Assembly (NCBI GenBank): GCA_019096065.1
Contig: JAGUCH010000006.1
Coordinates: forward strand, 5,910,001 to 5,974,000
DNA from: Paracyclopina nana
Taxonomy: Eukaryota > Arthropoda > Copepoda > Cyclopoida > Cyclopettidae
Direction of reading: 5' to 3'
DNA: 64,000 nt
Below, piece after piece: positions 1 to 64,000 of this stretch; positions within the stretch are counted from its first letter, which is position 1, and every line of letters begins with the position of its first letter. Position numbers and translations under genes: made by a program. The notes beneath the pieces were generated by a model, which searched no databases, was not told where the DNA came from, and saw only the letters and a list, made by a program, of their open reading frames with translations.

Positions 1-876
1 AACAGGAACAAAGGAACAATGGCGGCGACAACGCCCTAGTAGCAGGGTGACCAGAACATTTGAAAATCTTCCAAAAAAAAGCCACATTCGGTTATCTTTG
101 AAGGAAAAGACTAAAAGTGGCCACAAATGGCTATGGCTATTCGGCCTAAATCACTGTAGCCAAAATTGTAGTAAACAAAGCAAAAAAATAGCCACTTAGC
201 TATAAATAGCCACACCTGGTCATCCTGTCTAGTGTGAAAAGCCACTACACATGCGTTCACTCCAGAGCACAGTGGGTTTGTTTGCTGATTTCATTTCACG
301 CACACGGAAAAAGTCGCAAAATCAACATAGCACCTTTTTCTTATTAGCGGTAAGCTAAAAATACGCCATCCTGGCAACCAGGAGAGCAAGTAAGAGCAGC
401 CAATTCTTCAATTTATGCTATAAGCTTGACTTCCTCGACTTGGTCACTCAATTGGAGTCATTTGGAATAAAAGTTATGGGAGAGCCAATTTCTGCTCAAA
501 TTGTGCAAAGTTGCTGCTCTGCATAATTCGTCAAAATCAACTTTTGCCCAAAAATTATGAGTTCTTCACCAAATTTAAACCTTTATCTGTCAATCAACAT
601 TAATTTGTGCTCTTTAGGTAGCCTAGAAGTCCTACAAATTGGAAGCTAAAAATGGGTGCTAAAATCGGAAATCTGTGATTTGACGTAATTTCTGTGCGCG
701 TGAAATCGGCTTTTGATCCACTGTGCAGAGGCAAAAAGTATTTTCCCCACTTTTCCACTAAAAGCACAACCTGATGCACTACTCTATGGTGGTGCCATTT
801 ACCATGATAAATTCAAAATCAGCTTTTACAATGTGAAAAGTATGGCTGAAAGTATGCCAAGATACCCCATCTCTGG
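1..876. other. AT-rich flank, no gene seen
   Basis: No convincing coding region, RNA gene or complete repeat is visible. Short words of the type AATAGCCA recur around 120-215, and the rest is low-complexity AT-rich sequence. Base composition resembles the host intergenic DNA further right rather than the GC-rich block that follows. Confidence 0.5.
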
Positions 877-1530
877 GTCGAGGCCGGGGCGCACCACTAT
901 TGAGAGAGGTCGCACAACCCCCGGGTCACCAGAGATGTAGTAACAGTAGGAATCGCGTCACTCTAGCAGAAAAACGCGAATACGAGACACCAATGAACCA
1001 CCCGCAAATAAGGGACAGCAATATGGTTAAAGACCGCCTGAACGGGCGTGGCAAGAAGGCCACACCCCAGGCAATTATCAAAGCCACCAGCACGGCCGAC
1101 AGCGAGTCGTTGCTTGCGCCAGTCGAGTGCCCTCGTCTGGAGAGCAGAAAGTACAATATCCACCCCAGGTCGAGGCCGGGCGCGCCCCTCGAGGTCGTAT
1201 GCCCGGGTCACTTGGAGGTGTTGTGGCAGTAGGCATCGCGACACTTTAGCAGAAAATCGCGAATACGCTGCCAGCCGGCTATCGTATGCCGAGCAAGCTT
1301 GTCCTCGGCTGAGGCCGCCACAGAGAATGGCGAGCATCACCAGGAGAGCACAGGCCCTCAGGCAGCAAGATCGCTGTACACCTGAGTCGCCAGAACCACC
1401 TCGCTTGTCCTCGGCTGAGGCTGCGCCACAGAGAATGGCGGGCATCACCAGGAGAGCACGGGCCCTCAGGCAGCAAGATCGCTGGACACCTGAGTCGCCA
1501 TCACAGCCTCGCCCTCGCAACAAGGCCACC
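877..1530. repeat. GC-rich block of direct repeats
   Basis: Two nested repeat pairs are visible. A unit of about 105 bp beginning with GTCGAGGCCGGG at 877 recurs at about 1169, and both copies end in a segment of the form CGCG..ACT.T.GCAGAAAA.CGCG. A third copy of that last segment lies near 1843. A second, better preserved tandem pair has units starting at 1298 and 1404 (offset 106 bp), each with the words CTCGGCTGAGG, CACAGAGAATGGCG and CAGGCAGCAAGATCGCTG. The block is far richer in GC than its surroundings. Long open frames cross it on both strands, but they look like composition effects with no recognisable domain. It may be a non-coding remnant of the decayed retroelement to its right or a separate repeat. 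Confidence 0.6.
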
Positions 1531-1533
1531 ATT

Positions 1534-1821
1534 CCCAACCAGAAATTTTCCCAAGTTTTCTGAAAGTTATTGTAACGTGTTAGCACTCCTTCGTTTTACC
1601 CGGGTTGAGTTTATGTCGTTGCGTAACATTGACTTCCGTGCCACCTATGTAAAAAAAATTGGAAAAAAAATCGAAAGTGACAAGGAAAATGGGTGTTTTT
1701 GATTTTATCTAGGTGTCAATGCGGTTAATGTTACATAATGACTAGAGCTCAATGTTGATAAAACATATAAGTTTCACTGAGAGTTTTTTTGGTGTATGAG
1801 GGCTCAGAATTTCTGGTTGGG
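1534..1821. mobile_element. MITE-like palindromic element, copy 1
   Basis: This 288-bp non-coding element begins CCCAACCAGAAATT and ends with its reverse complement, giving 14-bp terminal inverted repeats. The interior is itself an imperfect palindrome: about 50 bp starting GTTGAGTTTATG near 1603 matches the reverse complement of about 1700-1758. The flanks read TT on both sides, consistent with a 2-bp target duplication. A second copy in the opposite orientation lies at 29896-30181. There is no coding capacity, so it would depend on a transposase elsewhere. The superfamily is not certain. Two-bp duplications other than TA would suit ISL2EU-type elements, which is inference. Confidence 0.75.
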
Positions 1822-2640
1822 TTGAAGCCTTGGCAGGGAGGCCGCGTTACTTTGCAGAAAAACGCGCATTTGTCAGAACGATTCATGTTAATGATTGCAT
1901 TAAGATCAATAAACAACAACTAACTACACGCTCCCAAATACTGTGCGCACGCAGTCAAAAAGAAATCAGGCCACGACTATCGATTACCCCCGAGAAGTAT
2001 ACCTCGGGAAGCCGTCAGGCGGACCCCAGCGGCGGGCCGCCAGGCGAAGGCCGGAAAAGGCTTGGCTCTTGAGGATCGGTCAAGGATCACTGAGCAATGT
2101 ACTAATAGGGAAGTTAATCCCTTGACCCGTAGATGGGTCGGCTCAACTGCTTATCGCTAATCCGCTCACGGTCACTTTCGAGATTTGATATTGTCAGGCA
2201 CAAAATACGGCCATAAATGGTCACTCTGAGACCTAGCATTGTGTTGCGCAAATACGGTCGCAAACAGACCAAGCTGCTGGCCTCTTTATGGCCAAATTCC
2301 CAAGGTTACTCTTAGTAACAAGGGAGATCGACTGCTGTTTGCCGCTGCAAGAAGTTGTAAACTAAATCTCGCATCCTGTCGCTAATGAAGCTCCGCTAAT
2401 AGCCAAATAGCTAAAATTGGCCGTCTAAATCTCCGGTCATAAACCAGATCGCGTAAACAATCTCGAGAGTGTCAGAGGGGCCAGAAATCCCCTGCTGGCC
2501 GTGAGAGCAGCCGTTGCGCTGATCCAATGACACTAAAAAGAGTGATCAGATTGGAGGGGTTGTGTGCAGCTCTCTGGGGTCTCCCAAGGCTACCACACCC
2601 ACTCTTGCTTCTTCATTAACTATGCTACGTTACCTTTGAG
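1822..2640. other. Unassigned stretch before the decayed retroelement
   Basis: This stretch has mixed composition, rising in GC from about 1970. It contains the third CGCG..GCAGAAAA.CGCG segment (about 1843-1871). It could hold the 5' leader or a degraded 5' LTR of the element that ends at 10114, but I could not align it with that element's 3' LTR. No gene is supported. Confidence 0.35.
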
Positions 2641-2699
2641 CACTAGATATCAGCCTTCGCCGCTGCACTCCTCCTCTGCAAACGAGGGCCCCGACTTAC

Positions 2700-3640
2700 C
2701 ACCCAGCGGCGGTGCTTTCAAGGCCCACAGCAGCAATTGTGGAGTATCTAGATGCGCAGGGGGCTCTGGGCTGCTCGCCTCAGGAAGGCTCCTGGCCGGG
2801 GCCCCGAGAACGCGGCTGCTGTTCCCGCCGATATGCAAGTAATGACGCTTCCGCTCATGCAAGGGCTCAAGGCCCAGCGCCAGGCCGACCTCCATACCCG
2901 ACAACAGGGAGTAGAGCTGCTCTGGCTGGAGGCTGGGACCTGCCATTTGGAAGCCAAGGCAGCAGCTGTCCAATCTTGACGGAAATGCAAGCTAGGAAGT
3001 TTGAGGACACTGAGGCCGATAAGTGGCTCACATCCCACCTACCTGTCGAGGCTACCTTCTTGGGGTTGCAAGCAACAAAGGCGACCAAGAATATGGAGAC
3101 CAAGCACGCCTTGGTAGGCATGGCACTGCAAACGGTCAATGAGGTTGACCTCTATGCCTTGACAATGAGGCTTTCACCTTCATACACTTGCTAGACGTGT
3201 AAGCCATGGTTACCTCATCTCAGGCGGCTCACATTGTGCTGGAAACCGCCCAGCAGTGGTCTGACCAGGCCATCCCTCAGTGGCATGCCGCCTGTGGAGC
3301 ATCCTTGTGAGGGCCAGGCCCTAACTCGCCCTGGACCTCGTACGCATCTTGTCATTAAGATGTACAGGAAGGACGTAGTGGCGGGCATCTTGGGGCACAA
3401 GTTGCCACCATGGTTGAGGCCCTAGAGGCGGCTTGCCAGGCAGAGTATTTGTTGTCCATTGGGCTGGGCAAAGGCCAAGTCTCCGCTATGCTCTTGTCTG
3501 ATGCCGACACCAAAATTATCTGCTACTACTGAGAGAGGAAGGGTCATTGGTAAGCTGAATGCCGGGCCCTTGACCGGGACGAGCCCAACAAACGCTACAA
3601 CCCCAAAACCAACAAAGGGTACCGGGCTGAGAGCCAGCAG
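2700..3640 (+). pseudogene. Degenerate gag of the decayed retroelement
   Basis: The best evidence is a CCHC zinc-knuckle footprint at 3521-3562: Cys codons at 3521 and 3560 and a His codon at 3545, in the spacing C-x2-C-x4-H-x4-C. The second Cys position is now a TGA at 3530, and another stop (TAA, 3551) lies inside the knuckle. Upstream open segments in shifting frames (about 2712-3190) have no recognisable domain but sit where capsid sequence would be expected. The broken knuckle shows that nucleic-acid binding by this Gag has been lost. Confidence 0.6.
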
Positions 3641-3879
3641 CAACAACGGTCCTCGGCATGCAAGAGCGCTCCATCTCAAGTATTGTATTGAGGGTGACCG
3701 CAAGCCAGGACTCAGCCCCGGACCACCAACAACCAGCAACCCCAGGGTCAACGAGATTTGTGAAGCAAGGCCCAAGGGCGAGGCAGAGCCCACGTGTGCC
3801 ACGCTGGCAGGAAACAACTGACCCGGTTGTAGAGGGTTCTGACCGAGCCTCTCTAATATCCCTCCTGCTAGCTGCCCTT

Positions 3880-6800
3880 GATCACATCACCGAACATAAA
3901 CAATTTTACAGCACTGGTACCTGTGCGTATTGGCTGGATCAAGACCCGTGCCCTAGTTGACAGCGGCCATAGCTGGCATACCTGCATTTCTGAGGCCTTA
4001 GCCCAATGCTTTGGGGTCCTGCCACACAACCTATGGCCCCTCTGCGACATGACCGTGGTGGGCACTGCCCACAAGCGGCACCGGCCGCAAGTGTTGGGAG
4101 AGCTCGGACAGCCCCTGAGAGTCCAGATCGGAAAGCACCCTCATATCTTCTCTATCCGGCCCACGGTAGTACACAGCCGTCCATAGACTTCAACATGTGT
4201 GGGCCTTTCCAGAGCCATCATCACATCAATAAGCTTCATTCTCAAGGTGCCCTCCAGATCCATGCCAAGTACCTCCCGATTGTCGGAGCCTTGCACGACG
4301 CTGCTGACACCCCAACCGTGGAATCTGCCATCCATGTGACATGACCCACTACGGTCCCACGGTGCACCACGGTCCTGGTTGCAGCCGTCGCGACCCAGTG
4401 GCCCCATGGGAAGGCCAAGTAAGCAGCGCCCGAAGCTGAGGCCAGTTGCTGAGGAGACCCAGCTGGCTCCTTGGCCATGCGTAGTGGGTCAGCCAGCCGC
4501 AGGAGGACACCTGATGGTGAATTGTCAAACTAGCTGGATTACTCTCTGCAGGTGAAAGGAGGTGTTTGCTACGGCACCCTCCGGGAGTATGTGCCTCCGG
4601 CCGTCGGCCCTACAAGGGTCCAGAGCCGCAAGTACAAGCTATCCACCCCGACGGGACGTGGAGGGCCAGCCCTACAAGGGACCACCTCCCGATGCTGGCC
4701 CGCAAGAGAAAATTGAGTTTGCCATACGGGCCTACAAGCTGGAAGAAAACGACCTCATCCGGAGGGACCCCGGGCAGTTGAAGGCCGCTGCCTCACTCCT
4801 CACTGCGTATCTAGGGGCCTTATCCTTCGACGGTCGTTCTGGCCAGACCAAGCTGGTAGAACACGCCATCGACCCCAAGCCTGTAACCAGGCCAATCAAT
4901 ATTCATCTACGCCAATCAATCCCAGCGTGGAAGCCTCTTTAAAGGAGAAGACCCAAAAGGGGTTGGACAAGAGGTCATCACCCCAACCTCCTTGCTGTGG
5001 TCCACCCCACAAGTCCACATTCGGAAAAAGGGACGGGAGCCTCCTGCCGTGCCTGGATTATCGCGAGCCCAACAAGGCCACTGTTGTCGAATCCAACCCG
5101 ATCGAGGATGTTCGGGATAATCTGAGCCAATTGGCCGCTCTACCGTCTTCTCCACCTTGGAGGCTGTCAAGCCCTTCAATGTGGTGCCCATCAAGCCTGG
5201 GGACATGGAGGAGACCACCTTCTCAATCAGAGATGGCTCCCACCCTTTTCTGAAGATGCCATGTGGGCTCACCAATGCCCCCAAGACTTACAGCCGGCTC
5301 TAATGCCTAGTATTAGAGGGAGTGTCATGGGAGATGTAGCTCTTCCAAACTTGGACGATTGCCTGGTCTACTCCCCTGACTTTGAGTCACACCTTCACAA
5401 CCCGCGGGTTGTGCTGCAAGACCACCAAAAGGCCGGCCTACTGCTTGGGCTGTCCAAGTGCCACGTGTTCCAGACCCAAGTAAGCTATTCGGGGCATGTT
5501 GTCACGCCCAAGGGACTGGAGGTCGTGCCAGCCTACGTCGACCTGATCTGCAAATGGCCCTTGCCAACACCCGCAAGCTATTGAAAGTGTTCGTGGGCAA
5601 GGCCAACTACTATCAGGCTTGCATCGAGAAGTACCAGCATGTCACCGCCCATCTGAGTGCCAAGCTCTTGAGGGATAATGGCACAGCAGCTATGCACACC
5701 TACCCGCCTACTCAAGAGTATCGAGAAGCCTTTGGGGAGAATATACGACGCCTTGTGTCGGCCCTGGTGCTGGCTTGCCCTGACTTCGTGTCACCTAACA
5801 TGTTCATCTTGGACACTGGTTTCTAGCAGGAGAACGGAGCTGTGGGGGCTTTGCTGTTGCAAGTTCAAGGCAGCAAGGAAAGGGTCATCCTTTATGGGGC
5901 TAGGAAGCTGATCCCCCCACCAGCATGCTAGCCAGATTGCTCGGTACCATCTCCAATTAGGACTTCGAAATGGTGCATTGAACCGGCACCAAACACAGCA
6001 ACGCAGATTCCCTGAGCCAGGCCCCGCCCTTGATTGGGCCAGCAACCACCCCAGCTCAGAGGTCTCCAACGATGACTTCTTCAGAGTAGCAAACCTAAGC
6101 TCATCCCCACAAAGCCAGAACTGTGGGCGGAGGCCCAGGAAGAAGACAATGACCTTGTCACCTTGCGTAAACTAGCGCAGCTGCGACAAACCCCATTGCG
6201 AGCCCTTGGAAGCCGCTTCAGCCCGCGATAGGGTCCTACTAGATTAGTTTGACAGCTCACCTCTGGATCAGCAAAGGGCATTGCAGCTCCAAGGCACCAA
6301 GGCCGATTCATTTTCCTGGCTGGTCGTGCCAAGCAAATGGGAAGAAGCCAGCCTGCTGCATAATCACGAGACCACCGGGCGCCAAGGAAGGAAACCCTGT
6401 TACACAGGACAGCCCAGCACTTTTATTACTTTTATTTCCCATGGATGGCAAAGAGAGCTGATGAGGTTGTCTAGTCATGATCGCTCTGCCGACAACAGAA
6501 CTGGCGATTCCAGCCTTGATTATATGAGACCCTTCAAGATCTCCAGTCAGCATCATTCACAAAAATGCATGTGTAATGTGTGGATAGAGGCTTTTCCATG
6601 CAAGTTCTGGTTGCCAGAATGGCTGCACACCGGTTAAGGCACGCATTCCAAGACCCATCTAATGAAACAGGTGTGGTGTGCGCTGCTCTGGGTATCAAGG
6701 CCACAACCACGATGTCCTGCGAACCTCGGAGCATTCTGGTGGAGCGACATCATCGAAACCTTAAAGAACTCATTCATAAGATGATCACAGGGCACTACGC

Positions 6801-6900
6801 CCAATGGGCAGAGTGGTGCCCTTCACCCTGGTTGTCCTGCCCACTACAAGCATTACCGAAAATCGGTCAACTGGTCTGGCCCCATATAAGATAGTGTTGA
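3880..6900 (+). pseudogene. Degenerate pol (PR-RT-RNaseH-IN) of the decayed retroelement
   Basis: Protease is marked by a Leu-Val-Asp-Ser-Gly box near 3953-3967. Reverse transcriptase fragments include a Leu-Asp-Tyr-Arg segment near 5055 and, in another frame, an Asn-Leu-Asp-Asp box near 5350 where Tyr-x-Asp-Asp is usual. A primer-grip-like region follows to about 5580. RNase H sequence of the type NGAVGALLL lies near 5833. Integrase traces are a His-rich zinc segment near 6360 and a core segment near 6690-6810 containing LVERHHRNLK. At least six frame changes are needed to follow the product, so no functional enzyme is encoded. Confidence 0.7.
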
Positions 6901-7638
6901 ACGGCAGCCTACCACCAACTCAGACCTCATCTTTGGGGATTCCCAGCGAGCAAGCAACGGAAACAGGTTGATGCCAAACATCTGCTAAGCGCATCCAACT
7001 AGCGGACAAACAGGCTTTCACCCCACGACAAAGGCCCTGGACTATTGAGAAACAATCAACAAACTCACTACCACCAAATTTGCAGTTGAAAAACCTTCTG
7101 CACCTCCCAAGGACAACATGGACTTCGACATGATAGACATAAGTCTAAGAGTACCTAAAAACAGCGATAAAAGTGGAAACTGCACCAATGGAGGAGTTGC
7201 CCATTCTTTCGAGTCTGCAATGGCGCCCACTAACCCGGGAATACATGTTCCCTCATACCAGAGACGACCCAATACCACAGTTCAATCATGACCCCACGAT
7301 ACTTGAGTATGATGTCCTTGAGTTCCCAGCTAACTCAATGACAACAAAGACAACACCATGCAAGATGACAAGACCATTAACGCCACAAACAATGCAGATA
7401 AGTGTTTAATAAGTAATCGGGACATATTGGTGCTCCCTCAACACGAAGTTTGAGGGGGTGCATCGCATCACCACAAAACAAAATGTTTTTATGTTAAACT
7501 CATGTACAAAACTTCAGTATTTTGGTCGCACAAGTTACAGTTTTACATAACACTCACACTCTACTCTCTCTCTCTTACAGTCTGAGTTGCTAACTATCAC
7601 AATAATCTAGCCAACAGTACCAAATATGAACGCTAACC

Positions 7639-9860
7639 ATGCCCATGCCAATGTGGTGCAACGCTTCTTTTCTGCTGCTGGCCCTCTTCATGTATGGCTA
7701 CTGGGTTCTCCTCAATGAGGTGGCACTGGAAGCCATCCTCCAAGGTCAAATCATTGGCAGGTAGAAGCGCAGACCTGTATAAGCCTGAGGCTAAAGCGGC
7801 CTTGTTCACAACCTACGACTGCGCACACCCGATGCAATCCACGAGGCCATCAATCTAAGTCAGCCGGAGCTTGTGACTAGGTGTGGGTACGAGAGAGCAT
7901 CAGTTACGGCAGTCAGATGACGGACGTCAACAAGCCCTACTTGGTGACTCCACAAGCTTACCAAGAGGCCACCGAAAAGCACTACCTGATTGTGGAGAAC
8001 AAGAAGGTAGCGGTGGCGCTGAACAACCCGACGTTGCTCTCATACTTCTCCAAGGGAGTCTTGGACAAGGACCACAAGTGCACCGCGACTACCTTCACCA
8101 GCGGGGGCGTGACCTTCTACAAATCAAATGAGACCACCACGATCCACGCCTTGGTCGAGCCCATCTACGGGAAGTTGAACACGGCTAACGGGCGGGTGGT
8201 GTTCTCCAACCACCTGACCGCGAACTTCCAGGACCTCATCGTGCAGGACGACGCCGAGGGCATGATCGTGTGGCCCAACGCAAGTCTCCACGCTGTGAGG
8301 ATCAACTGAGTGAAGTCTACCAGGGACCTGCGGTGCTCTTCCCCCATCGAAATGCCACCAGCTCGCTGGGAGGAACTGGGCACCTTGGCGACCTCCTCCT
8401 GCTAGCCCCTGAGGAGGAGTCCCGATTTGCCGGATTTGCCCTCAAGGGCGCGCAGTCAATGTGCCAGCAGAAGCTATTCACCACGCAGTTGAGAGACTTC
8501 GTGATGCTGTTGATCGAACCTGGAGATGGGGCCCCTTCAGGCCAAGTATCTGCACCAGGAAGACATGGACGGGGCCAATATCCAAACCCAACTGGCACTC
8601 GTTCACCCTCAACATGCATTGCACATCCAGGACCGGTTCAAAGTTTCTGCAGGAATTGATATGTTATAAGTTGCAGAGCATTGCCTCGGGGTCGTCAACG
8701 TATGCTACCCTGAACAGTCATGGGCCAGGTCACCTCGTCACCCGGGCCGGAGCAGTGGCCAATGTGACCTCGTGCTACCCGGTGCAGGCAGTCACCTGGT
8801 CCATCAACAACTGCACCCAAGAGATCGCGGTATTGGTGAACCGCGAGACTCGCTTCGCGGACCTGCTGTTGTTCATCCTGACGGACCGGCCCAGCATTGT
8901 CCCATGCAACTCCATCACGCCCATCAAATGCCCAGCTCAACCCCTTGTTGGATGCTGCTCCTCGTAATCATCAATACGACGTCAGCCGTGGACTGGGTGG
9001 AGGTGTTTCTCAGCCGAGCGGCAGGCCAACCACATCCTCTATCTCCACCTCTTCAGCAGCCAGGGGGGCTGTCGTCAACATGATCACCAGCAACGTGCTT
9101 CACAACTCGCTCATCACTGGCAGCCGCTCCACCACCTTCTGGTCTCAGGGAGACATTGATCAGATGGTCGACCATGTGGGAAGTGCCATCATCCCCTTCC
9201 TCAGCTTGGCAGGGAAGTACTACTTGTACTTCACAGGATTCCTCATTACGGTGGGCCTCCTGAGACTGATCCTCGGAGCTCTGCTGCGCATGGTGGTCTT
9301 ATACCGCTGGCGTGGCTTAGGGTGGTGGATGCTGTTGGCGGTTTGGCACACGGCATTCTTGATGGAGAAGATGACATGGAGAATGGTGACCAATCTGAGG
9401 CAAGACCGGATCCTCTTCCCAGGGGCGACAGTGACGACGAGCGGCCCTCCAGGCGAGGACGTCACCACCCTGGGGCGGGACCACTCAGGCCTTCTGCCTG
9501 GCTAACTTGGGCAGCTCCAATGACGATGGTGAGGATGAGGATGCACCGCCCAAGTATGCTACGGCCGCCGCCGGCTCAGCGGGAGACGGGGAGGCTGACG
9601 ACGCCGCACCGGACATCCCCCAAGGCCTTCTCCAACGACTGTGCGAGACCCTGTTCCAGGAACACAATTAGGGCTACAAGAACCTACAAGCCAGCCCAAG
9701 TGGACGTGCTGGCTCGACAGAGCAAGTCGATGCACCATTATCTCATGACGGTCCTGCCTGCAGCCATGGTGCCTTCGTGCATCGACGCCTTTAAAACCAT
9801 TCCCCGAAGTCGAGACTGCGGGAGCACCCCCAGCCTCCCTGGTGGCCTGCTACGCCAAGG
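7639..9860 (+). pseudogene. Envelope-like third gene of the decayed retroelement
   Basis: An ATG at 7639 opens a hydrophobic, signal-peptide-like N terminus that hits a TAG at 7762. Longer open segments follow in different frames: 7881-8309 (142 residues), 8461-8967 and 8897-9505. The last has two strongly hydrophobic stretches near 9187-9270 and 9280-9360, as expected for a membrane anchor, with several Asn-x-Ser/Thr and Cys residues upstream. Position between integrase and the 3' LTR, a leader peptide and a C-terminal membrane segment together suggest an env-like glycoprotein. The viral family cannot be named from this. It is interrupted and inactive as it stands. Confidence 0.55.
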
Positions 9861-9915
9861 CAAGGATCGTAGGCCCCCGTCGTGAGGACACGACAACCCT
9901 TCAGTAGGGGGAAGT

Positions 9916-10114
9916 TGTAGCAGGAACACGGGTAGACGGGCGTGCTCGCAGACGCGCAGCGGGCGCGACGTCCCGGTGAAGCTAATTGTACAGAATCAGT
10001 TAATAAACGGACGCACTCGAGTAAACACCTCGACTAGTTTCTAGTAGCAAGTTCTTCCATCGCTACCCGCGGGCGCGCGTGTCACCCTCGGGGGGTCTAT
10101 GCGAACCTCCTACA
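9916..10114 (+). repeat. 3' LTR of the decayed retroelement
   Basis: This 199-bp GC-rich segment is bounded by TGTAG and CTACA, the inverted TG..CA ends of LTRs. It is preceded by a purine-rich tract (AGGGGGAAG at 9906-9914) that fits a polypurine tract. An AATAAA lies inside near 10002. No matching 5' copy was found in the window, so the boundaries rest on structure alone. Confidence 0.55.
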
Positions 10115-11720
10115 ATACACACATCCATAACCAACAACAATGGCCAAAAATTATAGCTTGAGAGTATTTGGTCATCATTACCAAATGTACACATAATTAT
10201 CACCATACAAGAAATTGACCCACATCTGCTTCCCAGCGAGGCCAGAAAAAGGCTCCAATGGAAGAGGTGAAAGGAGGCTTTTTTGCTGCCTCAGAAGCTT
10301 TCTACCGCGTACATGAAGTTGCAACCAACCTACTAAGTGAATTCTGAATGTGTCACAGCTTTCACTCAGCAAGATTTTTTCCCAGCCCACAACTTCAGCA
10401 GTGATGTTGACACAAGAGGCCATACTACAACAATACACTTGTTTACCCCATGAATACATTGGTTGTTGCCATCCTGGCAAATAATCATATTTGTATAGAG
10501 GCCAAAGGCAATCATCAGTCTAATTGATATGAAATCAAGTGTCAAGTACAGCTCTTGCATTAGGCATGATTGACAAGTTAATTGGAAAGGGTAAGTGCTT
10601 TTTACAGTTATGATGGCAGCCTTGAAAGGCCTTAGACTGACAGCTCCCAACTTAAGGATGATTAAGGCCAGCTTTTGTGTTGGGGGGAAAGATGATTTCG
10701 AAGCCTTGTCATAAAAGAGATTTATTTGCGTGAAAGCAACAAAACTACAAGGAAATCTTGTGGCTTCCCACAATCCTGACTACATAAACAATAAGGCATT
10801 GAAGCTTCCACTTAATGCCAAGTGCAAAAGGGCACGATTTTGTTGCCTCAATAGAAACATGCTCTTTATCAGTTTCCAATTAGAGCCAGCCATTTTCGAT
10901 GGAAAAACAGCTTTCCAATATGGATGGTGCTTCGATGTTTAAGAGGATTTTCACCAGCTGTCTAATGTGCGCAGGAAGTTTTTCAAAGTGAAAAACTATT
11001 TTGTTTCAGACCGATGGTTGATAGTGAATCTCTTTTTTCTCCCAAGGGTTGACTCAAGTTTTGCTGGTAAAGCCATCTAATATTCAAAACAAGCCTTTCA
11101 TTTGCTTGAACGTTCATTTTGCATTATGAACAATAATAGTGATTTACATTGTTTTTAAACAAAAATATTTTGCTTTTGATTGTACTTATTATTATTATTA
11201 TTTAAGATTGTGCTTTTTATGCAAGGCTGATTTAAACATTTCCTATTTCACTAGCCGCAGAAGAAAGCAATAACCAAACACGTGATCAAAACTGAACAAC
11301 GCACTTAACGATTAATGCACAAGTAAGAGAAGCGTTCAAGCAAATTATTGCTGTTTAGAAGCAAGAAGTGGCTTTTCAAGCAAAACTCTTTTGACCCCTT
11401 GGGAAATAGAAGACTTCGCACAACTCCATGGGTACGTACGCAAATATTTTATCACTTCATACAATCCTCGATCACAGATTGTAATTGAATGGGTTGCATA
11501 ATTTAATCTCGTCTTGAAGTCTGCGGTTAATTAGAATATGAAAGCTCACTTAAAGTTTTCAGCACACTCCAACAATGCACATGACTAACCTTAAAGTTGA
11601 CAGTTGACAAACTAGGGCAATTTGAAGATATCAGCTGCAGCAGCCAACAACAGAGCAAGCCTTGGAAGCAGCAAAATGACGGAACCCTCGCGCGATGTGG
11701 AGGGAAAGTGGCCTTGCTTT
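10115..11720. other. AT-rich intergenic DNA
   Basis: No gene is seen. Open frames here are short and lack recognisable domains. A short (TTA)n tract lies at 11187-11203. The segment ends at the CTTT target site of the gypsy element. Confidence 0.5.
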
Positions 11721-11959
11721 TGTTATGTTTTTATAACTTTCACCATTCATGGCGCTAGCGCGTCGTCCTTCAGTAATATAGTAGTATAGTAGCATAGTAC
11801 GAGCCGCGCTGCCTAACCACACTTTCACCTAGCAGGATGTACAATGCGATTTCACCTTGACAGTACATTGTATATACAGTGCTTGGTTGAGAAATAAACT
11901 CAGTTGTGGCTTTGTACGAGAGAAGTCAGGTATCGCTATACAACACCAAATTCACAACA
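11721..11959 (+). repeat. 5' LTR of the gypsy element
   Basis: A 239-bp repeat with TG...CA ends, base for base the same as 17409-17647 by eye. An AATAAA poly-A signal lies near 11892. Preceded by CTTT, the target duplication. Confidence 0.93.
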
Positions 11960-11978
11960 ATTGGTGGCAGCCACTTAC
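11960..11978 (+). promoter_or_regulatory. Probable primer-binding site
   Basis: The sequence right after the 5' LTR, with TGGTGGCAGCC, sits where a tRNA primer would pair. The tRNA species was not identified, so this rests on position and the TGG start. Confidence 0.5.
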
Positions 11979-12027
11979 CTACAGCCCTGGAGGGAATGAA
12001 GTGTGAGTGATGCTGTGTTCTATTTAA

Positions 12028-13182
12028 ATGGCTGATAGTGAGGACGAATATTTTGAGGAGGAATATTACGAAGAGGCTTCGTCACAAGGCACAATTCAAG
12101 CTACTGCTCCACCACAAGACGATAACACAGAAACCTCCGCATTTCCCCAACAAAATCTGTTCACCATGGCTCAACGTAATATCAAGGCAATTGATGTGCC
12201 TGAATTTAGTGGTGACCCGGCAGTTGACAAGCTGCAAGCACGAGCATGGGCTAGGAGGATCGACGATTTAAAAGCCCTTGCCAACGACAACATCCCAGCT
12301 GGACAGCCGCAACGGTGGACAGACGAAATGACGGCCATGTACGCTGCCATGGCACTCAAGGCCAAGGCAGCACAATGGTATAACACCCTAAAGGAAGAGG
12401 GATTTGCTCCTAAACAGTGGAGTGGAGCATCTGGTCTGAAGAAGGAGTTCCTGGATCATTGGCATCATGAGGCCACTTTAGCCGAACAGTCCGCAATCGA
12501 GGACAGCCTGGTGCAGGAGGCATCAGAATCCGTGCGGGATTTCTACGACCGTGTAAAAACTGGAGTCATGACCCTGATGGAGACTTTCATCGTCCTTGGT
12601 GAGGGCGAGTACGCCACAAATGACGCTGCCGTAGAAATGTGCAAGAGGAGCGCATATGTGTTCGCATGCCGGCGAAAGTTTATTCAAGGTCTGTTACCTG
12701 CCATCAAGAAGCAGGTGATCGTGCATGACATCACGGACCTTAAAGAAATCTTCAAAGTTGCGAAACGTGTAGAGGCCTCATTGTCAAGTGAGAAGAAAGC
12801 CACTGTACCAGTCCCTGAAGTCCATGCTGTTGAGCAGGCCGACAGTGCTCAGGAGAGCAATCCTCACGACCAGCCTCTGACACTAGGAGCACTTGTAAAT
12901 CTAATCAATGGAAGTGGAGCGCGAGGACAGGCGCGAGGACAAGTGCGAGGACAAGCCCGAGGACAAGTGCGGGGTCCTGCAAGTGGACAGTTCCGAGCCA
13001 ACGTGGTCTGCTGGTATTGCACCAAGAAGAATCATAGTGAGGCTGAGTGTTTTTCCAGGCAAGCAGATGCTGCTAAGGGCGTGTACAACCCAAGGCCTGG
13101 CAGTAAGAGAGCAACAGAGCAAGAGGCAAAGAAGGTCAATGAAGTTCGTGCCTCCTACCATTCCAACCCTTTAAACTGGTAA
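12028..13182 (+). CDS. Gag polyprotein of the gypsy element
   Basis: A 384-residue structural protein that packages the element's RNA in cytoplasmic particles. The N terminus is very acidic (runs of Glu, Asp and Tyr in the first 20 residues). The middle (about residues 50-250) is helical and resembles a capsid domain of the retrotransposon gag type. A Gly-Gln-Ala-Arg-rich basic linker (about 292-320) precedes one CCHC zinc knuckle, CWYCTKKNHSEAEC, near residue 327. The ATG at 12028 is the first after the leader. The stop at 13180 lies four bases after a TTTAAAC slippery heptamer, so a fraction of ribosomes should continue into pol. No damage is visible. Confidence 0.92.
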   Translation: MADSEDEYFEEEYYEEASSQGTIQATAPPQDDNTETSAFPQQNLFTMAQRNIKAIDVPEFSGDPAVDKLQARAWARRIDDLKALANDNIPAGQPQRWTDEMTAMYAAMALKAKAAQWYNTLKEEGFAPKQWSGASGLKKEFLDHWHHEATLAEQSAIEDSLVQEASESVRDFYDRVKTGVMTLMETFIVLGEGEYATNDAAVEMCKRSAYVFACRRKFIQGLLPAIKKQVIVHDITDLKEIFKVAKRVEASLSSEKKATVPVPEVHAVEQADSAQESNPHDQPLTLGALVNLINGSGARGQARGQVRGQARGQVRGPASGQFRANVVCWYCTKKNHSEAECFSRQADAAKGVYNPRPGSKRATEQEAKKVNEVRASYHSNPLNW

Positions 13183-16100
13183 ACGACCAGGGTGGGCTCC
13201 GCACCACTGGTCGTCGCAAGGTCGTTGAGCTTTTTCACGCAATCACAAGTTTCAGCCTGCTATCCTCGAATGAGAATACCAAACGACCTTTTGTATCAAT
13301 CCACAGCCTTGGAGCCACCTTTGAAATGTTGTTTGACACTGGCTCCAATATCTCCCTGTTATCGCGTATGGCATTCAGGAGAATTGCCCCCCAACTAAGA
13401 CCTCAGAAAATTACAAATGCTCCGATGTTACGTGCAACTTGTGCTTCCGGAAACCCTTTAAGGATCAATGGACTTTATGAAATAGACTGTATGATAGAAG
13501 GCCGACAGTTGAAGTGGCCATTTTATGTGTGCGAGGGACTCGCACTTGATGGGATCGTGGGTATTGACCTGATCCATGCTACCGGCTTGTTTTATGATCC
13601 CATATCGATGGAAATCCGCTCTGCAAATAAGTTACAACTTGAGGCGAGAACTCAGAAAAAGACGTACATACCGGCCAGAAGTGTTGCTACAATCTCTGTG
13701 CAGCTAAAGAACCAGGACAATGCGCCCATAGGCCATTTTGAAGGATGTCTCCAAATAAGCGATGCCGCCCAGCTTTGCAAGGAGGATTGCCTCATCCGCT
13801 CTAATCAACAAGGAATCGCTAATATTAAGGTTACAAATGCAGGATTATTGCCTATTGAGTTAGACAAGGGTTCTTTTATAGGGCAAATTTTCAGTGTTGA
13901 TAAGATTGTCCCTGTTCATGATGTGTTCTTAAATGATAAAAATGTTTTGGGGAGGCCTTCTAGGCAGGTGGAGGACTATATTCTAAAGCATGCAAATCTT
14001 GATCATCTTCCTCCTAATTTACGTCAGAGTTACTTGAAGTGTTTACTTCGTAATTCTGACGTTATTTCCACTTCAGAATTTGACTTGGGTGATTGCACCC
14101 TGATGAAACACAAAATTGACCTACATGACCACCGACCAGTTCATGCCAGACAATTCCAGATTCCCATGTCACATCTTGATGAAATCAACAAAAGCATTGA
14201 AGAATGGCTTAAGATGGGCATTGTGGAACCCTGCGATTCTCCCTGGAACTCAAGTATTTTCTGTGTGCCGAAGAAACTGCCCGATGGGGGTACTGGTTGG
14301 AGACCAGTGGTGGATTATAGAGGCCTAAATGCAAAAACAGAGCCCTCTAGCTACAGACTCCCTCTTATTTCTGAATGTTTGGATGACATAGGATCATCAG
14401 GTACCCGTTTGTTTTCGCAGCTTGATCTTCGACACGGATTTCACCAAATGCAATTGGCACCATCTTCAAGACCCTACACAGCTTTCACTATACCTGGAAA
14501 GGGCCAATACAGCTATATTCGGGCACCCTTTGGCTTAACAGGGATGCCACTTACCTTTCAACGAATGATGATGTGTGCTTTCCAAGGTCTGACGCCTTCC
14601 CGTGTATTGATATACCTGGATGATGTGCTTGTCAAGGGTAGTGGGCATGAAGACATGTTAGTAGGCCTTGAAGAATGTTTTGCGAGACTTCGGAAGGCCA
14701 ACCTAAAGTTGAATTTACCCAAATGTAGTTTTGGAACAGAATCTTGCACTTACTTGGGTTTCACTTTGACCCCTGAGGGCTACAAGCCAAATCGAAGGAA
14801 ATTGGATGCTATATCGAATGTGAAGCCACCCTCTAATGTCAAAGAAATCAGGCAATTTCTGGGTCTAACTAACATTTTCAGAGCGTGTATTCCTCAATTT
14901 AGCAGACATTCAAAGGAATTGTCTCGTCTTACTTGTAAGGACAGTGGATGGAAGGGCGGCCCTCTTCCTCCAAAAGCAATGAAATCTTTTGAGATTCTGA
15001 AGAAGATGCTATGTATGGAACCTGTGCTAGCCTATCCCAAACCCGGCCTAGATTTTCATCTCTATGTTGATGCCTCTCAAGGTGCTGTTGATGCCGATGA
15101 TGGAGGCCTTGGAGCAGTACTTATCCAATATCAAGATAATAGTCCACGAGTAATTGGTTATGCCTCAAGAGGTCTTCAGAAGCATGAAAAGAACTACACT
15201 CCGTATTTGTTAGAACTGCTAGCCTGCACATGGGCAATTGATCACTTTGCAGTTTATTTAACTGGTAACCCATTTACGTTATACACTGACCATAAGCCAT
15301 TAGAGAAGTTGAACAAGACACATTCCAGAACATTGAACCGCTTGCAGCAACAGATGTTAGAACACAATTTTACGATGCAGTATTGTCCAGGAGCAGAGAA
15401 CCCTGCTGATTATTGTTCGAGGAATATTCCTGAACTTTTGCGAGGTGGTGAAACCCACAGTGTCGCTATTGAGGCCATGGAGGACATGGCAGCTATGAAG
15501 AAGCTACAATCTACAGATTTGGTAGTTGCGGCCTTACTTTCCTTTGTCAAACAAGGACTTGTACCCAGACAACCTGAGTTGAAGCGAATTATTAGAAGAT
15601 ACGGCCCTATTTGTGAAGTCAAGAATGACTTGTTGTTTGTGAAGAGTGGGCCTTTGGACAAGTCAGTGTTGGCAGCACCGGCTGTTTGTCATGCTGACAT
15701 TATAAGTGCTGCACATGCCGCCGTTGGGCACAAGGGCATCTACAAAACCAGTGAAAGAATTCGCGAGCAGTATTTTTGGCCTAGTTTACTGGCTGATGTT
15801 GAGGAATACATCAGTTCATGTTGGAAATGTGACAGAACCAAACCTAAGCAATCACAGCCAAATGTGGAATTGCTGCCCCACCAGCAACCAAAGGGCCCCC
15901 TGGAGCGGGTCCATGCTGACCTCTTTGGACCTTTGAGGGATTCAGATGGAAAGAAGTATATTTTGGTTATCACTGATTCTTTTAGCAAGTATGCAGAGTT
16001 TGTTGCTCTGGAGAACAAACAACCTGACACTGTTGCTGGGGCCATTTTTAATCGATGGATTGCAAGATTCGGCTCGCCAGCTGTGCTCATTACCGATGGA

Positions 16101-17249
16101 GGGGCAGAATTCACATCAAAGTTGAGTCAATCGCTTTATGATCTGCTCCAGATAGACAAGCGCAAAACCAGCCCTAGCCACCCTCAGTGCAATGCGGCTG
16201 CTGAAGTTATTAATAAGCACATTATAAGTTACTTGCAGAAGATGCTTGATACATCTTCTCCTTTGGAATGGGAACCCCTTCTCCCTGCGCTTCAACTCTC
16301 CTATAACTGTGGTGTGAGTAAGGCAACGAAAATGAGTCCGTTTTTCCTCCTTTTTGGCGTGCATCCCAGAACACCATTAATGGATCCAAATCTGGTTGAC
16401 AAAACCTATTATGGGGAAGACTACATCAGTGAAATCGCTAGACGGATGAAGATTGCCCGTCAAGTTGCTATGGAAAGCAACATATCTTATCGTGACTCAT
16501 ACAAGCAGCTCTATGATGCCAAGATCAAGCCAGAAGACTTTAGAGAAGGGTTATTGGTTTGGTTGGATCGCCCAGAACTTCTGAAAATCAATCCAAAAAT
16601 TCGATCAAGGTGGGAGGGACCTTATGTTATTGTGAGTCTCCAGGACACAAATGCTTTGATTCAACATCTTTCCACTAGCAAATCCAGATATGTTCACTTA
16701 AACAGATTACGTGTCTGTAAATCTACTCCTTCTAAGCCACTGGCTCAAGCAACAAATGACTTACCAACGACCCTGCCTGAAACTTCATCTTCCAGAGATC
16801 CTGCCCGTCCAGACACAGGCTCAAAAGGAGGCTACATAACAATTGAAGATGATGACGTTATCATCATGAATCCGCAAGACCCTCCACCAGCACCCATTCC
16901 TTTCAAATCAGAGGAACCAGCTGCCAGCATTGCCTCTCCGATGACATCAACACCTCCACCTATTAAACAAGAACCAGACTCTCCACCTGCGGAAGAGGTA
17001 CTTATTCATGACGATGTGAATGAACCCACTCAAGATGATGAACCACCAGACTTACCATCAAGAAGTAACCCTGGCTCTCCTAGGAAACTACTCAACCGTT
17101 TCCGTGACAGCTTCCGAGGGGGACGAGACCCCACAAGCTCATTGACACGCAATCAGGCTAGAGCTCAACGAGTTTTGATAGAAGACCAGCCTTTACCAGC
17201 CAGGGCGCCAGAATACAAGCCTGGCCGGGGGCGACCTAAGAAAAAATGA
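13143..17249 (+). CDS. Pol polyprotein (protease, RT, RNase H, integrase) of the gypsy element
   Basis: The pol frame is open from 13143, overlapping the end of gag, and is most likely entered by a -1 shift at 13170-13176 rather than at the internal ATG at 13326. Domains in order are: aspartic protease (FDTGSN just after 13328), reverse transcriptase with YLDDVLV near 14608, RNase H with LYVDAS near 15062 and TDHKPL near 15287, integrase HHCC zinc domain (about 15716-15830), the DDE core (Asp near 15915, DGGAEF near 16098, Glu near 16201) and a GPY module (RWEGPY near 16610). All catalytic residues are present. The last 180 or so residues are Pro- and acid-rich, with an IKQEPD motif that fits a SUMO acceptor. 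Together the products reverse transcribe and integrate the element. Confidence 0.94.
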   Translation, partial: SSCLLPFQPFKLVNDQGGLRTTGRRKVVELFHAITSFSLLSSNENTKRPFVSIHSLGATFEMLFDTGSNISLLSRMAFRRIAPQLRPQKITNAPMLRATCASGNPLRINGLYEIDCMIEGRQLKWPFYVCEGLALDGIVGIDLIHATGLFYDPISMEIRSANKLQLEARTQKKTYIPARSVATISVQLKNQDNAPIGHFEGCLQISDAAQLCKEDCLIRSNQQGIANIKVTNAGLLPIELDKGSFIGQIFSVDKIVPVHDVFLNDKNVLGRPSRQVEDYILKHANLDHLPPNLRQSYLKCLLRNSDVISTSEFDLGDCTLMKHKIDLHDHRPVHARQFQIPMSHLDEINKSIEEWLKMGIVEPCDSPWNSSIFCVPKKLPDGGTGWRPVVDYRGLNAKTEPSSYRLPLISECLDDIGSSGTRLFSQLDLRHGFHQMQLAPSSRPYTAFTIPGKGQYSYIRAPFGLTGMPLTFQRMMMCAFQGLTPSRVLIYLDDVLVKGSGHEDMLVGLEECFARLRKANLKLNLPKCSFGTESCTYLGFTLTPEGYKPNRRKLDAISNVKPPSNVKEIRQFLGLTNIFRACIPQFSRHSKELSRLTCKDSGWKGGPLPPKAMKSFEILKKMLCMEPVLAYPKPGLDFHLYVDASQGAVDADDGGLGAVLIQYQDNSPRVIGYASRGLQKHEKNYTPYLLELLACTWAIDHFAVYLTGNPFTLYTDHKPLEKLNKTHSRTLNRLQQQMLEHNFTMQYCPGAENPADYCSRNIPELLRGGETHSVAIEAMEDMAAMKKLQSTDLVVAALLSFVKQGLVPRQPELKRIIRRYGPICEVKNDLLFVKSGPLDKSVLAAPAVCHADIISAAHAAVGHKGIYKTSERIREQYFWPSLLADVEEYISSCWKCDRTKPKQSQPNVELLPHQQPKGPLERVHADLFGPLRDSDGKKYILVITDSFSKYAEFVALENKQPDTVAGAIFNRWIARFGSPAVLITDGGAEFTSKLSQSLYDLLQIDKRKTSPSHPQCNAAAEVINKHIISYLQKMLDTSSPLEWEPLLPALQLSYNCGVSKATKMSPFFLLFGVHPRTPLMDPNLVDKTYYGEDYISEIARRMKIARQVAMESNISYRDSYKQLYDAKIKPEDFREGLLVWLDRPELLKINPKIRSRWEGPYVIVSLQDTNALIQHLSTSKSRYVHLNRLRVCKSTPSKPLAQATNDLPTTLPETSSSRDPARPDTGSKGGYITIEDDDVIIMNPQDPPPAPIPFKSEEPAASIASPMTSTPPPIKQEPDSPPAEEVLIHDDVNEPTQDDEPPDLPSRSNPGSPRKLLNRFRDSFRGGRDPTSSLTRNQARAQRVLIEDQPLPARAPEYKPGRGRPKKK
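13170..13213 (+). promoter_or_regulatory. Programmed -1 ribosomal frameshift signal
   Basis: The slippery heptamer T TTA AAC (13170-13176) lies in the gag frame, four bases before the gag stop. After a 7-nt spacer comes a stem of CGACCAG (13184-13190) with CTGGTCG (13207-13213), extended by GGTG (13191-13194) with CACC (13202-13205) and one bulged A. The loop GGCTC (13195-13199) can pair with GAGCT at 13227-13231, which would make an H-type pseudoknot. The shift of -1 lands exactly in the pol frame. Heptamer, spacing and structure all match the established rules for -1 frameshifting. Confidence 0.88.
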
Positions 17250-17408
17250 TGTCTGCCTTAACATGCCTTGGTCATAATTATCCTGTTTGACCTGACCTGA
17301 CAAACCCGACGTTTGACTTTACACTTTCTAACTTTTATGACTTGGTGGTGGTTTTCGTTAATACCTTCATCCCCCTGTTAACAACAGCTTTCTTTAGCTT
17401 GGGAGGGA

Positions 17409-17647
17409 TGTTATGTTTTTATAACTTTCACCATTCATGGCGCTAGCGCGTCGTCCTTCAGTAATATAGTAGTATAGTAGCATAGTACGAGCCGCGCTGC
17501 CTAACCACACTTTCACCTAGCAGGATGTACAATGCGATTTCACCTTGACAGTACATTGTATATACAGTGCTTGGTTGAGAAATAAACTCAGTTGTGGCTT
17601 TGTACGAGAGAAGTCAGGTATCGCTATACAACACCAAATTCACAACA
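17409..17647 (+). repeat. 3' LTR of the gypsy element
   Basis: A 239-bp copy of the 5' LTR, immediately after the polypurine tract GGGAGGGA (17401-17408) and followed by the CTTT target duplication. Confidence 0.93.
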
Positions 17648-20600
17648 CTTTCCCTTTGGTAGTCCTTGGTACACTAAAGAAGAATTCTTTGGCATCACTG
17701 ATGTAGGGGTGCGGTGCGTTGTAGGCGCTTCTCTCAAATACTGCACCTCCACATGAGCAAGTCCTTAGGCCCAGTTCATCTACTCATTATTATTTTTCAA
17801 ACATTAAACCATCTTTGAAATATTGGAAATATTTCATTTACTAGAAATTCAATTATGTTACTTAATGAATTCTTATCATTCGTGAGTAGCAATAGTGAAT
17901 AATTATTTTCTGTTGAAGGATTACAGGGAAAAATCACTTTTTTGAGGAGACGTAGATGAACGTCGCATTACTTTTCTCTTTAGTACCACAATGAGACCAA
18001 TTGGTAGCAGAATGACCAAGCTCTGTGTATTGTCTTAGCATAAATTAGCCAAGTTGTGTTCACTTTGGTGCTTTTCAGCCATTTTCCCCCACAGTGGCAG
18101 AGTGTGGACCACGAAATGAAAGCTTTTTAGAAATGAGCCCTAGGCCTCTTTTATGGAAGGTTGAGACACAAAACATTAATAGGACTCAATTTCACCCTAA
18201 GGCAACTTTTCCAAAATTAGAAAGCACCTTCAGAAGGTCAAGTTAAATTTGCTTTCTTTTCTCATAGAAATTAAGTCATTTTGGAAATTATCGCAAAATA
18301 AGAATAAAGAGAAAGCCAGCTAGCAGTCTTGAAAATCAGATAAAAAACTATAGCCTTTGAGGCTTTTTCTTTCATTCCAGCAATGAATGGAGGCTGGCGA
18401 GGTCACATGATCAGCCGGATTTTGCAACAGCAGGCTTTCACATCATTGGACATTTCTCTCTACTGAAACCTCATAAGGTGTTCGTCTACTACAAATACTA
18501 AAAAAGTGACCAAATCAAAGTACGATTTAAAATCGTACTTTACAAGCATTTTTTAATTGTATCAAACAATGAATTGTAATGCATTTTTCACATGTAACAG
18601 TTATACTAGATCTCGCTTTGCTCGTACGAAAAAAAATTCACTCGGGTGAATAAGAAGCTCCTTTTTCCTTTTTGAAAATATAGGCACATTTTCTGGGTAC
18701 ATTAGCACAAACAAAAGACCTTTCATACTACATAATATTGATGCTTACATTCGGTCTGAATTATCTTACGTTACCTCGGAAGAAGCTACGAGAGCTTTTG
18801 TGTGTAGGCACTTTGGCTTTCTACAGCTTTCAAAGTCGCACTGAATGAACTTTTTTGCAGCTTTCGAACTTTCGGGGGTCAAAAAGAGACAATAAGCACC
18901 CAGCAGTGGAATTTTCCGTAGCTGGATTTTTTATTCACTTCCAGTATCAATACAGAGTAAGTAGTAATGTGATTTGTATCTTCAATGCTGATACATTCAA
19001 GATACACACTAGATGAAAGCAGCCTTAAATGCAATGTAGCATGAAAAGCACTGTATTCAATCAGATGTAGGATACATTTTCTAATAGAAAAAAATGAAAT
19101 TATTTTTTTTGTGCTAGATAAATATACTCTATTTTTGGTAAAGTGAATAATTTTGCGCTAAGCCTTAAAAAACTTCAAATTCAGTTTGAAAGTCCCCTGG
19201 GACTTTCTAAAATCGATCAGATCAGAAAGTATCTGCAAATGTAATCTCCATTAGAGAAAGTTCACGACTCTCAAAAATGAAAGTATCCAGACATTCTGCA
19301 TGTAATTTTTCACTAAAATTGGCCTACATTCCACCATAAAATTACTGCTTTGAAGTAGCACATCAAAACAAACAGAAAATAGAAAGCTGGGACTCCATAA
19401 ATCAAGTTCAAAAATCCCTTGATACGCAGAAATCGAGTTAGTCCAACTCAATTTGAAAAAGAGAGAATGAAAAAGTCTTGCTGATATTTGGAAAATAAAA
19501 AAATGGAAAGCATTTTTGTGAAAGGCTTTTTGTGCTATGCATGAATTTTAGTGCAGCAGGGATTTACCTCAATTTCCCATACAACATTGAAAAAAGCTCT
19601 TTCCCCTTAAGTTGGCTTTGTGAAAGAAAAATTCATGTCTAAATATAAAGCTATTCATGTATTCAATCCAGGCTTCAGAACAAACGAGCTGTGCATAATT
19701 CAAACCTTAAAAAGAGCTACTTTATGCATGTATATAGAAGATTTATGTAAGATCTAGGAGTGAAAAAAACTTGACAAAAGACCTACATTAGATCTGAAAT
19801 CTCCTGACAGCTTTCTTATGTATCTAGCTGTTTTTATTGTATTACTGGAAAAAGGAACTTTTTCCATGTTGTTGATAATTAAACTTTAGCTGAGGGACTC
19901 ATTTTGGTCTGTAATGAATCCAGGCTGAAGTATTTTGTTTGCTTTGAGCTCCAATAAAACCAGCAACAAGCAAACAAAAGCTTTTTCTTTGACTTTGATC
20001 AGAAAGCAATCAAGAGATTTAGGGGCAAAAAAGCTGGCTGTAGACTGCATTGATTGGGTGACCAAAGCAATTCCAAGTTCATTTATCACAAAGTGGAGGA
20101 AGAAGCCAAAACAATTCTTACACAGCATGGAAAAAAGTTCAATTGATCCGTTCTGCTTATGTTGACTCATTCTAGTTTATAGTTCATAAAATGCTCACCA
20201 GCCTCAAGGGTGGCGCTGCTATCGGCTGTCCTATATTAAGTCTAGTGCAGCGCCATCTAACATGCAATACAACTTGCAAATATTTTCGGTTTGATTAAGG
20301 CTGTGAGTGTGATAACCTTTTTAGATGATACATTAAGCTTTTTTCATTAGTTTATGGTAAGAAAACACATTGCTATTCTGATGAATAGACCCAACCAATT
20401 CCGCTCCTCATTCAGCGCCATCTAGTGGATTATTTAATTAAATCTTTTCAAGTGCAAGTCTTTTCCTCTTTTTGGCAAGCAGTGAATGTGAGGTAGCTAC
20501 GGATGCTCTCTTTGTATGGTGGAAAAACTTGGAGTTTTGGCCTTGAAGCTACTGCTATACTGGCCTTCATTCTCCCTTGGAAGCTTGTTTGCTTGTTGGT

Positions 20601-21220
20601 AAGGTCTTTGCTTCCTCTGGATGCCAAAAAAGGGGCATTATACTCATAATAAACAGAGCCCAATATTACTCAGCAGTTTAATGGCTGCTGTTTCCCATTA
20701 TGATGATAAAGACCAAATTATGGTTGTGTTGTGGCCCTCATAGTAAATAACAATTTTGCAAAAATATTCACCAAAAAGGCTGTAACTTATTTTTTGGCCT
20801 TTGACTCTGTGAAAGGATGTCATGACCTTGAGCAGCCCAATTTGATAAATCAATTATTGAGCCAGCTGGTGAAAAGAGCTGATTGGAAGCCATCATGAGC
20901 AAAAAAGTCAATTCCTTTGATCTTTATATAGAAGTCTTCAACTTATCAAAATGATGAACAACTCTGAAAAGTGGATCCAATCTTTCCTAGATATATCACA
21001 AAAAAGACTGGGCTTATAGTCTGGCAAAAAACTCCTATTGACCACATGGATGCACCTCTCAATTAGATTAGCTTCTTCCTCTTCATGCTTCATTACTTTG
21101 ATATTGAGAGTGGAGAAAATTCTGAGCATAGTTTTGCCATCATTTGCTTTCACTTAGGTATAACCAAAGTTGCTTAGTCGTGATTGGGAAATTCAAATTA
21201 TCGTCTACAAATTTTCATTG
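17648..21220. other. AT-rich intergenic DNA with dispersed motifs
   Basis: No gene is supported. The first copies of the AGATGAAC motif are here (17774, 17952, 18480). There is also a 25-bp perfect palindrome at 18517-18541 and two CTCF-like GCGCCATCT words at 20248 and 20413. Open frames such as 19935-20165 show no domain. Confidence 0.5.
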
Positions 21221-21430
21221 AATATTGGTGTATTTCCTTGAGGTTATTCGCAATTCAACAATGATGACCAAGAAGTTCCAGAATGGAAAAATCATCAATG
21301 ACATATTACAATAAAGTATCATTTTCTTCATTATTGTGCAAAATTGTGCACAAATGCATGGCACACAGCTTGACTCGACATTGTTTTCGAACCATTTTGC
21401 AAAGTTGTTCAACTGGAGTCAAACAATCTG
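21220..21430 (-). pseudogene. Decayed partial copy of ASCC1
   Basis: The sequence follows the 3' part of the neighbouring ASCC1 gene (about 21740-21925) in the same orientation. Both contain TTTCCTTGAGGTT, a CCAGAATGG.. word, an AAAATTGTG segment and CAGCTTGAC.CGA. The copy covers the end of the 2H phosphoesterase-like domain and has lost the reading frame. It lies about 225 bp downstream of the ASCC1 stop codon and so is a tandem partial duplication. It has no coding capacity for the domain. Confidence 0.65.
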
Positions 21431-21653
21431 CCAACTTGTCCTGTTCGAACAAATCAAATATCAAATGTTGTGCCCATTTTGAATCAATGAGAATGACGAC
21501 ATGATTTTTGTAAAACAATTTTCATTGATGATTTAGATTACCTTGGCTGTCGTAGCTCCAGAATGTACTTATGCATTAATTGGTCTCATTCCGGATGCCA
21601 TCACAAACAGTTGAGAGTGCGAATGGACAATACTTCTTGTTTCTTTATTGGCA

Positions 21654-22727
21654 TCATTTGCTTTCATTTTGGGATGAAAGTTGAACAATGGCGGTTGGAA
21701 AGTAGTAGTTTTCTTTGGATCGTTTTCCAGCTCTTCGTTGACTGAGGTGGATTTCCTTGAGGTTCACCGAAGCAAAGCGATGCTCGCCAAACAGCTCCAG
21801 AATGGGCAAAGCATCCATGGTTTCGCGTGTGTCAGTCTCATTTTCCTCATGATTGCGGAAAATTGTGTTCAAAAGCGTGACATGCAGCTTGACACGATCA
21901 AATTGGCGAACCATTAGGCCACTTTCTGCGAACTTGTTCACCAACCCATCAGCAAAAAGTTGGAGCTCCTCATCATTGCCAACTTTGCCATAAATCACAT
22001 CCACCTCTCGAGGATCATCATTCATGATCTCCAACCCTTTGATTTCAACCTTGGTCGATATCGAATGGCCTTGAACATAGCCTTTAAGCAAGTCTGCAGC
22101 CTTTTCCCTCTCAGCCTGGTCCATCAGTGCCAAAGTGCCAATGGTCATGTGGAGCAGCGAGGGAGTCTGGAAAATGGACTCGTCCAGACCTCTGGCCTCT
22201 GGGCACATTTCAAGCACAGCCTTTTTGAAGGCCACAAAGGCCTCTTGCATGTAGTGATGGTTGACAGGAATGGAAATGAAATGAGTGAACCCTTGTCTCT
22301 TCCTGGCATTGGCAACAATCATGTCAATCTTGTGACAAGCATTGGCAACCGCGAATTTCGAGTCTGCCTTCACAGTGACATCTTCATTCTCCACACCTGG
22401 CCTCGGAATGTTGATCCTGGATTGAGTTTCAGCCTCAAGCCTCTTTTTGGTAGCTCCTTTCTTGCCAATGATCATTGGAAAAAATGCACTTGCCAGGTGG
22501 AACGAGGCTGAAAATTTGCCGTTAGCTGATTCTTCAATGTCATATTGGCATTCCTCAGTGATCTCATCTTCATCGTTGTAATTGACATCTTCTTCATATT
22601 CATCCATGACATCACCATTGTTGCTGGGCAAGTTCAACTCATGCATTGATGAGCTTTTGGAGTCCTCGTGAGGTTTTCGGTAGCAACAATCATTCATCCA
22701 AATCAAAGGAGGTCGACACACTTCCAT
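21654..22727 (-). CDS. ASCC1: Activating signal cointegrator 1 complex subunit 1
   Basis: A single-exon frame of 357 residues, close to the usual length of the family. The N terminus MEVCRPPLIW...CYRK matches the conserved start of ASCC1. A KH-type RNA-binding domain follows (about residues 70-140) with the loop IGKKGATKKRLE. The C-terminal AKAP7-like 2H phosphoesterase domain (about 145-350) has both HxT motifs, HMTIG and HVTLL. The protein is a nuclear partner of the ASCC3 helicase complex, which acts in alkylation-damage repair and ribosome quality control. Assignment to that complex comes from family knowledge. The acidic stretch around residues 38-66 is host-specific. An AATAAA follows the stop within a few bases. 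Confidence 0.93.
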   Translation of the reverse strand: MEVCRPPLIWMNDCCYRKPHEDSKSSSMHELNLPSNNGDVMDEYEEDVNYNDEDEITEECQYDIEESANGKFSASFHLASAFFPMIIGKKGATKKRLEAETQSRINIPRPGVENEDVTVKADSKFAVANACHKIDMIVANARKRQGFTHFISIPVNHHYMQEAFVAFKKAVLEMCPEARGLDESIFQTPSLLHMTIGTLALMDQAEREKAADLLKGYVQGHSISTKVEIKGLEIMNDDPREVDVIYGKVGNDEELQLFADGLVNKFAESGLMVRQFDRVKLHVTLLNTIFRNHEENETDTRETMDALPILELFGEHRFASVNLKEIHLSQRRAGKRSKENYYFPTAIVQLSSQNESK

Positions 22728-23084
22728 TCTTTATTTTTTGTTTATGTTTACAACCTTCACTCACGCGAGAATGTAAACAAAGCGGATCGAACGCCCAAGT
22801 CGAGCTTGCGTGCGCTCGAAACCCGACCATCAGTTCTAAGGCTGCTTGAATAATTTCAGCTCCCTTCTTGAAGCATGTGTCAAATTGTCTCAAAATGAAA
22901 TTGACAGTTTTTCAATGGTTAACCGTCAATTTTGTCAACGATGAAAATAGATTTGAACAGAATAAAGTGACTGGAATTTTTTACGCGATCGGATAAAAGT
23001 CAAGCTCGAGTGCTCGAAACCCATTTGTTATTTTAGAGGCTCAAGAATAATTGTTACAAAATGCATTTATTGTAAATTAGAGTG
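22728..23084. other. Divergent intergenic region between ASCC1 and the alpha-glucosidase
   Basis: About 410 bp separate the two start codons, so the promoters of both genes must lie here. The ASCC1-proximal part has GC-richer words (GCTCGAAACCC occurs twice, near 22815 and 23014). No gene is seen. Confidence 0.5.
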
Positions 23085-23121
23085 TATAAAATAGATTGTT
23101 ATCTTTTCTTATCAGTTTCAA
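23085..23121 (+). promoter_or_regulatory. Core promoter of the alpha-glucosidase: TATA box, initiator, GATA site
   Basis: TATAAAAT at 23085-23092 is followed by an arthropod-type initiator TCAGTT, which puts the start near 23114, 29 bp downstream of the TATA box. CTTATCAG (23108-23115), the complement of CTGATAAG, overlaps the initiator and matches the site used by gut GATA factors. This would fit a digestive enzyme. The predicted 5' leader is only about 23 nt. Confidence 0.7.
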
Positions 23122-23136
23122 AAGTTCAGACTCAAG

Positions 23137-25807
23137 ATGGAACTACTGTCAAGATTTTCTTTTTTGACGCTACTTCCAATTTTTTATGTTTCTTCAGTAA
23201 ATTGTGAGGAATGGTGGCAGTATTCCACTGTGTACCAAATCTACCCCAGATCCTTCCAAGACTCCAATGGAGATGGCATCGGTGACCTCAAAGGCATCTC
23301 CCAAAGATTGGATCACTTGTCTTCCTTCAATGGTTCAATATGGCTTTCACCAATCTACAAAAGTCCCATGATTGACTTTGGCTACGACATATCTGATTTC
23401 ACTGACATTGACCCAGTTTTTGGCACCATTGCAGATCTTCAAGATCTTTTAGAGAAAGCTCACTCTCTGGGGATCAAAGTGGTCTTGGATTTTATTCCAA
23501 ATCATTCAAGTGATCAGCATGAGTGGTTCCAAAAGTCTCTTCAAATGGAAGATCCTTACACTGACTTTTATGTTTGGGCGGATCCAAAAGGATTTGACCA
23601 AGATGGCAACCCAATTCCCCCTTCTAACTGGGTTAGTCAAACATCAATTCAATATAAATTTCTTATTGTATGTGAACAGGTAATTTAACTTGTTTATGGC
23701 ATTTTTTGCAAGTAAGTGGCTCTTAAATGAACTCTCAAACTGTTATATTTGGTTTTGATTTAGAATCAACGCCATCTATGAAATCAGGAATAAAATGTAT
23801 GCTTGATAAAATGTAAAAAAAATATTTATGCGTAGATTGTTTATAATAAGGTTGATTTTTTAAGGTTGCAAGGTTTCGTGGTTCCATGTGGACTTTCCGC
23901 GAAGAAAGGCAGCAATTTTACCTTCACCAATATTTAGTTCAGCAGCCAGATTTGAACTACAAAAGTCCAGAACTGAAGGCCAGAATGTTTGACATTATCA
24001 AGTTTTGGATGGATTTGGGTGTGGATGGGTTTAGATTTGATGCTGTGACCAAATTAGTGGAAGATGACCGATGGCTTGATGAACCCAGTGCTAACGATCC
24101 AGAGTATCCAGATCCTGGTGATTGGCTCCATTATGATCACATTTACACCAACAATTTGCCCGAGACCAGAAGCATCCTTTTGGAGTTTTATGATCTGGTC
24201 AAAACCTACAAAGCTGACACAAGGTTGATTTTCCATAAATTTGGCATTTTATGAAAGGAATTGTCCCTTATCTGAAATCTCAATACTTTAAGATAGATTA
24301 AGGCCTTTGCATATTATCGAAAAAATGTCCCTGTTTTGTCTTAGAATTTTGGCATTTTCTGGCTGCAATTGTTTTCTTACAAAAAACCTAATCTGGTAGC
24401 TACTTTACGAGTTAAAAAAAGTTACAGAGGAAATCCATTGCGTATAAATGTAGTATTTGGCAATCTTTAAAAGCTTAAGGGGATATAAGCCAAACTCAGT
24501 CTGGTAACTCTTCGTCAACAGCTGACATTCTGCTCAACGCCCTCTGTTGGAGTATTTTTTCCAAATTAGTGATGCAGCTATCTAGAATGCATAAATAGGA
24601 GAGAGATGTGGTGTAATTGGTTTCTTGGAAAAGATCCAAATGAGAGTCTTTTTGTTGTTAGTATACACAGATTATTTTTCAGATCCGAATCTCGAGTTGT
24701 CATGCTTGAAGCTTGGCTCGATATCAATTCCACCATGGAATATTACAAATGTGGGGACTTTCCCTTCAACTTTGGATTTGTCAATATGGAAGCTGAAACG
24801 CCCACAGCTGAGTCGATTTCTCATTTGATCAATACATGGCTCGATTTTTTGCCAGAAGGGGCTTCACCGAATTGGGTGCTGGGAAATCATGATAGAAAGC
24901 GCATTGGAACTCGCCTAGGCCACCAATACGTTGACATTTTCAACCTGATTTCCATGAGTCTTCCAGGAATTGCAGTTGTTTACTATGGTGAAGAAATTGG
25001 CATGACTGATACTCCAATTTCTTTCGAGGTTATTAACCTGTATTTCCAATAGGTGGCGCTGCAATTTAAGAACTAAAATTCAACAAGTAGGAGCATTTTG
25101 GCAAGTTTTTGGCCTTTTTTGAAAGACATATCTGGTAACTCAAATCGAGTCAGGCGCCATATGGATGAATTGAGTTTTTCTGAAAATTGAAACGTTTTGG
25201 GTACTTTCGCCATAATTTGCTTTTAAAGAACTCGAGCCGCGCCATCTAGAGGATTTTTCAAAAAGCTTTTTTTCAAATTGCTTACATTTAGGATACAATG
25301 GACCCTTGGGGGTGTAATTGTGGGCCTGAGAATTATTCCAATTGCTCCAGAGATCCCTCAAGGACTCCAATGCAATGGTCAGGAGCTGAGGAAAATGCTG
25401 GATTCTCCACAGCAAATTCCACTTGGCTACCAGTGAATGAAAACTTCATTGAAGTCAATTTGGAGACGGAAGCTGAGCAAGAAGGAAGCCATTGGAGGCT
25501 CATGCAAATCCTTTTGAGGCTGAGGCAAAACAGCCCTTCATTCATGTTGGGATCGAGCCGAATTTTCCATTTTGACAGCAATGTGCTTGCCATAGAAAGG
25601 GGCGAGAAGCTGATAAGCCTAATTAATTTCGGAGGAGAAATGGTGTCATTGGATTTGCAGGCTGTTTTTGCCACTTCAAAGCAGTTTGTTTACATTCACT
25701 TTGCCACATCTGAGCTACACTTAATTGGAGGGGAGTATAATTCCATCAGCTTTGATTTGGACGCATATGAAGGTGTTCTCTTCGAATTTGCAACTGAATG
25801 GCAATAA
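23137..25807 (+). CDS. Alpha-glucosidase (maltase), glycoside hydrolase family 13
   Basis: Four exons: 23137-23631, 23865-24223, 24683-25028 and 25292-25807, giving 571 residues, the normal size for arthropod maltases. A signal peptide (about residues 1-23) is followed by the hallmark WWQYSTVYQIYPRSFQDSNG. All GH13 catalytic positions are present: the nucleophile Asp in DGFRFDAV, the acid/base Glu in VVMLEAW, and the transition-state Asp in GNHD. The barrel is followed by an all-beta C-terminal domain. The enzyme cleaves terminal alpha-1,4-linked glucose from maltose and short oligosaccharides, probably secreted into the gut lumen or bound at the cell surface. Splice phases are 0, 2 and 0. 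The stop overlaps an AATAAA. Introns 2 and 3 carry CTCF-like words at 24535, 25050 and 25239. Confidence 0.93.
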
Positions 25808-26155
25808 AAATAAATTTTGATGCAAACAAATCGCCGACTTTCGAAAACAATTGCAGTTTACTAATGTGACGCTAATTTTGAACGAAAACAATTTTCTCTC
25901 ATGAGCTTGATATTACTTTTAAGTGGTGTTTTTGCCAAAAAAATGTGATGAATGATAAAAAGCTAAAGGTCGTCATTTTTTGGCGATAATGAAAGATGAC
26001 GTACATGAACACCACATTAGTGCCATGTCACCAAATGGGATTCAGTGGGTGTTTTTCAATTATTGCTTTAACGCTTGGCAGTCGGCGCTTGTCACCATTG
26101 TTGATGAGTAGCCGACTGCTCCCAATGTTTTGGGCGAAAAAATGTGCTAAATATC

Positions 26156-28348
26156 ATGGAAGAAGAAGATAGTTTTCGCATAGCAGGGAAGATGTCAAGA
26201 CTTGAGGCCAGCCTGGAGAGAGCTTTGCCTTTTTTGGTAGGCTTTTTAGCCATAATGGTGGCCATCTTGTTCCCTCTGGCCATCTCCACATACTTGCAAA
26301 TCAGCACTAAAGGTAATACCAAGAGAAACATGCTGCTTTCCATTTCATCTTTATGAGGTGTTCATCTACGCCATTTACTCTCATGAGTGTGACAACTTTA
26401 GTTTACTGAAGCGTTGGCATTTTTTTGAAAAAAATAACATTTCAATTCAATTATCAAGCTACAAAGACCTTATTGAGATCTTTCAATATTTGTTTCATCT
26501 CACAAAGCTGAAATTGACATCAACTTTCAAATATTGACAAATGTCAAGATTTGGTTTCATTTAACTTCATAGATGCAAAAGATGCTCTTGGTGGTGAAGT
26601 GATGAGTGCCGTCAAGAAAACTGGACGCCAACTTGACGCTAGACTGGTTAAGCTGGAAGGCCAAAAATCACAGCCAGGCCCACCAGGCAAAAATGGGGAA
26701 AAGGGGGAAAAAGGCATACCTGGCAACACTGGCCTTCCAGGCATTCTGGGCCCAGATGGACGAAAAGGTAAGATACATGCACAAAACTGATAAACAAATA
26801 CATTATTCAGAACATCTCATCCCTCCTCTTTGCAAGCCTTAATAACTTTGTTTTTTAATAGGAGAAATTGGTGAGCCTGGACCACCAGGTCCCATGGGAC
26901 CTCCTGGACCTGCAGGCCCAGTTGGACCACAGGGCATCAAGGGAGATAAGTAAGTAGTCTTGATCATAATCAATAAGTATGCACTACATTGCCTTCATTT
27001 ACATAAGAATGAGGTACGTACACTAGCTTCTGTGGATATAGTGGCCTGATTTCTCTGCTTTCTTTTTCCTTAGGGGACCTGGTGGTGGAGACCCTGGGCC
27101 ACCAGGAATTCAAGGTCCGAAGGGGGATAAAGGAGAGCCTGCTCCCTTGCCATCTGGTCCCATATGTGAGTAATTATGCAAGTTTCATCATAAGAAGTGC
27201 GTGCTTACAAAGCACTCTTGAAGTGTGTGAGAATTTAATCCCTTGGGAAAGTGCTTTCAAACAATGGCCATAACTGCTTTGTTTGTGAACTAGTTCAAGC
27301 TTGTAGAACAGATGGCGTTGTTTACAAACAAAATTCGATTCAGAGCGACGTTTGGATGTAGTTAGGACTTTTTGGCATTTCAACCAAGTTTTTGGTGTTA
27401 AACTACATATCAATTCTGGTGACTTGAACAGTCTCAGCTTTTTTAGCATCAAAACCTCAATGAAAGCCATGTGTCGTGCAACTAATTTGATTTCTTTTCC
27501 CACAAAAGCTATGCAGATTGGGACTGCTGTCAAAGGAGGGCAGTGTTTGTTCCATTTTTTGTGATGATTCATTATGTCTTCTTTACTTGATGAAATTGGC
27601 TTGAATTGGCGACTTGAAAGGATGGCACTGCATTTGCCATCACACATTTCCAAAGCTCAACATTGTTAAACATCACTTTAATATCGACTTTTTTGAACTA
27701 GTTTTTGGATTAAAACTGTACGTCAATTCTGGTGACTTGAACAATCTCAACTTTTTTAACATGAAAACCACAATGAAAGCCACATATTATTCAACCAACT
27801 TTATTTTTTTGCATGAAAGCAAGGGAGATTGGGGTTGCATCGACGCATTAAACATAATTTTAACCCTCAATTTTTGGCGCTTTGACCTAGTTTTTGGATT
27901 AAAACTGAACCTAAATTCTGGTGACTTGAACAGTCTCAGCTTTTTTAGCATCAAAACCACAATGAAAGCCATGGATCATGCAACTAATTTGGTTTCTTTT
28001 CCCACAAAAGCTATGGAGATTGGAAGTGCTGTCAAAGGAGGCCAGACTGTGTTCCTTGTCACCTGCTTGGGAGCTTGTCGTGATGTTGGAATCAGCCTCG
28101 AGGTTGTGGATGGTGATGCTGATCTGTATGCCAAGGAGGGCTCACCGCCCAAAATCGAGAACTCTGATTGTGACGATTGCCCATTGTGCAGATCGAGGTC
28201 ATCTCAGCTGAAAGATAGCTGCAATAACATCAACACTCTCAACGGTGACTCATTCTATGCCATGGTTGTGGCCCACAAAGACTACAGAGAGGGCAAAGTC
28301 ACATTTACAGCCCTCAACTTGAAAAATGTGACGGAAACAACCGGGTAG
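26156..28348 (+). CDS. Collagen-like type II membrane protein with acidic C-terminal domain
   Basis: Five exons: 26156-26312, 26573-26767, 26862-26949, 27074-27165 and 28011-28348, giving 289 residues. A short N-terminal segment is followed by a membrane span (about residues 25-45), so the protein is probably a type II membrane protein with its C terminus outside. Gly-x-Y repeats ([15 protein letters not shown] and onward) run from about residue 87 to 160 over three exons and would form a short collagen triple helix. The C-terminal domain (about 180-285) has [11 protein letters not shown] and a cluster of Cys residues (DCDDCPLC) and resembles the PPC-like domains seen at the end of such proteins. 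The ligand and role are unknown. The long last intron contains three degenerate copies of the acceptor region and a decoy exon. Confidence 0.83.
27389..28050 (+). repeat. Tandem repeats in the last intron of the collagen-like gene
   Basis: Three diverged units start near 27389, 27702 and 27892 with TTTTTGG.TTAAACT, then TTCTGGTGACTTGAACA, and run into an acceptor-like region. Unit 3 overlaps the real start of the last exon (28011). Unit 1 has a well preserved acceptor, CCCACAAAAG before 27509, followed by a copy of the exon start that ends in TGA at 27562. Unit 2 is more worn. Confidence 0.75.
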
Positions 28349-29666
28349 CTTCAAAAATACTCTAAAATAACTATTGAAATACATATGTGACATCGAAATA
28401 CATTCTTATACAATTGTTCATATTTCTAGTATTTGCTGTTCAAACTTCTATGTCATTTAAATTACCTAAAATACATTACTTTCACTATTTGAAAACTTGT
28501 AGAAAAAATTTTGAAAGCTACAAATTATAGTGTAATTTGAATTGAAAGTTTTGATTTTTTTTTTTTTTGAACGAAAATAGTAGTTATAAAAAACGGCTCC
28601 AAAATGTAAATAGATGAACTGCTTTAAAGAATCAATCACGTTTCATGCCAAAATTCATTAATGATGGCATGTGTAAAAGGCAAAGCTTTCTTTTTTTTCC
28701 CTCCCCTTTTTACATCATTTTGCAGGGTCATTTTTTGAGCTTAACGGGCTGAAAGTTTCTTGGCTAGGAACCCTAAGGGGCTTTTATGGGCTTTTCGAGG
28801 CTGGTCCAAAAAAAGGTCATTTTCGCACTACTGAATCAATGGAAAGCTTGCATCATGTAAGGCGTGGCTCTTTATCACCTTGGTTTGGAACTGAAATCGA
28901 TCCCTCAAGTCCTGGGCTGCAGAAAATAGGGCTGCTAATCAGAAGTGGAATGTCCAAAGCTGCCAACTGCAAAAAAGGAGGATTTCCTTCTTTCACAAAG
29001 AAATGGAGGAAAGCAAGGTTTATTCTATTCTAAAATATATACTTATACTTGGTCAGAAAAAACTACTTTTGCGAAAAGTGAAAGGTCCCATTTTGATGGA
29101 TTTGTTTGATGTACAGCAGATGAACTTGGCATCATATCAATTTATGGTTCTACAAACAAACTAGGCCATGGCCATCCATCACAAAAACATCAAATGATAT
29201 AAGAAAGTCTACTTATAACAGCATCTAAGGAATCTTTTCAATTATTGTGTGCAATACTCAGCTGTTGGCAGTCAGCTGTCGTGACCAGTGAGCCGAAAGG
29301 GACACTCAATTTAAACACGCCATACAATTCCTCAAACTTAATTCAAAACTGTCAATTTTTAAATATTTTGCTTTCCTTTCTCTGTCAAAAACTAAAAGAC
29401 TAAAAAAAAAAAAATACTTTGTTTTTCATAAATGAAAATGGAAAACAATCATATCAAAAGTTTCAACACTAGAATTGAAAATGTGATTTCTGCAGTTGTC
29501 TAACTCTCACTCTTTGTATCACTAGCTGGAACCGAGATTTCTCCGTGGAAGGCGCCTTTTGTCCCATGTCTATGAAAAAGCAGTCTTGCTCTGAAGACCA
29601 TGAAGTGAAGACCGAAGAAAATCAGTTGATAGACATATGAATATTTGCTTGAGAAAATCATGAATT
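28349..29666. other. AT-rich intergenic DNA
   Basis: No gene is supported. It contains a poly-T run near 28555-28568, a poly-A run near 29404, and two copies of the AGATGAAC motif (28612, 29118). A 64-residue open frame at 28839-29033 has no recognisable features. Confidence 0.45.
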
Positions 29667-31181
29667 ATGGCGGCCATTGTGTCGCAGTTGGCAGCTGCCA
29701 ACCGGAGAAGAAAAGCCAACAAGAAGAACAACATCCCCATCGACAAGAGTGTCTACGTTTTGCCCCCTTTCGACCCCTGTTTCAGACCAGAGGTGCACAA
29801 TCGATACATGAGGCAAAAGCAGGCAAGTTAGCGTATGACAATTCCCGACCAGATAAATGACGATTCCTAACAGGGGATGAAAGGCCAAGCAACCACCCAA
29901 CCAGAAATTCTGAGCCCTCATACGCTAAAAAAACTCTCAGTGAAACTTATACGTTTTATCAACATTGAGTTTTAGTCATTATGTAACATTAACTGCCTTG
30001 ACACCTAGGTAAAATCGAAAATATTCATTTTCCTTGTCACATTCGATTTTTTCCAATTTTTTTTACATAGGTGGTATGGAAGTTAATGTTACATAACGAC
30101 ATAAACTCAACCTGGGTAAAACGAAGGAGTGATAACACGTTACAATAACTTTCAGAAAACTTGGGAATATTTCTGGTTGGGCAAGAACGACTATCTCAAT
30201 TTGGCACTTGACAGATCTCTGCTGATTTGCACTTTTTGAATTTTCACACCCAATTTGTATGGAAGCAGATGAGGTCGAGTGTTGAGATGAGGATTCCAGT
30301 TGTGCGTGATCTGAGAGTGACGCTCATTCAATCAGTCATCTTCTACTTCCAGGCTCATTTGGCACATCAAGAATTCATGTCCCGGATTGGCAACGTCAGC
30401 CCCGTCCACATGCACCAACTCGATCAGCTGGCCTCACTCAGAATCAAGTCCAGAAGGCCGATCGCCATCCCTGATCCCATTCGAGAAGAGTTGGAGCAAA
30501 TCGAGTCCGGATTCAAGGGTAAAAATCACAGAAGGATTCAAATGAAGTTTACAATTTTAGTTCTTGAAAGTATTTCGGTTTTTTTGTGGAATTCTGACTT
30601 TTTATGGCAATGCAACTCTTTCAAGCAAAATATCAAAACAATGCAATGGGAAGAAATAACTTTAAAATAAAGTTTTCTGGGATCCATTTGCAGTTACCTT
30701 GATATGAAATTGAAACATTTTCTTCAAATGTCATTGATATGGTATTTGTATTTTGATAGTTTCATTCCCAAAAACTTCACTCGAATCCAAAAAAATAAGA
30801 GATAGAGGTGCGCCCAAAAGAGGTGCGTCAGCTGTTGTCTGTGCAAGGGTCACCAGCCGCCCCAACTGCCCAGCTCCAGCTGAAGACCGGCATGAAGAAG
30901 AAGAAGCCACAAGAGCTGAACTGAGACCAATGATGACGTCATCTGAGGATGAAATATCCCGATCACGTTCAACAACATTGGAATCCTCATCTCAACACTC
31001 GACCTCATCTGCTTCCATACAAATTGGACGCGAAAATTCAAAAAGTGCAAATCAGCAGAGATCGGTCAAGTGCCAAATTGTGATAGCCGTTCTCGGCTGC
31101 TTGGCCTTTATTCCCCTATTTGGAATTGTCATTTATCTGGTTGGGATGTTCTATGGTGTGCCAAAAAATAACACTTCATGA
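29667..31181 (+). CDS. Unrecognised protein with a C-terminal membrane anchor
   Basis: Three exons by my model: 29667-29822, 30353-30518 and 30760-31181, giving 247 residues. The N terminus is basic (RRRKANKKNN), then comes a Pro-containing segment VYVLPPFDPCFRPEVHNRY and a helical second exon rich in His and Gln. Exon 3 has an acidic/Ser-rich linker and ends in one hydrophobic segment, CQIVIAVLGCLAFIPLFGIVIYLVGMFYG, with about ten residues after it, so it looks like a tail-anchored or type II membrane protein. No signal peptide is visible. Intron 1 uses a GC donor (CAG|GCAAGT) and contains an inverted copy of the exon 3 sequence. I do not recognise the family. The frame is continuous across both junctions, which supports the model. 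Confidence 0.62.
29838..30325 (-). pseudogene. Inverted partial copy of exon 3 inside intron 1
   Basis: On the minus strand this region repeats about 200 bp of the host gene's own last exon (30950-31150), including the membrane-anchor segment, at roughly 90 percent identity over its best part. It is split by the MITE at 29896-30181. Sequence outside the match diverges at once on both sides. It has no start and cannot make protein. In the pre-mRNA it is antisense to exon 3. Confidence 0.8.
29896..30181. mobile_element. MITE-like palindromic element, copy 2
   Basis: A 286-bp element with ends CCCAACCAGAAAT and ATTTCTGGTTGGG, the reverse complement of the element at 1534-1821 over its full length with some substitutions. 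It interrupts the inverted exon copy. Comparison with the uninterrupted exon 3 shows a 2-bp duplication (CA on the plus strand) at the insertion point. Confidence 0.85.
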
Positions 31182-31470
31182 CACAATAATTATATATTTG
31201 AACAAAAAAAATATAATTTGCAAAACGCAAAACATGGACTCATTCAAAATCATTTTTCTTTTCCAATGCATTTCAAATTATCTTTAAACCTCATCTTAAA
31301 ATACCTGTTAGAAACAAAGATAATTTGTAAGGTAATGAAATACCTTACAGGGTAAACCTTCACTAAAATACCTGGTTCTTAAAAGGATTCAACATGATAT
31401 AGCAGAAACCTTCATTGAAAAGAGACTATAAGAAAACATGCTGTTAAACTCTGAGCCTTTGTGTTCTTGA

Positions 31471-34400
31471 TTAGCCGGAAATCGCATCGTGTAGAGCCTC
31501 GAGCCATTTTTGTGCTGTGTTTTCATTTTCTGCGTAAAATAGCAGCTGCGGCATGTTGATGTGGGTTAATCGAAAAGCCCGGCCATTTTGTCCACATTGT
31601 TGTGGGAGGTCAAGAATAGAATTCTCGGACCTCTATTCACCATCATGAAAGAGAATAAGAGAAGACCTCAGATTATGTCAGAATCCCCACCAGAAAAATG
31701 GAAAAGTCAGCCTTTTCCCAGCTTTTCAATTTTTCTGCCTGTCTTTTGCATGCAATATGCATTTTTTGGCAAACAAATGCAAAAAAACTGCTCTACCAAA
31801 TTAATGGAAGTTAGATGCCTCAATCTTCCTCCAGAAAATAAAGAATCTTTTTTTTAATGCCAGAATCAAAGCATTCAATGGTATTTGGCTAAAAAACACT
31901 AACCTCTAATTTGTAAGAAAATATTTATTAAAATCCCCTCCAGAAAATCAAAACTACTTTTTCAAGTACCTAATTAAAAATAAAACATGTCTCTTTTAAA
32001 ATATTCGACCATAATTGCGAAAAGCTTGTCTTGAGCTTAGATTAATGCTACAAAGTCGGTTCAGATGGCGCTAGTTGCATTCTGAAATAACTCTGTTTGT
32101 GGACTTTTTTCGGAATCAAACAGCACATTGCGGAATCTGTCATCCGTTAACACACACAATGTGCGAGGTTGAAACGCCGGCCCGCGTTGATGAAATCACG
32201 CACCCGCTTTTATTCGCACCCAAATTATGACGTCATTTTGATCTGAAGTGCCCTCTGTGTACGAGTGCAGCGCCATCTAGATATGATTTGGCATTAATCA
32301 AAGCTTGAGGCAAGCTTTTCCCAATTGTCAGAACCTCAATATAGTGAAAAAACTTCGATCAATTGGAAAATGTTTTATGTCCCCAGAGCAGACATTTAAC
32401 AAAAAACTTTCTGCAATTTTTCAAACTTTCATCATCTTTATGGTTAGATGCTCTAGGTCAAAGAGAATGGTGGAATTAAAGCCCTACTCTAATATCAAGG
32501 GATCTACCTCACCTCAAGGATGTATTCGGCCTCCATTTTGTATCCGAGAATAGGAATGGCATTGACCGCAGTTCCATCCTCGGGAGCGCGATGCTCGTAA
32601 AGCACACTGGCCTTGAGGACAATCCACACTTTCCGCCACAGGGAGGTTTTTGACTGCTGAATGTAAAGGTACCCCCTCATTTGGGCTTTCTCGTCGGTGC
32701 CAGACACCCTCAATCTGGATGGAACTGACTTGGTACTCCCGGCTTTCGTCTCCTTCCTTTTGAATTTCCCTCCATGAGTATCACACATGCCAAGCTCTAT
32801 GAAAAGTGTGGAATGAGAAACTTTACGATTATTTCTCAGTGCTGGCCATCAAAGTAAATGGCTTGAAAGTAGGATGAAAAATGAGTAGAAGAACTGAGGA
32901 TCTGCTGCATTAAACAGCTTTCTTTCAGGAAGTGTCGAGAGTCTTGCTAGAAATTATAGCCTGATTTTCTCAGCTGTTTGTGATCGTAGCAACTTTGTTA
33001 TGAAACTAAAAAAGATGCATTTTTTAGAGTTGAGCAAGCTCATTTTTATCCAATTTGCTCTAACTTCAACTCCAGCAGAGTTATTGCCAAATTTGTAACT
33101 TCTCTTTTCATCCTTATTTTCTTATACAAATATTATATGAAATGGCATTGGAGGCAATCAACGCCCATTAATAAAAGTAATGGGGAATGTTGATGACCAA
33201 TTATAGCCATTAATTACCTTGGAAGAGCTTGTCAAAGCATTCGGTGCAGACTCTGTCTGGCTCATAGTCTTTGTACCTCAGGGGGGCTTTTTGGCTTGAG
33301 CAGTCTCTGCACACAACTTTCCCACAGGCACGACAATGATGCTTTCTAAATGTCATTGTGAAATCCTGGCAACATAGAGCACACATGGTGACTCTTCCAT
33401 CTGGAGTCCACACTGGAGCAGCATGGCCCAACTTGGAAAAAAGGCAACTTTTACTCATGCTATCCTCATCTCCTTTTTGGAATTTGTTAAACGTTCTCCT
33501 CCTTCGCCTGCAATCCTCGCTGGCCTTTTTCAGCTCTCCTATCCAAGAATCTTTCTCTTTCACTGTATCAGCTCTACAATGAGAAAAAATATCCTTTATC
33601 AGAAGCAGGCAAAAATATTGACGCAAAGCACACTCATCACTCAACTTACAGTTTCAGTTTTGCATACTGAATACCAACTTGAAAGATGTAACTCAAATCT
33701 CATTGACATGATATTTGATTTGAAAATATTTCATTGCCAAAAAGTTGTGTCTTGCAACAAAAAGCAAGATATCGGTGTTATTTGTTGAAACCTGTAATAA
33801 CCTGAAAATGAAGCTCTTCTTGAGGGCTTTCACATGGAACTCTGTGGGATATTCATCTTTGTGGTGTGACTCGGTGACTTCTAATTGCATGAGGCAAAGT
33901 TGGTGTTTGACGTTGAGGCCACATGTGGTCAAATCTGACTCATGCAGAGGTTTGGCCACCAGCAAGCAGTCATTGAGCAAAATCAAGTATCGACATTCGA
34001 TTGCACTTCGGCTATTTTTGCTCACTTTGCCTTCCTTGAGCAGTAATCGATCAGCCCTGAAATACATTCAAAGTATTCTCAGTATGTCCATTTATCAAGT
34101 TGAAAAAAATCTTGACGTAAACCACTTTCATCATGTTATGTACAATTTCAGTCTTAGAAACTGAAAACCAATTGGAGAGTTTTAAGTAAAATCTCATTGC
34201 CAACACATTTGATTTGAAAGTATTTCATTGACATAAAATTGTATCTTACATCAAGAGAAAAGATATCGTCAAAAAGTTATAAGATCAGCATCACATTAGA
34301 ACCACGTATACCTGATGAGCCTTTTAAAGTTGACCAATCTCTCCTGGAGGAGAAGCAAGTTTTGTGCATTGGATGCTTTTTGCATGAGCTCATTGACATG

Positions 34401-36666
34401 AGAGGTAGCTTTGTTGACAATTTCACAGCCTTTGGCTGCATTTTCATAGTCAGGATCACCAGGATGCAAATGTTTGATATAATTATCCAAGAAGAGGTGG
34501 TACTTCATCAGCCTTTGAGTGGGCTTCAAAAAGTAGGAGGCCAAATTCATATTTTGGCAGATTGGATTCTTCTGGAAATCTTCCACAGCTTTCTTGAATT
34601 TTGGATACTTCACCTGAAGCATTTCAAACAGGTTTCGATTGCTTTCATATTTTTCAGTGTAGGTTCCATAGATTTTCAAAAAGTCTCCATTTTTGACAAA
34701 AATGTCTGCTATCACTTCAGATTGGTGCCAATGGACTAGTCTCTCTCTCATCAGCATACTCAATTGGTGACTAAATGTAAGCAATGTATCCATGTTGCAA
34801 AATATGAGCTCAAATTGGTCTTGTGGCACAATTTCACTTTTGTGGCTGTTCAGTTTGGTAATGTAACCTTTGAAGTTGACTGACAGCATTTGCAAGTCAT
34901 TGTGAAATGACTGCTCAGTGCTCAGCATTTCCCGAGCTACTAAGTAGGCTTTTGAAAAATTGCTGACTTCACTGAGATCTGGCAATGGGTCATCAGTTGA
35001 GGCTGCTGAGTCTGACATTGCTGAGCTACTGAAAGCTGAGTCTTGGCTGATTTGACTGAGTCTTTTGGCCTCTTCGCTGTCCTGGTTGATCACAATGATT
35101 TCTGGCCTTTTGTAGAAATTGGACTTGCTGTTCACCACTCTCTTGTTTCCACCTTTGCCCAAGGACATCAAGGATCTTTTGGCACGTTGAAAAGTGTCAA
35201 AAAAGGCTTCTTCAGACACATTTTGACTAGACTTGGTGGCTTCAGGTAATTGTTTGGTAATTTTGTGCACATTGCCAGTGGAGCTCCAGCTCTTGACCTT
35301 GTCTGCAAAGCAACAAGAGAGCAGCCTTAGATACAAAGTTAAGCACATTTTTACACATCAGCTGACTTATATAGTACACTAGCTGCTTAAATCCTCTCTA
35401 GTATACCTGCATACTACATGCATGTGTGTAAGAGTATTTAAGCCAGACAATGAGGCTTTCTATTGGCATGTGTGGAATAGAAATTCCTTCCAGAACATAC
35501 TGATTTGCTATGCGTATCAAAATACAGTTTTTCAGAATGTATTTGCCAATTGACGATGTTTTGCTGTGAACTGCAATTTTTTGGCAAAAAATTGCCCCCA
35601 AATCAAATATCAAGTTGATGAGACTTGCTCATCTCCCTTCAAGTTGCTTTTCAGTCCACCAAACTGAAAATGAAGTCGATTTTTTGCTACTATTATCGTC
35701 TCTCAGTTTCCTTCAAAGGAGTTCCTTAATTCAAAAAAAATATTTTTTTTTGTCTCACTTGCAATTGGAGTGTCTTCCATGATTTCCTCACATGAACTCA
35801 ACTGATGATTGGAGGTGAGAGATGATGATGATGATGAAGACCAAGAGGAGCAGCTGTTGTTGTCTGCCTCATCTGGACAAGTTTTATTATCTTGCTGACT
35901 TGAACTGGCTGTTGTAGTAGTTGTTGTACTTGAAGATGAAGTAGAAGAAGGCGTAGTTACTGAAGAGTCCAAGGCCAATTGCTCAGCATCTTCCACTCCC
36001 TCTTGTGAAGATAGCTCCACTTTGGTGCATTCAATCTTGCTCTCCAATGGCCTCAAATAATGGTGCTTTCCCACAGTTGTAAGGCCCTGAAACAACAGTC
36101 TCTTATCAGTTCACCCACAATAACAAATGCAATACACGCAATTGACATTAATACACTTAAATAATGCCTAAAGCAACTTTTTTGTGATGTTCACCTAATA
36201 TGGCTATTCTTGTATTTTTGGCCATATTTTAGGTTTTTGTTGGGAAATGCGATTTATGGTTTGTCTGTAACTTCTCAAAACTGAAATTGGACAATTTTGG
36301 AAGAAATTAAGTTTTGAGAATACTTAAAGGTACTTTACCTTAAAATAATACAATTTAATCAAAAATCAAGGCATTAAAATAAAAAAAGTTGATTTTCAGT
36401 TTTACTTTTAGAGCTCTTAGCTGACACTTAATAACACCGAATTATGACTTGTTCACCTTTTTGCCACTAGGTGGCAGCACCTGCTGGTGTTGCACCTGCT
36501 CTGGTTGTGATCCACTGCAGTTCTTCTCAATCATTTGGACTCGATTCCTCACCAGGGAAGACGTTTTATGAGCCTTTCGGGGCTCATTTGGATGCAGATT
36601 CAGTGACTTGGGTCTTCTTCCACACAATTCACTCGGTTTTGGAGGTAGGGGAGGTTTGGTAGCCAT
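31471..36666 (-). CDS. FGD-type Rho guanine nucleotide exchange factor (DH-PH-FYVE-PH), paralogue A
   Basis: Seven exons in gene order: 36457-36666, 35759-36086, 34312-35302, 33802-34056, 33218-33573, 32513-32796 and 31471-31632, totalling 861 residues. The N terminus begins MATKPPLPPKP, an SH3-binding Pro motif, and is followed by a Ser/Thr-rich acidic linker. The DH domain (about residues 297-495) catalyses nucleotide exchange on a Rho GTPase, Cdc42 in the known family. A first PH domain follows (about 505-605), then a FYVE zinc finger with WTPDGRVTMC and RKHHCRACG (about 625-700), which binds phosphatidylinositol 3-phosphate, and a second PH domain (about 725-855). The last exon was found by matching paralogue B and ends NTAQKWLEALHDAISG. 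Role inferred: linking membrane lipids to actin remodelling. Size resembles FGD1-FGD4. Confidence 0.88.
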
Positions 36667-39600
36667 ATTCTCTGGTCAGATGTGTCTTCAACATCAGCAG
36701 ACTTGAGAGCTCCTTATTGCTGCTGCTGCTGCTGTTCTTAGTATTATTGGTGGTGCACGCAAACGCAAAGCAGTTGATAATCATGCATGACTCACCTCTA
36801 CTAGAATTGCTGCATTGGCAAATTTTGTGACTACTTACCTCTTATCAGCTGACGCTATGCTTCCGCCTTCATTTAGACACCTCTTAAAATCTTGTTCAAA
36901 AATTTTTTTTTCTTCGAAAAAGTTAATTTTGAATTTTGTATTTATGAAGCTTTTTTTCTCAAAAAATTGAAAATGCTCCATTTTTAGCCTATTTTTGTAG
37001 GATTTTAATCATCAATTTAAGTAAGGTGTATTTTGATGAAACTAGCAAAATATTAATAGTTCATATTTCAGCTTTTTATAAAATACATAATTTTGAAGTG
37101 ACAAGATAAAAAAATGCCTTGGATAATAAATAAATGTAAAATGTTAGGGACAATAAAAAAACCCAGGCTAAACGCATAAAAAACTGAATAGCTTCAGCTA
37201 AAAGAAACTAAATAAAAAATTAGATTTTTCCCCAAAAAGTGCATAGGTTGTTGTTTTTGGCCAAAGTTTGGAGCGGCGCAACTAATTAAGGGTAAATCAC
37301 GCAACCTCACATTTCACATTTTCTCTATTGTTAAGCGGGTAATTAATGATCATTAGGCAAGTGACACGCAACCTATGAAAAAGCACCAAAATACTTACTA
37401 TCTGACAAAAGAAAACAGGAAAGAAAGCCCTCGTCGCATTCTTTAGCGCAATTCCTCCTGATGCAGAGACAAACATACTTTACTACATACGGCTTTGGCA
37501 GGACTCCAACCAAGCAGTTTCAGTTGAAATAAATATTCTAAGGAGGAGCAAATCGTGGATTTTAGGTAAGTTTACAATATTTATTGCACTTGCAAATATC
37601 TGCGCAGATTTTTTAAAGGTTCTCTCATTTTGGGCAGCCATATTTTTATTGTTTGAGGTTTTCCGTCAAATTGACCACAAATAGTTGCTACAATTGTTGC
37701 ATGTAAACTTGTTAAAAGATTTGAGGTACTATCAAATCAAGTAAGCGTAACGTCTAGCCAAATTACAAGGGATTTTTCAGAGTAATTATCCTGTTTTTCA
37801 ATCAGCACACAATTAATTTCCGATTTCCTCACAAGGCAAAAAAATGACTTCATGACTTGTGTTGAATTGTAACTTTTCCCTTGCTAATAGCTAAATTGTA
37901 AAAAATGTGGCGTTCATCTACTACACACTTGCTCCAAAAAGGCAGTTTTGACAAGTAATAGTTATTTTAAGCACAATAACAAAAAACACTTTTTGCTAAA
38001 TAGATTAAAACAAATATTTGCTGTAAAGATTAGAGAACAGCTTTTTGAAAAAAAAAGATTTTAAAGAATTGTTTCTGCTCAAAAAGCTTAATCAAGTAAT
38101 TTAGGCAAAAAAGAGATAAAGAAACAAGTCATTTTCTCTAATAAGCTAGCATTTCGCCAAAAGATCAAAAAATGTCTTTTTGTCAGAGTATCACAAAATG
38201 CCTTTTTGCCAAAATACTAAAAAATGTCCTTTTGCTAAATAGATTAAAATATCACATAACATTTCTAAAAAAAACTGTGTCAAAGAATTCTATGAAATAG
38301 AAAGCGTTGATACAGTCTAATTTCTCGTTGAGTAGATGAACACCACATCATATTGGTGGTGTGTTAACGCCATAAAATCTCGCAATTGTGCATGTGTGTG
38401 TATGTCAAAGGGGTGCGGCTGCCATGTTGATGACCCACAGAGGGCAACATTTGAATTTCCACTAGTAAACAAATAGTGGCCTTTTCACGCCTTTTTACCC
38501 CACTGTGAGCTAGTAGAAGAGTTCAATTCTATTTTCCCCTTGCTGTAATTGTGTAATGCTACATGTTTGACAGTTGTCACTGGGATTCCAAAGAGTTCAC
38601 TATGAGCACATATGAGAGTGTTTTTTGAGTTGATAATCCACTGTGGGCAGTTAGTGAGAGTGGGGTGTGCTTTGGGGGTCAATTTGCCCCATTGTGGGCC
38701 AGGTAAACCAGCATCTTGGGCTGCTGCAGGTTATGTGGCCTTGTCAAGAGATCTGAGCAGTGCAGTGTGGGAAATCAGCTGAATTTGAGCAGCAAATGTT
38801 CATCATTTCAATGATGGTCAAAAACAATGTGTGAACATTTTTGCTAGTGCAGAAATCAACAACTACTCACACACCACCCACGCCTACTCATCTGCATACT
38901 ACATACTACATTATATATATACCAAGTAAGACAAACACACATTTGCATTTTCTTGCCCTGTTCATCTGCACAACCTTCAATTATTTGGATTCACTTTCAG
39001 TTTTGAAAACTGAAAGTAAAATTATTTTTAGATCAGATAATTTACTTGTGAAAATGCAAGCAATGTTTAATGTTCATCTATTAAGAAGTTGTCAAAAATG
39101 AAATTCTTGTCTGCTGAAAAGAAATATTGTCAAAAATGACATAATTTCAAATATTGTGTCAAAAATGATATAATTGAAGAAAATTATGTTGTAAATGATA
39201 CCATAAAATGCGTTAAATTGTTGAGTCAAAAGTTAATAAACATTTCTACAAATCTTTATGTTATAATTTAGTAATTAAGTCAAATGAATGTATACATGAC
39301 CACCACATTAGTTCCTCACGCGTAGATTGGGTGAAAAATGGTTTCTGCCAGCCAAATGAGGATTGGCAGCTTTGTGTTGACGAGCTCTCAGTTTTGTTCC
39401 ACCAAGTTGAATTGTTTTTGCCAAAACTTGACTTCTTCAAAAGGCTGCTTGGTTATCTCAGTAATTTGAGCACAGCAAAAAGTGGAGCAGCTAATTGGCA
39501 CATTTGTCACACTTCTGCTTTTCAGTCTACACACACCATTCAAAAAATGTCACTCTCCCGTGAAACGAGTTTTTAATTGGAAAAGGCTCAATTAAAATTC

Positions 39601-42600
39601 TAAAAAAGCCCTAAACCAAGCTAAAATTCGAGAAAAGCTCGTAATTGAAGTGAAACTGAGTTTTGACGATATTTCAATATATGTCATAACAATAAGTAGC
39701 TAGCAAATATTTTGCTAACAAGACTCATCATTTCCAATCTTGCAAAGCAACTTTCAGTCCACCAAACTGAAATTGAAACCCCCATGAAAAAGTTTCTTCA
39801 CATCAAGATTTTTTATTTATATAAAGTTTCTTCGGTATTTTTTTTTCTGTCCTTGAATTTTGTTTGGTTCTGCTACTGATGAATAGAAAAATTGACCAAA
39901 ACGATCAATCAGCTGTGACTGACGTAGTTAATTTTCAGTTATAGTGCTACATAAGTACAGCTAAGAGCTTGACATGCAATCACATCATTGGCAATGAATT
40001 TCGGTCATCGGATTTACTGTCACGATGCTCCCTACTTATTTACGTGTAGTAATCATAGCTCAAATTGGGCAAAGCTGACATGATTTCAATGCATATAAAG
40101 ATCCATCTTTTTGATTGACATAAGAACTTTCACTTTTAGATTGGCATTAATAATTTGAAATCACAACAACAAGTTTGCAGCGTCAGCAATTTTTCCTTGA
40201 GTGTCAATTTTTGCCAGCTTGCCAAGATTGAGGTGTAATTTTGCACAAGCAGCAAAACATCAAAGTGCACATCTCGAATTATCCACACACACTCAGAAAA
40301 TGCAAATGTTTGCAGCAAAGCATCAACCCCCTTTCTCCTGAGTCAATAAAAGTCAAGAATTCAGCAAATAGAAAATGAGCCATCAATCGTTGCCTAATGT
40401 TCATCTCACATAAAGTTATAAATCTTGACGTTAAATTACTTTTTCATTTGCAATTCAATTTCAGTTTCACCAACTGAAATCATGGTTGAAGTATTGTAAA
40501 TATTTCTCGTTAATTTCATATTTGATTGCAAGATATTGTTTTTTCAAAAAGCGGTTAACTTGAACTTAATTTGTATTTGATAAAACTAGCAATGTAACTT
40601 TTCTTTCATGAATTATTACAAAATCTTTCAAACCCATGATGATTATGAGTAAAAAATGTAAATGAGCGATATAAAAGATGGATTGATGAAAACATCCAAA
40701 AATGTTCAACTACCAGCTTTTTGAAAAATCTTCCTACAAAGAAATTTTGTACTTGAGCTCATAATTTCATCTGGAAGAATTGAACACAAAACTGAACAAG
40801 AGCAATCGTTACTCATTGGCCGTTTTGTCGATCTGCTATAGTTTTTTCTATCTAGTATTTACACAAGTTGCGGCAAAAACTAATTAGAAAAGGGTGATGT
40901 AAATGAATAGCGTATTATGTTGCCAAAAATGCCAAAAACTTGGCAAACAGCCAATAAGTCAGCACTGAGCTTCAATTGGCCACTGCACTGTATTTTAACA
41001 CCCTGTGTTTTGGCAAGAAAAACAAATGTCTCGGAAGAAGGGGGTGCAATAGTACTATGATTACTATCCACACTGCTTGGGGTTTGAAGCTAAATACTTT
41101 TGCCAGATTCTCCAGGTATTGCATTGCACAGTGGGCAAAACTTCCTTTTTTCGACATAAGTACAAATGAGACTTGATTAGTTTTGTTCAGCTTTGTGCTC
41201 AATTCTTGCAAACCTAATTTTGCGTTCAAGTGAAGGATTTCTTTGCGCCAAGATTTTCCTCAAAGTTGGTAGATGAACATGGCTTGACGTGCACAGTGGG
41301 AAATGGAATCAGCGCGTCCAGATGAGCATTATTATTATTATTGAGAATAAAGTCTCAATAGCCGATGAAAAACAGTGAGCTCAGTCTGCATGACCGACTT
41401 CCTGTCAGGCAGCCAACTCAACCCCCTTGAGCTAAGAGAACACATAACACGAGAACTGCTTTACAAGCCACAAATCCATTTTGCTGCTGCTGCTGCTGCT
41501 GTTGATACTTAAACTCTAGCAGAAGCTAATTTTCTGGAAAGAACAACAACATAACCTTAATTCATAAACCTTAAAAATTAATTCAAACCAAGCATGAAAT
41601 TAATGAGATTGATTTGTGTTGACCCAACTTTGCTTAGGGTTGGAAAAACTGACATTGGAAATAAATGTTTGATTTTTAGAACTACTTTAGCACATGTGTT
41701 TTTGCTTAAGAGCATCATCACTCCCACATATGTTCAGAAGTTTCAAGTTTGCTTTTTTTTCACCTTTATTAAAAAAGGGATGCGTGACCAAAAGCCTTTT
41801 TGAATGCATTCTACAGGGAATGAGCATTGTATGCTATGCTGGTATGCTTTAGTATACCAATCCAGGTACTACACATTGTTATACGATGGCAATTTATAGT
41901 ACTTTGTACAATAGCTGTAGTATATTTGGTTTATTCCCCATATAGCACTCTGAATGTGTGACAGCACAAGTAGGCAATTGATTAATTTAGTCAATACTCT
42001 CATGTAATCAATAACACAAAGATGGTATCTAAAAAAATCCGAAATTTCCCCCCCTTAGCTCTTATGATGCTCCTCTATATAATTAACTATATACATAGCA
42101 CAGTAGATCGAGGGACAACAAGCATTAGATCATGAGATGTGGGGAGGTAAGCGTATTTTTACTATGTGCACACTGGGAAAATCTGGCTAAAATCCGTACA
42201 TAGCAAAGTCATCTTTCCTTTTGCTTTAAAGAAATGTTCAGCTAAAAAAATGTATTCCGGCGGTTTTTCAAATAAAGTAATCAATTAATTTCAATGAGAA
42301 TGATGAAGAGACTAGCTTTTTTGAAATTTTTCAAACTTTAAAAATGAAGAAAAAAAGATTGTTTTAAAAGGCCAAAAATCCTTAAAATTAAAATTGATCA
42401 AACGGTAGTTCAAGGAGAAATTTCCTAGCTAAGAAAAACATTTTTCAAAGGGAAGAAAAATGGCAGAAAAGCGAGGGTTTTAAACATGCTTTCCCCCACT
42501 GTGCAAGCCGCGCCAGGTATATGTACGCGCAAAAGCTGCACGGTGTAAACTGCAAGTACTGAGGGTAGTAGAACTTCATCATTCCGGCAAAAGCCCCGGA

Positions 42601-44061
42601 TTCGTGCACACTTGTCATACAGCTGAAATCGTGACAAAATGAAGAAGGATGTGAAGTAGCAGTGAATAAAAGTATATTTCGGTGAAAATGCACGAGTTGA
42701 TGATGGTCCACCGGAATAATGGGCGCAATTCAATAAAGATTTACGAGTCACCCTTGCACAGGGGCTCACAGCATGGATCTCCTGCCTTTCGAAGGAAAAA
42801 GAAACTCAAGCATATTAAAAGGTACCCCAACTTTATAGCCCATTGTATAAGCATCCACTGGGGAAGAAAAAACCATGCCACCCTTTGTGCAGAATTATAG
42901 TAATTGCAATTATGAGTGGAAAAACCTTCATATTTCACCATCACGTACTCAGCTTGAAATTACCAAGCTGAGCACACGTATGAGGAAAACTTAAGGTCAT
43001 CATATAACTTGGGTAATTCATGTGTTTACCTAACTTTCGCAGAAAAAAATACCATGTTTATGTAGGAAGGATTCAGCAAGTTTTTGCAGTTGTTACAATT
43101 TTTTTGACGTAACAGTTGATTAATTACAAATTAGTTTTCCATGAGACTGGATTACTTTCATCCTGATTTGTTTTCAAGTCTTGCTAATGAAATTGAGCAT
43201 TCACTGAAATCGTTTCTTCTTGTTCAGGTTTTCCCTTTATAGATGAACTTGGTTAAATTAAATTTCTGGCCCACACACACATTGAACTATTTAATTCAAA
43301 GTTATTCAAGCATGCATGATTTAAGAGGGAAAATATTGCTAAATGGTTGTTGTTGTTTGGCCTTGGGCTTTGTTATGACATCGATAATTGAAATCGGAAA
43401 CTGTGAACAAGACAAAAAAACTAGCCCTACATTAGCAAGGGTTTTTGAGAAACAACAAAGCCCCTTTGTCAATGCCCTTTTTTTGGAAATTGAGAAAAAG
43501 TGATGAGGCAATTTTGTTCAAGACTCTATATTGCATTAAAAAAGTGGCCAAAAAAGAAATTGGCACATTTATTATCATACAAGAGTGACTTTGCAGTTTT
43601 TTACAAGCTGCTTACATTGTGAAATCAAGTAATTGGATATCCATAAAGTAGCATGCAAATAAAAATTAAATAATTTCCCTGTAACATGAAATAAGGACAG
43701 GTGTGGGTAGCAGCAAAAAATCGAGTTTTATAAATCAAGATTGACGCCCTGTTCATCTATACCAGTAAAATATGATCGAACAGAAATATTTTACTTTTTC
43801 GCACAATCTCTTTTTCCAGCACTGCCAACAAATCAGAGTGATTTCAATCTGGTCACATTATAAGTTGAATTGCACCTAATTTGCTATTGCGTCAAAAAAT
43901 TGTAAAAAACGACCAAAATAAAATAAGGTTTCGCAGATGAACATGTCAAAATGTTAAGTGCACCCACTTGACTCGAATCAAGCCAAGTTTTGGCCCACAT
44001 CCCAATTTTGACCCCAGGGCTTTCTCTTTAATTTATCTTTTTTTTTCGCAGTGATAGCCAA
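36667..44061. other. Long noncoding interval between the two FGD-type genes
   Basis: These 7.4 kb separate two divergent start codons, so both promoters and any 5' untranslated exons lie here. The acceptor just before the paralogue B start codon (TTTTTTTCGCAG at 44052) shows that an upstream noncoding exon exists. Visible content: (CTG)n tracts at 36718-36735 and 41482-41502, about ten AGATGAAC-motif copies, three hairpins of the form TTTCAGT..ACTGAAA (38994, 39752, 40458) and an ATT tract at 41328-41342. No coding region is convincing. Confidence 0.55.
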
Positions 44062-47000
44062 ATGTCATCAGCTGCTGCTGCAGGGGCGGAAATTGCCCCT
44101 CCCCCTCGCACCAAAAGGGCCTCACTTCCTCGATGCTCAAAAGACACCATTTTGGAAGATGATGCCAAAGGCAGCCAAAACACCCCAAAAAAGCCGCCAA
44201 AGCCACCGAATATCATTACAACCAGTAAAATAATGTCAGCCCCGCCCACTACAAATACTAGCGTGGGAAAAATATCTCAAGATGCTGAGCACATCTACGA
44301 ATCTGTGGATTTTCCACGCCAACAACAAAGGCTGTCAGCTGAGGTCCAGTGCTGGCCTTGGCCTCCAAAACAAGGCCAAACTGGCAAACCTGTCAAATTG
44401 GCCAAATCCATTCAAAATGGATTCAGAAGTGTGAGCCTTGGTAGGGCAACTGAGCCTCCAAAATTTCATCAAAATCAGCCCAGAGGAGCAACCATTCTTC
44501 AAAGATTCTCCAGCTTTCGCAGGTTGGTTTGACATCATTTAAAATTAATTGCCAGAGGCACCTTAATCAATTTTGGTTTCCAGGTCACTCAACAGTAGCC
44601 GAGATAGGATGCAGATGACCGGGGCCGCAACTAATTCAACCAGAAGGGCTGATGACCCTGACTGGGTCTACTTCAGAGGATTTGGTGCCAAAAAGAGGGA
44701 AGATGTGTATGAAGACGGGGGGAGATCTCATATTAGCAAGGGAACCACTGTGCTCACGGTGCAACAGCCTTTGGACACACCTAGGCCCCCGCCAAGGCGA
44801 AAAAGGCCACAAAGACTAATAAAGGCTGAAGACAAGCCTGCTCTTCCACTGAGAAGAAGCCTTTCTTTCACTGATGCCCAGCACATAGCTCAAGCTGTCT
44901 ACGAAGGTAACTGTTTAAAAATCACAAATTCACTTATGAAAATTGTGAGAAAAGCAACTTTTTTTCTAAATCTGAAAGGGCTTGAAATTAATTAAAAAGC
45001 CCTTTCATAGGCTGGAAATGGGCTCAATTTAAAAATTGTGCAAAAAAATATTATTAAAAATGGGTAGTACTAAAAAAGGCCTTTTAAAAGAAAAATCGAT
45101 TTTACGCACAAAGTTTGAATGAAAACATGGCATTTTAAAATTCTTTTAAAAAAGTATGTTAATATTTAGCCATTTTTCTTACATATCTAATTGTAGGTGA
45201 TACCAAATTAATAGAGGAGTTATACCCCGATTTCCCACGGAGCGAGCCCATTTACGCAGTAGTGGACAAGAGCCGCAAAAGAAAGAGTATGGGCGGGTGC
45301 GAGGGCGTGGGCGTTGACCCGCCCTCACTGTTGCCCTCGCAACAGCTGCCCGTGCACGCCGAAGCTTCCCGCGAGTGCTCGTGCACGAGTAGCGCCAGCT
45401 CAACGAGCGCGCGCTCAAATTCCAGGTGGACTGAGGCTAAGCAACAACCGTCACAACTGAATAACATCAACACCAATAACAACACCACTCCTTCAGCAAC
45501 AGATGAAGTCACTTTCAACAACTCTGTCATGTTTGTCAGGCTCCAACCCGAACAACCCTTGGGTACAACCAAAGCAGGTACGAGATTTGCTAAGTATCTA
45601 TAAAGAAATCTTCAAGCTAGGATATTTGTTGCTTTGAAAAGCAAAATGATTTGCATGAAGGGAAACAAACTTGGAAGATTTCAATTGAGTCTCATTACTC
45701 TTTGAGTTGATTAGTTCACATTGAAAAAAAAACCCTATTGTTATGAATCGTGCTTTTTTCACAGCTCTTCCAGATTTGGTGAATGACTCGAATGGTGAAA
45801 TCGAGGCCAATGGAGTGATCATCGAGTGTCCTAAGGCCTCTAAGGCTTCAAAAGCCTCAACCTTGACCTTGGGCAGGACATGGCAGTCCAATGTGCACCC
45901 TTTTGCCCATAGGACTCAGCAGAGATACGCACTCAAGAATAACAATGTCTCAGTGACCTCGACCAAGGACTCGGTGACCTTGCTCAATAATGACAACCTC
46001 GATGACTCATTTGACCAGATTCTGAGGTCAGCAGACCACAGTTTGCACCAAGCTGAGTTCATCTTGTCCAACTTGGTAAGTCCATCATCTTCTTGAAGCA
46101 AGGCAATTTTAAATCCTCAAGCCAAGAGATTTGTTTCGTTCTCAAGCAATTTCATTATCAAAAAGTGAAAACAAATTAAGAAGATACCAATTGGATCTCA
46201 TCCATTGCCAAGTTGATTCGAACACATGCTTTGCCATAAAAAATAGCAATTAAAAATGCACTTTTTTTCAGCGCCAACGGTCACAGACATTACCTGCTCA
46301 TAAAACGACGGCCTCGGAGGACAGTGACAGCCTCGGCTCAGACATCGAGACCAACATACGGAAATTGGAAAAAACCCAAGCCAAAATCAACGCTGCCCTC
46401 GAGGCATTTAGGCACATCAAGGATGAAAAGTCCACAGCCTCGATGTCGAGGCCACTGGTCATCACAACGGCGTCAAGAACGGCCCCAGCCAAAATGCAAC
46501 AGACCTCGTCGTCAACAGCCTCAATGAGGAAAATCCTTCCAAGAAGGCACTCATTCAACAACCAAAGTGGGGACTCTTCGGCCTCAGTGAACACCTCAGC
46601 CTCAAACAAGAATTACGAGGCCGACTTTGAGGAGTCAGAAGAGTCCAAAGAGGCCAAAGATGGATCTTGGAGTGACTCCGAAAGTGGCTTTCTGCATCCT
46701 CCAATCAAGTCGAGGCTGAAAGGCCTCTTGGGCACATGGGGCCGAAAAAGTCGGCCTCATCGGCCTCTAGTGGCCTCGGTGTCGGAGCCAGTGCCCATTT
46801 TGCAGCCTCCAGTGGCCTCAGTGAGTGAATATGCAAGAAGAATAGAGTTATTGGCCAGTGACCTGTCCAATGGTGTAGCTACGGAGGCCGAGACGACCTT
46901 CAGAAAATCGGGCAGTCCGGCCTCATCAGGCTACTACACACCTCCAATGGCCTCGGCCTCGAAAAAGGCCAGCCCCAATTCTAGCCAAAGGAATAGTTCT

Positions 47001-50000
47001 GAGGAAAATTCGGATGATGACCTCATGTCAGACTCAGAAGGTCAGCAATCGGCCTCGGCCTCGCTGTCCTCGGCCTCTACGAACAACAACGACGCAGAGA
47101 GGAACAAAACTGTGGCCTTTTACACTGCCAACGAGCTTATGACCTCTGAAAGAGTCTATGTAGACGTGCTCAAGTTGCTCAACGTGGAGTTTCGCGAGTT
47201 CCTGCAGAAAGCAAGAAAAGAGGCCAAAAACGGCCTCATGCCAGATGCAGACTACAGCAGGCTTTTTAACAACTTGCCCGAGCTGCAAACTCTTAACGAG
47301 GTAAATTAGCCTTTAGCAAGTGTTGCCTTTAAAGTATAAAGACCGACACCAATAATTTTTAAAATTCGGCTAAAAATGGTCGACTTTAAAATCCCTAGCA
47401 CACATCCAGAATGAAGATCGACTAAGAAGTCTTAGGATCGCCCAAAAGAGTCTTAGGATAGCCCAAGAAGCCTTATGATGGCTATTATATAAATAGAAAT
47501 ATTAGGATCGACTAAGAAATATTTGGATCAGCTACTAACTATTTGGATCAACTAAAAAGTATTAGAATCAGCCAAGAAGCACTAGGATCGATTAAACAAC
47601 TTTTGGATCAGCTAAGAAGTATTAGTGTCGGCTAAAAGGTTTTAGGGGGCGCCATCAATAACGACGACACTTTTGCAAGAGTTGCACTTACGTCGACACT
47701 TTTGCGAGAGATATATTAACGTCGACAATTATTGGACACCATCATGTCATTATGTCGACGCTTTTGTGAGAGTTGCTTTAGCATCGACACATTTATTTAA
47801 TCTTAGCGCAGACACTTCATGTTTTAATGTCGACGCTCCGTGCAGTTATGTAGACTCCCAATGCCTTTAAATCGACACATTTCAAAAGATTTCTGCAGAG
47901 CTTTAATAAATGATTTTTTTTACTTTTACCTTAACCAGTTTGAGAGGAAAAGCTAAAAAAGTGAAACTTATTTTTTTCTTAAGTCTAATTGTTTTGATTG
48001 TTTTAGGTCCAATGTAAGACCCAAAATGTTGAAAATTATGTCTATAAAGTTCATGCTAAGCAAATTATATGAAAATGAAACTTTTTGATTTTATTGTTAC
48101 CAGTAAGCTTGTTCCTTTAGGTAAGACAGCATATTGCAAGTGTGCATTATCATGAAAGATTCTTTTGTCGACATTGATATATCTAGTGTCGACATTAAAA
48201 CATCATGGTGTCGACATAAAAAGAACTTGATCAAACATGTCGACTTTATGATATGGTGAGTTGTCGACATTAAAACATCTGGGACAAAAGTGTCGTCTTT
48301 AATATATGCCTAATGTCGACACTAATGCAACACTATCATTCGACGTAAAAACAACTCTAAATTCGACGTTATTGTGTTCACCCGGTTTTAGGATCGACTA
48401 AGAAATGTTAGGATCGACTAAAAAGCATTAGGAACGCCTAAGAAGTAAAAGGATCAACTAGGAAGCATTGAATAAATCTGGACCAATAAGTATTAGGATC
48501 GTCTAAAGAATAATAGGATTGACTTACAAATTAGGATCGAATTAAGTCGTGAGCATTTTGATCGACTTTATAGAACGAGGATCTACAAGATCATAATTCG
48601 TAAGCTATTGGAACATACGAATTGCTTGTCCTTTGAAATATCTCGTTTGACATTGAGACTGGTCAATTTTATTGGAAGTGGACGAGCGATTGAGGAGAGC
48701 AGCCAAAAGATCGATATCTAATGCATCATTTTGCCTTCCCTAGGATTTGCTTCAGGATTTCGAAGGTCGCATTGCAAACTGGTCAAGCCTGCCTAAGATC
48801 GCTGACGTGATTGTGAAAAAGGGGCCCTTCTTGAAGCTGTACACAACGTACATCAGGGAGTTTTCGGCAGTCAATTACCATTTTGACGAGTGCTGCCAAA
48901 AATACCCCAAATTTGCCAAGCTCGTCAAGGACTTTGAGAAACGTGACATTTGCCGCAACCTGAAGCTGAAGCACTTTATGCTGAAACCAGTGCAGAGGCT
49001 GCCCCAATACAAGCTTCTTTTGGAGGACTATTTGAGACATTTGTCCCATGACAGCTCAGACTTTGATGACACCACAATAGCACTCAGAATTGTCAGTGAC
49101 GCAGCAGAGCATGCCAACAATACCATTCGTCAAGGGGTGAGACATTTCTCAGCTTTTCTCTATTCATTCGCGAAATTAAGCCATCAAAATATCTTTGGAA
49201 AGTGCTTTTTTTTAAAGTGCCATTCTTAAAATTCTCTCAAAGTTGAGGAATTTCCCAATTTAAAGCCTTCTCAAAATTAAGTACTTTAACTAAAGGTGAA
49301 ATTCAATCTTGAATGTATACCTACTTTCTAATGAATTTGGAGATGCCTTTCAACCTCGTGCTATAAAGTATATTTTGTTTACTTTTCAGGACAAGTTCCG
49401 CAAAATGCTCCAACTTCAGTCAAGGTTGGGAGATTACTTTGAGCTGATTCGTCCTGGTCGTGATCTCATCAAGGAGGGCGAATTGCAGAAAATCAGCCGT
49501 AAAGGCATTGGCCCTCGCTACTTTATACTCCTCAGTGATTGTTTACTTTACACGAGCTACAGCGGAAGTTGGTCTGGCTCTGACACAACCAGTCTGCGTG
49601 TGAGCTACCAGATCCCTTTGTCCACCCTGACAGTGAGGCTGCCACCCACCACCAGCCTCAACAATGTCGACCTCGAAATGGCCACTGAGCTCCACCTGAC
49701 CTCACCAGTGAGGTCATTTTGTGTGCGAACAGCCTCAGTCCGAGAGAGGAATGCTTGGCTGGATGCCCTCAATACAGCCATTGAAGACCACAACTCCAGA
49801 AGAGCCACTTTCCTCAGCAATGACCACAAAATCGAGTGCAAGATTGGCATTGCTCCCCCCATCTGGGTACCAGACCGGAGGGTGACCATGTGCCAAAAGT
49901 GCACCATTGAGTTCACTGTGCTCGTCAGAAGGCACCACTGTCGAGCCTGTGGTCAGGTCATTTGTGCCACATGCTCAGCCAACAAGGCACCGCTCAAGTA

Positions 50001-50954
50001 CCTTGATTTCGACTCAGCACGTGTTTGTGACCATTGCTTTGAAGCGTTGGAGAAAGGTACAATCTTCAAGACTTGGTATCATCTTTTTACACCCTGGTTG
50101 TTTTGGAGTTACGCAAAGAACTTCTTAAGTTCATAGAACAATGACTTCTTGTCTGATTGGTGCCAAACGTGATTGGTGTTTTCAAGCCAGCAAACATGAC
50201 AATTTTTTCTTCAGTTTTTTGCTTGTGATCATTAGAAGAGCCTAATCATATTATGATAAGACTTCAAGTAGGTTAAATGAGCGACCATTTTAATGGGACT
50301 GAAGACACTGTTGGTACCAATCGACAACATTTTCATAGAGCTATGAAACTCCAAAGTGCTTTGCTTAACATCAAAACAACCTTGCTGAAAAAGTGTGGCC
50401 TCAACTTTTTCAAATTGTGCTAATAACCATTTTTTCCAATTACAGAGCTGGGAAATGTGGAAAGTTTGCGGAATCGATTCAAGAAAAGAGAAGCTAGTCG
50501 AATGCCCTCTGGAAGCCATCGGTATGTGCCCCAAAGGCTCAAGCTGAGTGCGAATGGCGAGGGTGCCCAAATGAGTGGCTATTTGAGGAAAAAGCAGAAA
50601 AATGGTGCTAAATGGAAACGCCTCTGGTTTGTGCTCAAAGATAGGGTGCTCTATGCCTACAAAGCTCCAGAAGATTCTGTGGCTTGTGACACCTACCCAA
50701 TCCTTGGTTTCATCCTGGAGACCTTATCAGAGGTGACTACAAATTGTTCCTACCCTTAGAAAATGGGTTTTTCATGAGGGTTTTTTTTCTTGGAATTTCA
50801 GAAAAATATCGAGCTTTATGAAGGTGAGAGTGGAGGCCTGGTGTTCCAATTGGCCCATCCTGGCAGTGAAACATTGACATTTTGTGCTGACAATGACAAC
50901 ATTTGCGAGAAATGGATTGCAGCCATCAATGAAGCAGTCAAGATTGAATCCTAG
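44062..50954 (+). CDS. FGD-type Rho guanine nucleotide exchange factor (DH-PH-FYVE-PH), paralogue B
   Basis: Nine coding exons: 44062-44522, 44584-44906, 45197-45577, 45765-46075, 46272-47300, 48744-49136, 49390-50056, 50446-50732 and 50802-50954, totalling 1334 residues. The long N-terminal region (about 770 residues) is disordered, Ser-, Pro- and Ala-rich with short repeats such as VASVSE, and has Pro motifs (PPRPPPRRKRP type). Then come DH (about 771-965), PH (about 995-1095), FYVE with WVPDRRVTMC and RRHHCRACG (about 1123-1187) and a second PH (about 1215-1330). Likely role: Rho-family exchange factor recruited to PI3P membranes. Total size is nearer FGD5 or FGD6 than FGD1. The exon at 44584 starts only 61 bp after the previous one. 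A poly-A signal lies at 51002-51007. Confidence 0.88.
47395..48560. repeat. TCGAC-rich tandem repeat arrays in an FGD intron
   Basis: Inside the 1.44-kb intron of paralogue B are two arrays of a 20-24 bp unit close to TTAGGATCGACTAAGAAGTA, at about 47395-47650 (about ten copies) and 48388-48545 (about seven copies), in the same orientation. Between them are two arrays of TCGAC-containing units, 47665-47880 and 48165-48370, which are reverse complements of each other (for example ATTAAAACAT next to GTCGAC). Confidence 0.75.
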
Positions 50955-51007
50955 TCCAGAAATGAAAAATTTGCCAGCTATTTGTCAGTTGTGAGACTTG
51001 GAATAAA

Positions 51008-51799
51008 AATGGCTCTCCACTCTGTGTGCGAGGTTTAAAAAAAGCCTTCTGTAAAATAGGCCAAGGCTAGCTTTTTCCAGTCATTTAGCTCACTACTGTA
51101 CACATTTGGAGTCAGAGATGTGGAATGGAAACACAGAAAGCATTTGCTTTGGCAGACAAAAATATATAATGGCAACTTGGATAATGTTGCTTATATAGAC
51201 TGCATAAAAGGCCCAATGACGACTCATGTTATGCTCAAAGCAAACAAAAAAGCCAAAAGTACATCACATTGTGAGCCATTCTGCTCGGCTGTAGCAAAAA
51301 AGGAGAAATAAGATTCACTACAAAAGAATAGCAACACACAAAATTTCTGCACACTTGCACTTTTTCCAGGTTTACTTGATAGTAATTTTGCTGACAGCAT
51401 GGTTTTTGCCAACGGAAAAGAAACCTTTTTCCCCATGTTTCCGAAAATTATTTCACGTACTTTAATTTTTCTTACCTCGAACGTTTCGCCGGAATCCGAA
51501 GTTAGCTCGTTGATAAATCTAAAAACAACAAATGACTTCGCTTTTAGGACGAGCTTCTTTCAAAGAATTCAAAACAACAACACTAAAATAAATAGTCAAA
51601 CCTTGGCAAGAGAAAACTGATATGATTTCTATTATGCTTTTAAACCTTTTAAACCTTTATAGAGAAATTCAAGATCTACAATGGAGTATAAATACGTCTG
51701 GTTTTGCCCAAAATCGCCTTAAAAATATCGGTTAATCGCATCACAACAAATTTGAATAACAAAATCTGCGTGACTCAACTTGCTCAAGCTCAAACAAAT
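51008..51799. other. Convergent 3' intergenic region
   Basis: It lies between the poly-A signal of FGD paralogue B and the stop of the DUF3472 gene on the other strand. No gene or repeat of note is seen. Confidence 0.5.
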
Positions 51800-52903
51800 T
51801 CAAAATGAGTGCAAGGTTGTGTTATTTGGGCAAGAATCTTCGATTCCGGATTGGAGCACAAATCCATTTTTGCAAGGAGTCGCTTTGGCAAAATCAGCAG
51901 CGAAGGCATCAGATCCGGATTCCACCTTGGTAAAAAGGGCTTCGGTAAAAGTCACTTTTAGCCCATCTGATGGCCTGGTTAGTTTAGGTTGAAGAAATTG
52001 AGCCTTTCTGAGGCGTTTCCAACCTCTGGCTGATTTCCCTCGGTCAAAGTCTTCAATGAAAGAGTAAAATCCTTGTCTGGACAAGATTGGACCTCCTTTG
52101 GCACTTCTCCTTAACAGAGCCATCAAATGGAAAGGTCCTTTTTCTTTTAAGGCAAAATGACATTGACAGTACCAAAAATGATCCCTCAGGTAAGCTTTAA
52201 CTTTGAAAGTGATCAATTCTCCTTCTTGCCAAGGTGCATTTGTTATTGTTTTGATTCCAGTTCCTTCACCTCCAAATTTGGAGGCTTCCACACCTTGGCC
52301 AATCTCAATGGCTTCCACACTGAAGGCTTTTTCATTCCACATGGAGAAAATAGCCTTTCTTTGGTTATTGGGTAGCTGCTGAATTCCACAATAACCTCCT
52401 GGACCCCAACCAGTGACACAAAAGTAAGTACAATCAGCTGAATATTCCACTTTGACGCTACACTCCAGAGCCCATTCAGTTTGATCTTGTAACCAGACTG
52501 GTAACTCAGGTCCATACCTTAGGTGGCAAGAAGTAGCTGGTCTTGGTAAATGAGCTTCAATGACTTGCCATTTCAGCTCTTTGTCTTTGCCATTAGGTGA
52601 GCTAAGTACTTGTCCATTTTGTCCTTGAACAAGGCAAGTGCTCAAGTTGTTCTGGAGCCTTAGACATGCATCAGTCATTGTCCATTTATGCTTGTCTGCA
52701 ACATTTGAAGTCAATTTCAGTTGGCCATTGTCTATTACCAGGAATTTGTGAGGTTTCTCGGCCCATTTTATGCAGCCTTGCTCATCCTTGATCCACATTT
52801 GAGCATTGCTTTCATTGGGATCAGCCAAAGCCACAAAGTCTTCAGTGCAATCCAAAACAGTGAGGTATTTATTGTTGTGCTTGAGCAAAAAGACTCTATC
52901 CAT
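51800..52903 (-). CDS. DUF3472 domain protein with N-terminal beta-trefoil-like region
   Basis: A single-exon frame of 367 residues. Residues 1-120 look like repeated beta segments of a lectin or fascin-type fold (FLLKHNNKYLTVLD, KFLVIDNGQLKLTS, NNLSTCLVQGQNGQVLSS). Residues about 125-330 match DUF3472, with the signature YFCVTGWGPGGYCGIQQL and a KAIFSMWNE segment. The biochemical role is unknown; related bacterial and animal proteins suggest carbohydrate binding, which is inference. Its ATG is only 55 nt after the stop of the hydroxylysine kinase gene on the same strand and has a splice-acceptor-like TTTTCCAG seven bases upstream of it. The frame is intact with no signal peptide, so it is probably cytosolic. 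Confidence 0.8.
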   Translation of the reverse strand: MDRVFLLKHNNKYLTVLDCTEDFVALADPNESNAQMWIKDEQGCIKWAEKPHKFLVIDNGQLKLTSNVADKHKWTMTDACLRLQNNLSTCLVQGQNGQVLSSPNGKDKELKWQVIEAHLPRPATSCHLRYGPELPVWLQDQTEWALECSVKVEYSADCTYFCVTGWGPGGYCGIQQLPNNQRKAIFSMWNEKAFSVEAIEIGQGVEASKFGGEGTGIKTITNAPWQEGELITFKVKAYLRDHFWYCQCHFALKEKGPFHLMALLRRSAKGGPILSRQGFYSFIEDFDRGKSARGWKRLRKAQFLQPKLTRPSDGLKVTFTEALFTKVESGSDAFAADFAKATPCKNGFVLQSGIEDSCPNNTTLHSF

Positions 52904-52958
52904 AGTGACCTGGAAAATTTTGAATCAAATTAGGGATTTTCAAGAGAGAGGAAAATCA

Positions 52959-54125
52959 TCAATCTTTATTAGCATAAGATTGCTTAATTTCATTCCATTT
53001 GGCATAGAGGTCCTTTTGTGGCAAGCTCCAGAAGTTGGACAAGTTCTTCCATCCAGAATGGGAAGTGATCAGTAGGTAGTCATTGGTAGGATCTTGCTGG
53101 TGAGAGTAAGCTCCCATGACAAGGCTTTGAGCATACCTAGCTGCCACACAAAGCCTTAAGACATCCATTTCAAGCTCTGGCAAAGGTCTGACAGTTTCAT
53201 AGCCAGCAATGACATGCCCACCAGCCTCATTTGGATCAATGGCAGTACATTTGACCATCATGTACATGATGGTGATGCCGAGCTCAAACACCAGAGGATT
53301 CTTTTGGCTGTCACCAAAATCAATGACGCTGAAGACCTCATATTGGCCTTGATCATCTTGCTTCATAAGGATGTTTTGCTCATTAAAGTCCCCATGTATC
53401 ACACCTTGCTCCAGCTTGTCCATACATTGCCCGAGAACTTTGGTCTCAAAAGCCTCAAAGATCTCCTTGCACATGTCCCTTTTCTGCTCATCCTGGACCG
53501 CATTGAGAAAATTCTTCACTTGGGGAATGGAGGATAGGAACCAAATGCTGTTTCTGCTTTCATAAGCTTCATGGTAGAAATTCTTCAATGATGAGTCCAT
53601 TTTGGCAATGAATTGGCCAGCCTCAAAAAAATGCTTGGGCAACCAAGGCTCAATGTCAAAAAAGATCTTGCCAGGAATGAACTTGAGCAGCCTGACCAAG
53701 TGCTTGTTGGCCTTTTTCAAGTCATTGTTTGCTGCCCAGTCATTTTGAGACTCTTTGGGACTTATTTCCTCATAGGACATCATTGATCCTTGTTTATTCA
53801 TGATTGGCACAGGCACAGCCAAATTGGCCTTGGCCATGTGCAAAATGAGGCCATTTTGGGCCTCAAAAAATCCAGGGTCTTTAGAGTCCAGGGAATTGGT
53901 GATCTTGAGCACATAGCCATCAGGACAAATGTCTTGGGGACATAAGTGAGGGTTGTCAATGTCAGCATTTGGATCAACTGTGAAGAAGTAGTTCCTGTCA
54001 TCATAAGAGTTGAACTCTTTGACATTTGTGGCCTTGAGGCCATAAATCTTGGCTGCCCAGGTCACAGCCATCTCCTTGTCCATTTGAGGCTTGATAACAG
54101 TACCAGGCTCAAGAACTTCAGCCAT
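52959..54125 (-). CDS. HYKK: Hydroxylysine kinase (aminoglycoside phosphotransferase family)
   Basis: A single-exon frame of 388 residues from MAEVLEPGTVIKP, close to the human enzyme in length. It has the APH-type catalytic loop VIHGDFNEQNIL and the metal-binding VIDFGDSQKN, followed by the FELGITIMYMM helix typical of HYKK. The enzyme uses GTP to phosphorylate 5-hydroxylysine from collagen breakdown. The frame also runs upstream to an ATG at 54197, but the extra 24 residues are not family-like. The stop codon overlaps an AATAAA (AAT AAA GAT TGA). This gives a very short 3' end before the DUF3472 gene. Confidence 0.92.
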   Translation of the reverse strand: MAEVLEPGTVIKPQMDKEMAVTWAAKIYGLKATNVKEFNSYDDRNYFFTVDPNADIDNPHLCPQDICPDGYVLKITNSLDSKDPGFFEAQNGLILHMAKANLAVPVPIMNKQGSMMSYEEISPKESQNDWAANNDLKKANKHLVRLLKFIPGKIFFDIEPWLPKHFFEAGQFIAKMDSSLKNFYHEAYESRNSIWFLSSIPQVKNFLNAVQDEQKRDMCKEIFEAFETKVLGQCMDKLEQGVIHGDFNEQNILMKQDDQGQYEVFSVIDFGDSQKNPLVFELGITIMYMMVKCTAIDPNEAGGHVIAGYETVRPLPELEMDVLRLCVAARYAQSLVMGAYSHQQDPTNDYLLITSHSGWKNLSNFWSLPQKDLYAKWNEIKQSYANKD

Positions 54126-55713
54126 TTTGCCAACTTGTGCACAATGCTCCCCACAAAAGAGTTGAATGTTGATAAGAAGAAATGTAGTTCTACTCAATGT
54201 ACCTCTCTACCTAGCTGAAGATTTATCTATTATGGTAGATTGCGTGATTTCCCACTTAAATTGTTGAGATTATGTAGAAAATCTCAAATAATCACAAAGA
54301 GGGGTATTTTATTATATGTTGCGATACAATTAGATTATAATTGTAAATGGTATTTATTTGAGGAAATGGAGAGAAACTACCAATATTAGTACATTTTTAT
54401 ACGGTTTTTTTAGCCTAAAATGCTAACATTTTCCCATAAAGGCTGTGAAATTATCAAGACTCACTTCACCAGACACCTGCTTATGCAGTCTGTCCTTTAA
54501 TTTCAAGGCCACTACAGCAAAGTTATCGGAAATGCGTAAATTCTTGAAAGTTCAAGCTATGTTCATCTGCCCATAAAAAGCTTTAAGAATCATGATGCTT
54601 TGGCTTGATCACTTGAAGGATAAATAAATATGTAATGAGGCCATAGCTTCCCCAGCCAAGTTTGTTATCAGCTCAAGATACTTAAATTGTGCTTTACAGG
54701 GAAAGAATGCAGTACATCAAGATTTGGATTGCTTTCATTGATGATCATTTCAGATTTGAGAATTTCCACATTTCAAAAAACGAGGCCAACTTTTGAGGAT
54801 AAATCGTTTTAGATGTAGGCTGAGTGATGAAATTTGATCTTGATGCTTGCTTTTCTCACATTACATGCTTAGCCAGAATGCAAGTTGAAAGCATAGAAAG
54901 GTATGTTTAAAATGGACATTTCATTCTCTTGAGACAGATGCATTAAGTTATATGTGGCAAAATTCCAACTCATTTGAAAATTATAATTGTAACATTCTAA
55001 TTTTTGCTTCAACAAGAGCTAGAAAGGAGCATAAATACATGAGGAATTTGCCCTTTGGCTGTTCTTTGCCACTTCGTAATTTTCCTGTCTGCATTGCTTT
55101 TTACATAAGCGATGAAAGAGAAGCAAAAAATTAAATGAAAACATTCCGTAGTCAAGGAAAGCTCATGCAATGCTCATCAATGTGAGAGCTGAAAATCTTG
55201 ATGCCAAGTAAGTTTTTCCTTTGACGAGCAACTATATTATTTTGAAATGATAACAAATCTCACTGAAATTAATCGACTCTCATTATTTATTACTTTTTTC
55301 TAATTGGCTGTGTGCTTCGATAAATTGCAATGCGCAACCGAAATACAGGAGAAATAGTTAAATACAATGACTCATTCAAGCTATTCTTTGGCAAGAATTT
55401 GGGGAATTTGAGAGTAGTGTCTAATTAAGCCATGGCAAATATAGTGACAAATCAGCTATTTTTAGCCATTGACAAATATTTGGGGCTAGTCCAGCAATCC
55501 AAATCGATGAGACACTCGTCTTGGCCATGCTCCATAAGACAAGTACTACGCATGCTACTTCTTTTGCCTTCTAGAGCACGCACAAGCAGCTTTTTCACGA
55601 GCACTCGAAATAGGTTTAAAAGCGAATGCTTCACACCCCTCCTTCAATAATCTGTTGAAAGTCCTGAGTGAAACTAAGCGAAGTTTTGTCCACCTTCGAT
55701 ATTTATTTACAAA
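54126..55713. other. Divergent intergenic region between HYKK and the small-HSP fusion gene
   Basis: No gene is seen. It should hold both promoters. One AGATGAAC-type motif lies at 54562 and a member of the dispersed intronic repeat lies near 55200-55310. No perfect heat-shock element was found. The nearest is TTCTAGAGCACG at 55569. Confidence 0.5.
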
Positions 55714-58700
55714 ATGGCTGAAACAACGAAGAAAGCAGTGAATACCAGCATCAAGGACTCATTTTTTGATGACCCCTTCTTCAAGGTAAGAACCTAATTT
55801 GCCAAACTTTGACGACCATCAAATGTAATGTTCATCTATGTTGCACAGACAAATCCGGATGAAAAGTAGTTTTTGCCTTTGCCCAGCAATTAGATTTTCA
55901 AGAACTGAAAGCAAATGTAACTGAAATTAGTCGAGTCTCATTTCGTATTTTGGTAATGTCGCCTGGCTTGAAATACGTCAAGGATTTTTCACTACTTAAG
56001 AATAGATGAACAGCACATAAAACGAATGTGGCTCATTTTTGCAGGACTGGTGGAATGACTTTGATCTTCAAAGCTACAAGAAAACTTTTGACAGGCAAAT
56101 TTCAGAGACGCCTCGAAGGTCAATGTTAGACAGTTTTTTCGACCTCAAAATGGGCAGGGAGGCCACCATGGGGGGATCTTCATCAATGTCTTCATCAAGG
56201 CTCAAAAATGGAGTCTTCACCATCGAAGTGGACATCCAGGATTTCGACCCTGAAGACCTGGACATTGTGGTTGAGGGCAGCTTTCTCATCATCAAGGGAG
56301 AGCGTGAGGTCAAACGAGGTCAAAATGTATCCAGACGAGTCTTCAACCAGAGGTTCAATTTGCCCTCTGGGGTGGATGTGGAAAAGATCACCTCTGAGTA
56401 CAAGCTCAATGGAAAATTGGTAGTCTCAGCACCTCAAAAGGAGTCTTTGGAGGCCACTCCTGAGGATGGAGTAAAAACGACCTCAGCCTCTTCACATGAG
56501 GTGAAAAAGTTGGAGGACGGCACTGTGGTGGAGATGTCTTCTTCAAGGAAGACTTCTAGCTCCACAAGGGAAATGGCCATTCCAATCATGTTTGGGGATC
56601 ATTTGCAGCATACCAATAAATTGCAGGCCAAAAGCCCAAGGCCACGATTGATGCCTTTTGCTTTCCCAGAAATGCCTGATTTTCACACTCAAATGATGCC
56701 CAGCGCCAATGAAATGATGGCCAAAATGCAGGCTCAGATGCAAGCTCAAATGGAGGCTCAAATGAAGCAGTTGAATCAAATTCAAATGCCATCCATGCAG
56801 GGATTCATGGGACAAATGGGACAGCTGGGTCAAATGGGACAACTTGGACAAATGGGACAACTGGGCCAAATGGGGCAATTAGGTCAAATGGGACAACTAG
56901 GGCAAATGGGACAATTAGGTCAAATGGGACAGCTAGGGCAAATGGGACAACTGGGTCAAATGGGACAAACTGAGATATCTCAGCAGACTCAGCAGAGGAA
57001 AATGACAGCTACTGCCACAACTCAGCAGTCCCAAGAATTGGAGGATGAGGAGATTTTTGTCCCATTAAGGCATATTGGAAGAGTCCAAAAGAATGCACTA
57101 GCTGAGGCCACAGCCATGGCCAAGATGAAGGATGACCACTTTGAGCTGGTGATCAACATCCAAAAGTTCACTCCTGAAGAGGTCAAAGTCTTCGTTGAGG
57201 GCCAATCTGTACTTGTCTCTGCCAAGCACTGTACCAAAGAAGGCTTCACCACTGACACCTATGAGAACAAGTTCAACTTGCCTGATGATGTGGATGTGGC
57301 TCGATTGACCTCGGGCATCTCCAGAGATGGAGTCTTGATGATTCGAGTGCCAAGGAGGACTCCAGAGAGGATCATCCCGATCCAATACGATGCCAGGATC
57401 ACAGCAGTGAAGAAAGCCCTTCAACAGACTGTGGAGCACATTGAGACAGAAATGACTGCTGAAGAGGTGCAAGAAGACTTTGACAAGGCTCACATTGCTC
57501 CAATGACCATCGAGAAAGAAGAGGATGGAATCAAGGCAGCCTCAGCTGAGGTCATTGAGGCCATGACCATTGGAGCTGCTGAGGCTGCTGGCAGGGATGC
57601 CGGCGAGGCTGCAGGGGCCACATCTGGAGGCCAAGAGGCCTTGGTGGTGGCCTCTGAGGCCATCATGGAGGCTGTCACCAAAGTGGCTCAACAAGTTGGA
57701 TTTGAAATGGCTGGAGAGCTTGGAGTGAAAGCTGCTCTTGCTTCTGCGGTTGATGTGGGCAAAGAGGCTGGTCTTGCTTTGGCACAAAGACTTGGCAACT
57801 CAACGGGAGCTGAGGTTGGAAGAGTTGCTGCTGGCCAAGCAGCCTCTGTGGCAGCTGCTGAGAAATTAGCCAAGATGAACATGGCTGAGATCACTGAGGA
57901 GAAAGCTGCTGAGCTTCAAGCTCAGTTTATCGAACTTGGTAAATCAATTCTTTTTACCAGATGCTACTTTTTTGCAAACCAATTAATTTGAAGCAAATCA
58001 ATTTCAAATGAGATTTAGTTGGTATCAGACCAATTTAATTAAGTTCCTTTTATCGAACATTTTCTTGCTTTCTTAACGCACAAAATTATGGAGTACTTGC
58101 CGTTGGGCTGATATGCTGAAAATACTTATCGAGTAAAATACCATATTCCATAGTTTCACTTGAAAATAATGAAATTTTTTGGCTTTTTTGCAAAGATGGT
58201 GAATTGGAGGGAACATTCTTGCATAGATGTACAATATTGAACTTTTTTCTAGGCAAATCGATTGGTGCAACAACTGGTGCTGTGGCAGGATCAGAGGCTG
58301 CCAAAGGCCTCGATTTGGCTGCTGTGATCAAAGAGGCAGAAAATGCGACCAGAGAGGCTGCAGAGGGTGGAGCTCTCCTTGCCAAAGTTTTACTAGATGC
58401 TGCCAAAGACGAGGCCACCAATGTGGCCAAAGAGGTTGGTCATGCTCTTGGAAAGGCTGCAGGAGAGAAATCTGGATTGGAGGCTGCCATGAAGCAAGTT
58501 GTGGAGGCTGCCAAAAAATCTGCTTTTGAGGCTGCCTCTCTCGTGGTCAGCCCAGAGGCTGCCAAGCTTCTCAGTGAAGATATTGGTACCAAAGTTGGGC
58601 AAGAAGTTGCTGCCAAGGTTGGAAAGCAACTTGGTGGCGAGGCTGGTGGAGAGGCCGGTGAGGCTGCTGCCCTTGATGTATGCCTAGCTCTGGCCATAGC

Positions 58701-61416
58701 TGAGGCCAACAAGGAGAATCCCCTGGACATGGATGAGAAGAAAATGGAGGCTCTGAGGGCTCGTGTAAGGGCTGCCACTGAGGTTGCCATAAAAAATGAG
58801 GCCACTAAAGCTGGCCACGAGGCTGGTGCTACCATCAACCTTGGCTTGGCTATAGAAGAGGCCATTCAAAAGGCTACTGCAGCAGTGGAGGCCCAAGCCA
58901 ATGATGTGAAAGCCTTTGAAAGCATGAGTGCTGAGATTGCAGAGAATGCTGGCAAATTAGCCGGTGCTGAGGCTGGAAAGGCTGCTGGTGCCCTGGAGGG
59001 TGAAAAGGTGGCTTTGGAAGCTGTTTTGGCAGAGGCTATTGAGGCTGCCAAAGAGGCTGGAAAATTGGCTTTTGGTGAGGCTGGAGCCGCTGTGGCACAA
59101 GAGGCTGGCGAGGCTGCTGCCAGAGAGGTTGCCATTGCTCTTGGAAGATCCCTCGGAAGTGAGGCTGGTGAAAAGGCTGGTCGAGAGGCCGGTCAAGAGG
59201 CTGGCAAATCAGCTGGCATGGCCGAGGCCAAAAAGCACAATGCTGCAGCCTTGAATGAGGCCCAAATTGAAGAGGTCAAATCGAAGCTAATCGGCATTGG
59301 CACCAAACTGGGCCAAACTGAGGGTGAGAAGGCTGGCATTGAGGCTGCGAGGAAAATTGACCTCGCAGCAATTCGCAAGGCTGCAGTGGAGGCTGCTCAA
59401 AAGGCTGGGGCGTCTGCTGCCAACATGGCCAAGGCCAGTGAAGAGGCCTCAGCCGCCAAGGAAATGGAGAAGATCCTTGCTGAGCATGCTGAGCTCACTG
59501 GTGAAAAGGCCGGTGAAGAGGCCGCCTTGGAGGCCGCTTTGGCCTCTGCAGAGCAAGTCTACCTTGAAGACATCCTTAAGATTTGCGAGGAAGAAGGGCG
59601 CAAAAAAGGCCAAGAAATTTTTGGAGATTTTGGAGGCCAAGTTGGAGCTGATGCCGCAGTGGCCTTTGCCAAGCCAGTAGGCCTAGCAAAGGCCCAAGAG
59701 CTTGTGGCATCACATGCAAGAGAAATGGGTAAGCTGGAGGGTAGGAAGGCTGGCCTTGAAGCAAGCAAGGCCGAAGCTGGAAAACTTGATTGGGCCTCCA
59801 TGTCGAAGGACAAGATCACAGCCATGAGGTCGCTCTTTGGTGAGGCTGCCACCAAGGCGGCCAAAGAGGCTTGCCATAAGGCCAACATCGGCAAATTGGC
59901 CTTCAGCAAAGTGGATGCTGAGCTCATAAAGGCCGAAGTCCGCAAAGTGGCCTTGGCCTCTGCTGAGAAATATGCAGTGAAGGCCAGGGAGTTCCACAAG
60001 ATGGCGGTGAGGATAGCCGAAGAAGCTGGTGCCAAAACTGGATCATCTCTTGGTGAAGAGGTTGGCAGCGAAGAAGGTGAGGCTGCAGGAGGAGTCATTG
60101 GCGAAAAGGTTGGAAGAGAGGCCGGCCACAAGGCCGCCATTGACCTCATCACTGAAGAGGCGGCCAAAAAAGCTGGGGAAGCTGGCGCCAAGGCTGGCAG
60201 AAAATTCGGCCTCAAAGTTGGCCGCGAGGCTGGAGGCCAAGCTGGCCTTCAGTTTGGAGGCCAATATGGCAGAATTGAGGGTGGCAAAGCCGGAGCCGCT
60301 GAGGCCATGAAGGCCTTCAAAATCGGCATTTCTAAGGAAAGAGTGGCAGCCTTGAAGAAGCTGTTTTACGAGGCTGGTGAGGCCGCCGGAAAACATGTGG
60401 CCTTCAACCAGGCCAAAATGAAGGCCATAGAGGCCGCCGAAGAAGAGGCAGCGAGATTTGCTCAAGAGGAAGGTGCAAAAGCAGGTGCTGCCATTGCAAG
60501 AAAGCTGCGCGCAGATGAGGCCAAGAAATTAAAGGCCGAAGGTGAAAAGATCGGCAAGGAAAAGGGTGAACTCAGCGGCGAATCCGCAGGTGAGAAAGAA
60601 GGTGAAAAGGCCGCAGGTGATGAAGGTGAGCGCCTTGGAGGTGATGAAGGTGCGCGCGTTGGCCTTGACATCGCAGGTGAAGAAGGTGCTCGCATTGGCC
60701 GCGAAATAGGTGCTCAAATGGCGAGGCAAGCCTGCAGCAAAATTGGCAAGAGAATTGGAAAGCAAGTCGGCCGCGCGGCGGGAGCAAAGGCCGCAATCAA
60801 GGCCTGTTGTGAGGCCGTTGAAGAGGCCTTTAAAGACATATCACGAGAAAAGGTCACAGCTTTGCGGAAACTCTTCTCCGAGTTGGCCGAGCGGTCGGCC
60901 TCCGAGGCCGCAGTGCAAATTGCTCGCGTTGAGGCCGTAAAGGCCGTCCAGCAGATTGCGGTGGAAATGGCCGCAAAGGCTGCCAGGGAGAAGATTTTGG
61001 CCATGGCCTCCAAGGGTGAAATCAAGCTTTCTTCCTCGTGGAAGCCCACAGCCTTGATTGCTGTGATTGCAACCCGAAGTGACCTCAGTGACCTCGACAA
61101 GATCAAGTTGGCGGCCAAGGCCAAGATGGAGGGCAACCTTGGTGACATTTTGCCCAAAAAGTTCAAAAGCAGGTATGCCAATTTGGAGGATGATCCCACG
61201 CATGGAAAGCTCAAGTTCACCGCTGAGGAGAGCTCCAGAGTCGATGCCAGTGAAGATGTGGATCCCACCAAGAAATGGAAGACAGTGGTATTTTCTGATC
61301 TGCCAGACGAGAAGAAGAAGACAGAAAAGTCCAGTACCAAAGATAATGTCAACTCATTGCGGAAACGGTTTGAAACTTCCAACATGAAAAATAATGAGGC
61401 TTATGTTATCATGTAG
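55714..61416 (+). CDS. Giant small-heat-shock/LEA-like fusion protein with two alpha-crystallin domains
   Basis: Three exons: 55714-55785, 56045-57938 and 58253-61416, giving 1709 residues. Alpha-crystallin domain 1 spans about 76-155 and is followed by an I-P-I motif near 178. A Met/Gln-rich linker with 18 tripeptides (MGQ or LGQ) runs at about 279-332. Domain 2 spans about 383-470 with a second I-P-I motif (RIIPI). From about residue 520 to 1640 the sequence is almost purely Ala, Gly, Glu, Lys and Gln helix with G/A every fourth residue (GEKAGREAGQEAGKSAG), six anchors of the form K-x-x-A-L-x-x-L-F-x-E-A, and few aromatic residues. The tail has KWKTVVFSDLPDEKKK. The front half should act as an ATP-independent chaperone. 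The back half resembles LEA or glycine-zipper protein and may protect against desiccation, which is inference. Junction phases are 0 and 1 and keep the frame. Confidence 0.85.
56807..56968 (+). repeat. 18-bp coding minisatellite
   Basis: Nine in-frame copies of an 18-bp unit encode alternating MGQ and LGQ (54 residues) between the two alpha-crystallin domains. Third-position differences (CTG, CTT, TTA, CTA) show that the units are not all of recent origin. Confidence 0.9.
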
Positions 61417-61766
61417 AAAGCTCGTAGTGATATTGAGTAAAATTGCATGTCGCTATATATAAGTTGTGGAGGTGCATGCAGAATAAAGCAGTTAAAATAA
61501 AGAAAATTCTATGATAATCACAATTATCTAAGGCCATTTTCATGTATTTCCGCAAAAAAGATGAATTAGGCTTCCTCTATAAAGCATCGATACTAGTTGT
61601 GAATATGTGAATGCAATGTTTGCTTTGCTTGAATGGTCTGTAATTGGTATGATTTACATTTTACATTCGTAAGCTTTCAACAAGTATCGATGCCTATTCA
61701 AAGAAAGCCTAATTTGATGTACCATCTTCTGAGGCATATTTGAGGCATATTCATTTGCATTAGGAT
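61417..61766. other. 3' flank of the fusion gene
   Basis: It contains AATAAA signals near 61482 and 61496 that fit the end of the fusion gene transcript. No other gene is seen. Confidence 0.5.
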
Positions 61767-61996
61767 ATGATGACGTCATATCCAAAGAGAAGCTCGAGCT
61801 GCTCAAAGAAAGTGAAAGCATCGAGTCAAGTTGATCCTTGGTTCTCTCCAAGAAATGGATTACAGTGGTACTATCTGATCTGTCAGATGATAAAAAGATG
61901 GCAGAGCAGTGCAGTACAAATGAGAATGTCAAGTCATTGCGAAAATTATTTGAAATGTCCAACATGGCAAATAATGAGGATTATGTTCTGATATGA
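61767..61996 (+). pseudogene. Duplicated C-terminal tail of the small-HSP/LEA-like gene
   Basis: From about 61849 the sequence can be read as KWITVVLSDLSDDKK... ending NNEDYVLI and a stop, closely matching the last 47 or so residues of the fusion gene (KWKTVVFSDLPDEKK...). The protein-level match in one frame over that stretch is good. Upstream of it the frame is lost, with an in-frame TGA near 61831 and a shift. It may be a decayed tandem copy or an unused alternative terminal exon. Confidence 0.65.
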
Positions 61997-62248
61997 AAAG
62001 CTTGATGGAATATTGAGAAAAATTGCTTTCGACGTTTTTTTCATAGTACTTGCATAAAATGATAGATGCCAAATTATCTCAGAACCAACAACTATGCACA
62101 GTCTATGCTCATTCTCCCATTAATTAATGAGCTCACCAATAACATGTGTTATTGTTGACTAATCCAAATTCCTCATACTATTAGATATCTTATCAGTTTC
62201 AAGATAAAAATAATTACGTAGCTAATTTTGATTCTTCCTTCTGCCATC
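61997..62248. promoter_or_regulatory. Upstream region of the small secreted protein with GATA-type site
   Basis: The 14-bp word CTTATCAGTTTCAA at 62189-62202 is identical to 23108-23121 in the alpha-glucosidase promoter. It contains an initiator (TCAGTT) and a GATA site. No TATA box stands 30 bp upstream here. Confidence 0.5.
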
Positions 62249-63003
62249 ATGAAGAGCAATTTGAGTGTTTTTTCACTAGTTTTGCTAGTTTTTGCAACTA
62301 GTCCTGGCTCAGGGTGTGACCACTGTGAGTCCAACAAATTGTCTTCCGAGGGAGGATTTGCTATATATTATCCAAGATTTTTGGGGCATTGGGTCTACAG
62401 TGGAGAATGGGAAGGCAATCCCTTTTTTGTGTGTTCTGATTGCCAAGGCCTGAGGGCATATGTGGTAAGGTTCAGAGAAACATAAAATCATTGTATAGCT
62501 TTTGTCATGATGCCACTGCATACATTTTCAATCTTTGTCAATGTACCACATTTTGTATTTATGCACCCAAGCAAAAAGACATGGCTATAAGCCCTGAACA
62601 TGCTCACTGACATTCATTTTTTTACCTTTTTAGAAAGCTGTTTACCATATAATGGGAAAAAACAATTTTTTGTTAATTTCAATGACGTCTCATATTTTCA
62701 TTTTATTCATTGATGAACATTGAAAAATTCCACATTTTTTGATAGCTATTTATGAGGGATGCAGCTGGTTCTGATGAGGGAATTTGGGCCATCACTGATT
62801 GCCATCCAAATGATGTTGCTTGCGGTGGTGGAGGTGGCAAAGGAGCCCATAAGCTCCTTACAAGTCCCAAAACCAACTGCAAGGATTTTTGTATCCACCA
62901 AGTGGCTCAAATTGGATGGAAGTTTTGTTCTGGAGAATTAACCATCAATGGAGGCTGCACCGAATACAAAGCTGATGATACCATTCATTTTACATGCGAG
63001 TAG
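62249..63003 (+). CDS. Small secreted Cys-containing protein, family not recognised
   Basis: Two exons, 62249-62464 and 62746-63003, giving 157 residues. The signal peptide MKSNLSVFSLVLLVFATSPGSG is followed by CDHCESN, an aromatic-rich stretch (FAIYYPRFLGHWVYSGEWEG) and FFVCSDCQGLRAYV at the exon junction. Exon 2 encodes GIWAITDCHPNDVACGGGGGKG and ends in a Cys-rich part. Ten or so Cys residues suggest disulphides in an extracellular protein. No domain is recognised. It shares an initiator/GATA word with the maltase gene, so gut expression is possible (inference). The junction is phase 0. Confidence 0.75.
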
Positions 63004-63581
63004 ACGAAAAAGAAGAGAAAGCCATGGCCCAAAGATTGTGTAATTGCAATTACAAAGGCCACAAAAGATGCTAAGCTGAGAATCAATCAACATCATAATC
63101 AGCATCTTGTTCCTTTTTGTGTATTTCTTTCTTCCATTGTTAGCATATCAGAGCAGAAATGCCTGTATAAATATGGATAGTAAAGAGTGATTGATAGCAG
63201 GAGCCTATTTTATTCATGAAATTACCTATATAATGATTATACAGACTAAGATATTTAAATCAGCACTATTCTAACCCAACGTTGTTGATAGATATTCATC
63301 TAAGCATAGTGCAGTATTCGTATATGTATTTATACGAAGCCACATCTATGTGTCTATATATACTATCTATAACAAGAATATTTATACAGAACCTTGGCTT
63401 TTCTATGAATCACACATTGAGCATTTTTATTGCTGTTTCATTCAATTCTCACATTTGTTACATAGACGATAAGAGCAATGTATCTGGTCTAAAAACTGCA
63501 ATACAATGTGTCCTTGTCCTACATCAGTGAAAACTTGAGGACTGGACACACTGTAGAATTTGAATTGTTTTGAGCAATTAT
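63004..63581. other. Intergenic region
   Basis: AT-rich, no gene seen. It separates the secreted protein from the 3' end of a minus-strand gene. Confidence 0.45.
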
Positions 63582-63774
63582 TCAACGTGAGCTCTCATCT
63601 TCATCATCATCAGATGGAGTGGCTTCACGCAGGTTTTTGGTAGCAATAATGAGGCCACTGGGATGGCTGGAGATGATGTAACCTCCATTGGTGACATTCT
63701 TCTGCATTTTCGCTGCCACTCGCCTCAGTCTGATTCTGTCCAAATTCTTCTGAAGTTGTACAGCCACTCGATTC
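63582..63774 (-). CDS. Last coding exon of an unrecognised minus-strand gene (partial)
   Basis: A terminal exon encodes about 64 residues, beginning NRVAVQLQKNL, then a basic helix DRIRLRRVAAKMQKNV, NGGYIISSHPSGLIIATKNL, and an acidic end SDDDEDESSR. An acceptor (TTTTAAAG on the minus strand) precedes it at 63774. The rest of the gene would lie beyond the window. The even codon use and conserved-looking sequence argue for a real exon, but the family is not recognised. Confidence 0.5.
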
Positions 63775-64000
63775 CTTTAAAAGAGAGTCAATCATTTAAT
63801 AATTCTTGTAGTATATTGAATGATGCATTTATAGAAAGAAAGTTATTTTTTGAGTTGGCTCATCTCAATTGTAAGTATGCATTTGAGAATTTTTTTAGAA
63901 GTGAGCTGTATAAATAAAAGATAGGCTTATCAATGGGTCTGTATAAATATAGATTTGTTACTTTTATGGGGCTGTATAAAGTGACAACTGGTTTTTAAAT
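63775..64000. other. Probable intron of the partial minus-strand gene
   Basis: AT-rich, with no further exon visible before the window ends. Confidence 0.4.

Follow-up and report, generated by a model that had tools for sequence, protein, structure and literature searches.

Introduction

Small heat shock proteins (sHSPs) are small proteins that assemble into oligomers, and the fly representative l(2)efl/CryAB has one alpha-crystallin domain (ACD) and no rod. Group 3 LEA proteins (PF02987, LEA_4) are rich in Ala, Glu, and Lys, helical, and repetitive, with 11-mer repeats. The size range of sHSPs is given as 12-43 kDa in the available part of one account (PMC10417760), a range exceeded by the protein described here, at about 180 kDa. 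Until a survey of annelids appeared, double-ACD sHSPs had been reported only from some flatworms; the accessible portion of that survey describes them as common in annelids and present in molluscs and phoronids, and as lacking from its nematode and arthropod outgroups (PMC9075518). The double-ACD sHSPs of earthworms, as outlined in the portion at hand of a second study, span 32-84 kDa, and one of them carries a THAP domain (PMC13226371).

Here, we describe a gene from a window of 64,000 nucleotides of the copepod Paracyclopina nana, lying on G000:C6 of the host genome (92 Mb in 10 contigs). Its product is likely a copepod double-ACD chaperone mounted on a glycine-zipper rod, with a function that we infer from its parts. 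A preliminary description of the locus had proposed a chaperone fused to a LEA-like protein; the Met/Gln-rich linker with its GQMGQL array, the super-repeat of about 177 aa, and the conserved C-terminal cap reported below are additions to that account.

Gene structure and homologues

The gene occupies three exons on the + strand (55714-61416). Exon 1 (55714..55785) contains the ATG at 55714 and the first 24 residues, up to the conserved FFDDPFFK, with a GT donor after 55785. Exon 2 (56045..57938), bounded by an AG acceptor and a GT donor and open throughout, encodes the N-terminal arm, ACD1, the linker, ACD2, and the start of the rod, and exon 3 (58253..61416) continues from an AG acceptor in an open frame through the remaining rod and the C-terminal cap to the stop codon at 61414-61416. 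Both introns (55786-56044 and 57939-58252) are of the GT..AG type, the spliced protein is 1709 aa long, and in-frame stops lie upstream of the ATG. A polyadenylation-like AATAAA, identified by sequence match only, is located at 61482..61487 (+ strand). Directly upstream of the gene, the minus strand carries a 415-aa frame (52959-54206) that resembles a hydroxylysine-kinase/aminoglycoside-phosphotransferase-type protein.

When 7988 candidates were scored against residues 60-600, 10 proteins matched (E 8.4e-113 to 9.9e-99). Seven of them are nearly full length at 1739-1850 aa (P0001, P0003, P0004, P0005, P0007, P0008, and P0009), and three end within the rod (P0002, 964 aa; P0006, 1144 aa; P0010, 997 aa). 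The contigs of the seven near-full-length homologues measure 5354-7676 bases; the six from JGI are barely longer than their coding sequences and are thus read as transcripts, and P0009, on the contig of 7676 bases, may be genomic. A profile search with the double-ACD part yielded 77 proteins of 7991 scored, and several of the ten inspected look like genomic exons continued into an intron. Centring the search on the tail gave nine proteins of 7995 scored, seven with HSP20 and two (P0088 and P0089) lacking it. Each of these searches scored about 8000 candidates, few of which bear organism names, and the fusion has so far been named only in copepods: an uncharacterized protein of Lepeophtheirus salmonis (P0002) and a "Protein lethal(2)essential for life-like, partial" of Caligus rogercresseyi (P0029, 922 aa). 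Both of these sea-louse proteins contain two ACDs, the linker motifs, and rod sequence, and both lack the cap. The last ~30 residues of P0002 depart from the family sequence and end prematurely, which probably reflects a faulty 3' end of the gene model.

The same fusion is found in other copepods, among the crustaceans in which the preliminary description had suggested looking for it, and the named homologues support a crustacean origin. That description had also considered the architecture undescribed. No literature account of it was found among the titles and abstract openings of the best-ranked papers, a scope outside which most subscription journals fall, and to that extent the view stands; an ortholog family nevertheless exists in the sequence databases, its members unnamed or named by domain only. 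The P. nana genome contains no paralogue of the full gene or of the rod. The non-self matches of a rod search in this genome were a partial copy at 61784-61990 (52.2 bits) and the gene's own exon 2 (25.6 bits); two further matches on C3 (25.6 and 24.1 bits) were set aside as compositional.

The double-ACD head and the long tail belong to one gene, and the fusion is real. The exon 1/2 junction (DPFFK followed by DWW) is intact in 9/10 homologues, P0010 having no sequence there, and the exon 2/3 junction aligns unbroken in 10/10; the seven near-full-length homologues run through both junctions to a common C-terminus, which establishes a single gene. A case can be made that prediction joined a neighbouring double-ACD sHSP gene to a gene for a helical protein, since read-through of intron 2 meets a stop at 57989-57991 (frame 56021..57991) and since P0088 and P0089 (627 and 638 aa) comprise the rod end and cap only, starting with Met. 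We regard such an artefact as exceedingly improbable, and it is ruled out as the main reading by the homologues that span both junctions unbroken and by the super-repeat, whose module U1 crosses intron 2. The first Met of P0088 and P0089 lies inside the rod, and P0001 has, by eye, a Met in the same surroundings; the two proteins are therefore taken as fragments with a called start (read as such rather than proven), and a tail-only product is possible. The three exons, open reading, and single polypeptide of the preliminary description are thus correct in their coordinates, and the full-span homologues contradict the two separate genes that it had named as the outcome that would overturn it.

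The double alpha-crystallin head and its linker

HSP20 (PF00011) was detected by hmmscan against Pfam with a whole-protein E of 8.5e-31, in two stretches over the cut-off. ACD1 (56207..56452, + strand; residues about 78-160) and ACD2 (57122..57382, + strand) correspond to HSP20 matches in the genome with E 6.3e-15 and E 1.2e-13, respectively, and ACD2 aligns to human alphaB-crystallin through its IPI. An AF2 model of the exon-2 protein (23 aligned sequences; mean pLDDT 60.9, pTM 0.27) places beta sandwiches at residues 57-131 and 357-437 of that protein, with block pLDDT mostly 69-86; the first of these is ACD1, at about 69-86. Foldseek with the head ranked alphaB-crystallin core domains first (E 3.4e-8), the two-ACD structure 2BOL appearing at rank 39 (E 2.4e-6). 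The HSP20 profile, the modelled sandwiches, and the Foldseek result agree on two complete alpha-crystallin domains, as had been claimed from the sequence alone.

The claim of one I-P-I motif per domain is likewise borne out, with different spacing in the two cases: the first motif (56579..56587, + strand), read in the sequence, is situated in the linker about 43 residues past ACD1, and the second (57374-57382) lies directly behind ACD2. Of 90 family sequences, many of them incomplete, 43 contain the form KE[MIV]xIPI or REMAIPI. Between ACD2 and its counterparts in 10 homologues, identity is 64-67%.

A tree of 21 ACDs, covering 7/11 aligned family sequences, six other P. nana matches, and human alphaB, separated the seven ACD1s from the seven ACD2s in distinct clades (support 0.995 and 0.999); the two domains had therefore diverged by the time of the common ancestor of the sequences compared. 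Arg120 of alphaB-crystallin is the dimer-interface arginine, common in metazoan sHSPs and not strictly defining. Among the 90 family sequences, many of them fragments, the equivalent position in ACD1 is Q in 28 and E in 10 of the 38 that have the motif, and in ACD2 it is Q in 59, N in 6, H in 2, R in 2, and E in 1 of the 70 that have it. In six translated ACDs, out of the 13 other HSP20 matches of the P. nana genome, R was present by eye in 5/6 and Q in 1/6. The replacement in both ACDs suggests altered domain contacts.

Other multi-ACD loci were observed in the same genome. A second such gene (L008:256-2182; G000:C8 about 1081017-1082943) has a 361-aa frame with three alpha-crystallin-like stretches by eye, the last of which was scored by the HSP20 search, and two more near-identical copies of this last stretch follow the frame. 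Elsewhere, three HSP20 matches are clustered within 1.5 kb (G000:C7:6102961-6104457), one of them with three in-frame stops.

The linker between the two ACDs is Met/Gln-rich and predicted by AF2 to be disordered. The alignment of its residues 161-375 takes up 381 columns and shows 9-16 runs of gaps in each sequence. The linker includes an 18-bp tandem array of 8.7 copies encoding GQMGQL repeats (56813..56968, + strand; TRF score 221), modelled at a block pLDDT of about 28-38. The array accounts for a Pfam Collagen match (PF01391; residues 277-332; above threshold at E 3.2e-7), which we judge from the sequence to be low complexity; a Gly-X-Y triple helix was rejected because the array is proline-free and the Collagen match is missing in five scanned family members.

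The predicted glycine-zipper rod and its super-repeat

The very long Ala/Gly/Glu/Lys tail of the preliminary description was recovered as roughly 1050 residues with a glycine periodicity far above that of shuffled sequences. The first part of this rod (57518..57938, + strand; residues 516-656) corresponds to the AF2 helix at 492-610 of the exon-2 model, and residues 560-656 share 51-58% identity with the 10 homologues. Over residues 560-1600, compared between P. nana and the seven near-full-length homologues (P0002, P0006, and P0010 being left out), identity to P. nana is 44-49% across 1041 columns, and the only gaps are three extra P. nana residues (761, 1197, and 1198) and a 78-residue skip in P0008. 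The near-fixed length of the rod, set against the 9-16 gap runs per sequence in the linker, points to selection on length. The skip, equivalent to residues 1386-1463 of the P. nana protein, is in frame, and over the remaining aligned rod P0008 is 100% identical (rounded) to P0007, as would result from alternative splicing or from a repeat collapsed in assembly.

No other residue type of the rod is as conserved as glycine: 90/118 glycines (76%) are invariant in the eight sequences, compared with 9/19 Phe, 84/254 Ala (33%), 41/142 Glu (29%), and 25/110 Lys (23%). The glycines recur with a period of 3.98 residues (power 36.4, the 95% level of shuffles being 8.9), G-x3-G pairs are 4.95 times as frequent as expected, and 53 invariant pairs are exactly four residues apart. 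Runs of glycine at an exact spacing of 4 reach 10, 9, and 7 in P. nana, and all seven homologues have one run of 12 and one of 10; the longest such run in 1000 shuffles of the P. nana tail averaged 3, with a maximum of 7. Charged residues share the glycine period (26.9 vs a shuffled level of 8.3), and Ala has a weak period of 4.04 (10.3 vs 8.8). Hydrophobic residues of the rod give no significant periodic peak (6.5 vs a shuffled 95% level of 8.0), and a classical coiled coil with its heptad (3.5) was accordingly rejected.

The exon-3 AF2 model (12 sequences; mean pLDDT 77.1, pTM 0.32) is 93% helix over residues 1-919 of the exon. The rod is thus predicted to be helical by a method that may draw long helices for sequences disordered in solution, and the pTM of 0.32 leaves its packing and overall shape unfixed by the model. 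Foldseek against the PDB gave no usable fold match for the rod model (best E 0.72, a weak negative given its pTM of 0.32), and the best hit of an exon 3 sequence search in the PDB had E 0.65.

A longer repeat is superimposed on this short period. Profile self-comparison of residues 536-1560 at offsets 60-499 peaked at offset 175 (mean score 0.169), followed by 183 (0.018) and 359 (-0.025); none of 900 block shuffles (300 each with blocks of 12, 20, and 28 residues) reached the offset-175 score, the best attaining -0.059. Anchor turns at residues 638, 815, 989, 1172, 1348, and 1518, spaced by 177, 174, 183, 176, and 170, delimit modules that all lie on the + strand. U1 (57884..58728; residues 638-814) is split by intron 2 and aligns to U2 at 4-176/2-173 (99.7%; offset 175). 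The next modules, defined by self-comparison and hhalign alike, are U2 (58729..59250; residues 815-988), U3 (59251..59799; residues 989-1171), U4 (59800..60327; residues 1172-1347), which holds spacing-4 runs of 9 and 10 glycines, and U5 (60328..60837; residues 1348-1517). All 10/10 pairs of U1-U5 match in local hhalign at 95.3-99.7%, starting no more than 8 residues from both module starts; these probabilities are uncorrected for the biased Ala/Gly/Glu/Lys composition, which can inflate them. A half module U0 precedes U1 and matches mainly over its second half. At the end of the rod, the truncated U6 (60838..61011; residues 1518-1575) is the last long helix in the model, and its similarity to U4 and U5 is confined to the first 25-36 residues. 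The AF2 helix breaks coincide with the anchor turns and are not uniform: U2 is the clearest module, its turn leading into a helix of 32 residues that a short break separates from another of 129, extra breaks occur in U1, U3, and U4, and U5 lies within a single 168-residue helix.

The C-terminal cap

Beyond the rod, homologue alignment defines a conserved cap (61012..61413, + strand) ending in SLRKRFETSNMKNNEAYVIM. Residues 1600-1709 are 52-60% identical to the seven near-full-length homologues, and the terminal NEAY[VI]I[ML] is found in 8/8 sequences that reach it, P0088 and P0089 ending alike. The cap contains no Pfam domain (hmmscan, all Pfam, E<=1) and is mostly coil in the AF2 model, at a pLDDT under 40. 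Its hydrophobic last and third-last residues make it a putative class II PDZ ligand. Further downstream, the 3' part of exon 3 is repeated incompletely in tandem (61839-62026), with 78.7% DNA identity over 188 bases that extend beyond the stop codon; in this copy the last 46 codons are open (63% protein identity), with a stop further upstream, and it may be either a relic or an alternative last exon.

Proposed role and alternative readings

Near-fixed length, invariant glycines, the four-residue period, the super-repeat, and the predicted helix together fit a structural rod rather than a disordered protectant. We therefore propose, with about even confidence, a tethered, structural sHSP of copepods composed of a double-ACD head, a flexible linker, a fixed-length glycine-zipper rod, and a C-terminal anchor. 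The two ACDs of the head, each with its I-P-I and connected by the long disordered Met/Gln linker, would bind partly unfolded clients or assemble through ACD contacts. The rod, in which a half module precedes five modules of some 177 residues and a shortened sixth one closes the series, would have a fixed length, and its stripe of glycine at every fourth residue may allow very close helix packing within a chain or, laterally, between chains; if so, the rod could act as a spacer or as a filament assembling sideways. Through the cap, the distal end of the rod would be attached to some other structure, the best candidates being cytoskeletal or sarcomeric. A bolder version, in which a new class of chaperone carries its alpha-crystallin head in a self-assembling, fixed-length glycine-zipper filament whose glycine stripe, continued over about 1000 soluble residues, gives a helix packing with no solved precedent in our fold search (a weak negative), is tentative, and we consider it unlikely.

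A role in assembly only, with the ACDs as crosslinking nodes that have lost chaperone activity and the rod as the functional part, for instance in muscle, cuticle-forming cells, or the eye, is possible if somewhat unlikely. The rod is indeed the longest and length-conserved part of the protein, and the Arg120-equivalent is lost from both ACDs yet is R in five of the six other translated ACDs of the genome; however, retention of the I-P-I motifs and the 64-67% identity of ACD2 to the 10 homologues are as expected if binding of clients or partners persists. We assign low probability to a stress chaperone that is soluble and unanchored, its tail serving as a solubility or spacing aid: the tail is charged and close to neutral (net -16 over 1041 residues) and the cap matches no Pfam domain, but a near-exact length, invariant glycines, and a C-terminus conserved to its last residues would be needless in a passive tail.

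The fusion with a LEA-like tail that the preliminary description proposed, taken here as a disordered, amphipathic segment shielding the clients of the ACD half from water loss or in diapause, seems equally improbable. In its favour, the tail is rich in Ala, Glu, Lys, and Gly and predicted helical, an exact heat-shock-element match is present at 54541-54553, 1.2 kb upstream, and tardigrade sHSPs can, according to the available part of one report, limit desiccation-induced aggregation (PMC9887055). Against it, hmmscan with all of Pfam at E<=1 returned only HSP20, Collagen, and ArsA_HSP20 and no LEA family; a LEA_4 profile search of the P. nana genome was empty but carries no weight, its control genomes being equally silent. 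The tail has a GRAVY of -0.17 and a calculated Uversky value on the folded side (H 0.481 vs a boundary of 0.419), its length is near-fixed, and its conservation is specific to glycine. On these grounds, LEA membership was rejected. The AF2 helix was not counted against it, because AF2 may model sequences of this kind as helical. Heat-shock elements with at most one mismatch number 22 in the window vs 29 expected; this count is not above chance, and they were set aside as a sign of heat induction. Sea lice, which carry the gene, live in water, so desiccation protection is unlikely as the core role, and the water-loss function is not supported.

Significance and comparison with known systems

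A conserved 180-kDa sHSP with a fixed-length rod would show an alpha-crystallin head within an architectural protein. With invariant glycines making up 90 of its 1041 residues, the rod offers a test case for helix packing. Copepods are an abundant group to which salmon parasites belong; since RNAi is in use in sea lice, these animals should lend themselves to localisation and knockdown. The gene also adds a double-ACD protein to the arthropods, from whose outgroup representatives such proteins are absent in the available portion of the annelid survey (PMC9075518).

Among described proteins, Tsp36 of Taenia saginata (PDB 2BOL) resembles the P. nana protein in having two tandem ACDs per chain (profile match E 1.5e-13), whereas its chain is 314 aa long vs 1709 aa. 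The double-ACD sHSPs of flatworms and annelids are about 32-84 kDa, with no rod described in the accessible parts of the two studies (PMC13226371; PMC9075518). As that survey's available portion reports, the upstream ACDs of annelids cluster apart from the downstream ones (PMC9075518), and the ACD1 and ACD2 clades of the P. nana family are likewise separate. Human alphaB-crystallin (HSPB5), aligned through IPI, is 38% identical to ACD2; it has one ACD, no rod, and Arg120, in contrast to the replaced equivalent of the P. nana family. The link to l(2)efl derives from the Caligus protein name only. Group 3 LEA proteins differ from the P. nana tail, which gives no match to their profile and is instead built on a four-residue glycine stripe and 177-aa modules of fixed overall length.
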